Assembly: GCA_017453065.1 (NCBI GenBank)
Contig: JAFTKW010000007.1
Coordinates: 1 to 49,805 of the forward strand
Reading direction: 5' to 3'
Length of the DNA stretch: 49,805 nt
Source of the DNA: Lachnospiraceae bacterium
GTDB lineage: Bacteria; Bacillota; Clostridia; Lachnospirales; Lachnospiraceae
This document shows positions 1 to 49,805 of the stretch, one piece after another; within the stretch, counting starts at the first letter, position 1, and every line of letters starts with the position of its first letter. The translations under genes were made by a program, and so were the position numbers. A model generated the notes under the pieces. The model had not been told where the DNA came from, searched no databases, and saw only the letters and a list, made by a program, of their open reading frames with translations.

Positions 1-214
1 GCATCTCTGTACCAGAGAAAATAACATCTTGCATGGATGCACCACGAAGCTGTTTGATACGCTGTTCACCCAGTACCCAACGCACGGCATCCGCTACATT
101 ACTTTTACCACTTCCATTTGGTCCTACAATACCGGTAATGCCGTTGTGGAACTGAAATGTCAGTTTGTTTGCAAAAGATTTAAAGCCTTGTATTTCAATA
201 CTTTTTAAATACAT
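1..214 (-). CDS. smc: Chromosome segregation protein SMC, N-terminal fragment
   Basis: SMC forms the ATP-dependent ring of the condensin complex with ScpA/ScpB and compacts and segregates the chromosome. Only the first 71 codons lie in the window. The translation opens [17 protein letters not shown] and carries the Walker A motif GPNGSGKSN at about residues 32-40, followed by [10 protein letters not shown], all characteristic of bacterial SMC heads. The ATG at 214 follows a GAGGAAAACGT ribosome-binding region. It lies 15 bp downstream of the rnc stop, in the usual rnc-smc order. The gene runs off the left edge, so the coiled coil, hinge and C-terminal head cannot be judged. Confidence 0.96.
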
Positions 215-229
215 ACGTTTTCCTCAAAC

Positions 230-931
230 TTATTTCTTTCTTAAGTCTTTTATTTTTAATAGTGCTTCATAAGCAGCCTGCTGTTCCGCTGCTTTCTTGG
301 TGCGTCCACTGCCCTTACCATAGCACTCACCCTCTACAATAACCTCAACCAGAAAAACCTTGTCATGCTCAGGTCCTGTTTCACCTACTAGTTCATAGTG
401 GTATTCTCTACCACCACCAGACTGCATAATTTCCTGCAAGGTTGTTTTGCTATCATAGAAAAGTTTTTTGTGCTCTAGATCAGACAGGATAAAGCGATAG
501 ATAAACTCTTTCGCTTTGTCTATTCCGCCGTCCAAATAAATGGCACCAATCACTGCCTCCATCACATCTGAGACGATAGATTCACGTTCACGACCACCTG
601 TGCTTTCTTCTCCCTTACCAAGCAGCAAAAACTGTCCTAGTTCAATATCTCTTGCGCAAAAAGCCAATGCGGGTTCACATACCATAGATGCTCGCATCTT
701 GGTTAGTTTGCCCTCTGGTTCTTGGCTAAAGGTATGATACAAAAAATCACTGGATACAAGTTCCAAAACAGCATCGCCTAGAAACTCTAGTCTCTCATAG
801 TGACCATATTTATTGATTTTTTGCTCATTGGTAAAGGAACTGTGTGTTACAGCCTGTTTCAGCAACATCTGATTATTAAAACGATAACCTATACGTTCTT
901 CTAGTTCACTAATGGTGTATTTTTCTTGCAT
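230..931 (-). CDS. rnc: Ribonuclease III
   Basis: Double-strand-specific endoribonuclease that processes rRNA precursors and structured mRNAs. The 233-residue product has the usual length. The RNase III signature ERLEFLGDAVLELV is near residues 46-59, with acidic catalytic residues around it and in DVMEAVIGAIYLD (about 120-132). A C-terminal double-stranded-RNA-binding domain (about 160-230) ends in the typical GRTKKAAEQQAAYEALLKI stretch. The ATG at 931 follows AAAGG at 7 nt spacing. The gene lies between acpP and smc, with a hairpin in the acpP-rnc gap that may reduce readthrough. Confidence 0.97.
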   Translation of the reverse strand: MQEKYTISELEERIGYRFNNQMLLKQAVTHSSFTNEQKINKYGHYERLEFLGDAVLELVSSDFLYHTFSQEPEGKLTKMRASMVCEPALAFCARDIELGQFLLLGKGEESTGGRERESIVSDVMEAVIGAIYLDGGIDKAKEFIYRFILSDLEHKKLFYDSKTTLQEIMQSGGGREYHYELVGETGPEHDKVFLVEVIVEGECYGKGSGRTKKAAEQQAAYEALLKIKDLRKK

Positions 932-955
932 AAGTTAGCCTTTCTCAAAAGATAA

Positions 956-993
956 ACAAAGTATCCCTAACGCAGAGATTAGGAATACTTTGT
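956..993 (-). terminator. Hairpin between acpP and rnc
   Basis: A 15-bp stem (ACAAAGTAT.CCTAA / TTAGG.ATACTTTGT, one G-U pair) with an 8-nt loop lies just after the acpP stop. The T-tract after it on the minus strand is weak (TTATCTTTT). It may be a partial terminator that lowers expression of rnc and smc relative to acpP, or an RNase III target upstream of rnc. The structure is seen; its role is inferred. Confidence 0.6.
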
Positions 994-1011
994 CAAAGTT
1001 TCTGATATCAA

Positions 1012-1242
1012 TTAGTTTGTTGCACTTTTGATCAATTCCACCGCTTCTTCTACGGTTGTAATCTTTTCTGCCTTCTCTGGTGGAACCTCGATGTCAAATT
1101 CTTCTTCGATGCCCATGATAATCTGGAATACATCCAAGGAGTCAGCTCCCAGGTCATCCATAAATGTGGTAGTCATTGTGATCTCTTCTGGATCCACATT
1201 CAGTACATCTGCAATGATTTGTTTCAGCTTTTCGAATTCCAT
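1012..1242 (-). CDS. acpP: Acyl carrier protein
   Basis: Small acidic carrier of acyl chains in type II fatty-acid synthesis. The 76-residue product has the ACP consensus [20 protein letters not shown]; Ser35 of the DSL motif is the predicted phosphopantetheine attachment site. Length, acidity and four-helix pattern match bacterial ACPs. It starts 16 bp after plsX in the plsX-acpP-rnc order typical of Firmicutes. Confidence 0.97.
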
Positions 1243-1258
1243 ATTTCAAAAATCCTTT

Positions 1259-2272
1259 CTATTCATTTTCTAATGTAATATTTTCTTTAATCTTATCCGC
1301 AATCTTCTGTTCTGTAAAGGTCAAACATTGCAAGATAGAATTTTTAACTTCAATTGCTTTGGAACTGCCATGTGTCTTAACCACCAAACCTTTGAGGCCA
1401 AGCAGTGGCGCTCCACCGTACTCATCTGTGCTGAATGTCTTCAGCGTCTTCTTCAGTGTTGGTTTAACTAAAAGTGCGCCAATCTTACTGAGGAAGGTTT
1501 CCATCATAGCACCTTTAATCTTCTTGATTAAAACGGCGCCTACACCTTCATAAGTCTTTAAGATTACATTTCCAACAAAGGCTTCGCACACGATAACATC
1601 GCACACTCCACTAGGAATGTCTCTCGCTTCAACACTTCCAATAAAGTTGATCTCTGGGCAATTCTTGAGAAGTGGGAAGGTTTCCTTTACAAGGCTGTTT
1701 CCTTTTTCCTCTTCCGCTCCAATATTTACGATACCAACCTTTGGATTTTTAATGCCCATAATGTTTTCCATATAGATGGAACCCATCTTGGCAAACTGAA
1801 CCAAATGTGATGATCTAGCATCAACATTAGCTCCACAGTCAATCAAAAGTGATACTCCATTTGCTGTAGGAATAAGCGGTGCCAAAGGCGCTCTCTCAAC
1901 ACCTTTGATACGGCCAATAATCACTTGGCCTCCTACCAAAATGGCTCCTGTACTACCTGCTGAAACAAAAGCATCACAAGTGCCTTCTTTCACTAAATTC
2001 AGGGCTTTTACAAGAGAGGAATCTTTCTTTTTGCGAATCGCCATTACTGGAGGTTCTGCGGTTTCGATAATTTCTCTGGCATCCACTACTTCAATTCTAG
2101 ATTTATCATATGTATATTTTGCCAGTTCTGCTTCTACGACTTCCTGTTGACCTACCAAGAAAACTTTTACTTTTGGCTGATCACAGACAGCTTCCACTGC
2201 ACCTTTGACAATCTCCAATGGCGCATTGTCCCCACCCATGGCGTCTACTGCTACACGAACCATTTCACTCAT
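1259..2272 (-). CDS. plsX: Phosphate acyltransferase PlsX
   Basis: PlsX converts acyl-ACP to acyl-phosphate, the donor used by PlsY to start phosphatidic acid synthesis. The 337-residue product begins VRVAVDAMGGDNAPLEIVKG, the family's N-terminal signature. It also has SAGSTGAILVGG (about 105-116) and a GG-containing substrate loop near EYGGAPLLGLKG. Length is normal. In many Firmicutes plsX directly follows rpmF. Here it has its own promoter (2312-2340) and is separated from rpmF by a TraX-family gene and a repeat element. The ATG at 2272 follows GGAAGGTAAATACTT. Confidence 0.96.
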   Translation of the reverse strand: MSEMVRVAVDAMGGDNAPLEIVKGAVEAVCDQPKVKVFLVGQQEVVEAELAKYTYDKSRIEVVDAREIIETAEPPVMAIRKKKDSSLVKALNLVKEGTCDAFVSAGSTGAILVGGQVIIGRIKGVERAPLAPLIPTANGVSLLIDCGANVDARSSHLVQFAKMGSIYMENIMGIKNPKVGIVNIGAEEEKGNSLVKETFPLLKNCPEINFIGSVEARDIPSGVCDVIVCEAFVGNVILKTYEGVGAVLIKKIKGAMMETFLSKIGALLVKPTLKKTLKTFSTDEYGGAPLLGLKGLVVKTHGSSKAIEVKNSILQCLTFTEQKIADKIKENITLENE

Positions 2273-2311
2273 AAGTATTTACCTTCCGTTTTTATTCAAA
2301 CATCTTATTTA

Positions 2312-2340
2312 AATATACTAGACCACTTTATAAAAATCAA
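2312..2340 (-). promoter_or_regulatory. Promoter of plsX-acpP
   Basis: On the minus strand, TTGATT and TATATT are separated by 17 bp, ending 39 bp upstream of the plsX ATG. Because rpmF is terminated upstream and an insertion lies between, plsX needs its own promoter, and this is the best candidate. No FapR-type site is recognisable nearby. Confidence 0.65.
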
Positions 2341-2376
2341 GACTTTTATACTCTCACAATCAACCATCCTATTTGT

Positions 2377-3105
2377 TCAAAACAAGCCAATTTCCCAACA
2401 GGAAATCAACCACCTAACAAATCCTAGCAAAACCAAGTGTAATGGATAGAAAATATAATAGAAATATTTGTACTGTTTGCCTTTTTTCCCGTTATAAAAC
2501 CAGACAATAAAAAAAGCCAAAGGTGCGGGTAATTCCCAGTAAAAACTAAGCGCACCACCAAATATCTGAAACACCGGTATTCTACGAAACAAATACAATA
2601 TGCCAATACTCAAAATACCATACATACCATAGTCAAGTTCAAGTAGTCTGGCCACTAACATTCCTGCAAACCAGATAGAAACTATGCTCACTGACTGTAA
2701 GTATAGATTCTGAAATTTCTTTTCTAAAAAATCGGTCCCAATCATCAGCAGGATTCCAAGGGCAAGTTCAAAAAAGATATTCTGCTTACCTGTATAAAAC
2801 AGAGAATTATAAATCGCCCAATCAAAGCAAACTTCCGAAACAAAAGCAAATACAACCAATCTACCTAAGTATTTCCATTTGTTAGAAGTATGCTGATAAC
2901 CTTCCACCAAAAGGAAACAGAATATTGGAAACGACAATCTTCCAACTGTCCTGAAAATCTGATATATTATTTCCCAATCAATATACTCATCTCCCATTCC
3001 TTTTGAATACAAAGACGGAATAAGAACCGCGCCTATGTGGTCAATAAACATTGTTATTAGTGCAAACCATTTAAGAGCACTTCCCGTTAAAAACTTTCTG
3101 TTCAT
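2377..3105 (-). CDS. TraX-family multi-pass membrane protein
   Basis: The 242-residue protein is mostly hydrophobic with about 7-8 predicted membrane segments. It carries the TraX signature near the N-terminus (LKWFALITMFIDHIGAVL) and the later GRLSFPIFCFLLVEGYQHT segment. TraX proteins are named for the F-plasmid pilin acetylase, but chromosomal copies are common in gut Clostridia with no conjugation genes nearby, as here, so the substrate is unknown. The ATG at 3105 follows GATGAGGTTATT. The gene sits between plsX and a repeat element in a normally compact cluster, which suggests it was acquired. Confidence 0.82.
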   Translation of the reverse strand: MNRKFLTGSALKWFALITMFIDHIGAVLIPSLYSKGMGDEYIDWEIIYQIFRTVGRLSFPIFCFLLVEGYQHTSNKWKYLGRLVVFAFVSEVCFDWAIYNSLFYTGKQNIFFELALGILLMIGTDFLEKKFQNLYLQSVSIVSIWFAGMLVARLLELDYGMYGILSIGILYLFRRIPVFQIFGGALSFYWELPAPLAFFIVWFYNGKKGKQYKYFYYIFYPLHLVLLGFVRWLISCWEIGLF

Positions 3106-3215
3106 AATAACCTCATCTACTTTATATCTTCTTCAATTCAAGTCATAATAACTTTTAGATTTAGTCAATCTCTCATTTATTTTATATATAGTAGATTAAC
3201 ATGAAACACATAACA

Positions 3216-3242
3216 GTTCAACAAATTGAGATCTATCGAGTC
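3216..3242 (+). repeat. Left terminal inverted repeat
   Basis: This 27-bp segment starts GTTCAACAAATTGAG and ends TATCGAGTC. It matches the reverse complement of 3709-3735 at 20 of 27 positions without gaps. It lies at the junction between ordinary AT-rich sequence and the GC-rich structured block. Confidence 0.55.
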
Positions 3243-3398
3243 AGGCACAGATGAGCCGAATTGGCTACAGGAGCTTGCTCACATGTAGACATCTTCGTGC
3301 GAAGATGTATGTGGCGAAGTCACGCAGCGAGCGATCAGCATCGCTGGACGCGAGCTGGGCCTGGCTCAGAACCGGAACTAGTGCCCCTTCATCTATCG
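3243..3398. repeat. GC-rich, hairpin-rich half of the element
   Basis: This block is visibly richer in GC than its surroundings. It contains a perfect 9-bp inverted repeat ACATCTTCG-TG-CGAAGATGT, an AGCGAT-CAGC-ATCGCT hairpin, and repeated GAGC/GCTC words that could pair. No convincing coding frame runs through it; a 91-codon minus-strand frame crosses it but shares its C-terminal half with hairpin sequence and has no family resemblance. It looks like structured intergenic repeat DNA or an RNA domain. Confidence 0.5.
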
Positions 3399-3655
3399 TT
3401 TTGGGCATAGGTATGAAATAACATCTCGTCCATGCCCAAAAGTTCGAAATTGAGTCTATGCATTCGCGGTTTCTTGTATTTTTTGGGCATAGAGTAATAA
3501 AACTTTCCTTCAGTGCCCAAATATTTGATATTTTGGGCATACAGATAAATTTTTATTTCTCCTATGCCCAAAAACCCTTTCGGTCTTGACAAAATACTGA
3601 TTTTTCGCTCTCTTTTGGGCATGACATATAAATATTAATCTTCTGATGCCCAATC
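3399..3655. repeat. Array of four TTTTGGGCAT inverted-repeat units
   Basis: Each unit is TTTTGGGCAT, a variable AT-rich spacer of 22-23 nt, then ATGCCCAAAA or a variant. Units are 3399-3441, 3481-3522, 3531-3573 and 3613-3655. Units 1-2 and 3-4 are separated by 39 nt and units 2-3 by 8 nt, so the pair repeats with a 132-bp period. A degenerate half-site (GTGCCCCTTC, 3381-3390) lies 8 nt before unit 1, matching the unit 2-3 spacing. Spacers differ in sequence but show partial self-complementarity, so each unit could form an imperfect hairpin of about 43 nt. Confidence 0.85.
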
Positions 3656-3708
3656 TTCCCTGCAAAATCCAGCACTGCCTTGACAAAGTCAAATTTCACA
3701 ACCTAAAC

Positions 3709-3735
3709 GCCTCGATAAATTCAAATTTGTCAAAC
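3709..3735 (-). repeat. Right terminal inverted repeat
   Basis: Read on the minus strand this begins GTTTGACAAATTTGAA and ends TATCGAGGC, mirroring the left repeat with seven mismatches. A further TTGACAAAGTCAAATTT sequence lies just inside it (3680-3696). Confidence 0.55.
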
Positions 3736-3790
3736 TTTTTCATTCTACATTAAAAAATAGATTCGATATATTATAAGTAATAATAAACAG

Positions 3791-3826
3791 ATAAAAACAA
3801 AAAAGGCTTCCCATCAGGGAAGCCTT
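3791..3826 (-). terminator. Rho-independent terminator after rpmF
   Basis: A perfect 10-bp stem AAGGCTTCCC / GGGAAGCCTT with an ATCA loop (in plus-strand reading) is followed on the minus strand by TTTTTTGTTTTT. It lies 14 bp beyond the rpmF stop and uncouples rpmF transcription from TraX and plsX. Confidence 0.9.
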
Positions 3827-3840
3827 CACTGGCAAATTCA

Positions 3841-4020
3841 TTATTCAGCGCTAATGATTTCTTTCTTGTTGTAAGAACCACAAGCCTTGCATACTCTGTG
3901 AGGCATCATAAGTGCACCACATTTGCTGCATTTTACTAAAGTTGGAGCGCTCATTTTCCAGTTTGCTCTTCTCTTATCTCTTCTACCTTTGGAAGATTTA
4001 TTCTTAGGACAAATAGACAT
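3841..4020 (-). CDS. rpmF: 50S ribosomal protein L32
   Basis: Small zinc-ribbon protein of the large ribosomal subunit. The 59-residue translation begins MSICPKNKSSKGRRDKRRAN, typical of L32, and has a four-cysteine zinc-binding pattern CSKCGALMMPHRVCKACG at about residues 31-48. The ATG at 4020 follows GGAGGTGTAACG. It starts 2 bp after the DUF177 stop, the standard yceD-rpmF arrangement. It is followed directly by a strong terminator. Confidence 0.95.
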   Translation of the reverse strand: MSICPKNKSSKGRRDKRRANWKMSAPTLVKCSKCGALMMPHRVCKACGSYNKKEIISAE

Positions 4021-4022
4021 CG

Positions 4023-4550
4023 TTACACCTCCTTATTCGCGTTAAAGATATCTTGCAATACCGCCATACGCGGGTCAGGGACAAATGTATCACATCCGCA
4101 CTCCCCGTCATTTAGGTCATGTCCGCAGACCATGCAAATTCCTTTGCAATCGCCTTTGCACAGAACCTTTTCCGGCTGGTTCATCAAAATCTCGTTGTAA
4201 ATGAGAACTTCTGTATTCAGGCTATAACCTTCCATGATTCCTGCGTCATCATCTTCAGAAATCTCTGCTCCGTCTTCAAGCACAGGTGATACTTCTCGCT
4301 CGAATGCCAGGCAAACTTCTTGATTGATAGGCTTAAGGCAACGATCACATTGCATATCAAGCACTACCCTAGCGCTTCCACTGACCTTCGCTCTATCACT
4401 ACTGATATGCTCAAAGCGAAAACTAATGGGAGACTTCTCCAAGATAGGATATTCACCGAAGCGACTTGAAAACACTTCCATTTCAATGGAAACGTCCATA
4501 TCTTTTGTCTTACCCTCAGATGAAAAAATGTCGGTTAAATTCACTAACAT
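4023..4550 (-). CDS. DUF177/YceD-family protein
   Basis: The 175-residue acidic protein has the conserved C-terminal features of the DUF177 (YceD) family, which is linked genetically to 23S rRNA accumulation and nearly always lies upstream of rpmF. It has a CDRCLKPI motif (about 93-100) and a Cys-rich stretch CKGDCKGICMVCGHDLNDGEC (about 136-156) that may bind metal, then DPRMAVLQDIF near the end. The ATG at 4550 follows TAGGAGTAAGAT. It is the first gene of the rpmF transcript from the promoter at 4614-4642. Confidence 0.9.
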   Translation of the reverse strand: MLVNLTDIFSSEGKTKDMDVSIEMEVFSSRFGEYPILEKSPISFRFEHISSDRAKVSGSARVVLDMQCDRCLKPINQEVCLAFEREVSPVLEDGAEISEDDDAGIMEGYSLNTEVLIYNEILMNQPEKVLCKGDCKGICMVCGHDLNDGECGCDTFVPDPRMAVLQDIFNANKEV

Positions 4551-4613
4551 ATCTTACTCCTACCGAAAGGTTACTTGCATGAAAACATACGCTTTCATAT
4601 TCACACTCGATTT

Positions 4614-4642
4614 ATTATACATACCATATAATGGTTTGTCAA
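4614..4642 (-). promoter_or_regulatory. Consensus promoter of DUF177-rpmF
   Basis: Minus-strand TTGACA and TATAAT are both perfect, with a 17-bp spacer. They lie about 64 bp upstream of the DUF177 ATG. The leader contains an ATGAAA...TTTCAT inverted repeat of unknown role (about 4579-4597). Confidence 0.92.
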
Positions 4643-4675
4643 CATACTTTTTTCGATTTTTCTTCTATTTATAGT

Positions 4676-4701
4676 AATAAAAGGGAGCACCTGGCTCCCT
4701 T
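4676..4701 (-). terminator. Terminator after icd
   Basis: The stem AAGGGAGC / GCTCCCTT (8 bp, 5-nt loop) begins 4 bp after the icd stop and is followed on the minus strand by TTTATTACTATAAAT, a short T-rich tract. It separates the citrate-branch operon from the DUF177 promoter. Confidence 0.8.
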
Positions 4702-4705
4702 ATTC

Positions 4706-5911
4706 TTACATATTCTCAAAAGTATCTCGAATTGCCTTGATAAAATCCAGACTGTTGAGAATTACTGGATTCTCACAAGTGGAAATCAAAGACAAACTCT
4801 TGGTCATCTTTCCATCTTCCACAGTCTTCACACAAGCACGTTCCATCTTGTCAGCATAAGAAACCAATTCTGGAATATTGTCCAGTTCACCGCGCTTCTT
4901 CAAAGCACCTGTCCAAGCAAAAATTGTTGCTATAGAGTTCGTGGAAGTTTCCTCTCCTTTTAAGTGCTTATAGTAATGTCTCTGCACGGTTCCGTGAGCA
5001 GCTTCATACTCATATACTCCACTTGGAGAAACAAGTACTGATGTCATCATAGAAAGATCCCCGTAGGCAGTTGCCACCATGTCAGACATAACGTCTCCAT
5101 CGTAGTTCTTACATGCCCAGATAAATCCACCTTCGGAACGGATAACACGAGCCACAGCATCATCAATCAAGGTATAGAAATATTCAATGCCAAGTTCTTC
5201 AAATTTAGCAGCATATTCCTGATCATAAATCTCCTGGAAAATATCCTTGAATGTATGATCATATTTCTTGGAAATAGTATCTTTGCTGGAGAACCACAAA
5301 TCCTGCTTGGTGGAGATTGCATATTCAAAACATGCTCTGGCAAAGCTGGAAATGGAGGCCTTGGTATTGTGAATACCCTGAAGGATACCCTCGCCTTTAA
5401 ACTCGTGAATTAATTCTCTGATTTCTGTGCCGTCTTCTGCTGTAAATACAAGCTCTGCCTTACCAGGTCCAGGCACTTTAATTTCAGAGTTCTTGTACAC
5501 ATCACCGTATGCGTGTCTTGCAATAGTAATAGGCTTAGTCCAGTTCTTTACATAAGGAACAATACCATTTACAAGAATTGGTGCACGGAATACTGTTCCA
5601 TCCAAAATTGCACGAATTGTGCCATTTGGGCTCTTCCACATTTCTTTCAAATCATATTCGGTCATACGTGCCGCATTTGGTGTGATAGTTGCACACTTAA
5701 CAGCTACGCCATATTTTAATGTAGCATTTGCAGAGTCCACAGTAACCTGATCGTTGGTAGCATTACGATGCTCCAAACCCAAATCATAATACTCTGTCTT
5801 TAAGTCTACGAATGGTAGAATCAACTCATCCTTGATCATCTGCCATAAAATTCTAGTCATTTCATCCCCATCCATCTCAACAAGTGGGGTTGTCATTTTA
5901 ATTCTGTCCAT
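4706..5911 (-). CDS. icd: NADP-dependent isocitrate dehydrogenase (eukaryote-like subfamily)
   Basis: Oxidatively decarboxylates isocitrate to 2-oxoglutarate. The 401-residue product has the features of the homodimeric subfamily also found in eukaryotes: [16 protein letters not shown] near the N-terminus, [16 protein letters not shown] at about 94-109, the metal-binding Asp stretch [19 protein letters not shown] and [10 protein letters not shown]. The start is the ATG at 5911, preceded by GGGAGACGACG. Upstream in-frame codons lie inside the GntR gene and are rejected. The start overlaps the GntR stop by 14 bp, suggesting translational coupling. With the citrate synthase upstream it supplies 2-oxoglutarate for glutamate in an incomplete TCA cycle; no aconitase gene is in the window. 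Confidence 0.95.
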
Positions 5912-6614
5912 CGTCGTCTCCCTTTGCCTTTTTCTGGTACGCCTCATGAAGTCCATAGCGAACCATATTTTCGTAAGCATTGATAATATGCTGATGCGCT
6001 AACTGTTCTGCCAAATCTGCATCCTTTGCCCTGATTGCTTCCATAATCTGTTCATGTTCATGGTTGGAAGCTGCACCTCTTGCTTCGGTAGCCAAAGTCT
6101 TCTTGCGAACTCTAAGCACATAGTCATGGAAATTCTTGAGCTGCTGTTCCAAAATCTTACTGTGACAGGCTTCATACATGATCTCATGAAAACGATTGTC
6201 CAAGTCTGCCAGCTGCTCTAAATGGCCCTTGTCAGCATGGAATTTAGAAAGATAAACATTTTCTTCCATTTCTTCCATCTGTTCCTTGGAAATATGTTCA
6301 GTTGCCCATCTTGCGCAAAGTCCTTCCAACAAAGAACGGATCATATAAATATCTTTTACATCTTTTTCTGTAACTCCAGTAACATAAGCGCCCTTGTTTG
6401 GTACAATCTGAATCAGTCCTTCCAGTTCAAGCTGTCTGAACGCTTCTCTTACAGGAGTACGGCTTACCCCAAGTTCTTCGCCAATGGCAACTTCCTTGAG
6501 TTCTTCGTGCTCTTCATATTTGCCACTCAAAATATCCTCTCTGAGTTTGTGAAAAACACGTCCTCTAAGGGAGTATTTGTCAGTCACCTCTTGTTTTACA
6601 TCGTATTTACTCAC
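5898..6614 (-). CDS. GntR-family (FCD/FadR-type) transcriptional regulator
   Basis: The 238-residue product has an N-terminal winged helix ([17 protein letters not shown] ... [20 protein letters not shown], about residues 14-65) and a C-terminal helical FCD domain. Candidate metal/ligand residues are in [16 protein letters not shown] and [12 protein letters not shown]. The start is the GTG at 6614, 1 bp after the preceding stop and behind GGAGGCGTAAA. The gene is sandwiched between Re-citrate synthase and icd, so it probably regulates its own operon. A matching FadR-like palindrome overlaps the operon's -10 box at 8068-8079. The ligand is not visible; an organic acid such as citrate is a reasonable inference. 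Confidence 0.92.
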
Positions 6615-6615
6615 T

Positions 6616-8031
6616 TTACGCCTCCAATTTATCGAGACCCAATGTCTCGCAAGCTTTGTCGATTTGCTCCACCAATTCACCGTCTGTCAGAACAGTCACA
6701 CGTCCGCTCGCATATTCTGCGTCAACCCATTCTTTTACAATCTTCACGATGTCGCTGGTTTTGTCTAAATGTTTTTCCTTTGGAAGTTTGTAATATGTGT
6801 TAATCCAATGCGCAATTCCCGCCAAACCCGATGTATTTGATACTGCGCAAAGAACAGGTCTGTTCAGGAATTTCTCTGTATCAAAAATATTATAAATTTC
6901 TTCGTTCTTGAGCAGTCCATCTGCATGAATACCAGCTCTGGTTACATTAAAGTTCTTTCCTACGAATGGTGTTCTGTCAGGAATTTGATATCCTATCTCT
7001 TTTTCATAGTATTCTGCAAGTTCAGTAATAACGGTGGTATCCATACCATTTAAATCACCGCGAAGCTGGGCATATTCAAACACCATTGCTTCCAAAGGCG
7101 TATTACCGGTACGTTCTCCGATACCAAACAAAGAGGTATTAATACCACTACATCCATATAACCATGCTGTAGTAGAGTTAACAACTGCCTTATAGAAATC
7201 ATTGTGTCCATGCCACTCAATCAGTTCACTTGGCACACCCGCATGTGTATGTATTGCATAAATAATACCCTGTACACTTCTAGGAATAACTGCACCAGGA
7301 AAGTTTACGCCGTATCCCATAGTATCACAAGCACGAATCTTAATCGGAATCTTGTATTCCTCCATAAGTTTCATGAGTTCAATACAGAAAGGCACTACGT
7401 AACCATAAATATCTGCTCTAGTAATATCTTCCAAATGACATCTTGGGCTGATACCCTCCTCCAGGCATTCACGAATAACACTTAAATAGTGCTCCATAGC
7501 CTGTTTTCTGGTCATCTTCAATTTCAAGAAAATGTGATAGTCAGAACAGCTAACCAAGATTCCAGTTTCCTTCATACCGATTTCTTTTACCAGTTTGAAA
7601 TCCTCCTTGCTGGCACGAATCCAGCTGGTTACTTCAGGGAACTGATAGCCTCTTTCCATACACTTGTATACAGCATCTCTATCCTTTTTACTATAAAGAA
7701 AGAACTCAGATGCTCTAATCATTCCATTAGGACCACCTAATTTGTGCAAGTAATCAAAGATTGTAACAATCTGTTCTGTCGTATATGGTGCTCTTGACTG
7801 CTGTCCATCTCTGAATGTAGTATCTGTAATCCATATATCCTTTGGCATATTGTGAGGAACAATTCTGTCATTAAAAGGAATCTTTGGAACTTCAGAATAA
7901 GGAAACATATTTCTGAATACATTTGGTTTCTTAACGTCATCCAAAATGTACATATGCTCTTCAATAGAGAGCAAATGGTTTCTTTCATTCATTGTGACGG
8001 GACGGTATTGGAATGTTTCGTTTTCTCTCAT
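6616..8031 (-). CDS. Probable Re-citrate synthase (HMGL/isopropylmalate-synthase fold)
   Basis: The 471-residue product is a DRE-TIM metallolyase. DTTFRDGQQSRAPYT (about 51-65) carries the catalytic Arg-Asp, EWHGHNDFYKAVVN the metal-binding HxH, and GIGERTGNTPLEAMV the substrate loop. From memory it matches the Re-face citrate synthase described in Clostridium kluyveri along most of its length (for example LGGPNGMIRASEFFLYSKKDR), more closely than LeuA. The icd gene two positions downstream supports citrate rather than isopropylmalate. Such proteins are often misannotated as 2-isopropylmalate synthase or histone-lysine methyltransferase. The start chosen is the ATG at 8031 behind AAGGGTGATTAAG; an upstream GTG at 8040 sits inside that ribosome-binding site. 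Confidence 0.85.
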   Translation of the reverse strand: MRENETFQYRPVTMNERNHLLSIEEHMYILDDVKKPNVFRNMFPYSEVPKIPFNDRIVPHNMPKDIWITDTTFRDGQQSRAPYTTEQIVTIFDYLHKLGGPNGMIRASEFFLYSKKDRDAVYKCMERGYQFPEVTSWIRASKEDFKLVKEIGMKETGILVSCSDYHIFLKLKMTRKQAMEHYLSVIRECLEEGISPRCHLEDITRADIYGYVVPFCIELMKLMEEYKIPIKIRACDTMGYGVNFPGAVIPRSVQGIIYAIHTHAGVPSELIEWHGHNDFYKAVVNSTTAWLYGCSGINTSLFGIGERTGNTPLEAMVFEYAQLRGDLNGMDTTVITELAEYYEKEIGYQIPDRTPFVGKNFNVTRAGIHADGLLKNEEIYNIFDTEKFLNRPVLCAVSNTSGLAGIAHWINTYYKLPKEKHLDKTSDIVKIVKEWVDAEYASGRVTVLTDGELVEQIDKACETLGLDKLEA

Positions 8032-8067
8032 CTTAATCACCCTTACTTAAAATTTGTACCTCGTATA

Positions 8068-8079
8068 ATTGTATACAAT
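8068..8079. promoter_or_regulatory. Palindromic operator, probably for the operon's GntR regulator
   Basis: ATTGTATACAAT is a perfect 12-bp palindrome. Its core TTGTATACAA resembles operators used by FCD-type GntR regulators (GT-N-AC pattern). It covers the -10 box and the end of the spacer, so a bound dimer would block RNA polymerase. The assignment to the GntR protein at 5898-6614 is inferred from position and motif. Confidence 0.7.
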
Positions 8080-8096
8080 AGTACGAAATGTGTCAA
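8068..8096 (-). promoter_or_regulatory. Promoter of the Re-citrate synthase-GntR-icd operon
   Basis: Minus-strand TTGACA and TACAAT are separated by 17 bp, 37 bp upstream of the ATG at 8031. The -10 hexamer is one half of the palindrome ATTGTATACAAT. Confidence 0.85.
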
Positions 8097-8158
8097 TACT
8101 TGATATGAATTTAATACGCTAAAGTTTTAAAATTTTACTCTTTCATCCTAAAAAGCGT

Positions 8159-8204
8159 ATAAAAAAGGGCTTTAACCTGTCATCTACAGATTAAAGTCCC
8201 TTTT
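8159..8204 (-). terminator. Terminator after the LRR/sortase operon
   Basis: The stem AAAAGGGCTTTAA / TTAAAGTCCCTTTT (one bulge) with a 15-nt loop lies 11 bp past the LRR protein stop and is followed on the minus strand by a T-run of six. It separates the surface-protein operon from the citrate-branch promoter. Confidence 0.85.
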
Positions 8205-8214
8205 AAAAAATGAA

Positions 8215-10941
8215 TTATTTTCTTTTTTTCTTACGAGGTTTGTACATGATAAGCGCTAATGCAACGCATAACATACCCATAATTAAAAACCACTTAGGAT
8301 GAATTCCAAACAAATCTCCTGTATCTGGAGAATCATCCATAATTCCAGTTCCACCCATAGTTCTAAAAATAGCAAATGGTGAAAAATGGCTTACAGTCAG
8401 ATAAAGATTTCCTTCCTGATCTATTGCTAGTGGCACACTTTCCAATTGACCATTTCTATCCAGTGTCACTACTCTTACGGAACCAACACCGTCACTGCAA
8501 GATGAAGCCGGAAGTACTATTGTCATCTTATTGTTTCCAAGTTTAGTAATAGACACTCCAGTCTTCTCTTCAATCAGAGTCATATCTAAATATAACGTAT
8601 CACTTGGCATATCATCCTTATACACGCTGTAAAACGCCTGTTTGATTGACTCCATTCCTTCTACAGAAGGCTTGATATAAAGTTCAAGAGAACTTTCATC
8701 CCCTTCCATCCATGCGGTGACTCTATCCCCTCCAGAAAGTGCCAGCCCTTCATTGACAACCAAAACATCTTTGGATATAGTGTTCTCTTCTGGCTGGTCA
8801 TCAAACACCTTTAACTTGTCTAAGCCAAGGATAGAATAACTCTTTCCATCAATATAGATATATTCTGGGATATACGTCTGTTCCAATTCTTCTTTGGTCA
8901 TATTACAAGACATTACTGTCACTTCAGCTCTGTTTTCAGAACTGATATATGCCACAATTCCTTCAAATCCATGATAATCTGGATCCAAAACAGTCCCTTT
9001 TAAATCCTCCACCTGAATCTGTCTATCTACAATCGCAACCAAAACATCCTCCAGTGCATGTAGACGAGCAGATTCGCTGGAAAGTCTCGTGCTGTTTTCT
9101 TCATACGTCAACAAAGGAAGGGTGTCTTTTGTGTCAAAAACCACCACCTTGGTTGAAACACTCTTGTTGGTAGGTGCAAAATTGATAGCACCTAAGCCAA
9201 TGCTTTTTACGGATTCCCAAATATGAATCGTTCCAACATTGCAACCATCAAATGCTCCATCTTTGATCGTGGTGACATATTGACCACCATTGATACGCTC
9301 TAATCCATAACACCCCTTAAAGGCTCCTTCACCTATTTCTCTAAGGCCCTCTGGAAGTGTAACTTCTACTAGTTCCACTCTATCTTCAAAAACATATGGA
9401 CCAATCTTCTTTACCTGTGCAGGAATCGTTATGCTAGCATCATTACCTCGATATGCAAGCAAGATTCCGTCACCCACTATCAGGAAGTCCTCTGACCCAC
9501 CATCCATGTAATTGTCAAGCCATTTGGTCTTTTCAAATGCATTTGGTGCAATAGATGTTACCGTATTTGGAATCTCTACATAACGCAAATCATCACAGTG
9601 ATAAAAAGCTCCATATCCAATAGATGTCACACCTTCTGGAATTACGATTCGAGAAAGATTGCTACGTGCAAAGGCAAACTCACCAATATCCGTAATCGAA
9701 TCTGGGATTTGGAAATCCTGCATAGCCATGCTCTGGTAATAAGCTTTGTCTGCAAGTAAGGTTTCGTTTACAATTGTAAACTTTGGAATATCAATAGATT
9801 TTTCATCAGATGGTATCAGTTCTTCAGGTGCCTGTGTGCCATCTTCTAAATCTGCGGTATCCTCGCTCTCGTTTTTGTCCTGTCCAAACACTGGAGCAGC
9901 ATTGTCAATGAACACAAAGGCTTGATTGCCAACAATAACACTTTGTCCTAGCACATCCTGATTAAAACCTGCGCCATTTCCTGTGTTTTCGCTATCATTA
10001 TTGTCATCAGAATCATCCTCATAATCTTGATTTCCAGTGTCTTCATATTCATTCTGCTGAGAATGAGTCTTTAACCACTTTTGGTAATAGGTATAAGCCG
10101 CTGTACCAATATCTGCTGCAATTTCAAGTTTTGGGCACCCGTCAAACGCTGTTTCATGAATCTGTGCCACGGAAGGCGGAATCGCAACTACTTCTAGATT
10201 GATGCAGTCTGAAAAAGCTTCCAACTCAATAGTATAAACAGAATATGGTATAGAAACACCCTGCAAGGATTTACAATTGCTAAAAGCATAAGCTGGAATC
10301 ACTTCTATGGTATTACTAATAGACAAATTCTTAATAGAATTACAACCCCAGAAAGCATAAGGTGCAATCTCTTTCACCGTAGAAGGCATAGAATAAGTCT
10401 CTTTTTCTCTCACCGGTGCCACAGTATAAAGAACGGACTTATCTTTACTATAAAGGCAACCATCCTCTACTGTAAAATATGGGTTTTCTTTGTCTACTGT
10501 AATCGTTTTTAAGCTTTCACAACCAGCAAATGCACCCATACCGATGTAGCGGAGACTCTTTCCTATATGAATACTCTCTAATTTGGTACAGTTTGCAAAA
10601 GTTCCATTTCCAATTTCCACCACGGAATCTGGAATGATAAATTCTTTCAACTCTTTACATCCAGCAAAAGCTTGGAAGGCAAACTCCTCTACTTCACCCT
10701 TAAAAGAAATCTTCTTTAGAGTAGTGCAGTCCACGAATGCCTCCTCACCAATGCGGTTGACAGTAGCAGGAATAGACACGGCTGACGCCGTGCCTAAATA
10801 TCTGACAAGAGTACCATTATTTAATTGAAAATCTGAAGCTACTGAAGTATCAGCTGCCACATCAGTTGTAGGTATCTGCGTCAAAAACAATGCTAGTATA
10901 ATGAGCAGAGCTCCTACGGATCTTCGAATGGTTTTCTTCAT
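8215..10941 (-). CDS. BspA-like LRR surface protein with SPDTG sorting signal
   Basis: The 908-residue product has a signal peptide (MKKTIRRSVGALLIILALFL, ending near VAADT). It has two blocks of LRR_5/BspA-type repeats (about 50-275 and 385-590; units like IGEEAFVDCTTLKKI), separated by an acidic Asn/Asp-rich linker. A C-terminal domain precedes a cell-wall sorting signal: SPDTGD, the hydrophobic stretch HPKWFLIMGMLCVALALIMY, and the basic tail KPRKKKRK. It lies 39 bp downstream of the larger LRR gene, in one operon with a class B sortase whose substrate it probably is. BspA-like LRRs often mediate adhesion; the binding partner is unknown. The ATG at 10941 follows AGGAAGATAAG. Confidence 0.9.
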   Translation of the reverse strand: MKKTIRRSVGALLIILALFLTQIPTTDVAADTSVASDFQLNNGTLVRYLGTASAVSIPATVNRIGEEAFVDCTTLKKISFKGEVEEFAFQAFAGCKELKEFIIPDSVVEIGNGTFANCTKLESIHIGKSLRYIGMGAFAGCESLKTITVDKENPYFTVEDGCLYSKDKSVLYTVAPVREKETYSMPSTVKEIAPYAFWGCNSIKNLSISNTIEVIPAYAFSNCKSLQGVSIPYSVYTIELEAFSDCINLEVVAIPPSVAQIHETAFDGCPKLEIAADIGTAAYTYYQKWLKTHSQQNEYEDTGNQDYEDDSDDNNDSENTGNGAGFNQDVLGQSVIVGNQAFVFIDNAAPVFGQDKNESEDTADLEDGTQAPEELIPSDEKSIDIPKFTIVNETLLADKAYYQSMAMQDFQIPDSITDIGEFAFARSNLSRIVIPEGVTSIGYGAFYHCDDLRYVEIPNTVTSIAPNAFEKTKWLDNYMDGGSEDFLIVGDGILLAYRGNDASITIPAQVKKIGPYVFEDRVELVEVTLPEGLREIGEGAFKGCYGLERINGGQYVTTIKDGAFDGCNVGTIHIWESVKSIGLGAINFAPTNKSVSTKVVVFDTKDTLPLLTYEENSTRLSSESARLHALEDVLVAIVDRQIQVEDLKGTVLDPDYHGFEGIVAYISSENRAEVTVMSCNMTKEELEQTYIPEYIYIDGKSYSILGLDKLKVFDDQPEENTISKDVLVVNEGLALSGGDRVTAWMEGDESSLELYIKPSVEGMESIKQAFYSVYKDDMPSDTLYLDMTLIEEKTGVSITKLGNNKMTIVLPASSCSDGVGSVRVVTLDRNGQLESVPLAIDQEGNLYLTVSHFSPFAIFRTMGGTGIMDDSPDTGDLFGIHPKWFLIMGMLCVALALIMYKPRKKKRK

Positions 10942-10980
10942 CTTATCTTCCTGTTCTCAATCCTGTTTATTGGCTTTAAA

Positions 10981-13900
10981 TTACGCCAAAACCTTCTTGG
11001 CCTGTTTATCCTTTTTTAGGAACAAGAAAGCTGCCATACAGGTAAGTCCAAATACAAGAAACCACTTAGGATGAATATCACCTGTCTTTGGAGATTCATC
11101 TGTAGTACCTGCACTAATCAAGTTACCTGTATCCACATAAATTACATATGGAGAGAAATGCTCTGCAGTAAAGGTTACGCAAGCCACTCCATCAATCGTT
11201 GCAAACTTGGTTCCAAGCTTGTCTAATTTACTGTTCTGAACACTCGCTACTTTGTTGTTACCAGCATACTTAATCAAAGAATCTGGCAAAGGCAAGGTAA
11301 TTGTAATGGAAAGTCCTGTTGTATCTGTAATCTTGGTCTTTCCAGTAGAATCGTACAAACTAATGTCCATTGGGAAGTATTTCAAGTTGTCCAAACTTCC
11401 AAACTCAGCTTTCAGCGCTCTAAGGATTGCTTCTGTTGCATCTCTGTCCTCAGTTACTTTGATTACAAAGTTGTCAGAAGATCCATTTACAGTTGCAGAT
11501 ACAACACCTGTATTGGACAAACCATTCTTGTCAATGACAATCACGGTTCCTGGTTTGGTTGTGCTTGAACCACTGTTATTATTGTTGCTTCCACTATTGT
11601 TTCCGCTATTACTGCTTCCGCTATAGTTTGGATCTTTCTCAAAGGTTGCAGAAACCATTACGTTGCCTGCTGGCATCGTTAGGAACGTTGCTCCCATAGT
11701 AGAACTTACCAAAGTAGGACTACCACTTTCAACCTTCCACTCATCGAATCTCTGACCTTTTGCTGCTTCGTTTGCAATAATTGGAATCTGTGCTCCAGCC
11801 ACATAACTACCAGAACCACTACCATTCTTAACCGTCAAAGTATAAAGGGTACCATCTCCTGTCGTACCGTTGCCACCAGTTCCACTTCCACCAGTGCCGC
11901 CTGTACCACCTGTACCGCCAGTTCCATCGGCTGATGTAATAGGCTCATACATAGCATAAACATCGGTATCCTTGGTGATGTTGGTAAGACTTGGTCTCCA
12001 ACCAGTGAACTTATATCCACTTCTAACAGGGTCTTGAGGTGTAATAGCATTTCCACCCGGTTCTACACTCTGTGTGTAGAGTACAGTATCATTCCAATCA
12101 TAGAAGGTAACTGTGTATTTCACTTCTGCTTCTTTTTCATAGACAGCCGCTATATCCATATCACGGCTAACAGCAGTATAATCCATACTCCAGTTCTTGA
12201 ACACATATCCTTCTCTTCCAACTGGCGTTGGAGGTACTGCGTCTTCGCCACTCTTAACAAGCTGTTCCTCTACCATTACCATAGAAACATCATCATCTAC
12301 ACCTGTTCCTTCTGGATAATCATAGAAACGAACTGAGAATGTTCTGTCTACCTGTCTATCTGTGATTACGATATTTTCATATTCGTTTGCGTAAGTCTCT
12401 GCAGCAGAATCTGCTTCACAAAGGAATTCAATTTCTTTATATCCACCGCTGGAATTCAAATTCTTTTCCGTATTAAACGCAGATGGTTCAATAAATGTAA
12501 CACTTCCTGGAATCTCTACAAACTGAACAGCACTATCATGGAATGCATTGGTACTGATACTCTTACAAGTATTTGGAAGCATTACAGAGAACAAGGTGTC
12601 TGTATCCTGGAATGCAGATTTAGGTACTCTGCTCAAACTACTTTCAGAAAAATCAATACTTCCGAGTTTGTCACAATCCATAAAGGCTTCGTCATACATT
12701 TCTGTAACGCCTGTGAGTTCTGTAGGTGCCACAGTCTTACTTCTGTTAGGCAAACACTGAACAATAGATTTCTTTGTTCCATTGTCCATTTGGAAAATAA
12801 TATAGTTCTCGCATGAGAAGTAAGGGCCACCGCCAAAGGAAACCGTTTCTAAGGATGTGCAATCCTTGAATGGACGCAATCCTATCGTGGTAACTTCTGG
12901 TGATACGGTTGCATCCACCAAGTTTGGATGATTTTGGAATGCATAATTTCCAATCACATCACCGCCACTAGTCATGGACAACATCTCAAGCTTTGAATCA
13001 GATCCCGCATCTGGATTCTGAGTGGTATAAGCATAAGCAAACGCATAGTCATCAATCTGCTCTGCTGCACCCTTAATATACAAAGCTATCAGATTTTTAC
13101 AACCACTAATGGTGTATGGTTCAAAATGTTTAACAGAATTAAATGTAATACTTTCAATAGAGGTATCTGCAGATAAACCGCTGACACTTGTCACTTCACC
13201 ATTCTCATCTGCTGTCACACCAGAGAACAATCCCGTCTTAATACCTGTTACACCTTCTGGAACCACCACATTCAATGCAGCATTGATAATATCCCATTGG
13301 TCTGCTGTAACCTGAGTATTAGGATTCGTCAAATACGCATCGTACTTACCAAAAGCTTCTAATGCAGCACTCTGATACTCTGTCTTCATGTATGGATAGT
13401 CAGACAAAGTATATTTTCCGCCTTTCAGTTCAGATGCAGTAGGATAATCCACCAATTCAGCAGTATCTTTATCTCTATTGTAACTAATCTCTAAGTTGGT
13501 TGGCCAGCCACTATAATATGTAATATAAGTAATTGGCTGAGATCCTGCATTAATATTGCTATTTGGACTCATAGCATATGCAAATGGAGCAATGTTACTT
13601 CCCACATCACCTGTAAACGTAAGTTTAGGAGTAGGAACAACACCGCCAACAGGATCCATGAAGTCACTGTTTGGACATGGTCTTGCATCACTATTGTGTA
13701 ATGCATCCACAACCTGTGTATCAAATGCTCCCTCTTCAATCACTTCAATCTTGCTGGCATCTTCAAAGATTACATGGGCAAGATTGTGGCATCCTTTAAA
13801 CGCATCTTGATTAATACGAACAACTGTAGTAGGAATCACAATCTTCTGTAAGTAACAGTTTCCTGAAAAACTGCCTTGATTGATTGCGGATATTCCGTAA

Positions 13901-15522
13901 GGTCCAATTGTAGTAGGAATTGTTACTTCTGATACTGGTCCAGACATTTCAAAGTACAGAAGTTCGTTGTTGGAGTTGACCTGGTACAGAATCTCCTCGC
14001 CTTCCTGCTGAATGATAATCTCGTATTTATCTTCATTAGCATATTTAAATGCTATCGCATTTGCTTTTGTAAAATCATGAGTCTTTGATACATCCACACA
14101 TTCAAAGAAAAATGTCTCATGTACACCTGCTTTAAATTGTTCAACTGTAAACACATCGCTATCATAACCAGTAGTGGTTTTGATATCAATCATAGAAGTC
14201 AGGGCTGAAGGAGCTGTCTGTACTTCAATTCTACGTAAATTACTACAGTCTTTGAAGTTGTTCAATACAAGCACATTTGGACTTTGTGTATCTCCAACCA
14301 AAGAATAAGGAATTCGAATCTCTGTTAATGAGGTACATCCTTTAAATACATAGTATCCCAAATCTTTTAGGTTTACGTTTTCGCCATAGGAATTGCCTGA
14401 AATATCTACAGTTCCCAATGCAACACAGCCATCAAATGCATGGTCATAAATATACTGCACACTGGCTGGCAAAACGAATGATGAGAGTGCTCTACAGTTC
14501 TGGAATGCATAGTCTGAAATATAAGTAATATTGGACAAGAATGGAATATCAACTGTGGTAATATTGATACAATCTGCAAATGCATACTTACCAATTTCTT
14601 CCAAACCGTTGCCAAGGGTAACGGAGTTCAAACCGCCGCAGCCATAAAACGCCCAGTTACCAATACCTTTTAGGTTTTCACCAATAACAAGTGTTCTAAT
14701 GTTGGTATTGTTCGCAAAGACACCTTTCAAAGGTTCTGTGTTAATTTGGCCAGCCGCTTCAGCAATCTTCCAACCCTGCACTGCACCAGCTTCTGTACCT
14801 TCCACTGCTGTTAATGTCTGATTGCCAATGTAGAATACTTTAATATTCTTAATCCACTGATCGTTTTCGTATGTGGTAATAATATACTCATTTGTGGTAT
14901 CGTCATAATAGTAAAACTTATCTAAGTCAATGGTTTCCCAGTTGTTTCTCTCACCATAGTAACATGGACGATATTCTACAATTACATTTTCTGTGATAAC
15001 CTCGCCAGTCGATGGATCTTTCATCTCATTGCCATCTTCATCTAGCTTAGGAACATCTCCATATACAGCATAAAACAAAGGCTTCTTATTGCGGCTAACT
15101 GCAACGTAACCCTCAAAAGAACCTTGGTTGTTGTTGTACTTGGTATATGCATTTACCTCATCTGGAATTTCCAAATAGTTGTTAACAAGATTACGCGCAT
15201 TGTAACCGAGAATAACAGCAATCTTGTTAGAACTGGATTCCGATTCATTTACATAGGCAAACTGATATGTACCGTCACCTGTTGTGTAGATTTCATCTTC
15301 ATCTTTATCTACTACAGGAATGCTGCTGGTATTGGCTGTGCCGCCACCTTTCCATATCATTTCGTCCCAAGTATACTTTTTCCCTTCTCCATTGCTATCT
15401 GCCGCAGCGGTTTCAGGAACAGGAATTGCCGCTACCACCAACGCTGTAATAAGGCAAATGGTTCCCATGGTTCTTCTAATTCTTCTTCGCAATTTCAAAT
15501 TTTTCTTTGTGGTCTTAGCCAT
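10981..15522 (-). CDS. Large BspA-like LRR surface protein with InlB-type repeats and SPKTG sorting signal
   Basis: The 1513-residue product begins MAKTTKKNLKLRRRIRRT, followed by a hydrophobic signal ending ETAAADS. Blocks of LRR_5/BspA repeats (for example IGNWAFYGCGGLNSVTLGN) fill roughly residues 270-1060. Two InlB B-type repeats follow (FSVRFYDYPEG and KYTVTFYDWND, each ending in a W-containing strand), then a Thr-Gly-Gly run, a further bacterial repeat (WKVESG ... MVSATFEKD) and a Ser/Asn linker. The C-terminus is a sorting signal: SPKTGD, the hydrophobic HPKWFLVFGLTCMAAFLFL and KKDKQAKKVLA. The start is the ATG at 15522 behind AAGGAGATACGGC; a TTG 24 nt upstream is rejected. It lies 32 bp after the sortase gene. 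Confidence 0.92.
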   Translation of the reverse strand: MAKTTKKNLKLRRRIRRTMGTICLITALVVAAIPVPETAAADSNGEGKKYTWDEMIWKGGGTANTSSIPVVDKDEDEIYTTGDGTYQFAYVNESESSSNKIAVILGYNARNLVNNYLEIPDEVNAYTKYNNNQGSFEGYVAVSRNKKPLFYAVYGDVPKLDEDGNEMKDPSTGEVITENVIVEYRPCYYGERNNWETIDLDKFYYYDDTTNEYIITTYENDQWIKNIKVFYIGNQTLTAVEGTEAGAVQGWKIAEAAGQINTEPLKGVFANNTNIRTLVIGENLKGIGNWAFYGCGGLNSVTLGNGLEEIGKYAFADCINITTVDIPFLSNITYISDYAFQNCRALSSFVLPASVQYIYDHAFDGCVALGTVDISGNSYGENVNLKDLGYYVFKGCTSLTEIRIPYSLVGDTQSPNVLVLNNFKDCSNLRRIEVQTAPSALTSMIDIKTTTGYDSDVFTVEQFKAGVHETFFFECVDVSKTHDFTKANAIAFKYANEDKYEIIIQQEGEEILYQVNSNNELLYFEMSGPVSEVTIPTTIGPYGISAINQGSFSGNCYLQKIVIPTTVVRINQDAFKGCHNLAHVIFEDASKIEVIEEGAFDTQVVDALHNSDARPCPNSDFMDPVGGVVPTPKLTFTGDVGSNIAPFAYAMSPNSNINAGSQPITYITYYSGWPTNLEISYNRDKDTAELVDYPTASELKGGKYTLSDYPYMKTEYQSAALEAFGKYDAYLTNPNTQVTADQWDIINAALNVVVPEGVTGIKTGLFSGVTADENGEVTSVSGLSADTSIESITFNSVKHFEPYTISGCKNLIALYIKGAAEQIDDYAFAYAYTTQNPDAGSDSKLEMLSMTSGGDVIGNYAFQNHPNLVDATVSPEVTTIGLRPFKDCTSLETVSFGGGPYFSCENYIIFQMDNGTKKSIVQCLPNRSKTVAPTELTGVTEMYDEAFMDCDKLGSIDFSESSLSRVPKSAFQDTDTLFSVMLPNTCKSISTNAFHDSAVQFVEIPGSVTFIEPSAFNTEKNLNSSGGYKEIEFLCEADSAAETYANEYENIVITDRQVDRTFSVRFYDYPEGTGVDDDVSMVMVEEQLVKSGEDAVPPTPVGREGYVFKNWSMDYTAVSRDMDIAAVYEKEAEVKYTVTFYDWNDTVLYTQSVEPGGNAITPQDPVRSGYKFTGWRPSLTNITKDTDVYAMYEPITSADGTGGTGGTGGTGGSGTGGNGTTGDGTLYTLTVKNGSGSGSYVAGAQIPIIANEAAKGQRFDEWKVESGSPTLVSSTMGATFLTMPAGNVMVSATFEKDPNYSGSSNSGNNSGSNNNNSGSSTTKPGTVIVIDKNGLSNTGVVSATVNGSSDNFVIKVTEDRDATEAILRALKAEFGSLDNLKYFPMDISLYDSTGKTKITDTTGLSITITLPLPDSLIKYAGNNKVASVQNSKLDKLGTKFATIDGVACVTFTAEHFSPYVIYVDTGNLISAGTTDESPKTGDIHPKWFLVFGLTCMAAFLFLKKDKQAKKVLA

Positions 15523-15554
15523 GCCGTATCTCCTTATCTTATCCAAAGCAAGAC

Positions 15555-16727
15555 TTACTGAATTCGTTTTGCTACAACTACAAATCTTCCGTAATCTGTA
15601 TAATAATCACAAGTTGACAGTGTCAACAGCTGATCGCCATACTTTGCTGTCACGCCTGTATCATACAAAGACATTTCTGCCATCTCTCGCATGTTTGATT
15701 CAAACTCTGCCTCTGAGTTTACATCTATGAATTGATAATACTTAAAAACAATATCATCTTCTTCATAAATCTTAGAGCGGAACACATACATCACTTCATA
15801 GACGCCTTTTTCATAAATAGTATCAAATTCGATGTATTTGTGATCCTCATAAAAATCCTTATCACTATACTTGTCCAACTTGCCAAACATTTTGCCTGTT
15901 CGCATGTGGTGACCATAAATAATTAGGTTGGTACTTCTTTTGATGACATCGCAATCCTTGTCCAGAAAAATACTACCGTTTTTGTCGTATTCTCCCTCAA
16001 AGTCTCTGCGCAGATAATAATCATTGTCATCGGCCTGAACGACTGGATAATCAATAAAGGCCGTACTCTTTTTATTATTATCGGCAATTTTTATCCAACC
16101 AATTAGGTCTTCGTTCTTATTAAATAAATTTTTGTATTCATCTAAAATATCTGGAACTACAATCTCTTCGTCATCATAATTGATAGTAACTGTAGGAGGG
16201 GTAACCTCTTTAGTGGGTTCCTGCTCTTTAAGAGACGCCAGGTTCTCGTAGTATGCTTCATTTTCTTTGGCATTGTAATAGTAATAGCCAAAATATCCGA
16301 AACAAGCCAGTGCAGTGCAAATGCTAACTGCAACCAATATTTTACGTTTGCGCTCTCTCTTCTTCAGTTCTGATTTAATAATCTGTTGCATCTCTTTGTC
16401 GTAATCCTCAAGACGCACCATCTTAGTTTTGCTTTTTGAAGAAGTCTTACCACCACTCTTTTTCTTTTTGGAAGAAGCATTGTTAGATTCTGCGGAAAGC
16501 AGTTTCTTTTTCAACTTATCTTCAACTTCTTCCAAATAATCCTGTCCTATAATGGTCAGAAATCGAATTTTACGTTCCTTTAAATCTTTATATAAAGTTT
16601 TCAGTCCATCCAATGTATTTACTTGGTACGCTTCTTCTATCTGCTTAATACGATCCTCATCTCGCTTCGCAGCCAGATAGTCCCCTTGGGTTCGAAATGA
16701 GCGTCCTCGGACCTGCCATTGTTCCAT
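15555..16727 (-). CDS. Class B sortase with a cytoplasmic N-terminal extension
   Basis: Cysteine transpeptidase that attaches sorting-signal proteins to peptidoglycan. The 390-residue product has a single transmembrane helix at about 129-151 (ILVAVSICTALACFGYFGYYYY). The extracellular class B catalytic domain has His273/274 in YGHHMRTGKMFG, Cys373 in TLSTC and Arg381 in GRFVVVAKR. The helix is preceded by an unusual charged region of about 128 residues, predicted to be cytoplasmic, with a Ser/Lys-rich linker at 80-105. The two downstream genes encode SP(K/D)TG proteins; as I recall, Clostridioides difficile SrtB uses similar (S/P)PxTG motifs. The ATG at 16727 follows GGAGGCATTATAA. Confidence 0.93.
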   Translation of the reverse strand: MEQWQVRGRSFRTQGDYLAAKRDEDRIKQIEEAYQVNTLDGLKTLYKDLKERKIRFLTIIGQDYLEEVEDKLKKKLLSAESNNASSKKKKSGGKTSSKSKTKMVRLEDYDKEMQQIIKSELKKRERKRKILVAVSICTALACFGYFGYYYYNAKENEAYYENLASLKEQEPTKEVTPPTVTINYDDEEIVVPDILDEYKNLFNKNEDLIGWIKIADNNKKSTAFIDYPVVQADDNDYYLRRDFEGEYDKNGSIFLDKDCDVIKRSTNLIIYGHHMRTGKMFGKLDKYSDKDFYEDHKYIEFDTIYEKGVYEVMYVFRSKIYEEDDIVFKYYQFIDVNSEAEFESNMREMAEMSLYDTGVTAKYGDQLLTLSTCDYYTDYGRFVVVAKRIQ

Positions 16728-16788
16728 TTATAATGCCTCCAGTGAGATATACCCACAGTTCACCCGATTTTATTGTATATATATCTAC

Positions 16789-16816
16789 ATTTTACTATAT
16801 CTTGAAATTTATTCAA
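16789..16816 (-). promoter_or_regulatory. Candidate promoter of the sortase-LRR operon
   Basis: Minus-strand TTGAAT and TAAAAT with a 16-bp spacer lie about 62 bp upstream of the sortase ATG. A CACTA-GATT-TAGTG inverted repeat is nearby (16824-16837). This is the best candidate in a 172-bp AT-rich divergent region. Confidence 0.45.
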
Positions 16817-16899
16817 GAGTTTTCACTAGATTTAGTGTCACAACTTTTATTTTATTTACATACTATAAAGCATAACAACTTCCTTTGGAGGAAAAAAAT

Positions 16900-17169
16900 A
16901 TGAACGATTGTTCAACATGCAACTGCGGTTGCAATAATAACTCTTCTTTGTTTGGCGGAAACAACAGTAGCTGTAGCTGGATTTGGATTATTCTTCTTCT
17001 CTCTTGCTTTGGCGGCAATGGCTGTGGTAATGGTTGTGGCAATAGCTGTGGTAGCCTTTTTGGTGGCAACGGCTGTGGCAACAATTCTTGCGAATGGTTA
17101 ATCTGGATTCTTCTTATCTCTTGCTTTAGCGGCAACGGCTGCGGATGCAACAACAACTCTTGCTGCTAA
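16900..17169 (+). CDS. Cys/Gly/Asn-rich small protein (HCB-like)
   Basis: The 89-residue protein contains 16 cysteines and is built from an internal duplication. Two units each have a Trp-containing hydrophobic stretch (CSWIWIILLLSCFGG and CEWLIWILLISCFSG) followed by Asn-Gly-Cys repeats. Proteins like this are often named chorion class high-cysteine HCB protein in Clostridia; that name reflects composition only. The short hydrophobic stretches could be membrane-associated and the cysteines could bind metal or cross-link; neither is shown. The ATG at 16900 follows GGAGGAAAAAAAT; the in-frame TTG at 16885 lies in the ribosome-binding region and is rejected. It is divergent from the sortase gene. 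Confidence 0.8.
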   Translation: MNDCSTCNCGCNNNSSLFGGNNSSCSWIWIILLLSCFGGNGCGNGCGNSCGSLFGGNGCGNNSCEWLIWILLISCFSGNGCGCNNNSCC

Positions 17170-17214
17170 TTTTCAAAGAAATTGTACTAAAGAGATTTAT
17201 TTGTAATCTAAAAA

Positions 17215-17251
17215 ATAAGGTAAGTCTCGAAAGGGGCTTACCTTATCATAT
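17215..17251 (+). terminator. Terminator after the Cys-rich gene
   Basis: A 10-bp stem ATAAGGTAAG / CTTACCTTAT with a 12-nt loop is followed by CATATTTTTA. It lies 45 bp past the Cys-rich protein stop. Confidence 0.8.
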
Positions 17252-17284
17252 TTTTAAAAGCAAATCATACAATAATACGAAAGC

Positions 17285-17710
17285 ATGAGTATGAAAGACT
17301 CCTACATGGATAACCGACAAACATCTTCTATCACCCAGTTTGACACGCTCTATACCTCAAATCACATACAAATACTTAAGATACTCATGCCTTTCTTTGC
17401 ACCATCTCTGCAAAAGCAGATTGCCATATACATTAAGTATCAAGAATTACAGACCGCACTGGCTAAGTTACTCGAAAATAAACAAGCACCCTTTCCTCAA
17501 ATTTCTCTCACTTCAAACATAGAACCCTTGTGTGATGAGATCTGCAATTTTCTAGATCCCAAAGAACAAGAATCGTTATCACAAATCAAATCAACTCTGA
17601 AATCTTTCCAGGATATGCAAGAAACCATGGAAATGTTTCAAATGATGCAGGAAACTATGTCTGAAGAGGATATGAGCGAATTTATGAAGGGACAATTTAA
17701 CTTCTTTTAG
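17285..17710 (+). CDS. Unrecognised 141-residue protein
   Basis: I do not recognise a family. The protein is predicted to be largely helical, with no signal peptide or membrane helix, and ends in a Met/Glu/Gln-rich segment (about 115-135; MQETMEMFQMMQETMSEEDM) that could form a coiled coil. The gene is supported by a complete frame, position between terminators, and a second gene 14 bp downstream in tandem. The start is uncertain: ATG codons at 17285, 17291 and 17306 all lack a strong ribosome-binding site. Confidence 0.7.
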   Translation: MSMKDSYMDNRQTSSITQFDTLYTSNHIQILKILMPFFAPSLQKQIAIYIKYQELQTALAKLLENKQAPFPQISLTSNIEPLCDEICNFLDPKEQESLSQIKSTLKSFQDMQETMEMFQMMQETMSEEDMSEFMKGQFNFF

Positions 17711-17724
17711 AAAGGAATATATCT

Positions 17725-18009
17725 ATGACTGAAACTCCAAATTGGATGCAAGATGATGCTATCAAAGATATCTCTCCGGAGAAATTGGAATTCCTCCGCG
17801 AATTAGTAGAAGGCGGACAAGGCAAATCCCAAAAAGAAATGATGATGTTCGTCATGCGCAGTATGAAAAACGCCAAAGCAAAGGGCTTGACCTTTCAGCC
17901 CGCAGAACTACAAGTCCTCATGGATACCGTTCGCAAATATAGTTCTCCTGAAGATTTAGCCAAGGTAGATGAACTGTTAAATCAACATAAACCCAATAAT
18001 TCGATTTAA
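17725..18009 (+). CDS. Unrecognised 94-residue helical protein
   Basis: I cannot name a function. The sequence is helical and charged: ISPEKLEFLRELVEGG (about 16-31), KSQKEMMMFVMRSMKNAK and SPEDLAKVDELL near the end. This pattern resembles small hypothetical proteins I have seen in clostridial genomes. The ATG at 17725 follows AAAGGAATATATCT. It lies 14 bp after the preceding gene and both are expected on one transcript ending at 18041-18070. Confidence 0.75.
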   Translation: MTETPNWMQDDAIKDISPEKLEFLRELVEGGQGKSQKEMMMFVMRSMKNAKAKGLTFQPAELQVLMDTVRKYSSPEDLAKVDELLNQHKPNNSI

Positions 18010-18040
18010 AAAACTGCTTCAGAAGACCGCTGATATATCA

Positions 18041-18070
18041 AAAAGGGCGCCACATCAAGTGACGCCCTTT
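18041..18070. terminator. Bidirectional terminator between the small-protein pair and leuS
   Basis: Plus-strand AAAGGGCGCCAC / GTGACGCCCTTT form an imperfect 12-bp stem with A and T runs on both sides. It can serve the plus-strand pair and the minus-strand leuS, whose stop is 36 bp away. Confidence 0.85.
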
Positions 18071-18106
18071 CTCATGCCTTTTGTTCTAATTTACTTTTCA
18101 GATTTC

Positions 18107-20524
18107 TTAAGGTTTAACAACAATGTTTACAATTCTGCCTGGAACATAAATCTCTTTAACGATAGCTCCACTTAATTTGTCACCAAGCGCTTCCTTTGCC
18201 TTCGCAATTGCGCTATCTTTTTCTTCATCCTTAGAAATCTTAACCTGCGCCTTTGTCTTGCCATTGAGCTGAACGGCGATTTCAATCTCATCATCCACAG
18301 TAAGTGCTTCTTCGTATGTTGGCCAAGCCTCAAATGCGATTGTTTCATTATGTCCAAGAATCTGCCAAAGTTCTTCACCTACAAATGGGCAGATACAACT
18401 GAACATCTTCACAAAACCTTCTGCATATTCTTTTGGACAAGTTCCCACTTTGTAAAGCAGATTCATGAAGATCATCATCTGACTGATAGCAGTGTTGAAA
18501 CCAAGTACTTCAAAGTCATTTGTAACTTTCTTTACTGTCTGATGGTAAACCTTAGTAACCTCTGCTTTGTTCGCATCAGAGATATTTGCTTCCTCTGTGA
18601 AGAAATTCCATACTCTGGTGATAAATCTACGAGCTCCGTCTACACCACTTGGATTCCATGGTTTAGAAACTTCGATAGGACCCATGAACATTTCATAAAG
18701 TCTCAAGGTATCTGCTCCGTAATCTCTTACGATATCACTTGGGTTAACTACGAACTCTGGGAATCTCTTGCCCATCTTAATACCATTGGCACCCAAAATC
18801 ATACCCTGATGAACCAGTTTCTTAAATGGTTCTTTTACTGGAGAAAGTCCCTTGTCATAAAGGTATCTATTCCAAATACGAGAATACATCAAATGTCCAA
18901 CCGCGTGCTCTGGTCCGCCCACATAAAGGTCAACAGGCATCCAGTGTTTCAAAAGCTCCTGATCTGCAAATTCATTCTCATTTTCTGGATCGATATATCT
19001 AAGGAAATACCAGCTGGAGCCAGCACTACCAGGCATAGTAGAAGTCTCTCTCTTACCTTTGATTCCATTGTGATTATATTCCTTCCACTCTACTGCATTT
19101 TCAAGAGGTGCTTTGCCGCCCTTACCTTTGTAATCTTCCAATTCTGGAAGTACCAAAGGAAGTTCTTCGTCCGCAAGCACATGGATGCTGCCATCTTCCA
19201 AATATACAACTGGAACTGGTTCACCCCAGTATCTCTGTCTTGCAAAAATCCACTCGCGGAAATGGTAATTCACCTTTCTTCTGGCAATTCCCATTCCTTC
19301 TAATTTCTGAGTGATTGCTTCTTTTGCCTCTTCTACAGTAAGACCTGTGAACTCTTCGGAATTCATCAGTTTGCAGCCCTTACCAAGGTAATCACCTTTT
19401 TCAAAAGCACATTCGCTTACATCTCTTCCTTCGATAACCTGAATCATAGGAATATTGTGAACGATAGCATATTCAAAGTCTCTCTGGTCATGAGATGGAA
19501 CCGCCATAACAGCACCTGTTCCGTAGCTTGCAAGCACGAAATCACCGATAAATACTGGTACCTCTTTGCCATTAACTGGGTTAATTGCATAAATACCCTT
19601 GAGCATACAACCAGACTTTGTCTTGTTAAGCTCGGTACGGTCCATATCATTTTTCTTGAGCGTTTCTGCAATATAAGCTTCAACCTCTTCCTTATTTTCA
19701 ATTCGAGGCATCAAATCCTTTACAAGCTGTCCATCTGGAGCAAGCACCATGAAGGTAATGCCGTAGATGGTTTCGATACATGTAGTATAGATGGAGAATT
19801 TACCGCCGCCTACGATATTGAAGTCAACCTCAACACCAGTGGATCTTCCAATCCAATTGCGCTGAATATCCTTGGTAGATTCAGGCCAATCAATTTCTTC
19901 AAGACCTTCCAACAGTTTTTCAGCAAATGCAACCTGGTCAATAACCCACTGTTTCATATTTTTACGAACAACTGGATAACCACCACGCTCAGATTTGCCA
20001 TCGATAACTTCGTCGTTGGAAAGAACTGTTCCCAACTCTTCGCACCAGTTAACAGGCATATCAACAAGTTTTGCATAGCCGTCCAAATAGAGCTGTTTAA
20101 AAATCCACTGTGTCCATTTGTAAAACTTAGGGTCACTTGTTGCAAGAACTTTAGACCAGTCATAGTCAAATCCAAGACCCTTAAGCTGCTCAGAGAAAGT
20201 CTCAATATTTTTTTCTGTAAATCCGTTTGGATGATTTCCTGTGCTAACTGCATACTGTTCAGCTGGAAGTCCAAAGGAGTCATATCCCATTGGATGAAGT
20301 ACGTTGTAGCCCTGCATACGTTTCATACGGGACATAATGTCTGTTGCTGTATATCCTTCTGGATGTCCTGCGTGAAGACCTACACCTGAAGGATATGGGA
20401 ACATATCCAGTGCATAATACTTTGGCTTAGAAAAATCCCACAAATCAGTTTTGAAAGTCTCATTCTCTTCCCAAAACTCACGCCATTTCGTTTCCACTTC
20501 TCTGTGGTTGTATGGTGTTGCCAT
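18107..20524 (-). CDS. leuS: Leucyl-tRNA synthetase
   Basis: Charges tRNA-Leu. The 805-residue product has the normal bacterial length. It begins YNHREVETKWREFWEENETF and has the class I HIGH-type motif HAGH at about 52-55 (PYPSGVGLHAGHPEGY). It has an inserted editing domain and the DWPESTKDIQRNWIGRSTG region. The KMSKS loop reads KMGKRFPEFV in place of KMSKS. The anticodon-binding and C-terminal domains end LSGAIVKEIYVPGRIVNIV. Expression is controlled by the T-box leader directly upstream. Confidence 0.97.
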   Translation of the reverse strand: MATPYNHREVETKWREFWEENETFKTDLWDFSKPKYYALDMFPYPSGVGLHAGHPEGYTATDIMSRMKRMQGYNVLHPMGYDSFGLPAEQYAVSTGNHPNGFTEKNIETFSEQLKGLGFDYDWSKVLATSDPKFYKWTQWIFKQLYLDGYAKLVDMPVNWCEELGTVLSNDEVIDGKSERGGYPVVRKNMKQWVIDQVAFAEKLLEGLEEIDWPESTKDIQRNWIGRSTGVEVDFNIVGGGKFSIYTTCIETIYGITFMVLAPDGQLVKDLMPRIENKEEVEAYIAETLKKNDMDRTELNKTKSGCMLKGIYAINPVNGKEVPVFIGDFVLASYGTGAVMAVPSHDQRDFEYAIVHNIPMIQVIEGRDVSECAFEKGDYLGKGCKLMNSEEFTGLTVEEAKEAITQKLEGMGIARRKVNYHFREWIFARQRYWGEPVPVVYLEDGSIHVLADEELPLVLPELEDYKGKGGKAPLENAVEWKEYNHNGIKGKRETSTMPGSAGSSWYFLRYIDPENENEFADQELLKHWMPVDLYVGGPEHAVGHLMYSRIWNRYLYDKGLSPVKEPFKKLVHQGMILGANGIKMGKRFPEFVVNPSDIVRDYGADTLRLYEMFMGPIEVSKPWNPSGVDGARRFITRVWNFFTEEANISDANKAEVTKVYHQTVKKVTNDFEVLGFNTAISQMMIFMNLLYKVGTCPKEYAEGFVKMFSCICPFVGEELWQILGHNETIAFEAWPTYEEALTVDDEIEIAVQLNGKTKAQVKISKDEEKDSAIAKAKEALGDKLSGAIVKEIYVPGRIVNIVVKP

Positions 20525-20549
20525 AATTCAAATCCTCTCTTTACATAAA

Positions 20550-20790
20550 TTAAAGCCCTATCATCTCATTTAGAGACGAAAGGGCTTTACTTCCGTGGTA
20601 CCACTCTAATTCAAAGAGAATATCTCTTTGCGCTCAAAACCTTTAACGGGGCAAACCGCCTTTGACTACACATAATAACTTCACCAAAGGAACTCGGGAA
20701 TGAGTTCAGAATCAGCACCTGTAGCCTCGCACCACCCGACTACTCTCTGAAAAGCACTTAAGACTTACTATTTTCCTTCAACGTTTGATG
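20550..20790 (-). promoter_or_regulatory. T-box riboswitch controlling leuS
   Basis: The minus-strand leader contains the T-box core AGAGTGGTACCACGG (about 20593-20607). The terminator stem AAAGCCCT / AGGGCTTT (about 20552-20588) follows it. Upstream is a stem-I region with an AGAGAG bulge (about 20744-20749) and GGTGGTGCGAGGC in the distal loop area. The specifier region reads CTGAACTCATTC (about 20700-20711), giving codon CTC (Leu) flanked by GAA and A. Uncharged tRNA-Leu(GAG) would stabilise the antiterminator. The leader starts from the promoter at 20794-20822. Confidence 0.93.
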
Positions 20791-20793
20791 ATA

Positions 20794-20822
20794 ATTTTAA
20801 TCGTGTGCGCGCACCTTGTCAA
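20794..20822 (-). promoter_or_regulatory. Promoter of the T-box-leuS transcript
   Basis: Minus-strand TTGACA and TAAAAT with a 17-bp spacer lie just upstream of the T-box leader. The spacer contains GTGCGCGCAC, a self-complementary GC-rich word unusual in this AT-rich DNA. Confidence 0.85.
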
Positions 20823-20854
20823 CTGTTTTTGAGATTTTGTATTCTTTATTGCGC

Positions 20855-20885
20855 AAAAATCCCCTTGGTGAAAAACCAAGGGGAT
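20855..20885 (-). terminator. Terminator after the EF-G-like gene
   Basis: An 11-bp perfect stem ATCCCCTTGGT / ACCAAGGGGAT with a 5-nt loop is followed on the minus strand by TTTTTGCGC. It lies 29 bp beyond the stop codon. Confidence 0.9.
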
Positions 20886-20914
20886 TATCATTTTATAAAG
20901 AATCTTTATAAAAC

Positions 20915-23008
20915 TTACTCTTCCACATTGTTCTCTGCTACTGCAGCTGCTCTAGCTGCAACTTCAGCTGCCTGAACATCGGATGGAGCCTGCTCATATC
21001 TAGCAAACTCATAGGAATAAGTTCCTCTACCACCAGTCATGGAACGAAGATCTGTACAATAACCAAACAAACAGCTCATAGGAACATCAGCTTCAATTAC
21101 CTGTTTGCCACCTGCTACAGGATTCATGCCAAGTACACGGCCTCTACGTTTGTTCAGGTCACCCATTACATCGCCTGTGTAACTATCTGGCACTGTAACC
21201 TGCAAAGATACGATTGGCTCAAGAAGTACTGGACCAGCTTCCATGAAGCCTTTCTTAAATGCCTGAATAGTAGCCATCTTGAAGGCCATTTCAGAGGAGT
21301 CTACTGGATGGTAAGATCCATCGTAAAGAACTGCTTTTACGCCAACTACTGGGTAAGCAGCCAAAGGTCCTTTGCCAACAGAGTCCTGAAGACCTTTTTC
21401 AACTGCTGGGAAGAAGTTCTTAGGAACTGCACCGCCCACAACTTCCTGTTCAAATACATAAGGTGTCTCTGGCTCGCCAGATGCAGAGAAACGAATCTTA
21501 ACGTGACCATACTGACCATGTCCACCAGACTGTTTTTTGTATTTGTATTCAACATCGGATGCTTTCTTGATGGTCTCTCTGTAAGCAACCTTAGGTCTGG
21601 AAAGTTCGATTTCAACCTTGTATTCATTGAGCAATCTGCTTACAACGATATCCAAATGCTGTTCGCCCATTCCGTAAAGAAGCATCTGATGATTTTCAGC
21701 ATCATTTACAACACGAAGTGTCAAATCTTCATGGCACATCTTCTGAAGTGCCTGCGAAATCTTGTCAATGTCCGCTTTGTTCTTTGGTTTGTATCTCATG
21801 TATGTATAAGGAGTAGAGATTTCAAACTTACCGAACTTAATAGTTGTAGCTTTTGTTGACAAGCTGTTACCTGTACGAGCTGCTGTCAATTTAGCAAGAG
21901 CACCAATATCACCTGCATGAAGTTCTGGAACTTCGATAGGTTTGTTGCCTTGAAGCACATAAAGTTTACCAACTTTTTCTTCAATATCTCTATCTACGTT
22001 GTAGATTAAATCATCTGGTTTCAATACGCCAGAGTTAACTTTAATCAAGGAATACTTACCGATGAAAGGATCTACTACAGTCTTCCAGATATAAGCAGAT
22101 TTAGCCTTTGAGAAATCATAATCACAGTTATAGATTTCGTTGGTCTTCATATTGATACCAGCCACTGTTCTGTTCTCTGGGCTTGGGAAGTATTTGATGA
22201 TATCATCAAGCAATGTATAAACGCCCTGGCAAAGAATGCTGGAACCCATGCTCATAGGTACGATTGAGCCATCACATACGTTGGTACGAAGAGCCGCTCT
22301 GATTTCTGCTTCAGAGAAAGTCTCGCCACCAAAATATCTCTCCATAAACTCTTCACTTGTCTCAGCAACTGCTTCAAGTAAAGTATCTCTACAAATCTGT
22401 AAGTTTGCTTTGTTGTACTCTGGAACTTCACAAGGAACTACATCCTTGCCCTGCCAACGATTACCCGTTTCAGCAATAACGTTAACATATCCAACAAATT
22501 TTTCATTTTCACGAATTGGAAGATTAAATGGAGCCATCTTCTTTCCATACATTTCAGTCATGTCTTCCACAACCTGTCTGAAAGAAGCATTGTCAACGTC
22601 CATATTGGTAACAAACACGATGCGAGGTAATTTGTATTTCTCACAAAGTTCCCAAGCCTTCTGTGTGCCAACTTCTACGCCTGCTTTACCGTTAACAACG
22701 ATGATAGCTGCTCCAGCTGCACTCACCGCTTCTTCTACTTCACCTACAAAGTCAAAATAACCTGGAGTATCAAGAATGTTAATCTTGTATCCTTCCCATT
22801 CAATAGGAATTACAGATGTTCCGATTGAAAACTGTCTCTTCTGCTCCTCTTTACTATAGTCACTTACGGTATTTCCATCCGTAACTTTGCCCATTCTAGA
22901 AGTAATACCGGACAAGTATGCCATGGATTCGACCAGACTGGTCTTTCCACTTCCGCCGTGTCCTAACAGCACCACATTTCGAATCTTGTCAGTTGTGTAA
23001 ACATTCAT
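20915..23008 (-). CDS. EF-G-like translational GTPase (EF-G-2/FusA2 type)
   Basis: The 697-residue product has the EF-G domain order: GTPase 1-270, domain II 290-390, then domains III-V. The P-loop GHGGSGKT is at 16-23 and the G3 DTPG at 80-83. Switch I lacks the canonical RGIT and reads RQFSI, and the G4 NKxD position reads TNMD (134-137). These deviations and the KYKKQSGGHGQYGHVKIR region point to the EF-G-2 paralogue rather than the essential translocase, which normally sits in the str operon with rpsL/rpsG. The function of EF-G-2 is not settled. The ATG at 23008 follows GGAGGAATCACT. Confidence 0.9.
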   Translation of the reverse strand: MNVYTTDKIRNVVLLGHGGSGKTSLVESMAYLSGITSRMGKVTDGNTVSDYSKEEQKRQFSIGTSVIPIEWEGYKINILDTPGYFDFVGEVEEAVSAAGAAIIVVNGKAGVEVGTQKAWELCEKYKLPRIVFVTNMDVDNASFRQVVEDMTEMYGKKMAPFNLPIRENEKFVGYVNVIAETGNRWQGKDVVPCEVPEYNKANLQICRDTLLEAVAETSEEFMERYFGGETFSEAEIRAALRTNVCDGSIVPMSMGSSILCQGVYTLLDDIIKYFPSPENRTVAGINMKTNEIYNCDYDFSKAKSAYIWKTVVDPFIGKYSLIKVNSGVLKPDDLIYNVDRDIEEKVGKLYVLQGNKPIEVPELHAGDIGALAKLTAARTGNSLSTKATTIKFGKFEISTPYTYMRYKPKNKADIDKISQALQKMCHEDLTLRVVNDAENHQMLLYGMGEQHLDIVVSRLLNEYKVEIELSRPKVAYRETIKKASDVEYKYKKQSGGHGQYGHVKIRFSASGEPETPYVFEQEVVGGAVPKNFFPAVEKGLQDSVGKGPLAAYPVVGVKAVLYDGSYHPVDSSEMAFKMATIQAFKKGFMEAGPVLLEPIVSLQVTVPDSYTGDVMGDLNKRRGRVLGMNPVAGGKQVIEADVPMSCLFGYCTDLRSMTGGRGTYSYEFARYEQAPSDVQAAEVAARAAAVAENNVEE

Positions 23009-23103
23009 AGTGATTCCTCCACTCTCTCAAGCCTACCTATTCTGCCTTGAGTACTTTTATTTGGTATGTGGGTACCCCACCCATATCTAAATACCATGTG
23101 TAT

Positions 23104-23132
23104 ATTTTACTAAATTATCTAAATATTTACAA
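23104..23132 (-). promoter_or_regulatory. Promoter of the EF-G-like gene
   Basis: Minus-strand TTGTAA and TAAAAT are separated by 17 bp. The roughly 90-nt leader that follows includes a GC-rich inverted repeat around GTGGGTACCCCAC (about 23066-23078), which could be regulatory. The rest of the 375-bp intergenic region to 23383 is AT-rich with no gene visible. Confidence 0.6.
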
Positions 23133-23294
23133 GATAAATCTGTTGAATTTTGCAAATAATAGGCATGTTTTTCGATTAGTATTGTTTATTTTGCACGAAT
23201 TGTTTACATTATTTGAAAATTTATCATTACATGCTTTCATATACAAACATTATTTCGTTTATTTGCATAGCTATTATCTTTTTATATACTTTCG

Positions 23295-23306
23295 CACTTT
23301 AAAGTG
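23295..23306. promoter_or_regulatory. Palindrome CACTTTAAAGTG upstream of tyrA
   Basis: A perfect 12-bp palindrome ends 14 bp upstream of the tyrA -35 box, a position suited to an activator or repressor site. No cognate regulator is identifiable here. Confidence 0.45.
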
Positions 23307-23320
23307 TAAATATATTTTCA

Positions 23321-23349
23321 TTGACTATGTACTTTTCTAGTGGTATATT
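23321..23349 (+). promoter_or_regulatory. Promoter of tyrA
   Basis: TTGACT and TATATT with a 17-bp spacer lie 34 bp upstream of the tyrA start. The predicted leader is short and shows no T-box. Confidence 0.8.
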
Positions 23350-23383
23350 TAAGCCATATTAATTGGTAAAAGAGGTTAATAAT

Positions 23384-24505
23384 ATGCATGTTTTAAAATG
23401 TGGTTTTGTCGGATTGGGGTTAATTGGCGGCTCTATTGCAAAAGCTTTGAAGAACTCTTCATCATTTCGAGCTTTTCACACAGTTTTTGATCCCAATATA
23501 GACTCCTTAGAAATGGCACATAAGGACGGCATTGCAGATGCTATTGTTACTAATTTAAACTCAGACAGCATACAAGCCTTTGGCGATTGCGACTATCTCT
23601 TCTTATGCGCTCCAGTCCAAAACAATATCGAAAACTTAACACGACTCAAAGCAGTTCTCTCTCCTAACTGCATCATCACGGATGTAGGTAGTGTTAAAAC
23701 AGGAATTCATGATGCCATATCCCAGCTTGGTCTCTCCGCTCAATTTATCGGTGGACACCCTATGGCTGGTAGCGAGCGCATGGGATACCCAAATTCCAAA
23801 GCACTGCTTTTAGAGAACGCTTACTACATATTAACTCCTACAGAAGATGTTTCTTCTGACAAGATTAGCGCCTATCAAAATCTAGTCAAAATTATGGGCG
23901 CCATTCCATTAGTTCTAACCCACAAAAGTCATGACTACGCCACAGCTGCCATCAGTCATTTACCACATATCATTGCAGCTGCACTTGTAAACCTTGTAAA
24001 AGATAGCGATTCTCCAGACGGACTTATGAAAATGATTGCTGCCGGCGGATTTAAAGATATCACGCGTATTGCATCTTCTTCTCCAGAGATGTGGCAACAG
24101 ATATGCATGACCAATACATCAAATATCGCTTCCCTATTAGGGGATTATATCCATGCACTGGACCAAATCTATGAACTTTTGTTGAGTCAGGATTCCAGTA
24201 AATTATATGATTTTTTTGATAGTGCAAGATCTTACCGTGAAGGTTTCGTTGGCAGTGCGAGAGGCCCAATCAAATCAGAATATACTCTTAATATCGATAT
24301 ATCAGATGAGCCTGGAGCACTTGCTTCCATCGCCACTATGCTAGCCGTCAGAGACATCAGTATCAAAAATATTGGTATTACACACAATCGTGAGTACGAG
24401 GAAGGTGCTCTTCGCATTGAATTCTATTCTCCTGAAGACGTAGAACATGCAAAGTCCTTACTCGAAAGCAAAGGATACAACGTATATATCAAGAAAGATT
24501 ATTAA
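23384..24505 (+). CDS. tyrA: Prephenate dehydrogenase with C-terminal ACT domain
   Basis: Converts prephenate to 4-hydroxyphenylpyruvate in tyrosine synthesis. The 373-residue product has an N-terminal NAD-binding fold (CGFVGLGLIGGSIAKAL), the dehydrogenase motif GGHPMAGSERMGY near residues 125-137 and a helical domain (SHDYATAAISHLPHIIAAAL). A C-terminal ACT domain (about 302-372, DEPGALASIATMLAVRDIS) probably gives feedback inhibition by an amino acid. The start is the ATG at 23384 behind AAAGAGGTTAAT; an in-frame GTG-type start 21 nt upstream precedes that site and is rejected. It is transcribed alone. Confidence 0.95.
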   Translation: MHVLKCGFVGLGLIGGSIAKALKNSSSFRAFHTVFDPNIDSLEMAHKDGIADAIVTNLNSDSIQAFGDCDYLFLCAPVQNNIENLTRLKAVLSPNCIITDVGSVKTGIHDAISQLGLSAQFIGGHPMAGSERMGYPNSKALLLENAYYILTPTEDVSSDKISAYQNLVKIMGAIPLVLTHKSHDYATAAISHLPHIIAAALVNLVKDSDSPDGLMKMIAAGGFKDITRIASSSPEMWQQICMTNTSNIASLLGDYIHALDQIYELLLSQDSSKLYDFFDSARSYREGFVGSARGPIKSEYTLNIDISDEPGALASIATMLAVRDISIKNIGITHNREYEEGALRIEFYSPEDVEHAKSLLESKGYNVYIKKDY

Positions 24506-24543
24506 TACATATATTTTTAGGTTTGAAAACTCATCTAAAAATA

Positions 24544-24597
24544 AAAAACCAAGTTTTAACCCTCCACTGTCGCAAAGGACGTTAAAACTTGGTTTTT
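24544..24597. terminator. Bidirectional terminator between tyrA and the response regulator
   Basis: A perfect 17-bp stem AAAAACCAAGTTTTAAC / GTTAAAACTTGGTTTTT with a 20-nt loop. A and T runs at both ends let it end tyrA and the minus-strand phosphorelay operon. Confidence 0.9.
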
Positions 24598-24647
24598 ACT
24601 TTTATGTTATACCTTTTATACAAAGAAACAAACTATACAATGAAATA

Positions 24648-25427
24648 TTAATTATGCATAGACTCTGCCGCATGTAGGTCATGCTGCTTTGCAAAGAAAT
24701 CGTCGATTACAGCAATAATGGTATCTGGCTGCATTGTTTTGAGAAGATACCCTTGAGGTTTTAATGCCAGTACATTTTGTACACTTTGCTTGTCACCCTT
24801 GCTGGTCAGGAAAAATACTGGAATATCTCTATAATCATTTTCAGAGCGAATCATTTCCAAAACCTGTTTGCCATCGACCACCGGCATTTCATAATCCAGC
24901 AATATTAAATCTGGGCGATTCAACGCCAAGTATTTAATAGCCATCACACCAGAGTTGGCAAGAATAACGTGATATTTGCTCTCCAGCCAAGCCTTGACAC
25001 TTCTGAGCGCAGCGCCGGAATCATCTACTACCAAAATCTTCTTTTTGTTTTGCTTACCAAATTTCTTGATATCATTGTCAATACGTTTAACAGCTTCTTT
25101 TACATCAATCGGTCTGGTAAAGATTGCTTGCATCAAATGCTTAGGAATCAATCCGTCAATCTCCACCACATCATCTTCGCCACCTATAAAGAAAAGTCTT
25201 ACATCCTCTTCTGCGGATTTATCTTTGATAAAAATCCATGCCTTTTGATTCTGTTTAATATTGTTGTCGGTATAAATTACCATGCTAGATATAGGCTCTG
25301 TCACTTTATTGATTTCTTCCACATCAGGTTTTACCAAAATCACATTGTAATCCAATTCTGCAAGCTGTTCCTGAATAGAACGAATTAAATACCCTTGCCC
25401 TTCTGCAATTAACATTATTGTTTCCAT
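24648..25427 (-). CDS. Stand-alone response regulator with a degenerate and a complete receiver domain
   Basis: The 259-residue product has two receiver-like halves. The N-terminal half (about 1-120) has the alternating strand/helix pattern (MLIAEGQ, SSMVIYTDN, RLFFIGGED, IFTRPID) but lacks the acidic pocket and phospho-Asp. The C-terminal half (about 131-250) is complete: ILVVDDSG acidic pair, LILLDYEMP phospho-Asp, conserved Thr in FFLTSKGD and Lys in LLKTMQPD. There is no DNA-binding output domain. It lies 15 bp downstream of the HisKA-REC-REC-HPt gene and is probably its relay partner. Confidence 0.88.
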   Translation of the reverse strand: METIMLIAEGQGYLIRSIQEQLAELDYNVILVKPDVEEINKVTEPISSMVIYTDNNIKQNQKAWIFIKDKSAEEDVRLFFIGGEDDVVEIDGLIPKHLMQAIFTRPIDVKEAVKRIDNDIKKFGKQNKKKILVVDDSGAALRSVKAWLESKYHVILANSGVMAIKYLALNRPDLILLDYEMPVVDGKQVLEMIRSENDYRDIPVFFLTSKGDKQSVQNVLALKPQGYLLKTMQPDTIIAVIDDFFAKQHDLHAAESMHN

Positions 25428-25442
25428 ATTCTAACCCCACTG

Positions 25443-27224
25443 TTATTCTTTCATCTTGTCAATCATTTGTCTGGAAAGTTTTAGCACATCTTCAATTGCC
25501 ACATCCAATAGATAAACCTTTAACTGTTCCAACTGTTTTTTCATTTCATCATCAAAGATAACTTTCTCCAGTTCTTTCATAGTCTCGTCAGCAGTATCCA
25601 AATCGAACTCATCCATTGCCTTCTCCAATCTTTCAAGCATTGAAATGACTTCTTCTTTCGGAAGTTCTTTCTTTTCAACTGGAGCAGTGACAACAAAAGG
25701 TTTTAGCAGGTCTCGATACTTACGATATGATTGAAGGACACCAGGTGCCAATTGATTAATCAATGAAACATTTTCAATAATACCAAGTTCTTCTAATGCT
25801 TTAAATCGATCTGATAGTTCCAATGCTCCAATCATGCGAGCAGAACTCTTCATTGCATGAACCTCTATGGTAAAATTACGAATATCTCTTTCCTCCAAAA
25901 ACCGCTCGATACGATTGCTCTTCTCTTCTATCAAACCATGGAAGTCTCGCAACAGTTCTCGGAACAACTTTTCATTCATACAGTTTGCGATTCCAGCTTG
26001 TACATCAATTCCCGGAATCTGCAATTTATGTTCTGTAATTTTCTTTTCTTCTGAAGCGGTTTGTGCGTCCACTTCTTTAATATAGTGTTTAGGCAGCCAT
26101 CTACGCAGCACTCTTGAAACCTCAATCATCTGTACAGGTTTACTCAAGAAATCATTCATACCCGCCTGTCTAAACTTCTTTTGTGCTTCAGGAATAGCAT
26201 TGGCAGTCAGAGCCACAATCGGTAGTGCTTGATAATATGGATCATCGATTGATCGAATTACCTTTGTGGCTTCTATGCCGTCCATAATCGGCATCATGTA
26301 ATCCATAAACACAAGATCGTATCTGACACTCTTCAGCATTTCTATGGCTTCTGCTCCGTTGACCGCACAGTCTATATGAAACTGGAAGTCAGAAAGAAGT
26401 TCTTTTTCAATGCGGATATTCATAGGGTTGTCGTCAACCAGCAGAATCTTGGCATCTGGAGCAATGAAGGATTTGTTGGCGCATTCAACGTTAAGAATAG
26501 TGAGTAATAGCGATTTAAGCGCCACCATATCTATTGGTTTGTGAATAAACCCATTCATACCATGTTTCAGCGCCTGTCTCTTATCCTCTGCCAGTCCTGT
26601 AGCAGACATGGCTATGATAGGAATTGTCGCTTTTTCTTTGTCATTCATCACACGGATATGAGTCGTTGCAGTAAATCCATCCATAATAGGCATATGCAAG
26701 TCCATAAGGACAAAGCAAAAATAGCCCGCAGGGTTGTTTCGAATCTTTTCAAGTGCTTTGGTTCCGTTCTCTGCAAATTCAACCAAGATACCTTCGTCTT
26801 CCAGGATAACCTTTGCCAATTCACAGTTTAGGGCGTTGTCTTCTACCAAAAGGATACGTTTGCCTGCAAGCACCAGGTTCTTCGCTTTATCATCATTATC
26901 GTCTGTTATGACCTCCGCGGATTCCATGCTGCCCATCTCCATAATATCATCAATCAGGCCCAGCAACTGCTTGGAGGATTCCTCAATCTTGTCCAAATAT
27001 TCTGTGGTACGCTTGGGATTGTCTACATGCCATTTGGCAAGTTCTGTAAATCCCACTACTACATTCATAGGAGTGCGCAAATCATGTGAAATATTGAGCA
27101 GAAATGTCTCTCTTTCTTGCTCAAGTTTTTTGTATTTCTTGTGTGATCTAACCAATCCAAATATCAGCCAAATAATGATTATGATCAAAAAACCTATAAC
27201 AAGTCTATGTAACGTACTAATCAT
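25443..27224 (-). CDS. Hybrid phosphorelay protein: TM-HisKA-REC-REC-HPt, no ATPase domain
   Basis: The 593-residue product has one transmembrane segment (about 8-25), then a HisKA dimerisation helix with the phospho-acceptor His47 in NISHDLRTPMN (about 38-103). It passes within 20 residues into a first receiver (about 122-240; acidic pair in LLVEDN, phospho-Asp175 in VLMDLHMP) and then a second (about 255-375; ILLVDDN, VFMDYMMP, FLSKPVQ). A C-terminal HPt domain has the HAMKSSARMIGALEL histidine motif. The HATPase_c domain with N, G1 and G2 boxes is absent, so it cannot autophosphorylate in the usual way. The ATG at 27224 follows GCGAGGATAGAGAT; an upstream extension encodes an implausible hydrophobic leader. 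Confidence 0.9.
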   Translation of the reverse strand: MISTLHRLVIGFLIIIIIWLIFGLVRSHKKYKKLEQERETFLLNISHDLRTPMNVVVGFTELAKWHVDNPKRTTEYLDKIEESSKQLLGLIDDIMEMGSMESAEVITDDNDDKAKNLVLAGKRILLVEDNALNCELAKVILEDEGILVEFAENGTKALEKIRNNPAGYFCFVLMDLHMPIMDGFTATTHIRVMNDKEKATIPIIAMSATGLAEDKRQALKHGMNGFIHKPIDMVALKSLLLTILNVECANKSFIAPDAKILLVDDNPMNIRIEKELLSDFQFHIDCAVNGAEAIEMLKSVRYDLVFMDYMMPIMDGIEATKVIRSIDDPYYQALPIVALTANAIPEAQKKFRQAGMNDFLSKPVQMIEVSRVLRRWLPKHYIKEVDAQTASEEKKITEHKLQIPGIDVQAGIANCMNEKLFRELLRDFHGLIEEKSNRIERFLEERDIRNFTIEVHAMKSSARMIGALELSDRFKALEELGIIENVSLINQLAPGVLQSYRKYRDLLKPFVVTAPVEKKELPKEEVISMLERLEKAMDEFDLDTADETMKELEKVIFDDEMKKQLEQLKVYLLDVAIEDVLKLSRQMIDKMKE

Positions 27225-27292
27225 ATCTCTATCCTCGCCTAATAGAAAAAATAAAGTACCAAAAACACAACTATGAACGAAATCATTATAAC

Positions 27293-27326
27293 AAAAAAAC
27301 GCCATATAAACAATATATGGCGTTTT
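27293..27326 (-). terminator. Terminator after ackA
   Basis: The 11-bp stem AACGCCATATA / TATATGGCGTT with a 5-nt loop is followed on the minus strand by TTTTTTTG. It lies 13 bp past the ackA stop and isolates pta-ackA from the phosphorelay operon. Confidence 0.92.
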
Positions 27327-27338
27327 GAATTATTGGTT

Positions 27339-28538
27339 TTACTTTGTTAAACAATAAGTCTCTCTTGCAATAGCAAGTTCTTCATTGGTTGGGATAACCA
27401 TAACTGTTGTCTTTGAATCAGGAGTTGTAATTGCAAGATCAAAACCACGCTTCTGATTTGCCTCTTCATCCAAGGTAATTCCCAAATATCCTAAATAGTT
27501 GTCACAAATCAATCTTCTAACCAATGGTCCGTTTTCTCCCACACCAGCGGTAAAGCAAATCACGTCAACACCATTCATCGCAGCAACATAAGAACCAATG
27601 TATTTTGCTACTCTGTAAGCAAAGGTTTCCATGGTATTAATTGCTCTTTCATCCCCTGCATTGTATGCATTCTCAATGTCACGGAAATCAGAAGAAAGAT
27701 TGTTAGAAAGACCAAGTACACCTGACTTCTTGTTGAGCACATTCATCACCTGTTCAAGTGTCAAATCTTCTTTCTTTGCGATAAATTCCATAATAGCTGG
27801 GTCAATGTCACCAGATCTAGTTCCCATGATTAATCCTTCCAATGGAGTGAGTCCCATGGAAGTATCCACACATTTACCATTCTTCACTGCAGAAATACTT
27901 GCACCATTTCCCAAGTGACAAACGATAATCTTCAAATCTTCGTAGTTCTTTCCAAGCACCTCCGCAGCTCTCTTTGAAACATAAGCATGGCTAGTTCCAT
28001 GGAAACCATATCTACGAACCTTGTATTTCTCATAATATTCATAAGGAAGGCCATACATATATGCTCTTTCTGGCATAGTCTGATGGAAAGCGGTATCAAA
28101 CACTGCAACCATTGGCACACCAGGCATAAGCTCCTGACACGCTCTGATACCAATCAAGTTAGCAGGATTGTGAAGTGGTGCAAGATCATTACATTCTTCA
28201 ATTGCTGCTAATACCTCATCGTCGATTACTGTAGCGCTGGCAAATTTCTCGCCACCGTGAACAATACGATGACCTACTGCATTGATCTCGCTAAGAGATT
28301 TAACTACTCCAGTCTTTTCATTGGTAAGAGCATCTAATACCAAACGAATAGCATCCGTATGATTCGCCATAGGAGTTACAGTCTCCTCTTTGGTTCCTCC
28401 GGTTGGTGTATAAGCAATCAAGCTTCCTTCAATACCAATTCTTTCGCAGATACCTTTTGCAATTAATTTTTCAGTTTCTGCATCAATCAACTGAAACTTC
28501 AAAGAAGAACTTCCACAGTTAATAACTAAAATATTCAT
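27339..28538 (-). CDS. ackA: Acetate kinase
   Basis: Transfers phosphate from acetyl-phosphate to ADP, giving acetate and ATP in fermentation. The 399-residue product has the normal length. It has both ASKHA signatures: NILVINCGSSSLKFQLID at the N-terminus and VRRYGFHGTSHAYVSKRA at about 175-192. Other conserved stretches are GHRIVHGGEKF, CHLGNGASISAV, GTRSGDIDPAI and FTAGVGENG. It lies 47 bp downstream of pta and is followed by a terminator, forming the classic pta-ackA operon. Confidence 0.98.
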   Translation of the reverse strand: MNILVINCGSSSLKFQLIDAETEKLIAKGICERIGIEGSLIAYTPTGGTKEETVTPMANHTDAIRLVLDALTNEKTGVVKSLSEINAVGHRIVHGGEKFASATVIDDEVLAAIEECNDLAPLHNPANLIGIRACQELMPGVPMVAVFDTAFHQTMPERAYMYGLPYEYYEKYKVRRYGFHGTSHAYVSKRAAEVLGKNYEDLKIIVCHLGNGASISAVKNGKCVDTSMGLTPLEGLIMGTRSGDIDPAIMEFIAKKEDLTLEQVMNVLNKKSGVLGLSNNLSSDFRDIENAYNAGDERAINTMETFAYRVAKYIGSYVAAMNGVDVICFTAGVGENGPLVRRLICDNYLGYLGITLDEEANQKRGFDLAITTPDSKTTVMVIPTNEELAIARETYCLTK

Positions 28539-28585
28539 ATCTTACCTTCCTTTACTTTGCTATCATATGTCGATTACTATCTAAA

Positions 28586-29590
28586 TTAGTTCACAAGCTG
28601 AGCCTGTACTGCTGTAAGTGCAACTACACCTACGATATCTTCCCATGAACAACCTCTAGAAAGGTCATTAACTGGTTTTGCAATACCCTGAAGCATAGGG
28701 CCATAAGCCTCTGCTCCGCCGAGTCTCTGTACTAATTTGTAACCAATATTACCTGCATCCAGGTTAGGGAAAATAAGCACGTTTGCTTTACCACCCACTT
28801 CACTGCCTGGAGCTTTTGATTTGGCAACAGAAGGAACCAAAGCAGCATCCACCTGAAGTTCGCCATCGAGCACCAAATGAGGATACTGTTCTTTCGCAAT
28901 CTGAGTAGCTTCTACCACTTTATCAACAAGTGTATGCTTTGCACTTCCTTTTGTAGAATGAGAAAGCATAGCGATAACTGGCTTAGGTCCAACCAAGGAT
29001 TTAAAACTTCTAGCAGAGGTCTCAGCAATGGCTGCCAATTCTTCCGCCGTAGGATCCTGATTCAAACCACAGTCTGCAAAAATAAAGGTTCCATTGTCTC
29101 CCTGATCCTTGAACTGAGTATCCATTACAAAGAATGCAGAAACTAATTTAACTCCTGGTGCTGTTTTCAAAATTTGAAGAGCAGGTCTAAGTGTATCTGC
29201 CGTAGAGTGGCATGCACCTGCAACCATTCCATCTGCATCTCCATTCTTAACCATTACGATACCGAATGTAAGATAGTCATTCAATAATATCTCACGCGCT
29301 TTTTCAAGTGTCATTCCTTTTGCTTTACGTGTCTCATATAATAAATTAACGTATTCATCCAATTTAGGTGTGTTGTTTGGATCAATCACTGTAACTCTAT
29401 CCAAATCAACTTCCAGCCAGCCAGCACCATCCATGATTTTTTCTTCATTACCAATCATGATGATATTGGCAATTCCTTCCTCTACGATTTTAGCCGCAGC
29501 AATCAAAGTTCTCTTGTCAGTGGATTCTGGCAATACGATAGTCTTCTTGTCCAATCTTGCTCTGTCTTTAATCAGATCAATGTATGACAT
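28586..29590 (-). CDS. pta: Phosphate acetyltransferase
   Basis: Converts acetyl-CoA and phosphate to acetyl-phosphate. The product is 334 residues, the short single-domain form without the N-terminal regulatory region of the enterobacterial enzyme. Family motifs include KTIVLPESTDKRTL, DGMVAGACHSTADTLRPALQ, MLSHSTKGSAKH and NVLIFPNLDAGNIGYKL. Of two in-frame ATGs, the one at 29590 is chosen because it lies 8 nt from the AGGAGG ribosome-binding site; the one at 29596 is only 2 nt from it. A cre site lies upstream. Confidence 0.97.
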   Translation of the reverse strand: MSYIDLIKDRARLDKKTIVLPESTDKRTLIAAAKIVEEGIANIIMIGNEEKIMDGAGWLEVDLDRVTVIDPNNTPKLDEYVNLLYETRKAKGMTLEKAREILLNDYLTFGIVMVKNGDADGMVAGACHSTADTLRPALQILKTAPGVKLVSAFFVMDTQFKDQGDNGTFIFADCGLNQDPTAEELAAIAETSARSFKSLVGPKPVIAMLSHSTKGSAKHTLVDKVVEATQIAKEQYPHLVLDGELQVDAALVPSVAKSKAPGSEVGGKANVLIFPNLDAGNIGYKLVQRLGGAEAYGPMLQGIAKPVNDLSRGCSWEDIVGVVALTAVQAQLVN

Positions 29591-29670
29591 TTCCATTTCC
29601 TCCTAGTAAAATCTCTCCTAATAGTAACCCCACAAAGCAGAAAAACCACTTTGCAAACAAATTCATTTAT

Positions 29671-29699
29671 ATTATACTAAAATCAGTTTTTGTATACAA
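29671..29699 (-). promoter_or_regulatory. Promoter of pta-ackA
   Basis: Minus-strand TTGTAT and a perfect TATAAT with a 17-bp spacer lie about 80 bp upstream of the pta start. A second, weaker pair (TTGAAA / TATTTT, 17 bp) lies further upstream. Confidence 0.65.
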
Positions 29700-29779
29700 G
29701 GGGAAAATATTCGATAAATTGTACAATTTCAAGTACATTTTGCTTTTTTCACCCATTAAAAAACGTGATTTTTTTCACA

Positions 29780-29794
29780 ATGTAAACGCTTTCA
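29780..29794. promoter_or_regulatory. cre site (CcpA) in the pta-tmcAL intergenic region
   Basis: The 15-bp sequence ATGTAAACGCTTTCA fits the catabolite-responsive element consensus WTGNNARCGNWWWCA at every position. It is about 80 bp upstream of the pta -35 box. In Bacillus, CcpA activates pta and ackA from upstream cre sites, so activation of overflow metabolism is the simplest reading; control of the divergent tmcAL is also possible. Confidence 0.8.
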
Positions 29795-29883
29795 TAGTGT
29801 GTTATTTTTTTCACACATGTTTTGTTTATATTTGTACGTTATTTCGTATATAATGTGAATTATTTGACAAGGAAGGTTAGCCC

Positions 29884-31164
29884 ATGAAAGTAACTGGTAT
29901 TATTGCTGAATACAATCCTTTTCATAACGGCCATGAATATCACTTGATGCAAGCAAAAGCTCAAACTAAAGCCGACTATGTAGTAGTAGTCATGAGTGGC
30001 AACTTTACACAGCGAGGAATTCCTGCGCTTCTCTCTAAATATGTCAGAGCAAGGCACGCTCTTTTCGCTGGTGCTGATCTGGTGCTAGAAATCCCCATGC
30101 CCTATGCCGTTTCCAGTGCAGAATATTTTGCTTTAGGCGGATGTGCCCTTTTAGACCAATTGGGTGTAGTAGACACATTATGCTTTGGCATGGAGCAGAC
30201 TGATTTAGAGGCCTTAAAAGCTCTCTCTTCTATTATTTCCAAAGAACCAGAACTTTATCAAAACTCGTTAAGACAGAAGTTGTCTGAGGGGCTTTCTTTT
30301 CCAAGGGCTCAGCAGGAAGCTTTGCATGCATACGATTCTAGTTTGAACATTTCCATGTTGGAAGCTCCAAACAATCGCTTGGCACTAGAATATTTAAAAG
30401 CCTTAACCAAGTTAAATAGTTCTATTACTCCATTTCCTGTCAAACGTATTGGCAAAGGGTATGACGATACGAATTTAAGCAATGAAGGCTCTGAGCAATA
30501 TAGTTCTGCATCTTCCATTCGCAAGTATATCGATGATACCACCGCAGCCTATACTGCCCCCTCTTCCATCACAGCCAAAGCAATGGACGATGAACTTTCA
30601 AACCATGTTCCTGCTTATGTGTGGTCTGATTTGGAGCAATTGCTAAAAGAAAAAGAATTTCTCCTTACAAACGATTTAGACCTATTACTTCATTATAAAT
30701 TATTACAACAAAGTGCAGACAGTCTTCAAACTTACTTGGATGTCAATGCAGATATCGCCAATAAGATACTCAATCATCTGCCTTCTTACACCACATTTGA
30801 CGCTTTTTGTGATTTACTGAAAAGCAAAGACTTAACCTATACTCGAATCAGCCGCTTACTACTTCATATATTACTGGATTTAAAAAAGACTGATATGGAT
30901 ATTCTGAAACAGCAAGACCTCATTCCTTATGCTAGGATTCTAGGTTTCCGCAAGGATGCCTCCCCTCTGCTTCACCAAATAAAGGAGTCCTCCATTCTTC
31001 CTATGATTTCTAAGTTGGCAGATGCATCAAAGAATCTATCTTATGAAGCAATGAGTATTTTAGACAAAGAAATAGCTGCATCACACATTTATGAGGCCAT
31101 TTTGTCATCTAAAACAAACAAGCCACTCAAAAATGAGTTTACACAGCCTATTCAAATCATTTAA
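29884..31164 (+). CDS. tmcAL: tRNA(Met) cytidine acetate ligase
   Basis: TmcAL (formerly YlbM) uses ATP and acetate to form N4-acetylcytidine at the wobble position of elongator tRNA-Met. The 426-residue product begins VTGIIAEYNPFHNGHEYHL, the nucleotidyltransferase HxGH signature. It continues with VVVVMSGNFTQRGIPALLSK and LVLEIPMPYAVSSAEYFA, all typical of the family. Length is normal. The ATG at 29884 follows GGAAGGTTAGCCC. It is divergent from pta-ackA, the pathway that makes its acetate substrate. A TATAAT at 29849-29854 is its likely -10 box, with no clear -35. Confidence 0.93.
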   Translation: MKVTGIIAEYNPFHNGHEYHLMQAKAQTKADYVVVVMSGNFTQRGIPALLSKYVRARHALFAGADLVLEIPMPYAVSSAEYFALGGCALLDQLGVVDTLCFGMEQTDLEALKALSSIISKEPELYQNSLRQKLSEGLSFPRAQQEALHAYDSSLNISMLEAPNNRLALEYLKALTKLNSSITPFPVKRIGKGYDDTNLSNEGSEQYSSASSIRKYIDDTTAAYTAPSSITAKAMDDELSNHVPAYVWSDLEQLLKEKEFLLTNDLDLLLHYKLLQQSADSLQTYLDVNADIANKILNHLPSYTTFDAFCDLLKSKDLTYTRISRLLLHILLDLKKTDMDILKQQDLIPYARILGFRKDASPLLHQIKESSILPMISKLADASKNLSYEAMSILDKEIAASHIYEAILSSKTNKPLKNEFTQPIQII

Positions 31165-31170
31165 TAAAAC

Positions 31171-31210
31171 AAAAAGGCGATGTAAGAAATCTTACATCGC
31201 CACTTTTTTG
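31171..31210. terminator. Bidirectional terminator between tmcAL and UPF0210
   Basis: A perfect 12-bp stem GGCGATGTAAGA / TCTTACATCGCC with a very short loop is flanked by AAAAA on the left and TTTTTT on the right. It serves convergent genes on both strands. Confidence 0.9.
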
Positions 31211-31215
31211 TCTTT

Positions 31216-32580
31216 TTAGTTCTTAAAGCTGTGAATAGGAGCAGGAATTCTGCCGCCTCTGTTTACAAAATTGTCACAGGAGAACGGATTCACTGGCATA
31301 ATTGGAGCATATCCAAGCAAGCCACCAAATTCAACGGTCTCTCCCACGCCTTTGCCCACTACTGGAATTAAACGAACTGCTGTAGTCTTCTGGTTGATCA
31401 TACCAATGGCCATCTCATCCGCAATAATACCAGAAATTGTAGTCGCCTTAGTATCTCCAGGAATAGCTATCATATCAAGTCCTACAGAGCAAACACAAGT
31501 CATTGCTTCCAGTTTTTCTAAGGAAAGAGCTCCAGCTACTACCGCATCAATCATCCCCTGGTCTTCACTGACAGGAATAAATGCTCCGCTAAGTCCTCCC
31601 ACATAAGAAGATGCCATTACGCCGCCCTTCTTTACCTGGTCATTTAAAAGAGCTAACGCTGCAGTAGTACCAGGTGCACCTGCGTACTCCAATCCAATTT
31701 CGCACAAAATATCAGCTACACTGTCGCCGATTGCTGGTGTTGGTGCCAAAGACAAGTCAACGATACCGAATGGAACGCCAAGCATACGGGATGCTTCCTG
31801 TGCTACTAACTGTCCTACTCTGGTAACTTTAAATGCAGTCTTCTTGATGGTTTCACAGAGAACCTCAAAATTCTCACCGCGAACCTTTTCAAGCGCTGTC
31901 TTTACTACGCCAGGACCACTTACACCAACGTTAATGATTTTGTCTGCCTCTGTCACACCGTGGAATGCGCCTGCCATAAATGGGTTGTCGTCTGGAGCAT
32001 TGCAAAATACAACCAATTTGGCACAGCCCAAGGAATCCTGTTCTTTAGTGTACTCTGCTGTCTCTTTGATAATCTCACCCATGAGTTTTACAGCGTCCAT
32101 GTTGATACCTGTCTTGGTGGAACCAACATTGATAGAACTGCAAACTCTTTCTGTGGTAGAAAGAGCCAGAGGAATGGAACGAATCAAAAGTTCTTCTGCT
32201 GGAGTCATACCTTTGGAAACCAATGCAGAATAACCACCAATAAAGTTAACTCCTACCTTGTGAGCCACTTCATCAAGAGTCTTTGCAATAGAGGCAAAGT
32301 CCTCCACTGTTTTACATGCAGCACCGCCCACCAAAGCAATTGGCGTCACAGATATACGTTTGTTCACAATAGGAATACCAAATTCTCTGGAAATCTGCTC
32401 ACCTGTTGCAACCAAATCCTTTGCTGCATTGTAGATTTTATTGTAAATCTTTTCTTTTAGTCTTTCTAAGTCAGAATCAATACAGTCCAACAAGCTGATT
32501 CCCAATGTGATAGTTCTCACATCCAAATTCTCTTTTTCAATCATGTTGTTGGTTTCTGTTACTTCATATATATTAATCAT
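31216..32580 (-). CDS. UPF0210 (PFL) family protein
   Basis: The 454-residue protein belongs to the UPF0210 family of unknown biochemical function. It shows [16 protein letters not shown] near the N-terminus, [52 protein letters not shown] and a C-terminal [20 protein letters not shown]. Family members almost always follow a small ACT protein of UPF0237, as here. The start is the ATG at 32580 behind GGAAAGGACAAAA; upstream in-frame codons have no such site. The neighbouring UPF0237 gene carries an in-frame stop, so this gene may work alone or with a shortened partner. Confidence 0.92.
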
Positions 32581-32631
32581 TTTTGTCCTTTCCATGATGG
32601 TCATATAGACCCTATTTCAAAATAGACTTTT

Positions 32632-32904
32632 TTAGATACGATGCATCTGATCGAAAATCTCTTCTTTTTGTCATTTAATCACAACACCAATTTCCTTACC
32701 AAGAGCATCCAGCTCATCCACCATATCTCCATGCTGTTTGTTCATACCGTTGGTATCTACAATCATCATCATGTTAAAGTAACCTTGTACAATAGTCTGA
32801 GAAATATCCTGAATATTAATATGATTCTCTGCAAGATATGTACAAACCTTCGCAATGATACCTACTGTATCTTTACCTACTACAGTAATAATCGTTCTTT
32901 TCAT
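32632..32904 (-). pseudogene. UPF0237 ACT-domain protein interrupted by an in-frame TGA near its C-terminus
   Basis: The frame from ATG 32904 encodes a typical ACT/UPF0237 protein (MKRTIITVVGKDTVGIIAKV ... NINIQDISQ-type core). It stops at TGA (32671-32673) after 77 residues, at KEIGVVIK. The same frame continues past the TGA with QKEEIFDQMHRI and then TAA (32632-32634). As I recall, that tail matches the conserved family C-terminus (Q-x-E-x-IF-x-x-MHRI), and the total of 90 residues equals the family's usual length. A one-base change from a sense codon such as TTA would explain it. A 77-residue product probably still folds but lacks the last helix. RBS AAAGGAG is intact. Confidence 0.82.
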
Positions 32905-32939
32905 GTCTAATCTCCTTTACCCATTTCACTACTTCGCTT

Positions 32940-32968
32940 ATTATAAACGCTTTCTTTTCATTTGCCAA
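32940..32968 (-). promoter_or_regulatory. Promoter of the UPF0237-UPF0210 pair
   Basis: Minus-strand TTGGCA and a perfect TATAAT with a 17-bp spacer lie 35 bp upstream of the UPF0237 ATG, in the 66-bp gap after the metallohydrolase gene. Confidence 0.85.
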
Positions 32969-32970
32969 TA

Positions 32971-33762
32971 TTACACTTCAATGATTTTGGATGGTTCTGA
33001 CCTACTAGCAACTAAGATATCAAAATCTTCTGCCGTATAGGGGCAGCTTCCCATGGTGATTTCCATACGAACCGCTTCAAAAGCCAATTGAGGAAGATTA
33101 TTCTCCTTGCTCAAATGTCCCAGCAAGATATGTTTCGTTCTATCGGACAAAATCCTGTTTAAAAGTCTTCCTGCATTTTCATTGGACAAATGTCCCCTAT
33201 CTCCCAAAATACGTTGTTTGAGATAGTATGGATAAGGACCAACTTGAAGCATATTCACATCGTGATTTGCTTCTAGTAGCAACGCATCCATCCCTCTAAG
33301 GCATTCCACTGTATAGTCATTAAACACACCAATGTCTGTACAGATTCCTATTCGTTTGTCCCCGAACCCAAGCTTGTAGGCCACTGGCTGAGCCGCATCA
33401 TGAGAAATGCGCATGGGATAAACCGTCATATCCTTAATCGTAAATCTATTGTCTTCTTGAATTTCATGAAAAAGGTCTGGATCTGGTCCATTCTTCATCT
33501 CTCTCAGCGCCTTAAGTGTTCCTTTCGTGCCATAGATAGGAATCTCATATTTACGGCTAAGCACACCGAGTCCACTGATATGATCCGAATGCTCATGTGT
33601 AATTAGTATACCATCCACATCTCGCCCAGAAAGTTCTAAATTCTTCAGTCCTTCCTCTACTCTTTTGCCACTGATTCCTGCGTCTACTAAAAGATGCGTG
33701 GCATCAGAGCCCACATAAATACAATTGCCACTACTACCGCTGGCAATGCTACATAATCTCAT
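32971..33762 (-). CDS. YycJ/WalJ-like metallo-beta-lactamase-fold hydrolase
   Basis: The 263-residue product has the MBL-fold metal motif THEHSDHISGL at about 56-66. It begins MRLCSIASGSSGNCIYVGSD and has later metal ligands in RISHDAAQP, LLEANHD and LLGHLSKENN. This pattern matches YycJ/WalJ proteins, which act with DNA repair/replication and in some Firmicutes lie in the walRK operon; here it lies in a polA-coaE-FtsA-like run instead. The stop is 66 bp before the UPF0237 gene. The exact substrate is uncertain (exonuclease activity has been reported for relatives). Confidence 0.88.
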   Translation of the reverse strand: MRLCSIASGSSGNCIYVGSDATHLLVDAGISGKRVEEGLKNLELSGRDVDGILITHEHSDHISGLGVLSRKYEIPIYGTKGTLKALREMKNGPDPDLFHEIQEDNRFTIKDMTVYPMRISHDAAQPVAYKLGFGDKRIGICTDIGVFNDYTVECLRGMDALLLEANHDVNMLQVGPYPYYLKQRILGDRGHLSNENAGRLLNRILSDRTKHILLGHLSKENNLPQLAFEAVRMEITMGSCPYTAEDFDILVASRSEPSKIIEV

Positions 33763-33780
33763 TTAAGTCAAATTCCTTCC

Positions 33781-35943
33781 TTATTCTTGCCAATATATAT
33801 CGATTACGTCACCTGCCTGCAAAGTAGCCATATAGTCTGCCTTACGACCATTTAAATTCGTAACAATGCCATTGCCTCTAGGTTTACTCAAATCAATTTC
33901 TATATAATCAAACACATCTACATATACGTAGTTGCTTTTTCCTCTCATAGTTACTGGCATTCTATTCACTATGACAGTAAGCCCTTCTGAAGGGTCAAAA
34001 CTTGGCGCTGTGGCTACCTCCGCTGTGGCTGCCTTCACCGTTGACGCATCTGCTACAGAAGCAACTTCTTTGGTATCTTCCACTGTTGGAATATAATCCT
34101 CAACCGCATTAGCCACCGCATCTGAAGGCTCATCCAAAGTCTCTTCCAAGGATTCTTCCGCTACCGCATCCTGCACAAGCCCTTTGCTTTGTGCTTCCAA
34201 TCCAAAATCCAACTGGAAATTCTCATAAACAGGAGTGGTCATAGATGCACGGTTATTGTTTACGTAGACTGGTTCTCCAGCATTTAGCTGTACATCCATG
34301 AACTGTAATATTTGTTCTACTGTATAATAGCCCAGCATCTCTACCTGATCGCCTTCTAATATCTCATAAAATCCAGAGCGAAGTTCTCCACCAACGGATG
34401 CAAACTTAGGAAGCACCACTTTCTTACCGTTCACCAACACCTGCAATGTATCACTGAACTCAGGTAGTGCTGAAAGCTGCAAAGTAGCCTTTTCTCCTGC
34501 TGTAGAAGGAGTCACTACAATCACATCATTGGAGCGCACCTTTGTATGTATATCTGCTTCCTGACCATTTACCTTAATGATAGCTGCTTCGCCTGGAAGG
34601 CCCCTAGTAATTCGCGCTTTACCGTTCACTGTATAGTTCAGTTCTTTGCCTCTCTTAGGGAAAAGACCATCATTTGGGAACTGTGCAGCCATTGCCACAT
34701 CAACCACAGCCAAGGAACCATTGTCATAAACTTTGACACGTTTTTCATTGAACGTCACAAAGATAAAATTATTGCTCTGTTCATAGAAAGTAAGACAAAT
34801 ACCAATAGGTGTAACCAGCAGAGAATCCTTCTTAACCTCTTCTCTAAACTCAATCTTATTCATAACCTCTTCGCCGCGAAGAGCAACTCTTTCTTTGACA
34901 ATACCAAGCTGCTCAGAAAGAAGTTCCGTATAAGTTGGAATCTTTCCACCTCCACCAACAACAAACACTGCACTTACAGATTTGTCTCCGTTAAGCTGTT
35001 TGATGCATTCAGCCACAGGATTGGTCATCTTCTCTATATATGGTCTTAAAAGTTCCAAGGCGTCCTGACTCTTAATCACCTGTGGAAGCCCCATGATATC
35101 CTTGTATGGAATTTCTTCCATTGCTCCAATACTGCGTTTGATTTCTTCTGCTGTTCCAAAATCAACAAGGCAGTGCTGCGCCAATACTTCTGTCAAACTA
35201 TCTCCAGCCACTGGAATCATACCGTAAGCTACAATAGCGCCATCCTTGGTAATTGAAATATCAGAAGTACCAGCTCCCACGTCCACCAAAGCGATATTAA
35301 GCATGCGGTACATCTCTGGAATAGCCACCTGAATTGCAGCAATAGGCTCCAAGGTCAAGTTTGCCACATGTAAATCTGCAAGTTCCACCGCCTTGTAAAG
35401 GCCATCTACGACATCCTCAGGAAGGAATGTCACAATATAATCTGCGCCAATGACTTTGGCTTTGTGTCCAACCAAATTGCCCATTGGATAACGATTCATA
35501 TAAAAACGAACCACAGAATGTCCAACACAATAAAAGGCCATATCTGTGTCATTCTCTTTCACAAACTCTTCGTATGCTTTTTCTACTCCCATGGCAGAAA
35601 GGGCATACACGTCCTCTTCTTTAATCTCTTTTTCAGACGCAAACTCTTGCTCTACGGTAGTAGTTACAGTGCGAAGCACACGACCAGCGGCAGCAATGCA
35701 CACTTCTGAAAGCGTGGTGCCAATTGCTTCCTCCAAAGATTTCTTTACTTCGCTAATCGTTTCGCCCACTTTGCCAATGTCATGAATCTGTCCATCAATC
35801 ATGGCTCTAGTCTCATGTTCTTTGCTGCGCTGCGCAACTACAACAAACTTATCCCCTTCTTTGTAGCCCACTGTGCCCACAATACTTCTCGTTCCAATAT
35901 CCAAGCCAAAAACCAGGTTTTTACTGTTCATTATTCCAGCCAT
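33781..35943 (-). CDS. FtsA-like actin-fold ATPase with a long C-terminal extension
   Basis: The 720-residue product is nearly twice the length of FtsA. Residues about 8-400 form an FtsA/PilM-type actin-like ATPase: FGLDIGTRSIVGTVGY (phosphate 1), NIALVDVGAGTSDISITKDG (phosphate 2) and AVFVVGGGGKIPTYTELL (adenosine). The remaining 320 residues contain repeated modules of the form VNGxxA...GDxIxV, with an acidic Ala/Glu-rich linker at about 590-650. No transmembrane helix or typical FtsA membrane-targeting end is visible. Similar proteins are annotated as cell division protein FtsA in Lachnospiraceae; the role is not established. The ATG at 35943 follows GGAGGGGTACAC and overlaps the coaE end by 13 bp. 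Confidence 0.85.
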   Translation of the reverse strand: MAGIMNSKNLVFGLDIGTRSIVGTVGYKEGDKFVVVAQRSKEHETRAMIDGQIHDIGKVGETISEVKKSLEEAIGTTLSEVCIAAAGRVLRTVTTTVEQEFASEKEIKEEDVYALSAMGVEKAYEEFVKENDTDMAFYCVGHSVVRFYMNRYPMGNLVGHKAKVIGADYIVTFLPEDVVDGLYKAVELADLHVANLTLEPIAAIQVAIPEMYRMLNIALVDVGAGTSDISITKDGAIVAYGMIPVAGDSLTEVLAQHCLVDFGTAEEIKRSIGAMEEIPYKDIMGLPQVIKSQDALELLRPYIEKMTNPVAECIKQLNGDKSVSAVFVVGGGGKIPTYTELLSEQLGIVKERVALRGEEVMNKIEFREEVKKDSLLVTPIGICLTFYEQSNNFIFVTFNEKRVKVYDNGSLAVVDVAMAAQFPNDGLFPKRGKELNYTVNGKARITRGLPGEAAIIKVNGQEADIHTKVRSNDVIVVTPSTAGEKATLQLSALPEFSDTLQVLVNGKKVVLPKFASVGGELRSGFYEILEGDQVEMLGYYTVEQILQFMDVQLNAGEPVYVNNNRASMTTPVYENFQLDFGLEAQSKGLVQDAVAEESLEETLDEPSDAVANAVEDYIPTVEDTKEVASVADASTVKAATAEVATAPSFDPSEGLTVIVNRMPVTMRGKSNYVYVDVFDYIEIDLSKPRGNGIVTNLNGRKADYMATLQAGDVIDIYWQE

Positions 35944-36557
35944 GTGTACCCCTCCAGTTTTTTATCAATTTGAGCATAAGTAGTGGTTAATTCTCCACTG
36001 TTGTCTATCACAAAATCACAATGCTTTCTAAATGCTTCTTCAGAAAGCTGTTTGTCCATAATGGATTGAACCTTTTGGGTTGAATACCCTCTGTTTGCCA
36101 TCAAGCGTGCTGTTCTAGTTTCTATATCAGCAAATATATACCATAGCTCATCTACCACATCAATGTAGCCAGCCTCAATCAGCAATGCAGCCTCTATAAA
36201 TAAAAGTTCAATATCCTGCTTTGCTTTTGCTTCTTCTATGGCATTTAAAATAAAGCGTTTGACGGCTGGATGTACAATTTGATTTACCTGCTCTAAAAGC
36301 GTTTGGTCCGAAAAAATCTTTTCTGCCATCTGATTTTTACAAATCGAACCATCTTCGCAAAGAACTTCTTCGCCAAGAAGCTTCACAAGTGGCAAGTAGG
36401 CTTCTTGGCCCACTTCTTTGACCAAATGTGCCACTTGATCTGCCAGATACACTCTACAATTGTAATGTTTCTCGATATAAGCCAGTACCTCTGACTTTCC
36501 AGCACCAATTCCGCCTGTCACTCCAATAATGTGAAGTGATTGTTTATTTTGCTTCAT
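35931..36557 (-). CDS. coaE: Dephospho-CoA kinase
   Basis: Phosphorylates dephospho-CoA in the last step of coenzyme A synthesis. The 208-residue product has the P-loop GVTGGIGAGKSEV (about 12-24), YLADQVAHLV with the catalytic Asp, HPAVKRFIL and LLFIEAALLIEAGY, and ends with a helical lid (TARLMANRGYSTQKVQSIM). It overlaps polA by 14 bp and the next gene by 13 bp, so translation is probably coupled. The polA-coaE order is common in Firmicutes. Confidence 0.96.
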   Translation of the reverse strand: MKQNKQSLHIIGVTGGIGAGKSEVLAYIEKHYNCRVYLADQVAHLVKEVGQEAYLPLVKLLGEEVLCEDGSICKNQMAEKIFSDQTLLEQVNQIVHPAVKRFILNAIEEAKAKQDIELLFIEAALLIEAGYIDVVDELWYIFADIETRTARLMANRGYSTQKVQSIMDKQLSEEAFRKHCDFVIDNSGELTTTYAQIDKKLEGYTWLE

Positions 36558-39174
36558 ACCAGTTTGCTCCTGTGTGCAAATCCACTTCTAAAGAAACTGC
36601 CAAATTCGCAGCAGATTTCATATTTCTCTCTAAAATCTCTTTTACAGTTTCTACTTCATCCTTTGCTGTTTCAATCAGCAATTCATCGTGAACCTGTAAT
36701 ATCAATTTCGATTTCAGATTTTTATCTTTCAGTTCCTTCCAAACATGAATCATGGCAATCTTCATAATGTCTGCTGCAGTCCCTTGAATTGGAGAATTCA
36801 TTGCCACTCTCTCCCCAAAAGAACGCTGCATGAAATTACTGGAAGATAATTCTGGAATCGGTCTGCGTCTTCCAAACAGAGTAGTCACATAACCGGTAAG
36901 TTTTGCGCCTTCCACCAATTCCTCTAAAAATAATTTCACCTTTGGATAGGTTGCAAAATACTGATCGATATATGCCTTCGCTTCCTTAACGGAAATACTT
37001 AAATCTTGGCTCAATCCAAAAGAACTGATGCCATAGACAATACCAAAGTTAACAGCCTTTGCATTACGTCTCTGCAAATCTGTCACCTGGTCTAAAGGTG
37101 TGTGAAAAACCTTGGCAGCAGTAATGCGATGAATATCTTCATCCTGCTTGTAGGCTTCAATCAGCTGTTCATCCCCAGACATATGGGCAAGTACCCTAAG
37201 TTCAATCTGAGAATAGTCCGCATCCATCAGCACATAGCCTTCTTTTGGGACAAAAACCTTACGAATTCTTCTGCCCAATTCCATTCGCATCGGAATGTTT
37301 TGTAGATTTGGCTCCGTAGAACTGATGCGCCCCGTAGCGGTAATAGTCTGATTGAAATTACTTCGGATGCGCATATCTTCATCTATATAGGCCGTCAAAC
37401 CATCTGCGTAGGTAGATTTCAATTTGGTCAAGGTTCGATATTCCAAAATGTCAGCAACAATTGGATATTCTCCCTGCAATTTCTCTAGCACATCAGCAGC
37501 AGTAGAATAACCGGTTTTGGTCTTTTTACCACCAGGTATTGCCATCTTTTCAAAGAGCACTTCCCCGAGTTGTTTGGGTGACTGAATGTTAAATTCGCAT
37601 CCGGCAGCTTCGTGAATGGACTGCTCTAATTCTTGAATCCTGCCAACCAATGCCTCTCCATAAGCATGTAGTTCATCTGGGCGTATCATTACGCCTTCTT
37701 TTTGCATATCATAAAGCACTAAAGTAAGTGGCATTTCTACCTCTCTCATAAGAGATTCCATGCCTGCTTCTTTCACCTTAGTTTTTAGCACCTCTGCAGA
37801 CTGCAATATCATAAACGCTAAAGTAGCGGCATAAGATCTAACCTTCGCAGCATCTTTGTCATAAAACTGCTGCACACTTTCTTTGCCGAATACCTCCTGC
37901 CATCCAGGAATCATGACTCTCAGATGCTCTGAGGCAATTGCTTCCATATCATAATCGTTTTTCAAAGGATTCAACAAATAGGCACCAAGTAGCACATCAA
38001 AATACTGCTCAGTGCTATCCTGGCTGAGCATCTCATAATATTTCTTTATATCAAAGAAATACAGGTTTCCATTTGCAGACAAAGTACGAACTTTATCCTT
38101 CAAATACTCTGCTGTAATCAAGCCTTCCACAGCTACAAAAAACAATTGCTCTGCTGACGCTGCAAGGGCAACACCGATAAGGTCTTCTTGGATTAAGGGA
38201 TAGACTGCGACCGTCTTTCCTTGTAAAGATGCAAAACACTCCTCCACCTTGCCCAAATCATCAATCACCTGCAGATGCTGTGCATAGTCTGTCTTTGTCT
38301 CCGGTTTAGTTTCAAATCTGGAAAGCATGTTTTTAAATTCCAGTTCTTTACAAAGTGCATAGGCCTCTGGAGTAAAGAAACCTTCTGCTGTGGCTTGTTC
38401 ATAGTCAAGGGCAATATCGCTGTCCGTCTTGATCGTTGCAAGCACTTTACTAAGCTCTGCTAAATCTCTGTGTTCTATCAAGGATTCTTTGATGGCCTTG
38501 CCTTTTAATTCATCTAGATGCTCATAAATTCCTTCGATAGAACCGTAAGTAACCATCAAATTGGTGGCTGTTTTTTCACCTACCTTTGGTACACCAGGAA
38601 TATTGTCGGCTGTATCTCCCATAAGAGCCTTCAGTTCTATAAACTGCGTAGGAGTAACTTGATACTTGTCAAGCACATCCTGCGCGTAATAATCTTCAAT
38701 CTCTGTCTTGCCTCCACGGGTCTTTGGGATACGAATCTTGATACGCTCCGTAGCAATCTGAAGCAAGTCACGGTCACCTGACACCAGTGAAACACTTATT
38801 CCTTCGCGGTCCGCCTTCTTGGCCAGCGTACCTAGTATATCGTCTGCCTCTAGACCGGGCTGTTCTAAAATAGTGATTCCCATAGCCTTCAACATGTCTT
38901 TTAACACGGGCACCTGTTGTCTAAGTTCTTCAGGCATAGGCTTACGTGTCCCCTTGTACTCTTTGTACATTTCATGTCTAAATGTAGGTGCTTTCACATC
39001 AAAGGCCACAGCTAAATAATCAGGTTTTTCCTCTTCCAAAAGTTTGAACAAAATATTCAAAAAGCCATACACCCCGTTGGTGTGAAGTCCCTTGGCATTG
39101 GTCAAATCTGGAACTCCATAAAAGGCTCTGTTTAAAATACTATGTCCATCTATCAAAACAAGTTTCTTACTCAT
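36544..39174 (-). CDS. polA: DNA polymerase I
   Basis: Replication and repair polymerase that removes RNA primers. The 876-residue product has the 5' nuclease domain at 1-290 (LVLIDGHSILNRAFYG, QPGLEADDILGTL, ALMGDTADNIPGVPKVGEKT). A 3'-5' exonuclease-like domain at about 310-480 appears to have lost its acidic metal ligands (no DxE pair), as in many Firmicutes. The polymerase domain carries motif A DADYSQIELRVLAHMSGD, the O-helix RRNAKAVNFGIVYGISSFG and motif C LQVHDELLIE. The ATG at 39174 follows AAGGGGAACAAAG. Confidence 0.97.
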   Translation of the reverse strand: MSKKLVLIDGHSILNRAFYGVPDLTNAKGLHTNGVYGFLNILFKLLEEEKPDYLAVAFDVKAPTFRHEMYKEYKGTRKPMPEELRQQVPVLKDMLKAMGITILEQPGLEADDILGTLAKKADREGISVSLVSGDRDLLQIATERIKIRIPKTRGGKTEIEDYYAQDVLDKYQVTPTQFIELKALMGDTADNIPGVPKVGEKTATNLMVTYGSIEGIYEHLDELKGKAIKESLIEHRDLAELSKVLATIKTDSDIALDYEQATAEGFFTPEAYALCKELEFKNMLSRFETKPETKTDYAQHLQVIDDLGKVEECFASLQGKTVAVYPLIQEDLIGVALAASAEQLFFVAVEGLITAEYLKDKVRTLSANGNLYFFDIKKYYEMLSQDSTEQYFDVLLGAYLLNPLKNDYDMEAIASEHLRVMIPGWQEVFGKESVQQFYDKDAAKVRSYAATLAFMILQSAEVLKTKVKEAGMESLMREVEMPLTLVLYDMQKEGVMIRPDELHAYGEALVGRIQELEQSIHEAAGCEFNIQSPKQLGEVLFEKMAIPGGKKTKTGYSTAADVLEKLQGEYPIVADILEYRTLTKLKSTYADGLTAYIDEDMRIRSNFNQTITATGRISSTEPNLQNIPMRMELGRRIRKVFVPKEGYVLMDADYSQIELRVLAHMSGDEQLIEAYKQDEDIHRITAAKVFHTPLDQVTDLQRRNAKAVNFGIVYGISSFGLSQDLSISVKEAKAYIDQYFATYPKVKLFLEELVEGAKLTGYVTTLFGRRRPIPELSSSNFMQRSFGERVAMNSPIQGTAADIMKIAMIHVWKELKDKNLKSKLILQVHDELLIETAKDEVETVKEILERNMKSAANLAVSLEVDLHTGANWYEAK

Positions 39175-39228
39175 CTTTGTTCCCCTTCAAAATCTACTAT
39201 TTCAATCTGGCAATTCAAAAAAGCTCAT

Positions 39229-39549
39229 TTAAATCAGCAAGAGCACAATAATTAGCAAAAAAGCAATGGCTGCCATAGTCTGCAATGTCCCCACTAAGAC
39301 ACGTAATGTTTTGTGTCTGCGAATATCATGAAGGGCATACTCCATGCGCTTGTCCATCTCGTGTCGCAAATCCAAAGTGCCGCCATCTTCCAGTCTGGCT
39401 ATACCTTCTGACACCAGTAACTGGATATCTAATTCTTCCCTACATTCCTCACATGTATTCACATGTTCCACGAAACTTTTCAAGTCTTCATATTCCATGT
39501 TTGAACCTATAAAAATAGGTATATTTTTTTCAAATTCTTTACAATTCAT
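39229..39549 (-). CDS. Small membrane protein with zf-HC2 (anti-sigma-like) zinc finger
   Basis: The 106-residue protein has an N-terminal zf-HC2 pattern, Cys3...His29-x3-Cys33-x2-Cys36 (FVEHVNTCEECREEL), and a C-terminal hydrophobic helix (about 82-106). This layout is typical of ZAS-domain anti-sigma factors, but no ECF sigma factor gene is adjacent and the extracytoplasmic part is nearly absent, so regulatory function is not supported here. It is the first gene of the run leading into polA (54 bp gap). The ATG at 39549 follows AAGGAGAGGGTTTTGTT. Confidence 0.8.
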   Translation of the reverse strand: MNCKEFEKNIPIFIGSNMEYEDLKSFVEHVNTCEECREELDIQLLVSEGIARLEDGGTLDLRHEMDKRMEYALHDIRRHKTLRVLVGTLQTMAAIAFLLIIVLLLI

Positions 39550-39610
39550 AACAAAACCCTCTCCTTATAACTATACAATATATTGGACAAAAAAACTAGG
39601 TTTGGATATC

Positions 39611-39638
39611 AAAAAAGAGTCCCATTTTCGGGACTCTA
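39611..39638 (-). terminator. Terminator between tRNA-Leu and the zf-HC2 gene
   Basis: The stem AGAGTCCC / GGGACTCT with a 6-nt loop is followed on the minus strand by TTTTTT. It is the second hairpin downstream of the tRNA and probably a backup terminator for it. Confidence 0.85.
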
Positions 39639-39654
39639 AGATTTTATTTTTAAG

Positions 39655-39687
39655 CAAAAGAAAACCTCCAGAAATCTCTGGAGGTTT
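39655..39687 (-). terminator. Terminator of tRNA-Leu
   Basis: A perfect 10-bp stem AAACCTCCAG / CTGGAGGTTT with a 6-nt loop starts 2 bp after the tRNA 3' end and is followed by TTTCTTTTGC on the minus strand. Confidence 0.85.
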
Positions 39688-39689
39688 CA

Positions 39690-39772
39690 TGCCGGCGGTG
39701 GGACTTGAACCCACACGTTGTTGCCAACAACAGATTTTGAGTCTGCCTCGTCTGCCATTCCGACACACCGGC
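39690..39772 (-). tRNA. tRNA-Leu (anticodon CAA)
   Basis: The 83-nt minus-strand sequence folds as a class II tRNA: acceptor GCCGGTG / CGCCGGC with discriminator A, anticodon stem CAGA / TCTG with loop CTCAAAA giving anticodon CAA, variable arm GTTGTTGGCAACAAC, and T arm GTGGG-TTCAAGT-CCCAC. CCA is not encoded. It reads UUG leucine codons. It has its own promoter at 39801-39829 and tandem terminators. Confidence 0.96.
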
Positions 39773-39800
39773 GAAATACTTGTCATTTGCGACGAAATTT

Positions 39801-39829
39801 ATATTAGCATACTTCCTCTTAAATGGCAA
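39801..39829 (-). promoter_or_regulatory. Promoter of tRNA-Leu
   Basis: Minus-strand TTGCCA and TAATAT with a 17-bp spacer end 28 bp upstream of the tRNA 5' end. Confidence 0.75.
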
Positions 39830-39875
39830 GTAGTTTTTTTAAAATTGTTTGCAAAATTTCAACAAATTACAATTA

Positions 39876-41144
39876 CTAAAATTGAAAGTTCTCAAAGATA
39901 TCCATACAATCAAATGTTGCAAAATAATCCTTTGGGGTTTCAGCTCTTCGAATCAGCTTCACACTGCCGTCCTCTTTCAATAGTAGTTCTGCAGATTTCA
40001 ATTTGCCGTTGTAATTATAGCCCATAGCAAATCCATGTGCTCCTGTATCGTGAATTACTAGATAATCTCCTTTTTCAATAGCAGGAAGCATTCGATCAAT
40101 TGCAAATTTATCATTGTTTTCGCAAAGAGAACCAACCACATCGTACATTTGATCACACACAGCATCTTCTTTACCGAGCACCGTAATATGATGATATGCA
40201 CCATACATAGCAGGTCTCATCAGATTAACTGCGCAGGCATCTACACCAATATATTCTTTGTAGGTATGTTTTTCATGAATCGCCTGTGTCACCAGATGTC
40301 CAAATGGAGCCATCATATATCTGCCAAGTTCTGTATAAATAGCCACATCATCCATACCTGCTGGTGTGAGTACTTCCTCATAGGCCTTACGCACACCTTC
40401 ACCAATAACCGCAATATCATTGCTTTCCTGGTCTGGTCTATAAGGAACTCCAATACCACCTGAAAGATTGATAAATGCAATATGCACCCCTGTCTCTTCT
40501 TTCAGCTTCACAGCTAATTCAAAAAGCTGACGGGCCAACGTAGGATAATAATCATTGGTCACTGTATTACTGGCAAGAAAAGCATGAATGCCAAAATGTT
40601 TTGCGCCCTTTTCCTTCAGGAGTTTGAATCCTTCAAAAAGCTGCTCTGTAGTAAATCCATATTTTGCATCCCCTGGATTGTCCATAATATTGTTTGCAAT
40701 CTCGAAGTATCCACCTGGATTGTATCTGCAACTGATTGTCTCTGGAATATAACCAATTGTCTTCTCCAGGAAATCAATATGTGTAAAATCATCTAAGTTA
40801 ATGATTGCCCCTAATTTAGTTGCATATTCATATTCCTCTGCTGGCGTCTCATTGGAAGAAAACATGATATCTTCTCCTTTCACGCCCATAGCCTCAGAGA
40901 GCATTAACTCTGTCAAAGAAGAGCAATCACAGCCACACCCAAATTCTCTTAAGATATTAATCAGGTATGGATTTGGTGTTGCTTTTACAGCAAAATATTC
41001 TTTATATCCTTTGTTCCAGGAAAAAGCCTCTTTTAATGCTTTTGCATTTTCTCTAATCCCTTTTTCATCGTAAATATGAAAAGGTGTAGGATACTTTTTT
41101 ACAATCTCTTCAATCTGTGCTTTGGTTACAAATGGTTTCTTCAT
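39876..41144 (-). CDS. lysA: Diaminopimelate decarboxylase-type PLP enzyme
   Basis: Group IV decarboxylase that makes lysine from meso-diaminopimelate. The 422-residue product has the PLP-lysine motif YFAVKATPNPYLI (about 49-61), a glycine-rich phosphate loop NLSGGIGVPYRP, GVDACAVNLMRPAMYGAYHHI and the active-site CENNDKFAIDR (about 342-352). It is compatible with LysA, though the DAGMN-type signature here reads GVDACAVN, so a related substrate cannot be excluded. Its ATG overlaps the upstream regulator's stop in an ATGA junction. Confidence 0.85.
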   Translation of the reverse strand: MKKPFVTKAQIEEIVKKYPTPFHIYDEKGIRENAKALKEAFSWNKGYKEYFAVKATPNPYLINILREFGCGCDCSSLTELMLSEAMGVKGEDIMFSSNETPAEEYEYATKLGAIINLDDFTHIDFLEKTIGYIPETISCRYNPGGYFEIANNIMDNPGDAKYGFTTEQLFEGFKLLKEKGAKHFGIHAFLASNTVTNDYYPTLARQLFELAVKLKEETGVHIAFINLSGGIGVPYRPDQESNDIAVIGEGVRKAYEEVLTPAGMDDVAIYTELGRYMMAPFGHLVTQAIHEKHTYKEYIGVDACAVNLMRPAMYGAYHHITVLGKEDAVCDQMYDVVGSLCENNDKFAIDRMLPAIEKGDYLVIHDTGAHGFAMGYNYNGKLKSAELLLKEDGSVKLIRRAETPKDYFATFDCMDIFENFQF

Positions 41145-41860
41145 GAGTTTTGTCCTTTCAGTTCTATCAATAATATTTCGTTTCGCATAGCTTCCTTAAA
41201 TACATTTACAAAATTTTCCTGTCCACAATACAGACAATTACCTTGTTCTTTGGGTCCAATTTCACCCGTAAGAACATGTGTTGAATCTACAATAAGTCTT
41301 ATCTGATTGGCTTTGCACTCCTGAGCTATATACAAAATCAACTCTTGTTGCTTTAGTTTCTCAGGTGCTTCATCTGTAATCAAAACTACTTTGATATCTC
41401 TTTTTATCAGTTTTTCAATCTCTTGTGAAAGGCTTTCTACAAAAGCCTTCGTTGCAGACAAATAAACTCTGTACATTGCACCTTCTAACATATGATATAT
41501 CTTGTTCATCACATGTCTGTGGCCTTCCACCGTCACATATCCTTCTACTACAGTTGACGGTTTAGGCCCATGCTCTGCCAAATATTTCTTTTCAAGTTCT
41601 AGCTTTCGAATGTGGTCCTCACAGAAGTCTTCCATAGGAACAGCCAAATATTTGCTGGTACTTCCTTCAATCAGATACGCTGCGCCATGTTCTACTAGTC
41701 CTGAAAGAGTACTATAAACATTAGATCTGGATATACTAGTCAATTTTGCAACTTCATAACCACTCAATTCACCATTTTTGAGTAAACAAAGATAAACTAT
41801 CGCATCCTGTCTGGACAATCCAAAGTGCATCAATCGCTCGATAATCGCTGTTTCTTCCAT
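41141..41860 (-). CDS. TrmB-family transcriptional regulator
   Basis: The 239-residue product has an N-terminal winged helix of TrmB type: LMHFGLSRQDAIVYLCLLKN, then ISRSNVYSTLSGLVEHGAAY (about 9-63). A short coiled helix (EDHIRKLELEKKYL) and a C-terminal PLD-like effector region (KVVLITDEAPEKL, IRLIVDSTHVLTGEIG) follow. TrmB members usually sense sugars, but this one is coupled by an ATGA overlap to lysA, so control of the decarboxylase and of its own operon is inferred. The start is the ATG at 41860 behind GGAAAGGGGAAATC; an upstream ATG at 41923 would put the promoter inside the gene. Confidence 0.9.
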   Translation of the reverse strand: MEETAIIERLMHFGLSRQDAIVYLCLLKNGELSGYEVAKLTSISRSNVYSTLSGLVEHGAAYLIEGSTSKYLAVPMEDFCEDHIRKLELEKKYLAEHGPKPSTVVEGYVTVEGHRHVMNKIYHMLEGAMYRVYLSATKAFVESLSQEIEKLIKRDIKVVLITDEAPEKLKQQELILYIAQECKANQIRLIVDSTHVLTGEIGPKEQGNCLYCGQENFVNVFKEAMRNEILLIELKGQNS

Positions 41861-41902
41861 GATTTCCCCTTTCCACCACCGAAAGTAGTACTTTTTAGGA
41901 AC

Positions 41903-41931
41903 ACTATATACGTATGAACACAAAAAGTCAA
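41903..41931 (-). promoter_or_regulatory. Promoter of the TrmB-lysA operon
   Basis: Minus-strand TTGACT and TATAGT with a 17-bp spacer lie 43 bp upstream of the regulator ATG. Confidence 0.82.
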
Positions 41932-41983
41932 CACTTTATTGTTCTTTTTCGCTAATTTACCACTATTTGTCTTAAATCGGTTG

Positions 41984-41992
41984 TGCTATACT
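41984..41992 (+). promoter_or_regulatory. Extended -10 promoter of the MATE gene
   Basis: TGCTATACT is an extended -10 element (TGn plus TATACT) 55 bp upstream of the MATE start. No good -35 hexamer is present at normal spacing. Confidence 0.5.
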
Positions 41993-42047
41993 GTACTTGC
42001 TTTTCAACAATGTGTAAATCAAATCATTTATTAATAGAGGATACATC

Positions 42048-43388
42048 ATGAAAAAATTAACCGAAGGTACACCTATTAAATTAATATTACTTTTTGCAAT
42101 CCCTCTTTTTTTCGGCTCTATCTTCCAGCTGTTTTATAGTTTGGTAGATACGCGTATTGTGGGTTCAACGCTTGGGGAAACTGCGCTTGCGGGTGTAGGT
42201 GCAACTACTCCACTTAGCGATTTCTTTATGAGTTTCTTAAACGGTTGTACCAACGGATTTGCTATCATCGTTGCAACCTATTTCGGTGCCAAAGATGAAT
42301 CCAATATGAAAAAAGCCATAGCAGGCACATTCCTGCTTGGCTTATCTTTCTCTCTAGTAATAAGTATATTTAGTTTGCTGTTCTTAGATCCTTTGCTTGG
42401 TTTCTTAAATATCGATGCGGAACTATATCCCATTGCCAAGGATTATATAAAGGTTGTACTTGCAGGCTTAATAGCTGCTACTTTATACAACGTATGCGCC
42501 GCTGTGCTGAGGGCTGTTGGGGACTCGTTCACGCCGCTAATATTCCTTATAGCCGCAACCATACTAAACATCGGGTTAGACTATTTATTCATTCTTACTT
42601 TCCATATGGAAGTTGCTGGTGCAGCTTATGCTACAGTGATTTCACAGATGCTTTCCGCCATCGCCTGTCTGATTTACATGTATGTTAAGTATCCAATGCT
42701 CAGGCTTAAAAAAGACGATTTCAAAGTCTCGAAGAAACTTATACATAAGTTACTTCCAACGGGACTATCCATGGCCTTTATGATGTCTTTCGTGAACTTT
42801 GGAACCCTGGCGCTTCAAACCAGCATTAATACCTTCCATACCTTCACGATTGTCGCTCATACGGCTGCTCGTAAATGTACTAGTATCTTTATGTTACCGT
42901 TTAGCGTGCTAGGTTCTACCTTGGCTACTTTTTGCGGACAAAATTTAGGAGCAAAACTATATAGCCGTATCAAAACTGGACTGATCCACACCCTTCTATT
43001 AACCTTTGGCTGGTGTGTATTAGTCATCGTTGCTGCCAATACCATCTCTCCTGTTTTGGTCAAAATGATTACTGGTAGTAATGAACAAGAAATATTAGAA
43101 ACCGCTTCCTTATATCTGATTATCAACACTGCTTTTTATTTTGTTCCAGCTGCAATCTGCCTTCTTCGAAATGCAATGCAAGGTTTTGGAGATAGCAAAA
43201 CTCCAGTGTTCTCAAGTTCACTGGAGTTAATAGGTAAAATATTAATCGCTTATTTTCTGGCACCAAAGATGGGCTACATGGGCATCATCATTGCAGAGCC
43301 AATTGTATGGGTCATCATGGTTATTCCTCTCATCATAGGAACCCTAAAAAACCCTATTTTTAAAGATTCTCAATCTGCCAATCAATAG
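42048..43388 (+). CDS. MATE-family multidrug/cation antiporter
   Basis: The 446-residue protein has about 12 transmembrane helices in two homologous halves, as in MATE transporters. It starts [20 protein letters not shown] and has [20 protein letters not shown] (about 27-46), typical of the DinF/NorM-like superfamily. The second half has [20 protein letters not shown] and an [17 protein letters not shown] loop. It is expected to expel organic cations or drugs using an ion gradient; the substrate is unknown. The ATG at 42048 follows AGAGGATACATC. Its last 29 bp overlap the 3' end of ung on the other strand. Confidence 0.93.
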
Positions 43389-44034
43389 GCTCTAATCCGT
43401 GTTCTACCAAAAAGGCATTGGTCTTACTAAATGGCTTACTTCCAAAAAATCCTCTATAGGAGGACAATGGGCTTGGATGAGGTGCTTCCAAAATCAAATG
43501 ATTTGGATTGTTTAGCATACTTTTTTTCATTTGAGCAGGCTTTCCCCAAAGAATAAAAACTATGGGATTGTCCTGCTTATTCAATGCCTCAATGGCGGCA
43601 TCCGTGAACTTCTCCCATCCTTTCCCTCTATGAGAATTCGCCTCATGAGCTCTTACAGTAAGCACAGTATTAAGCATCAGTACGCCCTGTTTTGCCCATT
43701 TCTCTAGGTATCCATTGTTTGGTATATAGCATCCCAGATCATCTCTCAATTCCTGATAAATGTTCACTAAAGATGGCGGAGCTTCTACTCCTGGTTTGAC
43801 AGAAAAACACAATCCATGTGCCTGTCCTTCGTTGTGATAAGGGTCCTGTCCTAAAATCACTACTCTTACCTTGTCATAATCTGTCAGATGAAATGCATTA
43901 AAGATGTCATCTGCAGGTGGAAAAATCTGATGCTTACTATATTCCTCTTTCACAAACTCATATAATTTCGCATAATAGTCTTTCTTAAACTCTCCTCCGA
44001 GTACAGAAAGCCATTTGTTTTGAATCATTGCCAT
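43360..44034 (-). CDS. ung: Uracil-DNA glycosylase
   Basis: Removes uracil from DNA in base-excision repair. The 224-residue product has the family I water-activating motif [17 protein letters not shown] (about 58-74), [21 protein letters not shown] and the [18 protein letters not shown] loop near the C-terminus. The start is either ATG at 44034 or at 44028, and neither has a strong ribosome-binding site; coupling to hisF, whose stop is 8 bp upstream, is likely. The 3' end overlaps the convergent MATE gene by 29 bp. Confidence 0.97.
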
Positions 44035-44042
44035 GGCTTTGA

Positions 44043-44801
44043 TTAAAGGCGAACCGGAACGCCTTTTCCCCTTAAGTATTCTTTCAAATCTTTGATTTCC
44101 AACTCTTTATAATGGAATAAAGATGCAGCCAATGCTGCTTCTGCACCTCCAACTGTAAGCGCATCATAAAAATGCTCCATAGTACCTGCGCCACCTGAAG
44201 CGATGACTGGAATATTGACAGCCTTGGCAATCCTACTGGTTAATTCCAGATCATAGCCATTTTTCGTGCCATCTCCATCCATACTGGTAAGCAGAATTTC
44301 ACCTGCACCTCTGCGCTCTGCTTCCTTCGCCCACCAGATGGCATCAATTCCCATGTCTACACGGCCGCCATTTTTGTAAATATTCCAGCTTCCATTTGAA
44401 TTCTTTTTGGCATCAATCGCTACTACAACGCACTGACTTCCAAATTTGCGTGCCGCATCCGTAATCAAATCCGGATTCATAATGGCTGCAGAATTAATGG
44501 ATATTTTGTCTGCGCCTTCACGAAGTAGAATATTGAAGTCTTCCACACTGCGAATACCACCACCTACTGTAAATGGAATAAACACCTTACTCGCAACCTG
44601 TCTAACCCAATCAAGCTGTGTTGCTCTGGCATCAGCAGAGGCTGTGATATCCAAGAAAACCACTTCATCTGCGCCTGCCTGATCGTAGGCAGCAGCCACT
44701 TCTGCTGGATCGCCAGCGTCTCTAAAATTCACAAAATTTACACCTTTTACTACTCTTCCATCCTTTACATCCAGGCAAGGAATGATTCTTTTGGTATGCA
44801 T
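44043..44801 (-). CDS. hisF: Imidazole glycerol phosphate synthase subunit HisF
   Basis: Cyclase subunit that joins ammonia from HisH to PRFAR to give imidazole glycerol phosphate and AICAR. The 252-residue TIM barrel begins [18 protein letters not shown] with the catalytic Asp near 11. The second catalytic Asp is in VVVAIDAKK (about 130). Phosphate-binding loops are FTVGGGIRS and [13 protein letters not shown]. The AAGGAGG ribosome-binding site lies inside the last codons of hisH, 1 bp gap, so the subunits are translationally coupled. Confidence 0.97.
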
Positions 44802-44802
44802 A

Positions 44803-45423
44803 TTACTTCTCCTCCTTACCGATGTTAATGAAATTTTTAAGTATTGTCATTCCCACCGAAGAACTCTTCTCTGGGTGGAATTGACATGCAAAAACATTGT
44901 CTTTTTCAACAGATGCCTGAATATCTACTCCATACTGAGTCTGTGCTACCACGATACTAGGATCATCGGCTTGCAAATAGTAGGAATGTACAAAATAAAC
45001 ATAAGAATCTTCTTCGATACCCTGATACAAACGACCTTTGTTTGGGTATGTCAGAGAATTCCATCCTATGTGTGGAACTTTTAACCCATCTTTTTCTGGG
45101 ATTCTCACGATTTTGCCAGGCAATATTCCAAGACCCGAAACCCCTGGACTTTCTTCACTGCTATCAAACAGTAATTGCAATCCCAAACAAATCCCAATAA
45201 AAGGAGTTTTCTTAGCAACTACTTCCTTAATAACATCAACCAATCCATAACCGTGTAACTTTTCCATTGCATCACCAAAAGCCCCCACTCCTGGTAACAC
45301 CACTTTGTCTGCAGACAAAATCTGTTCTTTGTCTCTTGTGATAATTACTTCTTCCCCCAGGAATTGAAGCGCTTTTTCTACGCTTTTTACATTTCCTGCA
45401 TCGTAATCAATAATCGCAATCAT
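44803..45423 (-). CDS. hisH: Imidazole glycerol phosphate synthase subunit HisH
   Basis: Class I glutamine amidotransferase that supplies ammonia to HisF. The 206-residue product starts [20 protein letters not shown]. It has the oxyanion/phosphate region [11 protein letters not shown], nucleophile Cys in [16 protein letters not shown] (about 78-93) and the His-Glu pair in CQFHPEKSS near 185. It directly abuts the acidic membrane protein gene upstream. No other histidine genes are present, so hisH-hisF are separated from the rest of the pathway. Confidence 0.97.
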
Positions 45424-47568
45424 TTAATTCATCTCCCCTGGCAATAAGTCTGGTAACTCCCCCGAGTCTCCTTCTGAGCCAAAATATTCGTCCAAGGATT
45501 CGCCTTCTGAAAGTGCAGTTACAACTCTTGTGTATTCTACATCATTCAAATTAGCAATCATTTGCGCTTGCGCTTCAGATACCCCATACGTATCTAAAAT
45601 ACTCATTATATCAGCATAAATTGCTTCCACTTCAGATCTTGCTCCACAATTTAACGCTTCCTGATACCATTCATCATAGTTTGCAACAGTTTCAAAAAGT
45701 GTATCAAGTGCATTCAGTCGATCTCTGAGACCTGAATACTCTTCGTATCTCCAAATCCTTCTCTGAAATTTCAGAACCACACTTGCATGGTCGAGCATCA
45801 TTTGCTCATCCTCTGACAAATTCTGTCCTGCAAACAATTGATAACATTCTTCATACTGCTGTTCTTCGAATGCTTTCTTTGCATTGTGCTTGCTAATAAT
45901 AGGTTCTACAATTGCATTTCCAAGAAGCACAAACACTAGCAGTGATGCTGCAAAACCAACCACAATAATAATGCTATTCTTACGAATTTTAGCTGATGGC
46001 TCAAATTCAACCACCGTTTCTTTCTTCTGTTTTTCTTTCTTTTCTTTTTTAGGCTTAGGTGCCTTTTCTTTTTTCGGTTTTTCTTTTTTCTCTTTTTTCT
46101 TTTTATCTTTGTCTTCTTTATCCAGCGTCTCTAAAAGATCCTGATTGTCATCAATTTCAATGACTTCTTCTGTAGATTGCTTTTTAGGCGCTTCTTCCTC
46201 TTCTTCCTCCAAAAGAGCAGTCATTACTTTGGCAAAAAAGCCTTCTTTCTTTTCTTTTTTCTTGTCCTGAGGCTCTTCTTTTACCTTCTTATATTTAGGC
46301 TCGCCCATATCTTCCACTTCTTTGAGCGCTTTCTTTGCTGCTTTTTCAGACTTTTTGCGAGCTTTTGCTTCCGCTTTTTCTGCTTTTTTGCGTTTCTTTG
46401 CCTCTTTTGGATCCTCTTCATCCATATGAAGGATTTCATTGCCCGATGGCGTATCCTCTCCCAAACCACCAAACAAGTCAAAGGATTCCTCTCCGTCTGC
46501 CATCTGAAGAAGATTGCCTAATTCAGCCATATCAGCATCTTCTGATTCTCCCAAACTAGACAAATCAAAATCTTCTACAAGAGCATCTAATTCCTCCGCA
46601 GAATCTTCGTCCTTAGGAAGCAATGCTTCTAAATCCTCCGATGTGATCTGATCCATATCCTCCAGATACACACCTTCCGTCAATTCGCTATTTGTTTCAT
46701 CAGCAGATTCCTGTACTGTTTCTTCTTCAGATTTATTTTCACTCCAATTGACAGCCTTAAGTAAGTCATCAATATCTGACATATCAGCGAATGGATTGAA
46801 TTCATCGTCAGAAGATTCCTCCTCATAGAAGCCACTGGTATCGTAGGTTGCCCCTTCTGCCAAATCCTCATCTGCACTAAACATGCTAGCAATATCCAGC
46901 ATATCTCCTTGCTCTATTTCTTCGGTATCTGGAACCTCTTCTACAGCCAAAGATACTTCCTCAAGAATCTCTGTTCCCAGTTCTACATCTATATCCAAAC
47001 TTTCCAAATCCACCAAATCGCTCTGGTCTTCTGGCATATCAAACAAATCTGCATCGGTTTCCAAAAGAGCTTCTACTTCTTCCTGAGCTAAAAACTCAGA
47101 TTCGGTTTCCACTGGAGTTTCCTTTGCTGTTTCCTCTTGTGCCTCATTTAATTCATCCAGCACAAAATCGTAATCATCCTCTCCCCCTTCCTCTGTCGGG
47201 GTATCCTCGTTATCCATAGCAAAAGCAATATCAGAATCAATCGCAAAAGGAGTATCCAAATCAGAAGTAATGTCCGAATCGATTGCGAAAGGAGTATCCA
47301 AATCAGATGCAGAATCCATTTCTAAAGAAGTTTCCGCATCAAAATCAAGCCCTGAGTCATCCAGCGCCATAATATCATCTACATCTGCATCCATCTCAAT
47401 ATCGGAAAAAACTTGATCTATGGAAACGTCTGTACTTTCTTCGGTTTTAGAAGCTTCCGCCGTCGAAAAAAGTGCGGCAATCTCTTCCTCTGTCATAGCT
47501 TTACGCTCTCCAGAGTCTGTGGAAACTGATTTTAATAGATTGTCTAAATATTCTTCATCTGAACCCAT
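45424..47568 (-). CDS. 714-residue acidic single-pass membrane protein of unknown function
   Basis: I recognise no family. Residues 1-385 are very rich in Asp and Glu, probably disordered, with short amphipathic motifs of the type EEIAALF and LAQEEVEALL and a 14-residue tandem repeat (SDLDTPFAIDSDI) near 90-117. Residues about 386-525 alternate Lys- and Glu-rich runs (likely coiled or disordered). One transmembrane helix (about 530-552, IIIVVGFAASLLVFVLLGNA) is followed by a helical domain of about 160 residues predicted outside, by the positive-inside rule. Its stop abuts the hisH ATG. The start ATG at 47568 follows GAGGGCAAAGC. Confidence 0.8.
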   Translation of the reverse strand: MGSDEEYLDNLLKSVSTDSGERKAMTEEEIAALFSTAEASKTEESTDVSIDQVFSDIEMDADVDDIMALDDSGLDFDAETSLEMDSASDLDTPFAIDSDITSDLDTPFAIDSDIAFAMDNEDTPTEEGGEDDYDFVLDELNEAQEETAKETPVETESEFLAQEEVEALLETDADLFDMPEDQSDLVDLESLDIDVELGTEILEEVSLAVEEVPDTEEIEQGDMLDIASMFSADEDLAEGATYDTSGFYEEESSDDEFNPFADMSDIDDLLKAVNWSENKSEEETVQESADETNSELTEGVYLEDMDQITSEDLEALLPKDEDSAEELDALVEDFDLSSLGESEDADMAELGNLLQMADGEESFDLFGGLGEDTPSGNEILHMDEEDPKEAKKRKKAEKAEAKARKKSEKAAKKALKEVEDMGEPKYKKVKEEPQDKKKEKKEGFFAKVMTALLEEEEEEAPKKQSTEEVIEIDDNQDLLETLDKEDKDKKKKEKKEKPKKEKAPKPKKEKKEKQKKETVVEFEPSAKIRKNSIIIVVGFAASLLVFVLLGNAIVEPIISKHNAKKAFEEQQYEECYQLFAGQNLSEDEQMMLDHASVVLKFQRRIWRYEEYSGLRDRLNALDTLFETVANYDEWYQEALNCGARSEVEAIYADIMSILDTYGVSEAQAQMIANLNDVEYTRVVTALSEGESLDEYFGSEGDSGELPDLLPGEMN
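47228..47311. repeat. Two tandem 42-bp copies inside the acidic protein gene
   Basis: Two adjacent 42-bp units (47228-47269 and 47270-47311) encode near-identical 14-residue segments SDLDTPFAIDSDI(T/A). They differ mostly at synonymous positions, so the duplication is not recent or has been kept under amino-acid selection. Confidence 0.8.
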
Positions 47569-47604
47569 GCTTTGCCCTCACAATCTAATTTGTAATTAAT
47601 CATA

Positions 47605-48381
47605 TTATATATCGGCAAGAAATTCAACCGCATTTACGGCTATCGAAAGTCCCTTTTCGCTTATCTCAGGAGTAAGCTGAGATAATTTTTCATGCACTCT
47701 TAGGAAAAAAGCTTTGTTGTTATAAAACGCTGTTTTTTCAAAAGGCCATCTGATTACAGATGGATATTTAAGGCCTACCCCCAATTCCAGTACACACAAC
47801 TTCTTGTTCACAGTGCCCTGAAGCCAAGTGGTATACTTGGACCACATTGGCAAATATCCCGTTTCCAAATAATGCTTTGCATAAAGCGTATTAAACACCA
47901 TTTCATGACCACAGACACCACATTTGTGTTCCTTCAGTTCCTGCCAGCCATCTTCCTGTTCAATGCATTTTATAAGTAGATCCGTATATTCCTTCGGGAC
48001 ATCAAACAAAGCATCCTGGCATCCTTCCTGGCATTGTAATTTCAAGATATTTCCGCAAGGTGTAACCATTTTGTCTAGTGGCATACCGCTTTCTTCAAGC
48101 ATTCCGTTCATACAGGTAGACACCACAAAAGCATTTTTGCCATCCAAGAAATTAGCCAGTTTTGAAAGTGCGTTTTGATATTTCACATTTTGCTTTAAAA
48201 AATAATGATTCACATAAGGTAATAATGCTTCTAACTGGTGAGCAGCCAATTGGTTACATATCCTTTGATACTTGTCATCAGATGCTAATACTTCTGTGTA
48301 CTCAAACTCTTCTCCAATGCCAACCAAGATTATTTCCGCTTCCGCTATCTTGGATTTTAATATGTTGTAATTCTCGTTCAT
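47605..48381 (-). CDS. Divergent Sir2-like protein
   Basis: The 258-residue protein resembles SIR2-family proteins of Clostridia in overall layout: LVGIGEEFEYTE at 19-30 near the place of the usual GAGIS loop, a central region NAFVVSTCMNGMLEESGM, and cysteines in a zinc-ribbon-like order (CGNILKLQCQEGC and CGVCGHEMVFN). However, the canonical TGAGISxxSGIPDFR loop is not conserved, so NAD-dependent deacetylase activity is uncertain. It begins 18 bp after the cheV terminator and precedes the acidic membrane protein by 36 bp. The ATG at 48381 follows AAGGACGGTATT. Confidence 0.7.
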   Translation of the reverse strand: MNENYNILKSKIAEAEIILVGIGEEFEYTEVLASDDKYQRICNQLAAHQLEALLPYVNHYFLKQNVKYQNALSKLANFLDGKNAFVVSTCMNGMLEESGMPLDKMVTPCGNILKLQCQEGCQDALFDVPKEYTDLLIKCIEQEDGWQELKEHKCGVCGHEMVFNTLYAKHYLETGYLPMWSKYTTWLQGTVNKKLCVLELGVGLKYPSVIRWPFEKTAFYNNKAFFLRVHEKLSQLTPEISEKGLSIAVNAVEFLADI

Positions 48382-48399
48382 AATACCGTCCTTATACTT

Positions 48400-48423
48400 A
48401 AAAAGCCGGGAAAGCCCCGGCTC
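48400..48423 (-). terminator. Terminator after cheV
   Basis: A GC-rich 7-bp stem AGCCGGG / CCCGGCT with a 5-nt loop is followed on the minus strand by TTTTTAAG. It leaves only 18 bp before the Sir2-like ATG, so the genes to the left depend on readthrough or on a promoter within cheV. Confidence 0.9.
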
Positions 48424-48431
48424 TTAAGTAT

Positions 48432-49328
48432 TTATTTCAAAATCAATTCATCTACTGTTCTTACCAAATTGCCAATTTCTGGTTTAGTAAGCTGCGCATT
48501 GGCGCCAAGTGCTTCGCCTTTTCTTCTCATCTGATCGTTAATCAGGGATGAGAAAATAATAACTGGAATTTCACAAGTAGCGTCATCTTCCTTCACCAAC
48601 TTAGTCAAGCGATGGCCATCCATCTCTGGCATCTCAATATCGGTGATAATGCAACGAATATGTTCCTTCACATCTCCATGAGCCTTAACTTCACAGATAT
48701 AGTCATATGCTTCCTGTCCATTGTTGGTATGTGTAACATTCACATATCCTGCTTTTTTGAGAGATTCCACAATCATCTTGTTAAGCAAAACAGAATCTTC
48801 TGCAATCAAGATAGGAACTTCACTTCTATCTCTAACGCCAAGTTCATCGATCTCTGTCATCTTAAGACCTGTCTCTGGGTTAATGTCGGAAACAATCTTT
48901 TCAAAATCAAGGATAATGATTAACTTTTCATTCTTCTTGATAACACCTGTAGAAATACCATCTTCAGTAGTAGAAACCGTTGCTCCTGGTTTAATAATGT
49001 CTTTCCAAGATACTCTGTGAATACCAATTACGGAGTCAACATGGAATGCGATATCCAATTTATTGAAGTTAGTAACGATAAACAATCCGCCTTCTTCAGA
49101 AACACCTCTCTGAAGACAATTTCTCAAATCAATTGCTGTAATCATAGTATCACGTGGCATAAAAATACCTTCAATACTAGGATGGGAGTTTGGTACAGGA
49201 GTAACTGGCTGATAGTTGATAATCTCCTTAATCTTGGCTACATTAATTCCGTAGGAATTGCCGTCAATTGTAAACTCCAATACTTCTAATTCGTTGGTAC
49301 CATTTTCAAGCAAAATCTTTGTATCCAT
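48432..49328 (-). CDS. cheV: Chemotaxis protein CheV (CheW-REC fusion)
   Basis: Couples receptors to the CheA kinase and tunes adaptation through its receiver domain. The 298-residue product has a CheW-like domain at about 12-155 (EVLEFTIDGNSYGINVAKIKEI at its start). A receiver domain at about 173-298 follows: PILIAEDSVLLNK acidic pair, CIITDIEMPEMDG phospho-Asp, VIIFSSLIN with Ser at the Thr position, and QLTKPEIG Lys. The start is the ATG at 49328 behind GAGAGGTGAACAT; the in-frame ATG at 49364 lacks a site. It implies motility or chemotaxis genes elsewhere in the genome. Confidence 0.95.
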   Translation of the reverse strand: MDTKILLENGTNELEVLEFTIDGNSYGINVAKIKEIINYQPVTPVPNSHPSIEGIFMPRDTMITAIDLRNCLQRGVSEEGGLFIVTNFNKLDIAFHVDSVIGIHRVSWKDIIKPGATVSTTEDGISTGVIKKNEKLIIILDFEKIVSDINPETGLKMTEIDELGVRDRSEVPILIAEDSVLLNKMIVESLKKAGYVNVTHTNNGQEAYDYICEVKAHGDVKEHIRCIITDIEMPEMDGHRLTKLVKEDDATCEIPVIIFSSLINDQMRRKGEALGANAQLTKPEIGNLVRTVDELILK

Positions 49329-49387
49329 ATGTTCACCTCTCACAATTTCTTTAAGAAATACCATAGATATTCATTAAATATACGTCT

Positions 49388-49396
49388 ATTATATCA
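49388..49396 (-). promoter_or_regulatory. Extended -10 promoter of cheV
   Basis: Minus-strand TGATATAAT is an extended -10 element (TGn plus a perfect TATAAT) about 60 bp upstream of the cheV ATG. A good -35 hexamer is not present, so an activator or the TG element may compensate. Confidence 0.6.
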
Positions 49397-49483
49397 CATA
49401 ATTTTGTAAAAGAAATATTTATTTACAAAAAAATTCTCAAATTTCTGCAAATTTTTACAATTTTTCGGCTTTCTTATTAAAAG

Positions 49484-49515
49484 CAATAAAAAAAGAGAGT
49501 GTTCTCACTCTCTTT
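49484..49515 (-). terminator. Terminator of the rRNA operon
   Basis: The stem AAAGAGAGTG / CACTCTCTTT (10 bp, TTCT loop) is followed on the minus strand by TTTTATTGC. It lies about 65 bp beyond the 23S 3' end, with no 5S gene or tRNA between. Confidence 0.92.
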
Positions 49516-49580
49516 AAGGATTATACCTTCAAAACCGAACATTGAATATCTTACTTAGACTTTCCTTGAAACGTCCTTCC

Positions 49581-49805
49581 TGGTTAAGCTTTCGACCGAT
49601 TAGTAAATGTCAGCTGAACACATTACTGTGCTTACACCTCATTCCTATCTACCTCATACTCTCTAAGGGGTCTTTCTGATAAATCAGATGGATATCTCAT
49701 CTTGAGGGGGGCTTCACGCTTAGATGCCTTCAGCGTTTATCCCTGCCGGACTTGGCTACTCTGCCATAGGGTTGATCCCTAACAGATGCACCAGTGGTCC
49801 GTCCA
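49581..49805 (-). rRNA. 23S ribosomal RNA, 3' end fragment
   Basis: The minus strand from the right edge reads TGGACGGACCACTGGTGC, then GGTGTAAGCACAGTAATGTG and ends CTAATCGGTCGAAAGCTTAACC, the conserved 3' end of bacterial 23S rRNA. About 225 nt are present; the 5' part lies outside the window. The mature 3' end is placed near 49581 by comparison with remembered 23S termini. Confidence 0.96.

Follow-up and report, generated by a model that had tools for sequence, protein, structure and literature searches.

MITEs, such as the Correia, ERIC, and BOX elements, are short, noncoding, dispersed, and modular sequences with inverted-repeat ends, and in the type III toxin-antitoxin system ToxIN, a repeat array lies beside a nuclease gene. 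REPtrons, as two reports describe them, consist of palindromes dispersed as inverted pairs, some of which have a cognate TnpA-REP (RAYT) gene beside them, and their repeats and enzymes have co-evolved (PMC8266576, PMC3116915). Here, an array of palindromic units from a Lachnospiraceae bacterium is compared with these systems. With a probability of roughly 0.6, it is a gene-less dispersed copy of an inverted-half-site repeat that is read by a cognate PD-(D/E)XK nuclease-like protein. No description of such a system was found in the open-licence PubMed Central literature.

The window, which is the whole stretch of 49,805 nucleotides that was analyzed, contains at 3399-3655 four inverted units of the form TTTTGGGCAT-N22/23-ATGCCCAAAA, with eight half-sites. 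As an earlier note had claimed, the units start at 3399, 3481, 3531, and 3613, with spacings of 82, 50, and 82, and the spacer lengths are nearly fixed, the inner spacers being 23, 22, 23, and 23 nt long and the gaps between units 39, 8, and 39 nt. The layout is F-23-R-39-F-22-R-8-F-23-R-39-F-23-R, and the alternating 82/50 spacing results from its dyad symmetry about the 8-nt junction at 3523-3530. The features of the array are as follows.

3379 to 3398, no strand: conserved leader ahead of the array in own-genome copies, holding a rejected half-site
3399 to 3655, no strand: dyad-symmetric array of eight alternating half-sites (four inverted units)
3399 to 3408, plus strand: half-site F1, TTTTGGGCAT, exact
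3432 to 3441, minus strand: half-site R1, ATGCCCAAAA, exact
3481 to 3490, plus strand: half-site F2, exact
3513 to 3522, minus strand: half-site R2, GTGCCCAAAT, two mismatches
3523 to 3530, no strand: 8-nt dyad center between units 2 and 3
3531 to 3540, plus strand: half-site F3, exact
3564 to 3573, minus strand: half-site R3, exact
3613 to 3622, plus strand: half-site F4, exact
3646 to 3655, minus strand: half-site R4, ATGCCCAATC, two mismatches

The arrangement given in the earlier note thus stood, while its exact arms, its extra half-site, and the uniqueness of its spacers needed correction. Both arms are exact in units 1 and 3, but the right arms of units 2 and 4 carry two mismatches each. 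The degenerate half-site proposed at 3381-3390 is not a half-site but part of the conserved leader, and at this place the other six own-genome copies read TAGTCCCCCTTC, TAGTACCCCTTC, TAGCCCCTTC, or TAGCGCCCCTTC. The spacers are unique inside the window array but not across the own-genome copies, in which each position keeps its own conserved spacer. A CRISPR array, which the note had already dismissed, requires direct repeats, constant orientation, and unrelated spacers, and it is rejected here since the half-sites alternate in orientation and the spacers are conserved between copies.

An array detector, which required at least three units built on a single inverted word and a constant inner gap, found the window array as the sole array in the 49.8-kb window, and 100 Markov shuffles of the window gave one three-unit array and no four-unit array; a 6-mer detector was dropped as too noisy. 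The half-site alone is ordinary, with 68 occurrences of TTTTGGGCAT at up to two mismatches in the window versus 74 expected, and it is the arrangement, not the half-site, that makes the array special. The longest ORF overlapping it has 91 aa and no Pfam match. Since the ORFs overlapping 22 arrays (those of the window and other genomes) reach at most 181 aa and the four that were tested had no Pfam match, the arrays were judged to be intergenic. The statement that no gene explains the array accordingly holds in the window, where overlapping ORFs are short, but not for the repeat family, for which a nuclease gene family offers an explanation.

The window genome comprises 2.73 Mb in 45 contigs and is 84.7% complete. 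The motif search proposed along with the first observation recovered the array at other loci of this genome and its half-site, similarly arranged, in three other Lachnospiraceae. Besides the window array, six own-genome copies, some of them shortened, lie on contigs C16, C10 (two), C12 (two), and C6, and the window locus is represented a second time, redundantly, by contig C26 (1768/1769 bases). Two of these copies are without the 132 bp between R1 and R3, and one is without the 82 bp between F3 and F4; to judge from the sequences, the missing stretches are losses between identical half-sites. At an orthologous locus of the sister species G061 and G098, six versus four upstream units are present, and arrays thus change by whole units. 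As DNA, the window array was not found among 60 relatives.

The window array is embedded in a larger composite, which has inverted ends and contains GC-rich modules; its parts are listed below.

3212 to 3240, plus strand: composite left end, terminal-inverted-repeat-like, 76% complementary to 3711-3739
3241 to 3375, no strand: GC-rich modules common to other copies and family-B elements
3711 to 3739, minus strand: composite right end, inverted to the left end

The traX-rpmF gap measures 735 bp in the window genome versus 69 bp in the congener G447, which appears to be without the insertion, the comparison being one of a shorter gap and not of a base-exact empty site. The dispersed copies and this shorter gap favor the earlier suggestion of a small mobile element, but no target-site duplication was detected in 13 elements (one cut at its right end) at lengths of 2 to 11 (P = 0.44). 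Alternatively, an ordinary transposase that acts on the composite ends could move the arrays as MITE-like elements, with the nuclease as a passenger or mere binder. The multiple dispersed, noncoding copies with inverted ends do agree with MITEs, and the GC-rich modules of the composite are partly common to family-B elements. However, this explanation is distinctly improbable, because target duplication is missing, because the arrays of RGIG4653 and Roseburia have no composite ends and, by eye, their flanks diverge at the outer half-sites, because, with transposases not annotated individually, the nuclease is the only widely recurring gene family near arrays, and because word and protein are correlated. 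An internal array of six to eight half-sites and the association with a nuclease family also set the present elements apart from MITEs.

A second array family is present in four places of the window genome (L036, which is G000:C10:1800-4300, L046, L033, and L101), with eight half-sites of TGCGCACCAAAT, symmetric gaps of about 14-26-13-56-13-27-13 that show small differences, and mostly similar outer modules. At the four own-genome nuclease loci, no TGCGCACCAAAT half-sites in array were found. The composite GC-rich modules recur in several congeners (L081-L109; also G465, G468, G472, and G490), and the pattern of the window array was not found where searched in the congeners sharing them. In the congener G002 (L081, L090), inverted words TCAGCGCAT and GGGATAC were seen by eye beside the shared outer modules, without confirmation by the detectors.

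An exact-unit scan of a collection of 84,980 species returned 27 stretches. The half-site TTGGGCAT occurs in multiple copies with similar architecture in Lachnospiraceae RGIG4653, Roseburia RGIG8723, and Enterocloster hominis BX10, and one unit is present in [Eubacterium] cellulosolvens. Gap patterns are nearly constant per genome, being 23-29-23-10-23-29-23 in RGIG4653 and 21-40-21-11-21-40-21 in Roseburia RGIG8723, and Enterocloster hominis BX10 has a three-unit form. By eye, the elements lie in either direction on contigs, whose own direction is arbitrary, and the flanks diverge at the outer half-sites. Twenty of the 27 stretches lie outside Lachnospiraceae, and the three inspected (L059, L065, and L074) are single units that are probably due to chance. 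Six stretches (L058, L059, L060, L068, L069, and L079) belong to Rhodobacteraceae or near relatives, with one unit each, possibly reflecting chance or another use of the word. A shorter half-site pattern, searched in 391 other genomes of the order, matched once in each of 3, fewer than the 7 with a control match, which indicates that the window word is rare and patchy.

Among the ORFs flanking the arrays of RGIG4653, Roseburia RGIG8723, and Enterocloster hominis BX10, a protein family of about 260 aa recurs, and in RGIG4653, arrays lie on both sides of its gene. Three family members matched nothing in NCBIfam and no Pfam model above the cut-off; PADLOC PDC-S68 models match the C-terminal half of three of the proteins with E values of 2e-29 to 4e-31. 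RSKSE, YE, PDF, and EHxG are invariant in 17 aligned proteins, and we take these motifs to be the PD-(D/E)XK pattern E...D...E-x-K/H. An AlphaFold2 model (pLDDT 90, pTM 0.57) predicts an N-terminal helix, three-strand sheet, and long helix, followed by a C-terminal alpha/beta domain, whose Foldseek matches (DrdV, MunI, R2, Card1, FAN1, BamHI, and Hjc) appear to be largely restriction-enzyme-like folds, all of them weak (E > 0.1). Neither sequence nor fold comparison found a PDB relative at an E value of ≤0.001, and the assignment as a nuclease therefore depends on the motifs, the PADLOC models, and the weak Foldseek matches. The protein is probably a DNA-cutting enzyme. The fold of the N-terminal domain likewise had no PDB match at an E value of ≤0.001. 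The family occurs in 38 of 196 sampled genomes of the order (30 loci examined, one per genome), often in several copies and with at least 13 in the top genome, all copy counts of this survey being lower bounds. Four nuclease genes were found in the window genome.

Viral or plasmid cargo was considered and rejected: the array pattern is absent from viral contigs, the nuclease search of viruses returned one viral locus and three short phage records, and no place covering 80% of the nuclease was found on plasmids. In nine plasmids (H4-H12), the nuclease domain matches parts of proteins, most of which are annotated as AAA ATPase or helicase.

The link between arrays and nuclease genes was quantified by a protein-only search, in which 27 of 51 nuclease loci had an array no more than about 1.5 kb away, with 30 arrays in the 173.7 kb covered. 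Eight arrays were found in 358 kb of control DNA from the same genomes (18 control stretches), and the difference between 27/51 loci and 8/105 equal-length control segments is significant (Fisher P = 8e-10); no array was found in 400 kb of four congeners or in three shuffles of every nuclease locus. Dropped before this count were L192-L194 (array-found), L207, L213, and L216 (fragments), L220 (viral), and L221 (a duplicate of L203). L204 and L247 have internal stops, and the arrays of L229 and L237, in which few arms are exact, may be spurious. The 24 loci without a detected array, some of which have short flanks, include L203 and L209 of the window genome, and no nuclease gene lies beside the window array itself. 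Of the 28 arrays in 20 neighborhoods, 19 of which come from loci with known arrays, 24 are found at most about 500 bp from a nuclease gene and 4 are more distant. The words of the nuclease-linked arrays are diverse and include GGGGCTT (13 times), AAGCTAC (7 times), ATGTTGC (8 times), and CGTCCGT (16 times). The eight control arrays, which have no nuclease homologue in their stretches (e.g., L257:11559-11905), are candidate lone dispersed arrays; CACTATC, seven times at a step of 52, is one example. The word TGCATG occurs in G043 both in a nuclease array and in a second array at a distance of 245 kb, and none of the six nuclease matches listed adjoins the latter.

The nuclease might instead be a defense or restriction-like protein, with the adjacent array acting as an operator, sink, or self-protection and the dispersed arrays being decoys or relics of lost genes. 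Many arrays indeed lie just upstream of the nuclease gene, candidate defense proteins (PADLOC PDC-S68) share the nuclease domain as their C-terminal domain, and matches extend to the plasmid proteins annotated as AAA ATPase or helicase. The homology with PDC-S68 is confined to this domain, however; the profiles of about 1,200 positions match only near their C-terminal end, and the present proteins of about 260 aa have another N terminus. Arrays also lie downstream or on both sides of the gene, and TGGGCAT arrays outnumber nuclease genes in four genomes, with 7 versus 4 in the window genome, 6 versus 3 in RGIG4653, 4 versus 2 in Roseburia, and 6 versus 1 (plus two fragments) in Enterocloster. 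Moreover, in 20 neighborhoods of 7 to 16 kb, 19 of which were picked from loci already known to have arrays, only one ORF group besides the nuclease recurs in at least three (4/20), and no other accessory gene does. A defense role is thus considered unlikely.

Similarity between words tracks identity between proteins. The Mantel correlation is 0.41 over 27 loci, with the three array-found seeds excluded (P = 0.0002, the minimum from 5,000 permutations), and in 276 pairs, with short proteins excluded, the partial correlation is 0.23 (P = 0.0015) for the N-terminal part versus 0.12 (P = 0.04) for the C-terminal part. Counter-examples, in which related proteins have unlike words, are L205/L215, L199/L212, and L226/L227. 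That related proteins tend to have related words suggests that the protein recognizes the repeats, and it may help to spread them. In the window genome, the nuclease C12:187920 scores best against TGGGCAT-linked proteins. Its own array contains GTGCCCAAAG four times, two letters from ATGCCCAAAA, but only its right half-sites resemble those of the window, the left ones reading TTGGGTC. This nuclease is, on sequence grounds, the likely cognate of the window array.

In the reading preferred here, that of a repeat read by its cognate nuclease-like protein, the N-terminal helix/three-strand-sheet/helix part would be the putative word reader and the C-terminal domain would be nuclease-like. Monomers or dimers may bind inverted half-sites about three helical turns apart, and the repeated units would align on one face of the helix. 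Whole units could then be duplicated or lost through cleavage or recombination at an array, and arrays would be copied to new places, either together with the gene or without it.

Start-to-start steps of like half-sites fall at 41-44, 51-55, 61-64, 73-76, 83-85, 92-94, 101-105, and 115-116, and steps of 70, 108, 111, and 133 are off this helical series. With one step per array (n = 25; the smallest step, leaving out L217, L231, and the second arrays of L222 and L228), R is 0.80 at 10.4 to 10.5 bp (P = 1e-7), and for 46 distinct steps, R is 0.60 at 10.5 bp (P = 5e-8). These P values are optimistic because arrays may share ancestry; common descent alone, however, does not account for steps differing by single helical turns. 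By arithmetic, a period of 10.2 suits the window array's own steps of 82 and 50 better than one of 10.5.

Compensated changes are rare in the arms. The covariation check over 69 units of the window's family counted 86 one-sided breaks, 11 G-U pairs, 3 compensated changes, and 4 double nonpairing changes. In the nuclease-linked arrays and two control arrays, 46 one-sided broken pairs, 12 G-U pairs, 15 one-sided pair-creating changes, 1 compensated change, and 2 double nonpairing changes were counted, with 4.9 double changes expected if changes were independent. The phasing at about 10.4 bp and the missing arm covariation indicate that the arrays probably act as double-stranded DNA rather than RNA. 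Of the possibilities raised in the earlier note, a multisite protein-binding array is therefore favored by the helical phasing, the uncompensated arm changes, and the word-protein correlation, the binding itself being putative.

Imperfect RNA hairpins, another of those possibilities, fared less well. The arrays could act as RNA, either as hairpin transcripts or as a type III toxin-antitoxin system in which the repeats neutralize a nuclease toxin, and the predicted folding is strong on both strands (z = -5.1 and -4.7), as it would be for any palindrome. As in ToxIN, a repeat array adjoins a nuclease gene. The present arrays differ, however, in their position, which may be to either side of the gene or far away, in being helically phased, and in the lack of RNA covariation between their arms, and an Rfam scan of 3000-4100 gave only matches below the gathering score. 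An RNA function is accordingly very improbable.

Comparison with REPtrons reveals both shared and divergent traits. In the array family, too, copies are dispersed between genes, and an enzyme gene lies in the immediate proximity of some of them, although the enzyme is a different one. It is PD-(D/E)XK-like, whereas that of REPtrons is HuH/Y1; the arrays look like phased double-stranded sites, whereas REPs are folded single-strand hairpins; the arrays have no general GTAG tag; and there are several nuclease genes per genome. PF01797 had no match in the window genome (G000, 84.7% complete) or RGIG4653 (G426). It matched 2, 7, and 1 times in the remaining three array genomes, and of the contigs with matches, only C6 of G429 also has an array, about 160 kb away. 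GTAG is at the palindrome foot in none of the four window units, and in the tested orientation, it occurs in at least half of the units of 2 of 30 nuclease-linked arrays (L198 and L212); the words of L218 and L225 carry CTAC/GTAG in the opposite direction. Because of the different enzyme and the missing GTAG, the array family is not filed as a REPtron. Ordinary REP/BIME repeats, which are suggested by the short intergenic palindromes of alternating orientation, are scarcely credible given the lack of a Y1 transposase in the window genome and RGIG4653, the rarity of GTAG, and the fixed dyad architecture of six or eight half-sites.

The arrays may represent a new class of repeat elements, a tentative proposal to which we give somewhat less than even odds, in which nucleases multiply phased arrays of their own sites and scatter them between genes in a manner similar to that of TnpA-REP, although on double-stranded DNA and by a different chemistry. 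Each stand-alone nuclease would recognize its own word through a fast-changing N-terminal domain. If true, this would assign a function to a protein family found in 38 of the 196 genomes sampled from the order, account for a class of palindrome arrays, and add a second, unrelated enzymatic route to REP-like repeats, and the many natural protein-word pairs would make the N-terminal DNA-recognition code directly testable.

Elsewhere in the window, an ORF of 908 aa on the minus strand (8215-10941) has repeated leucine-rich motifs, presumably BspA-like, and a C-terminal hydrophobic stretch.
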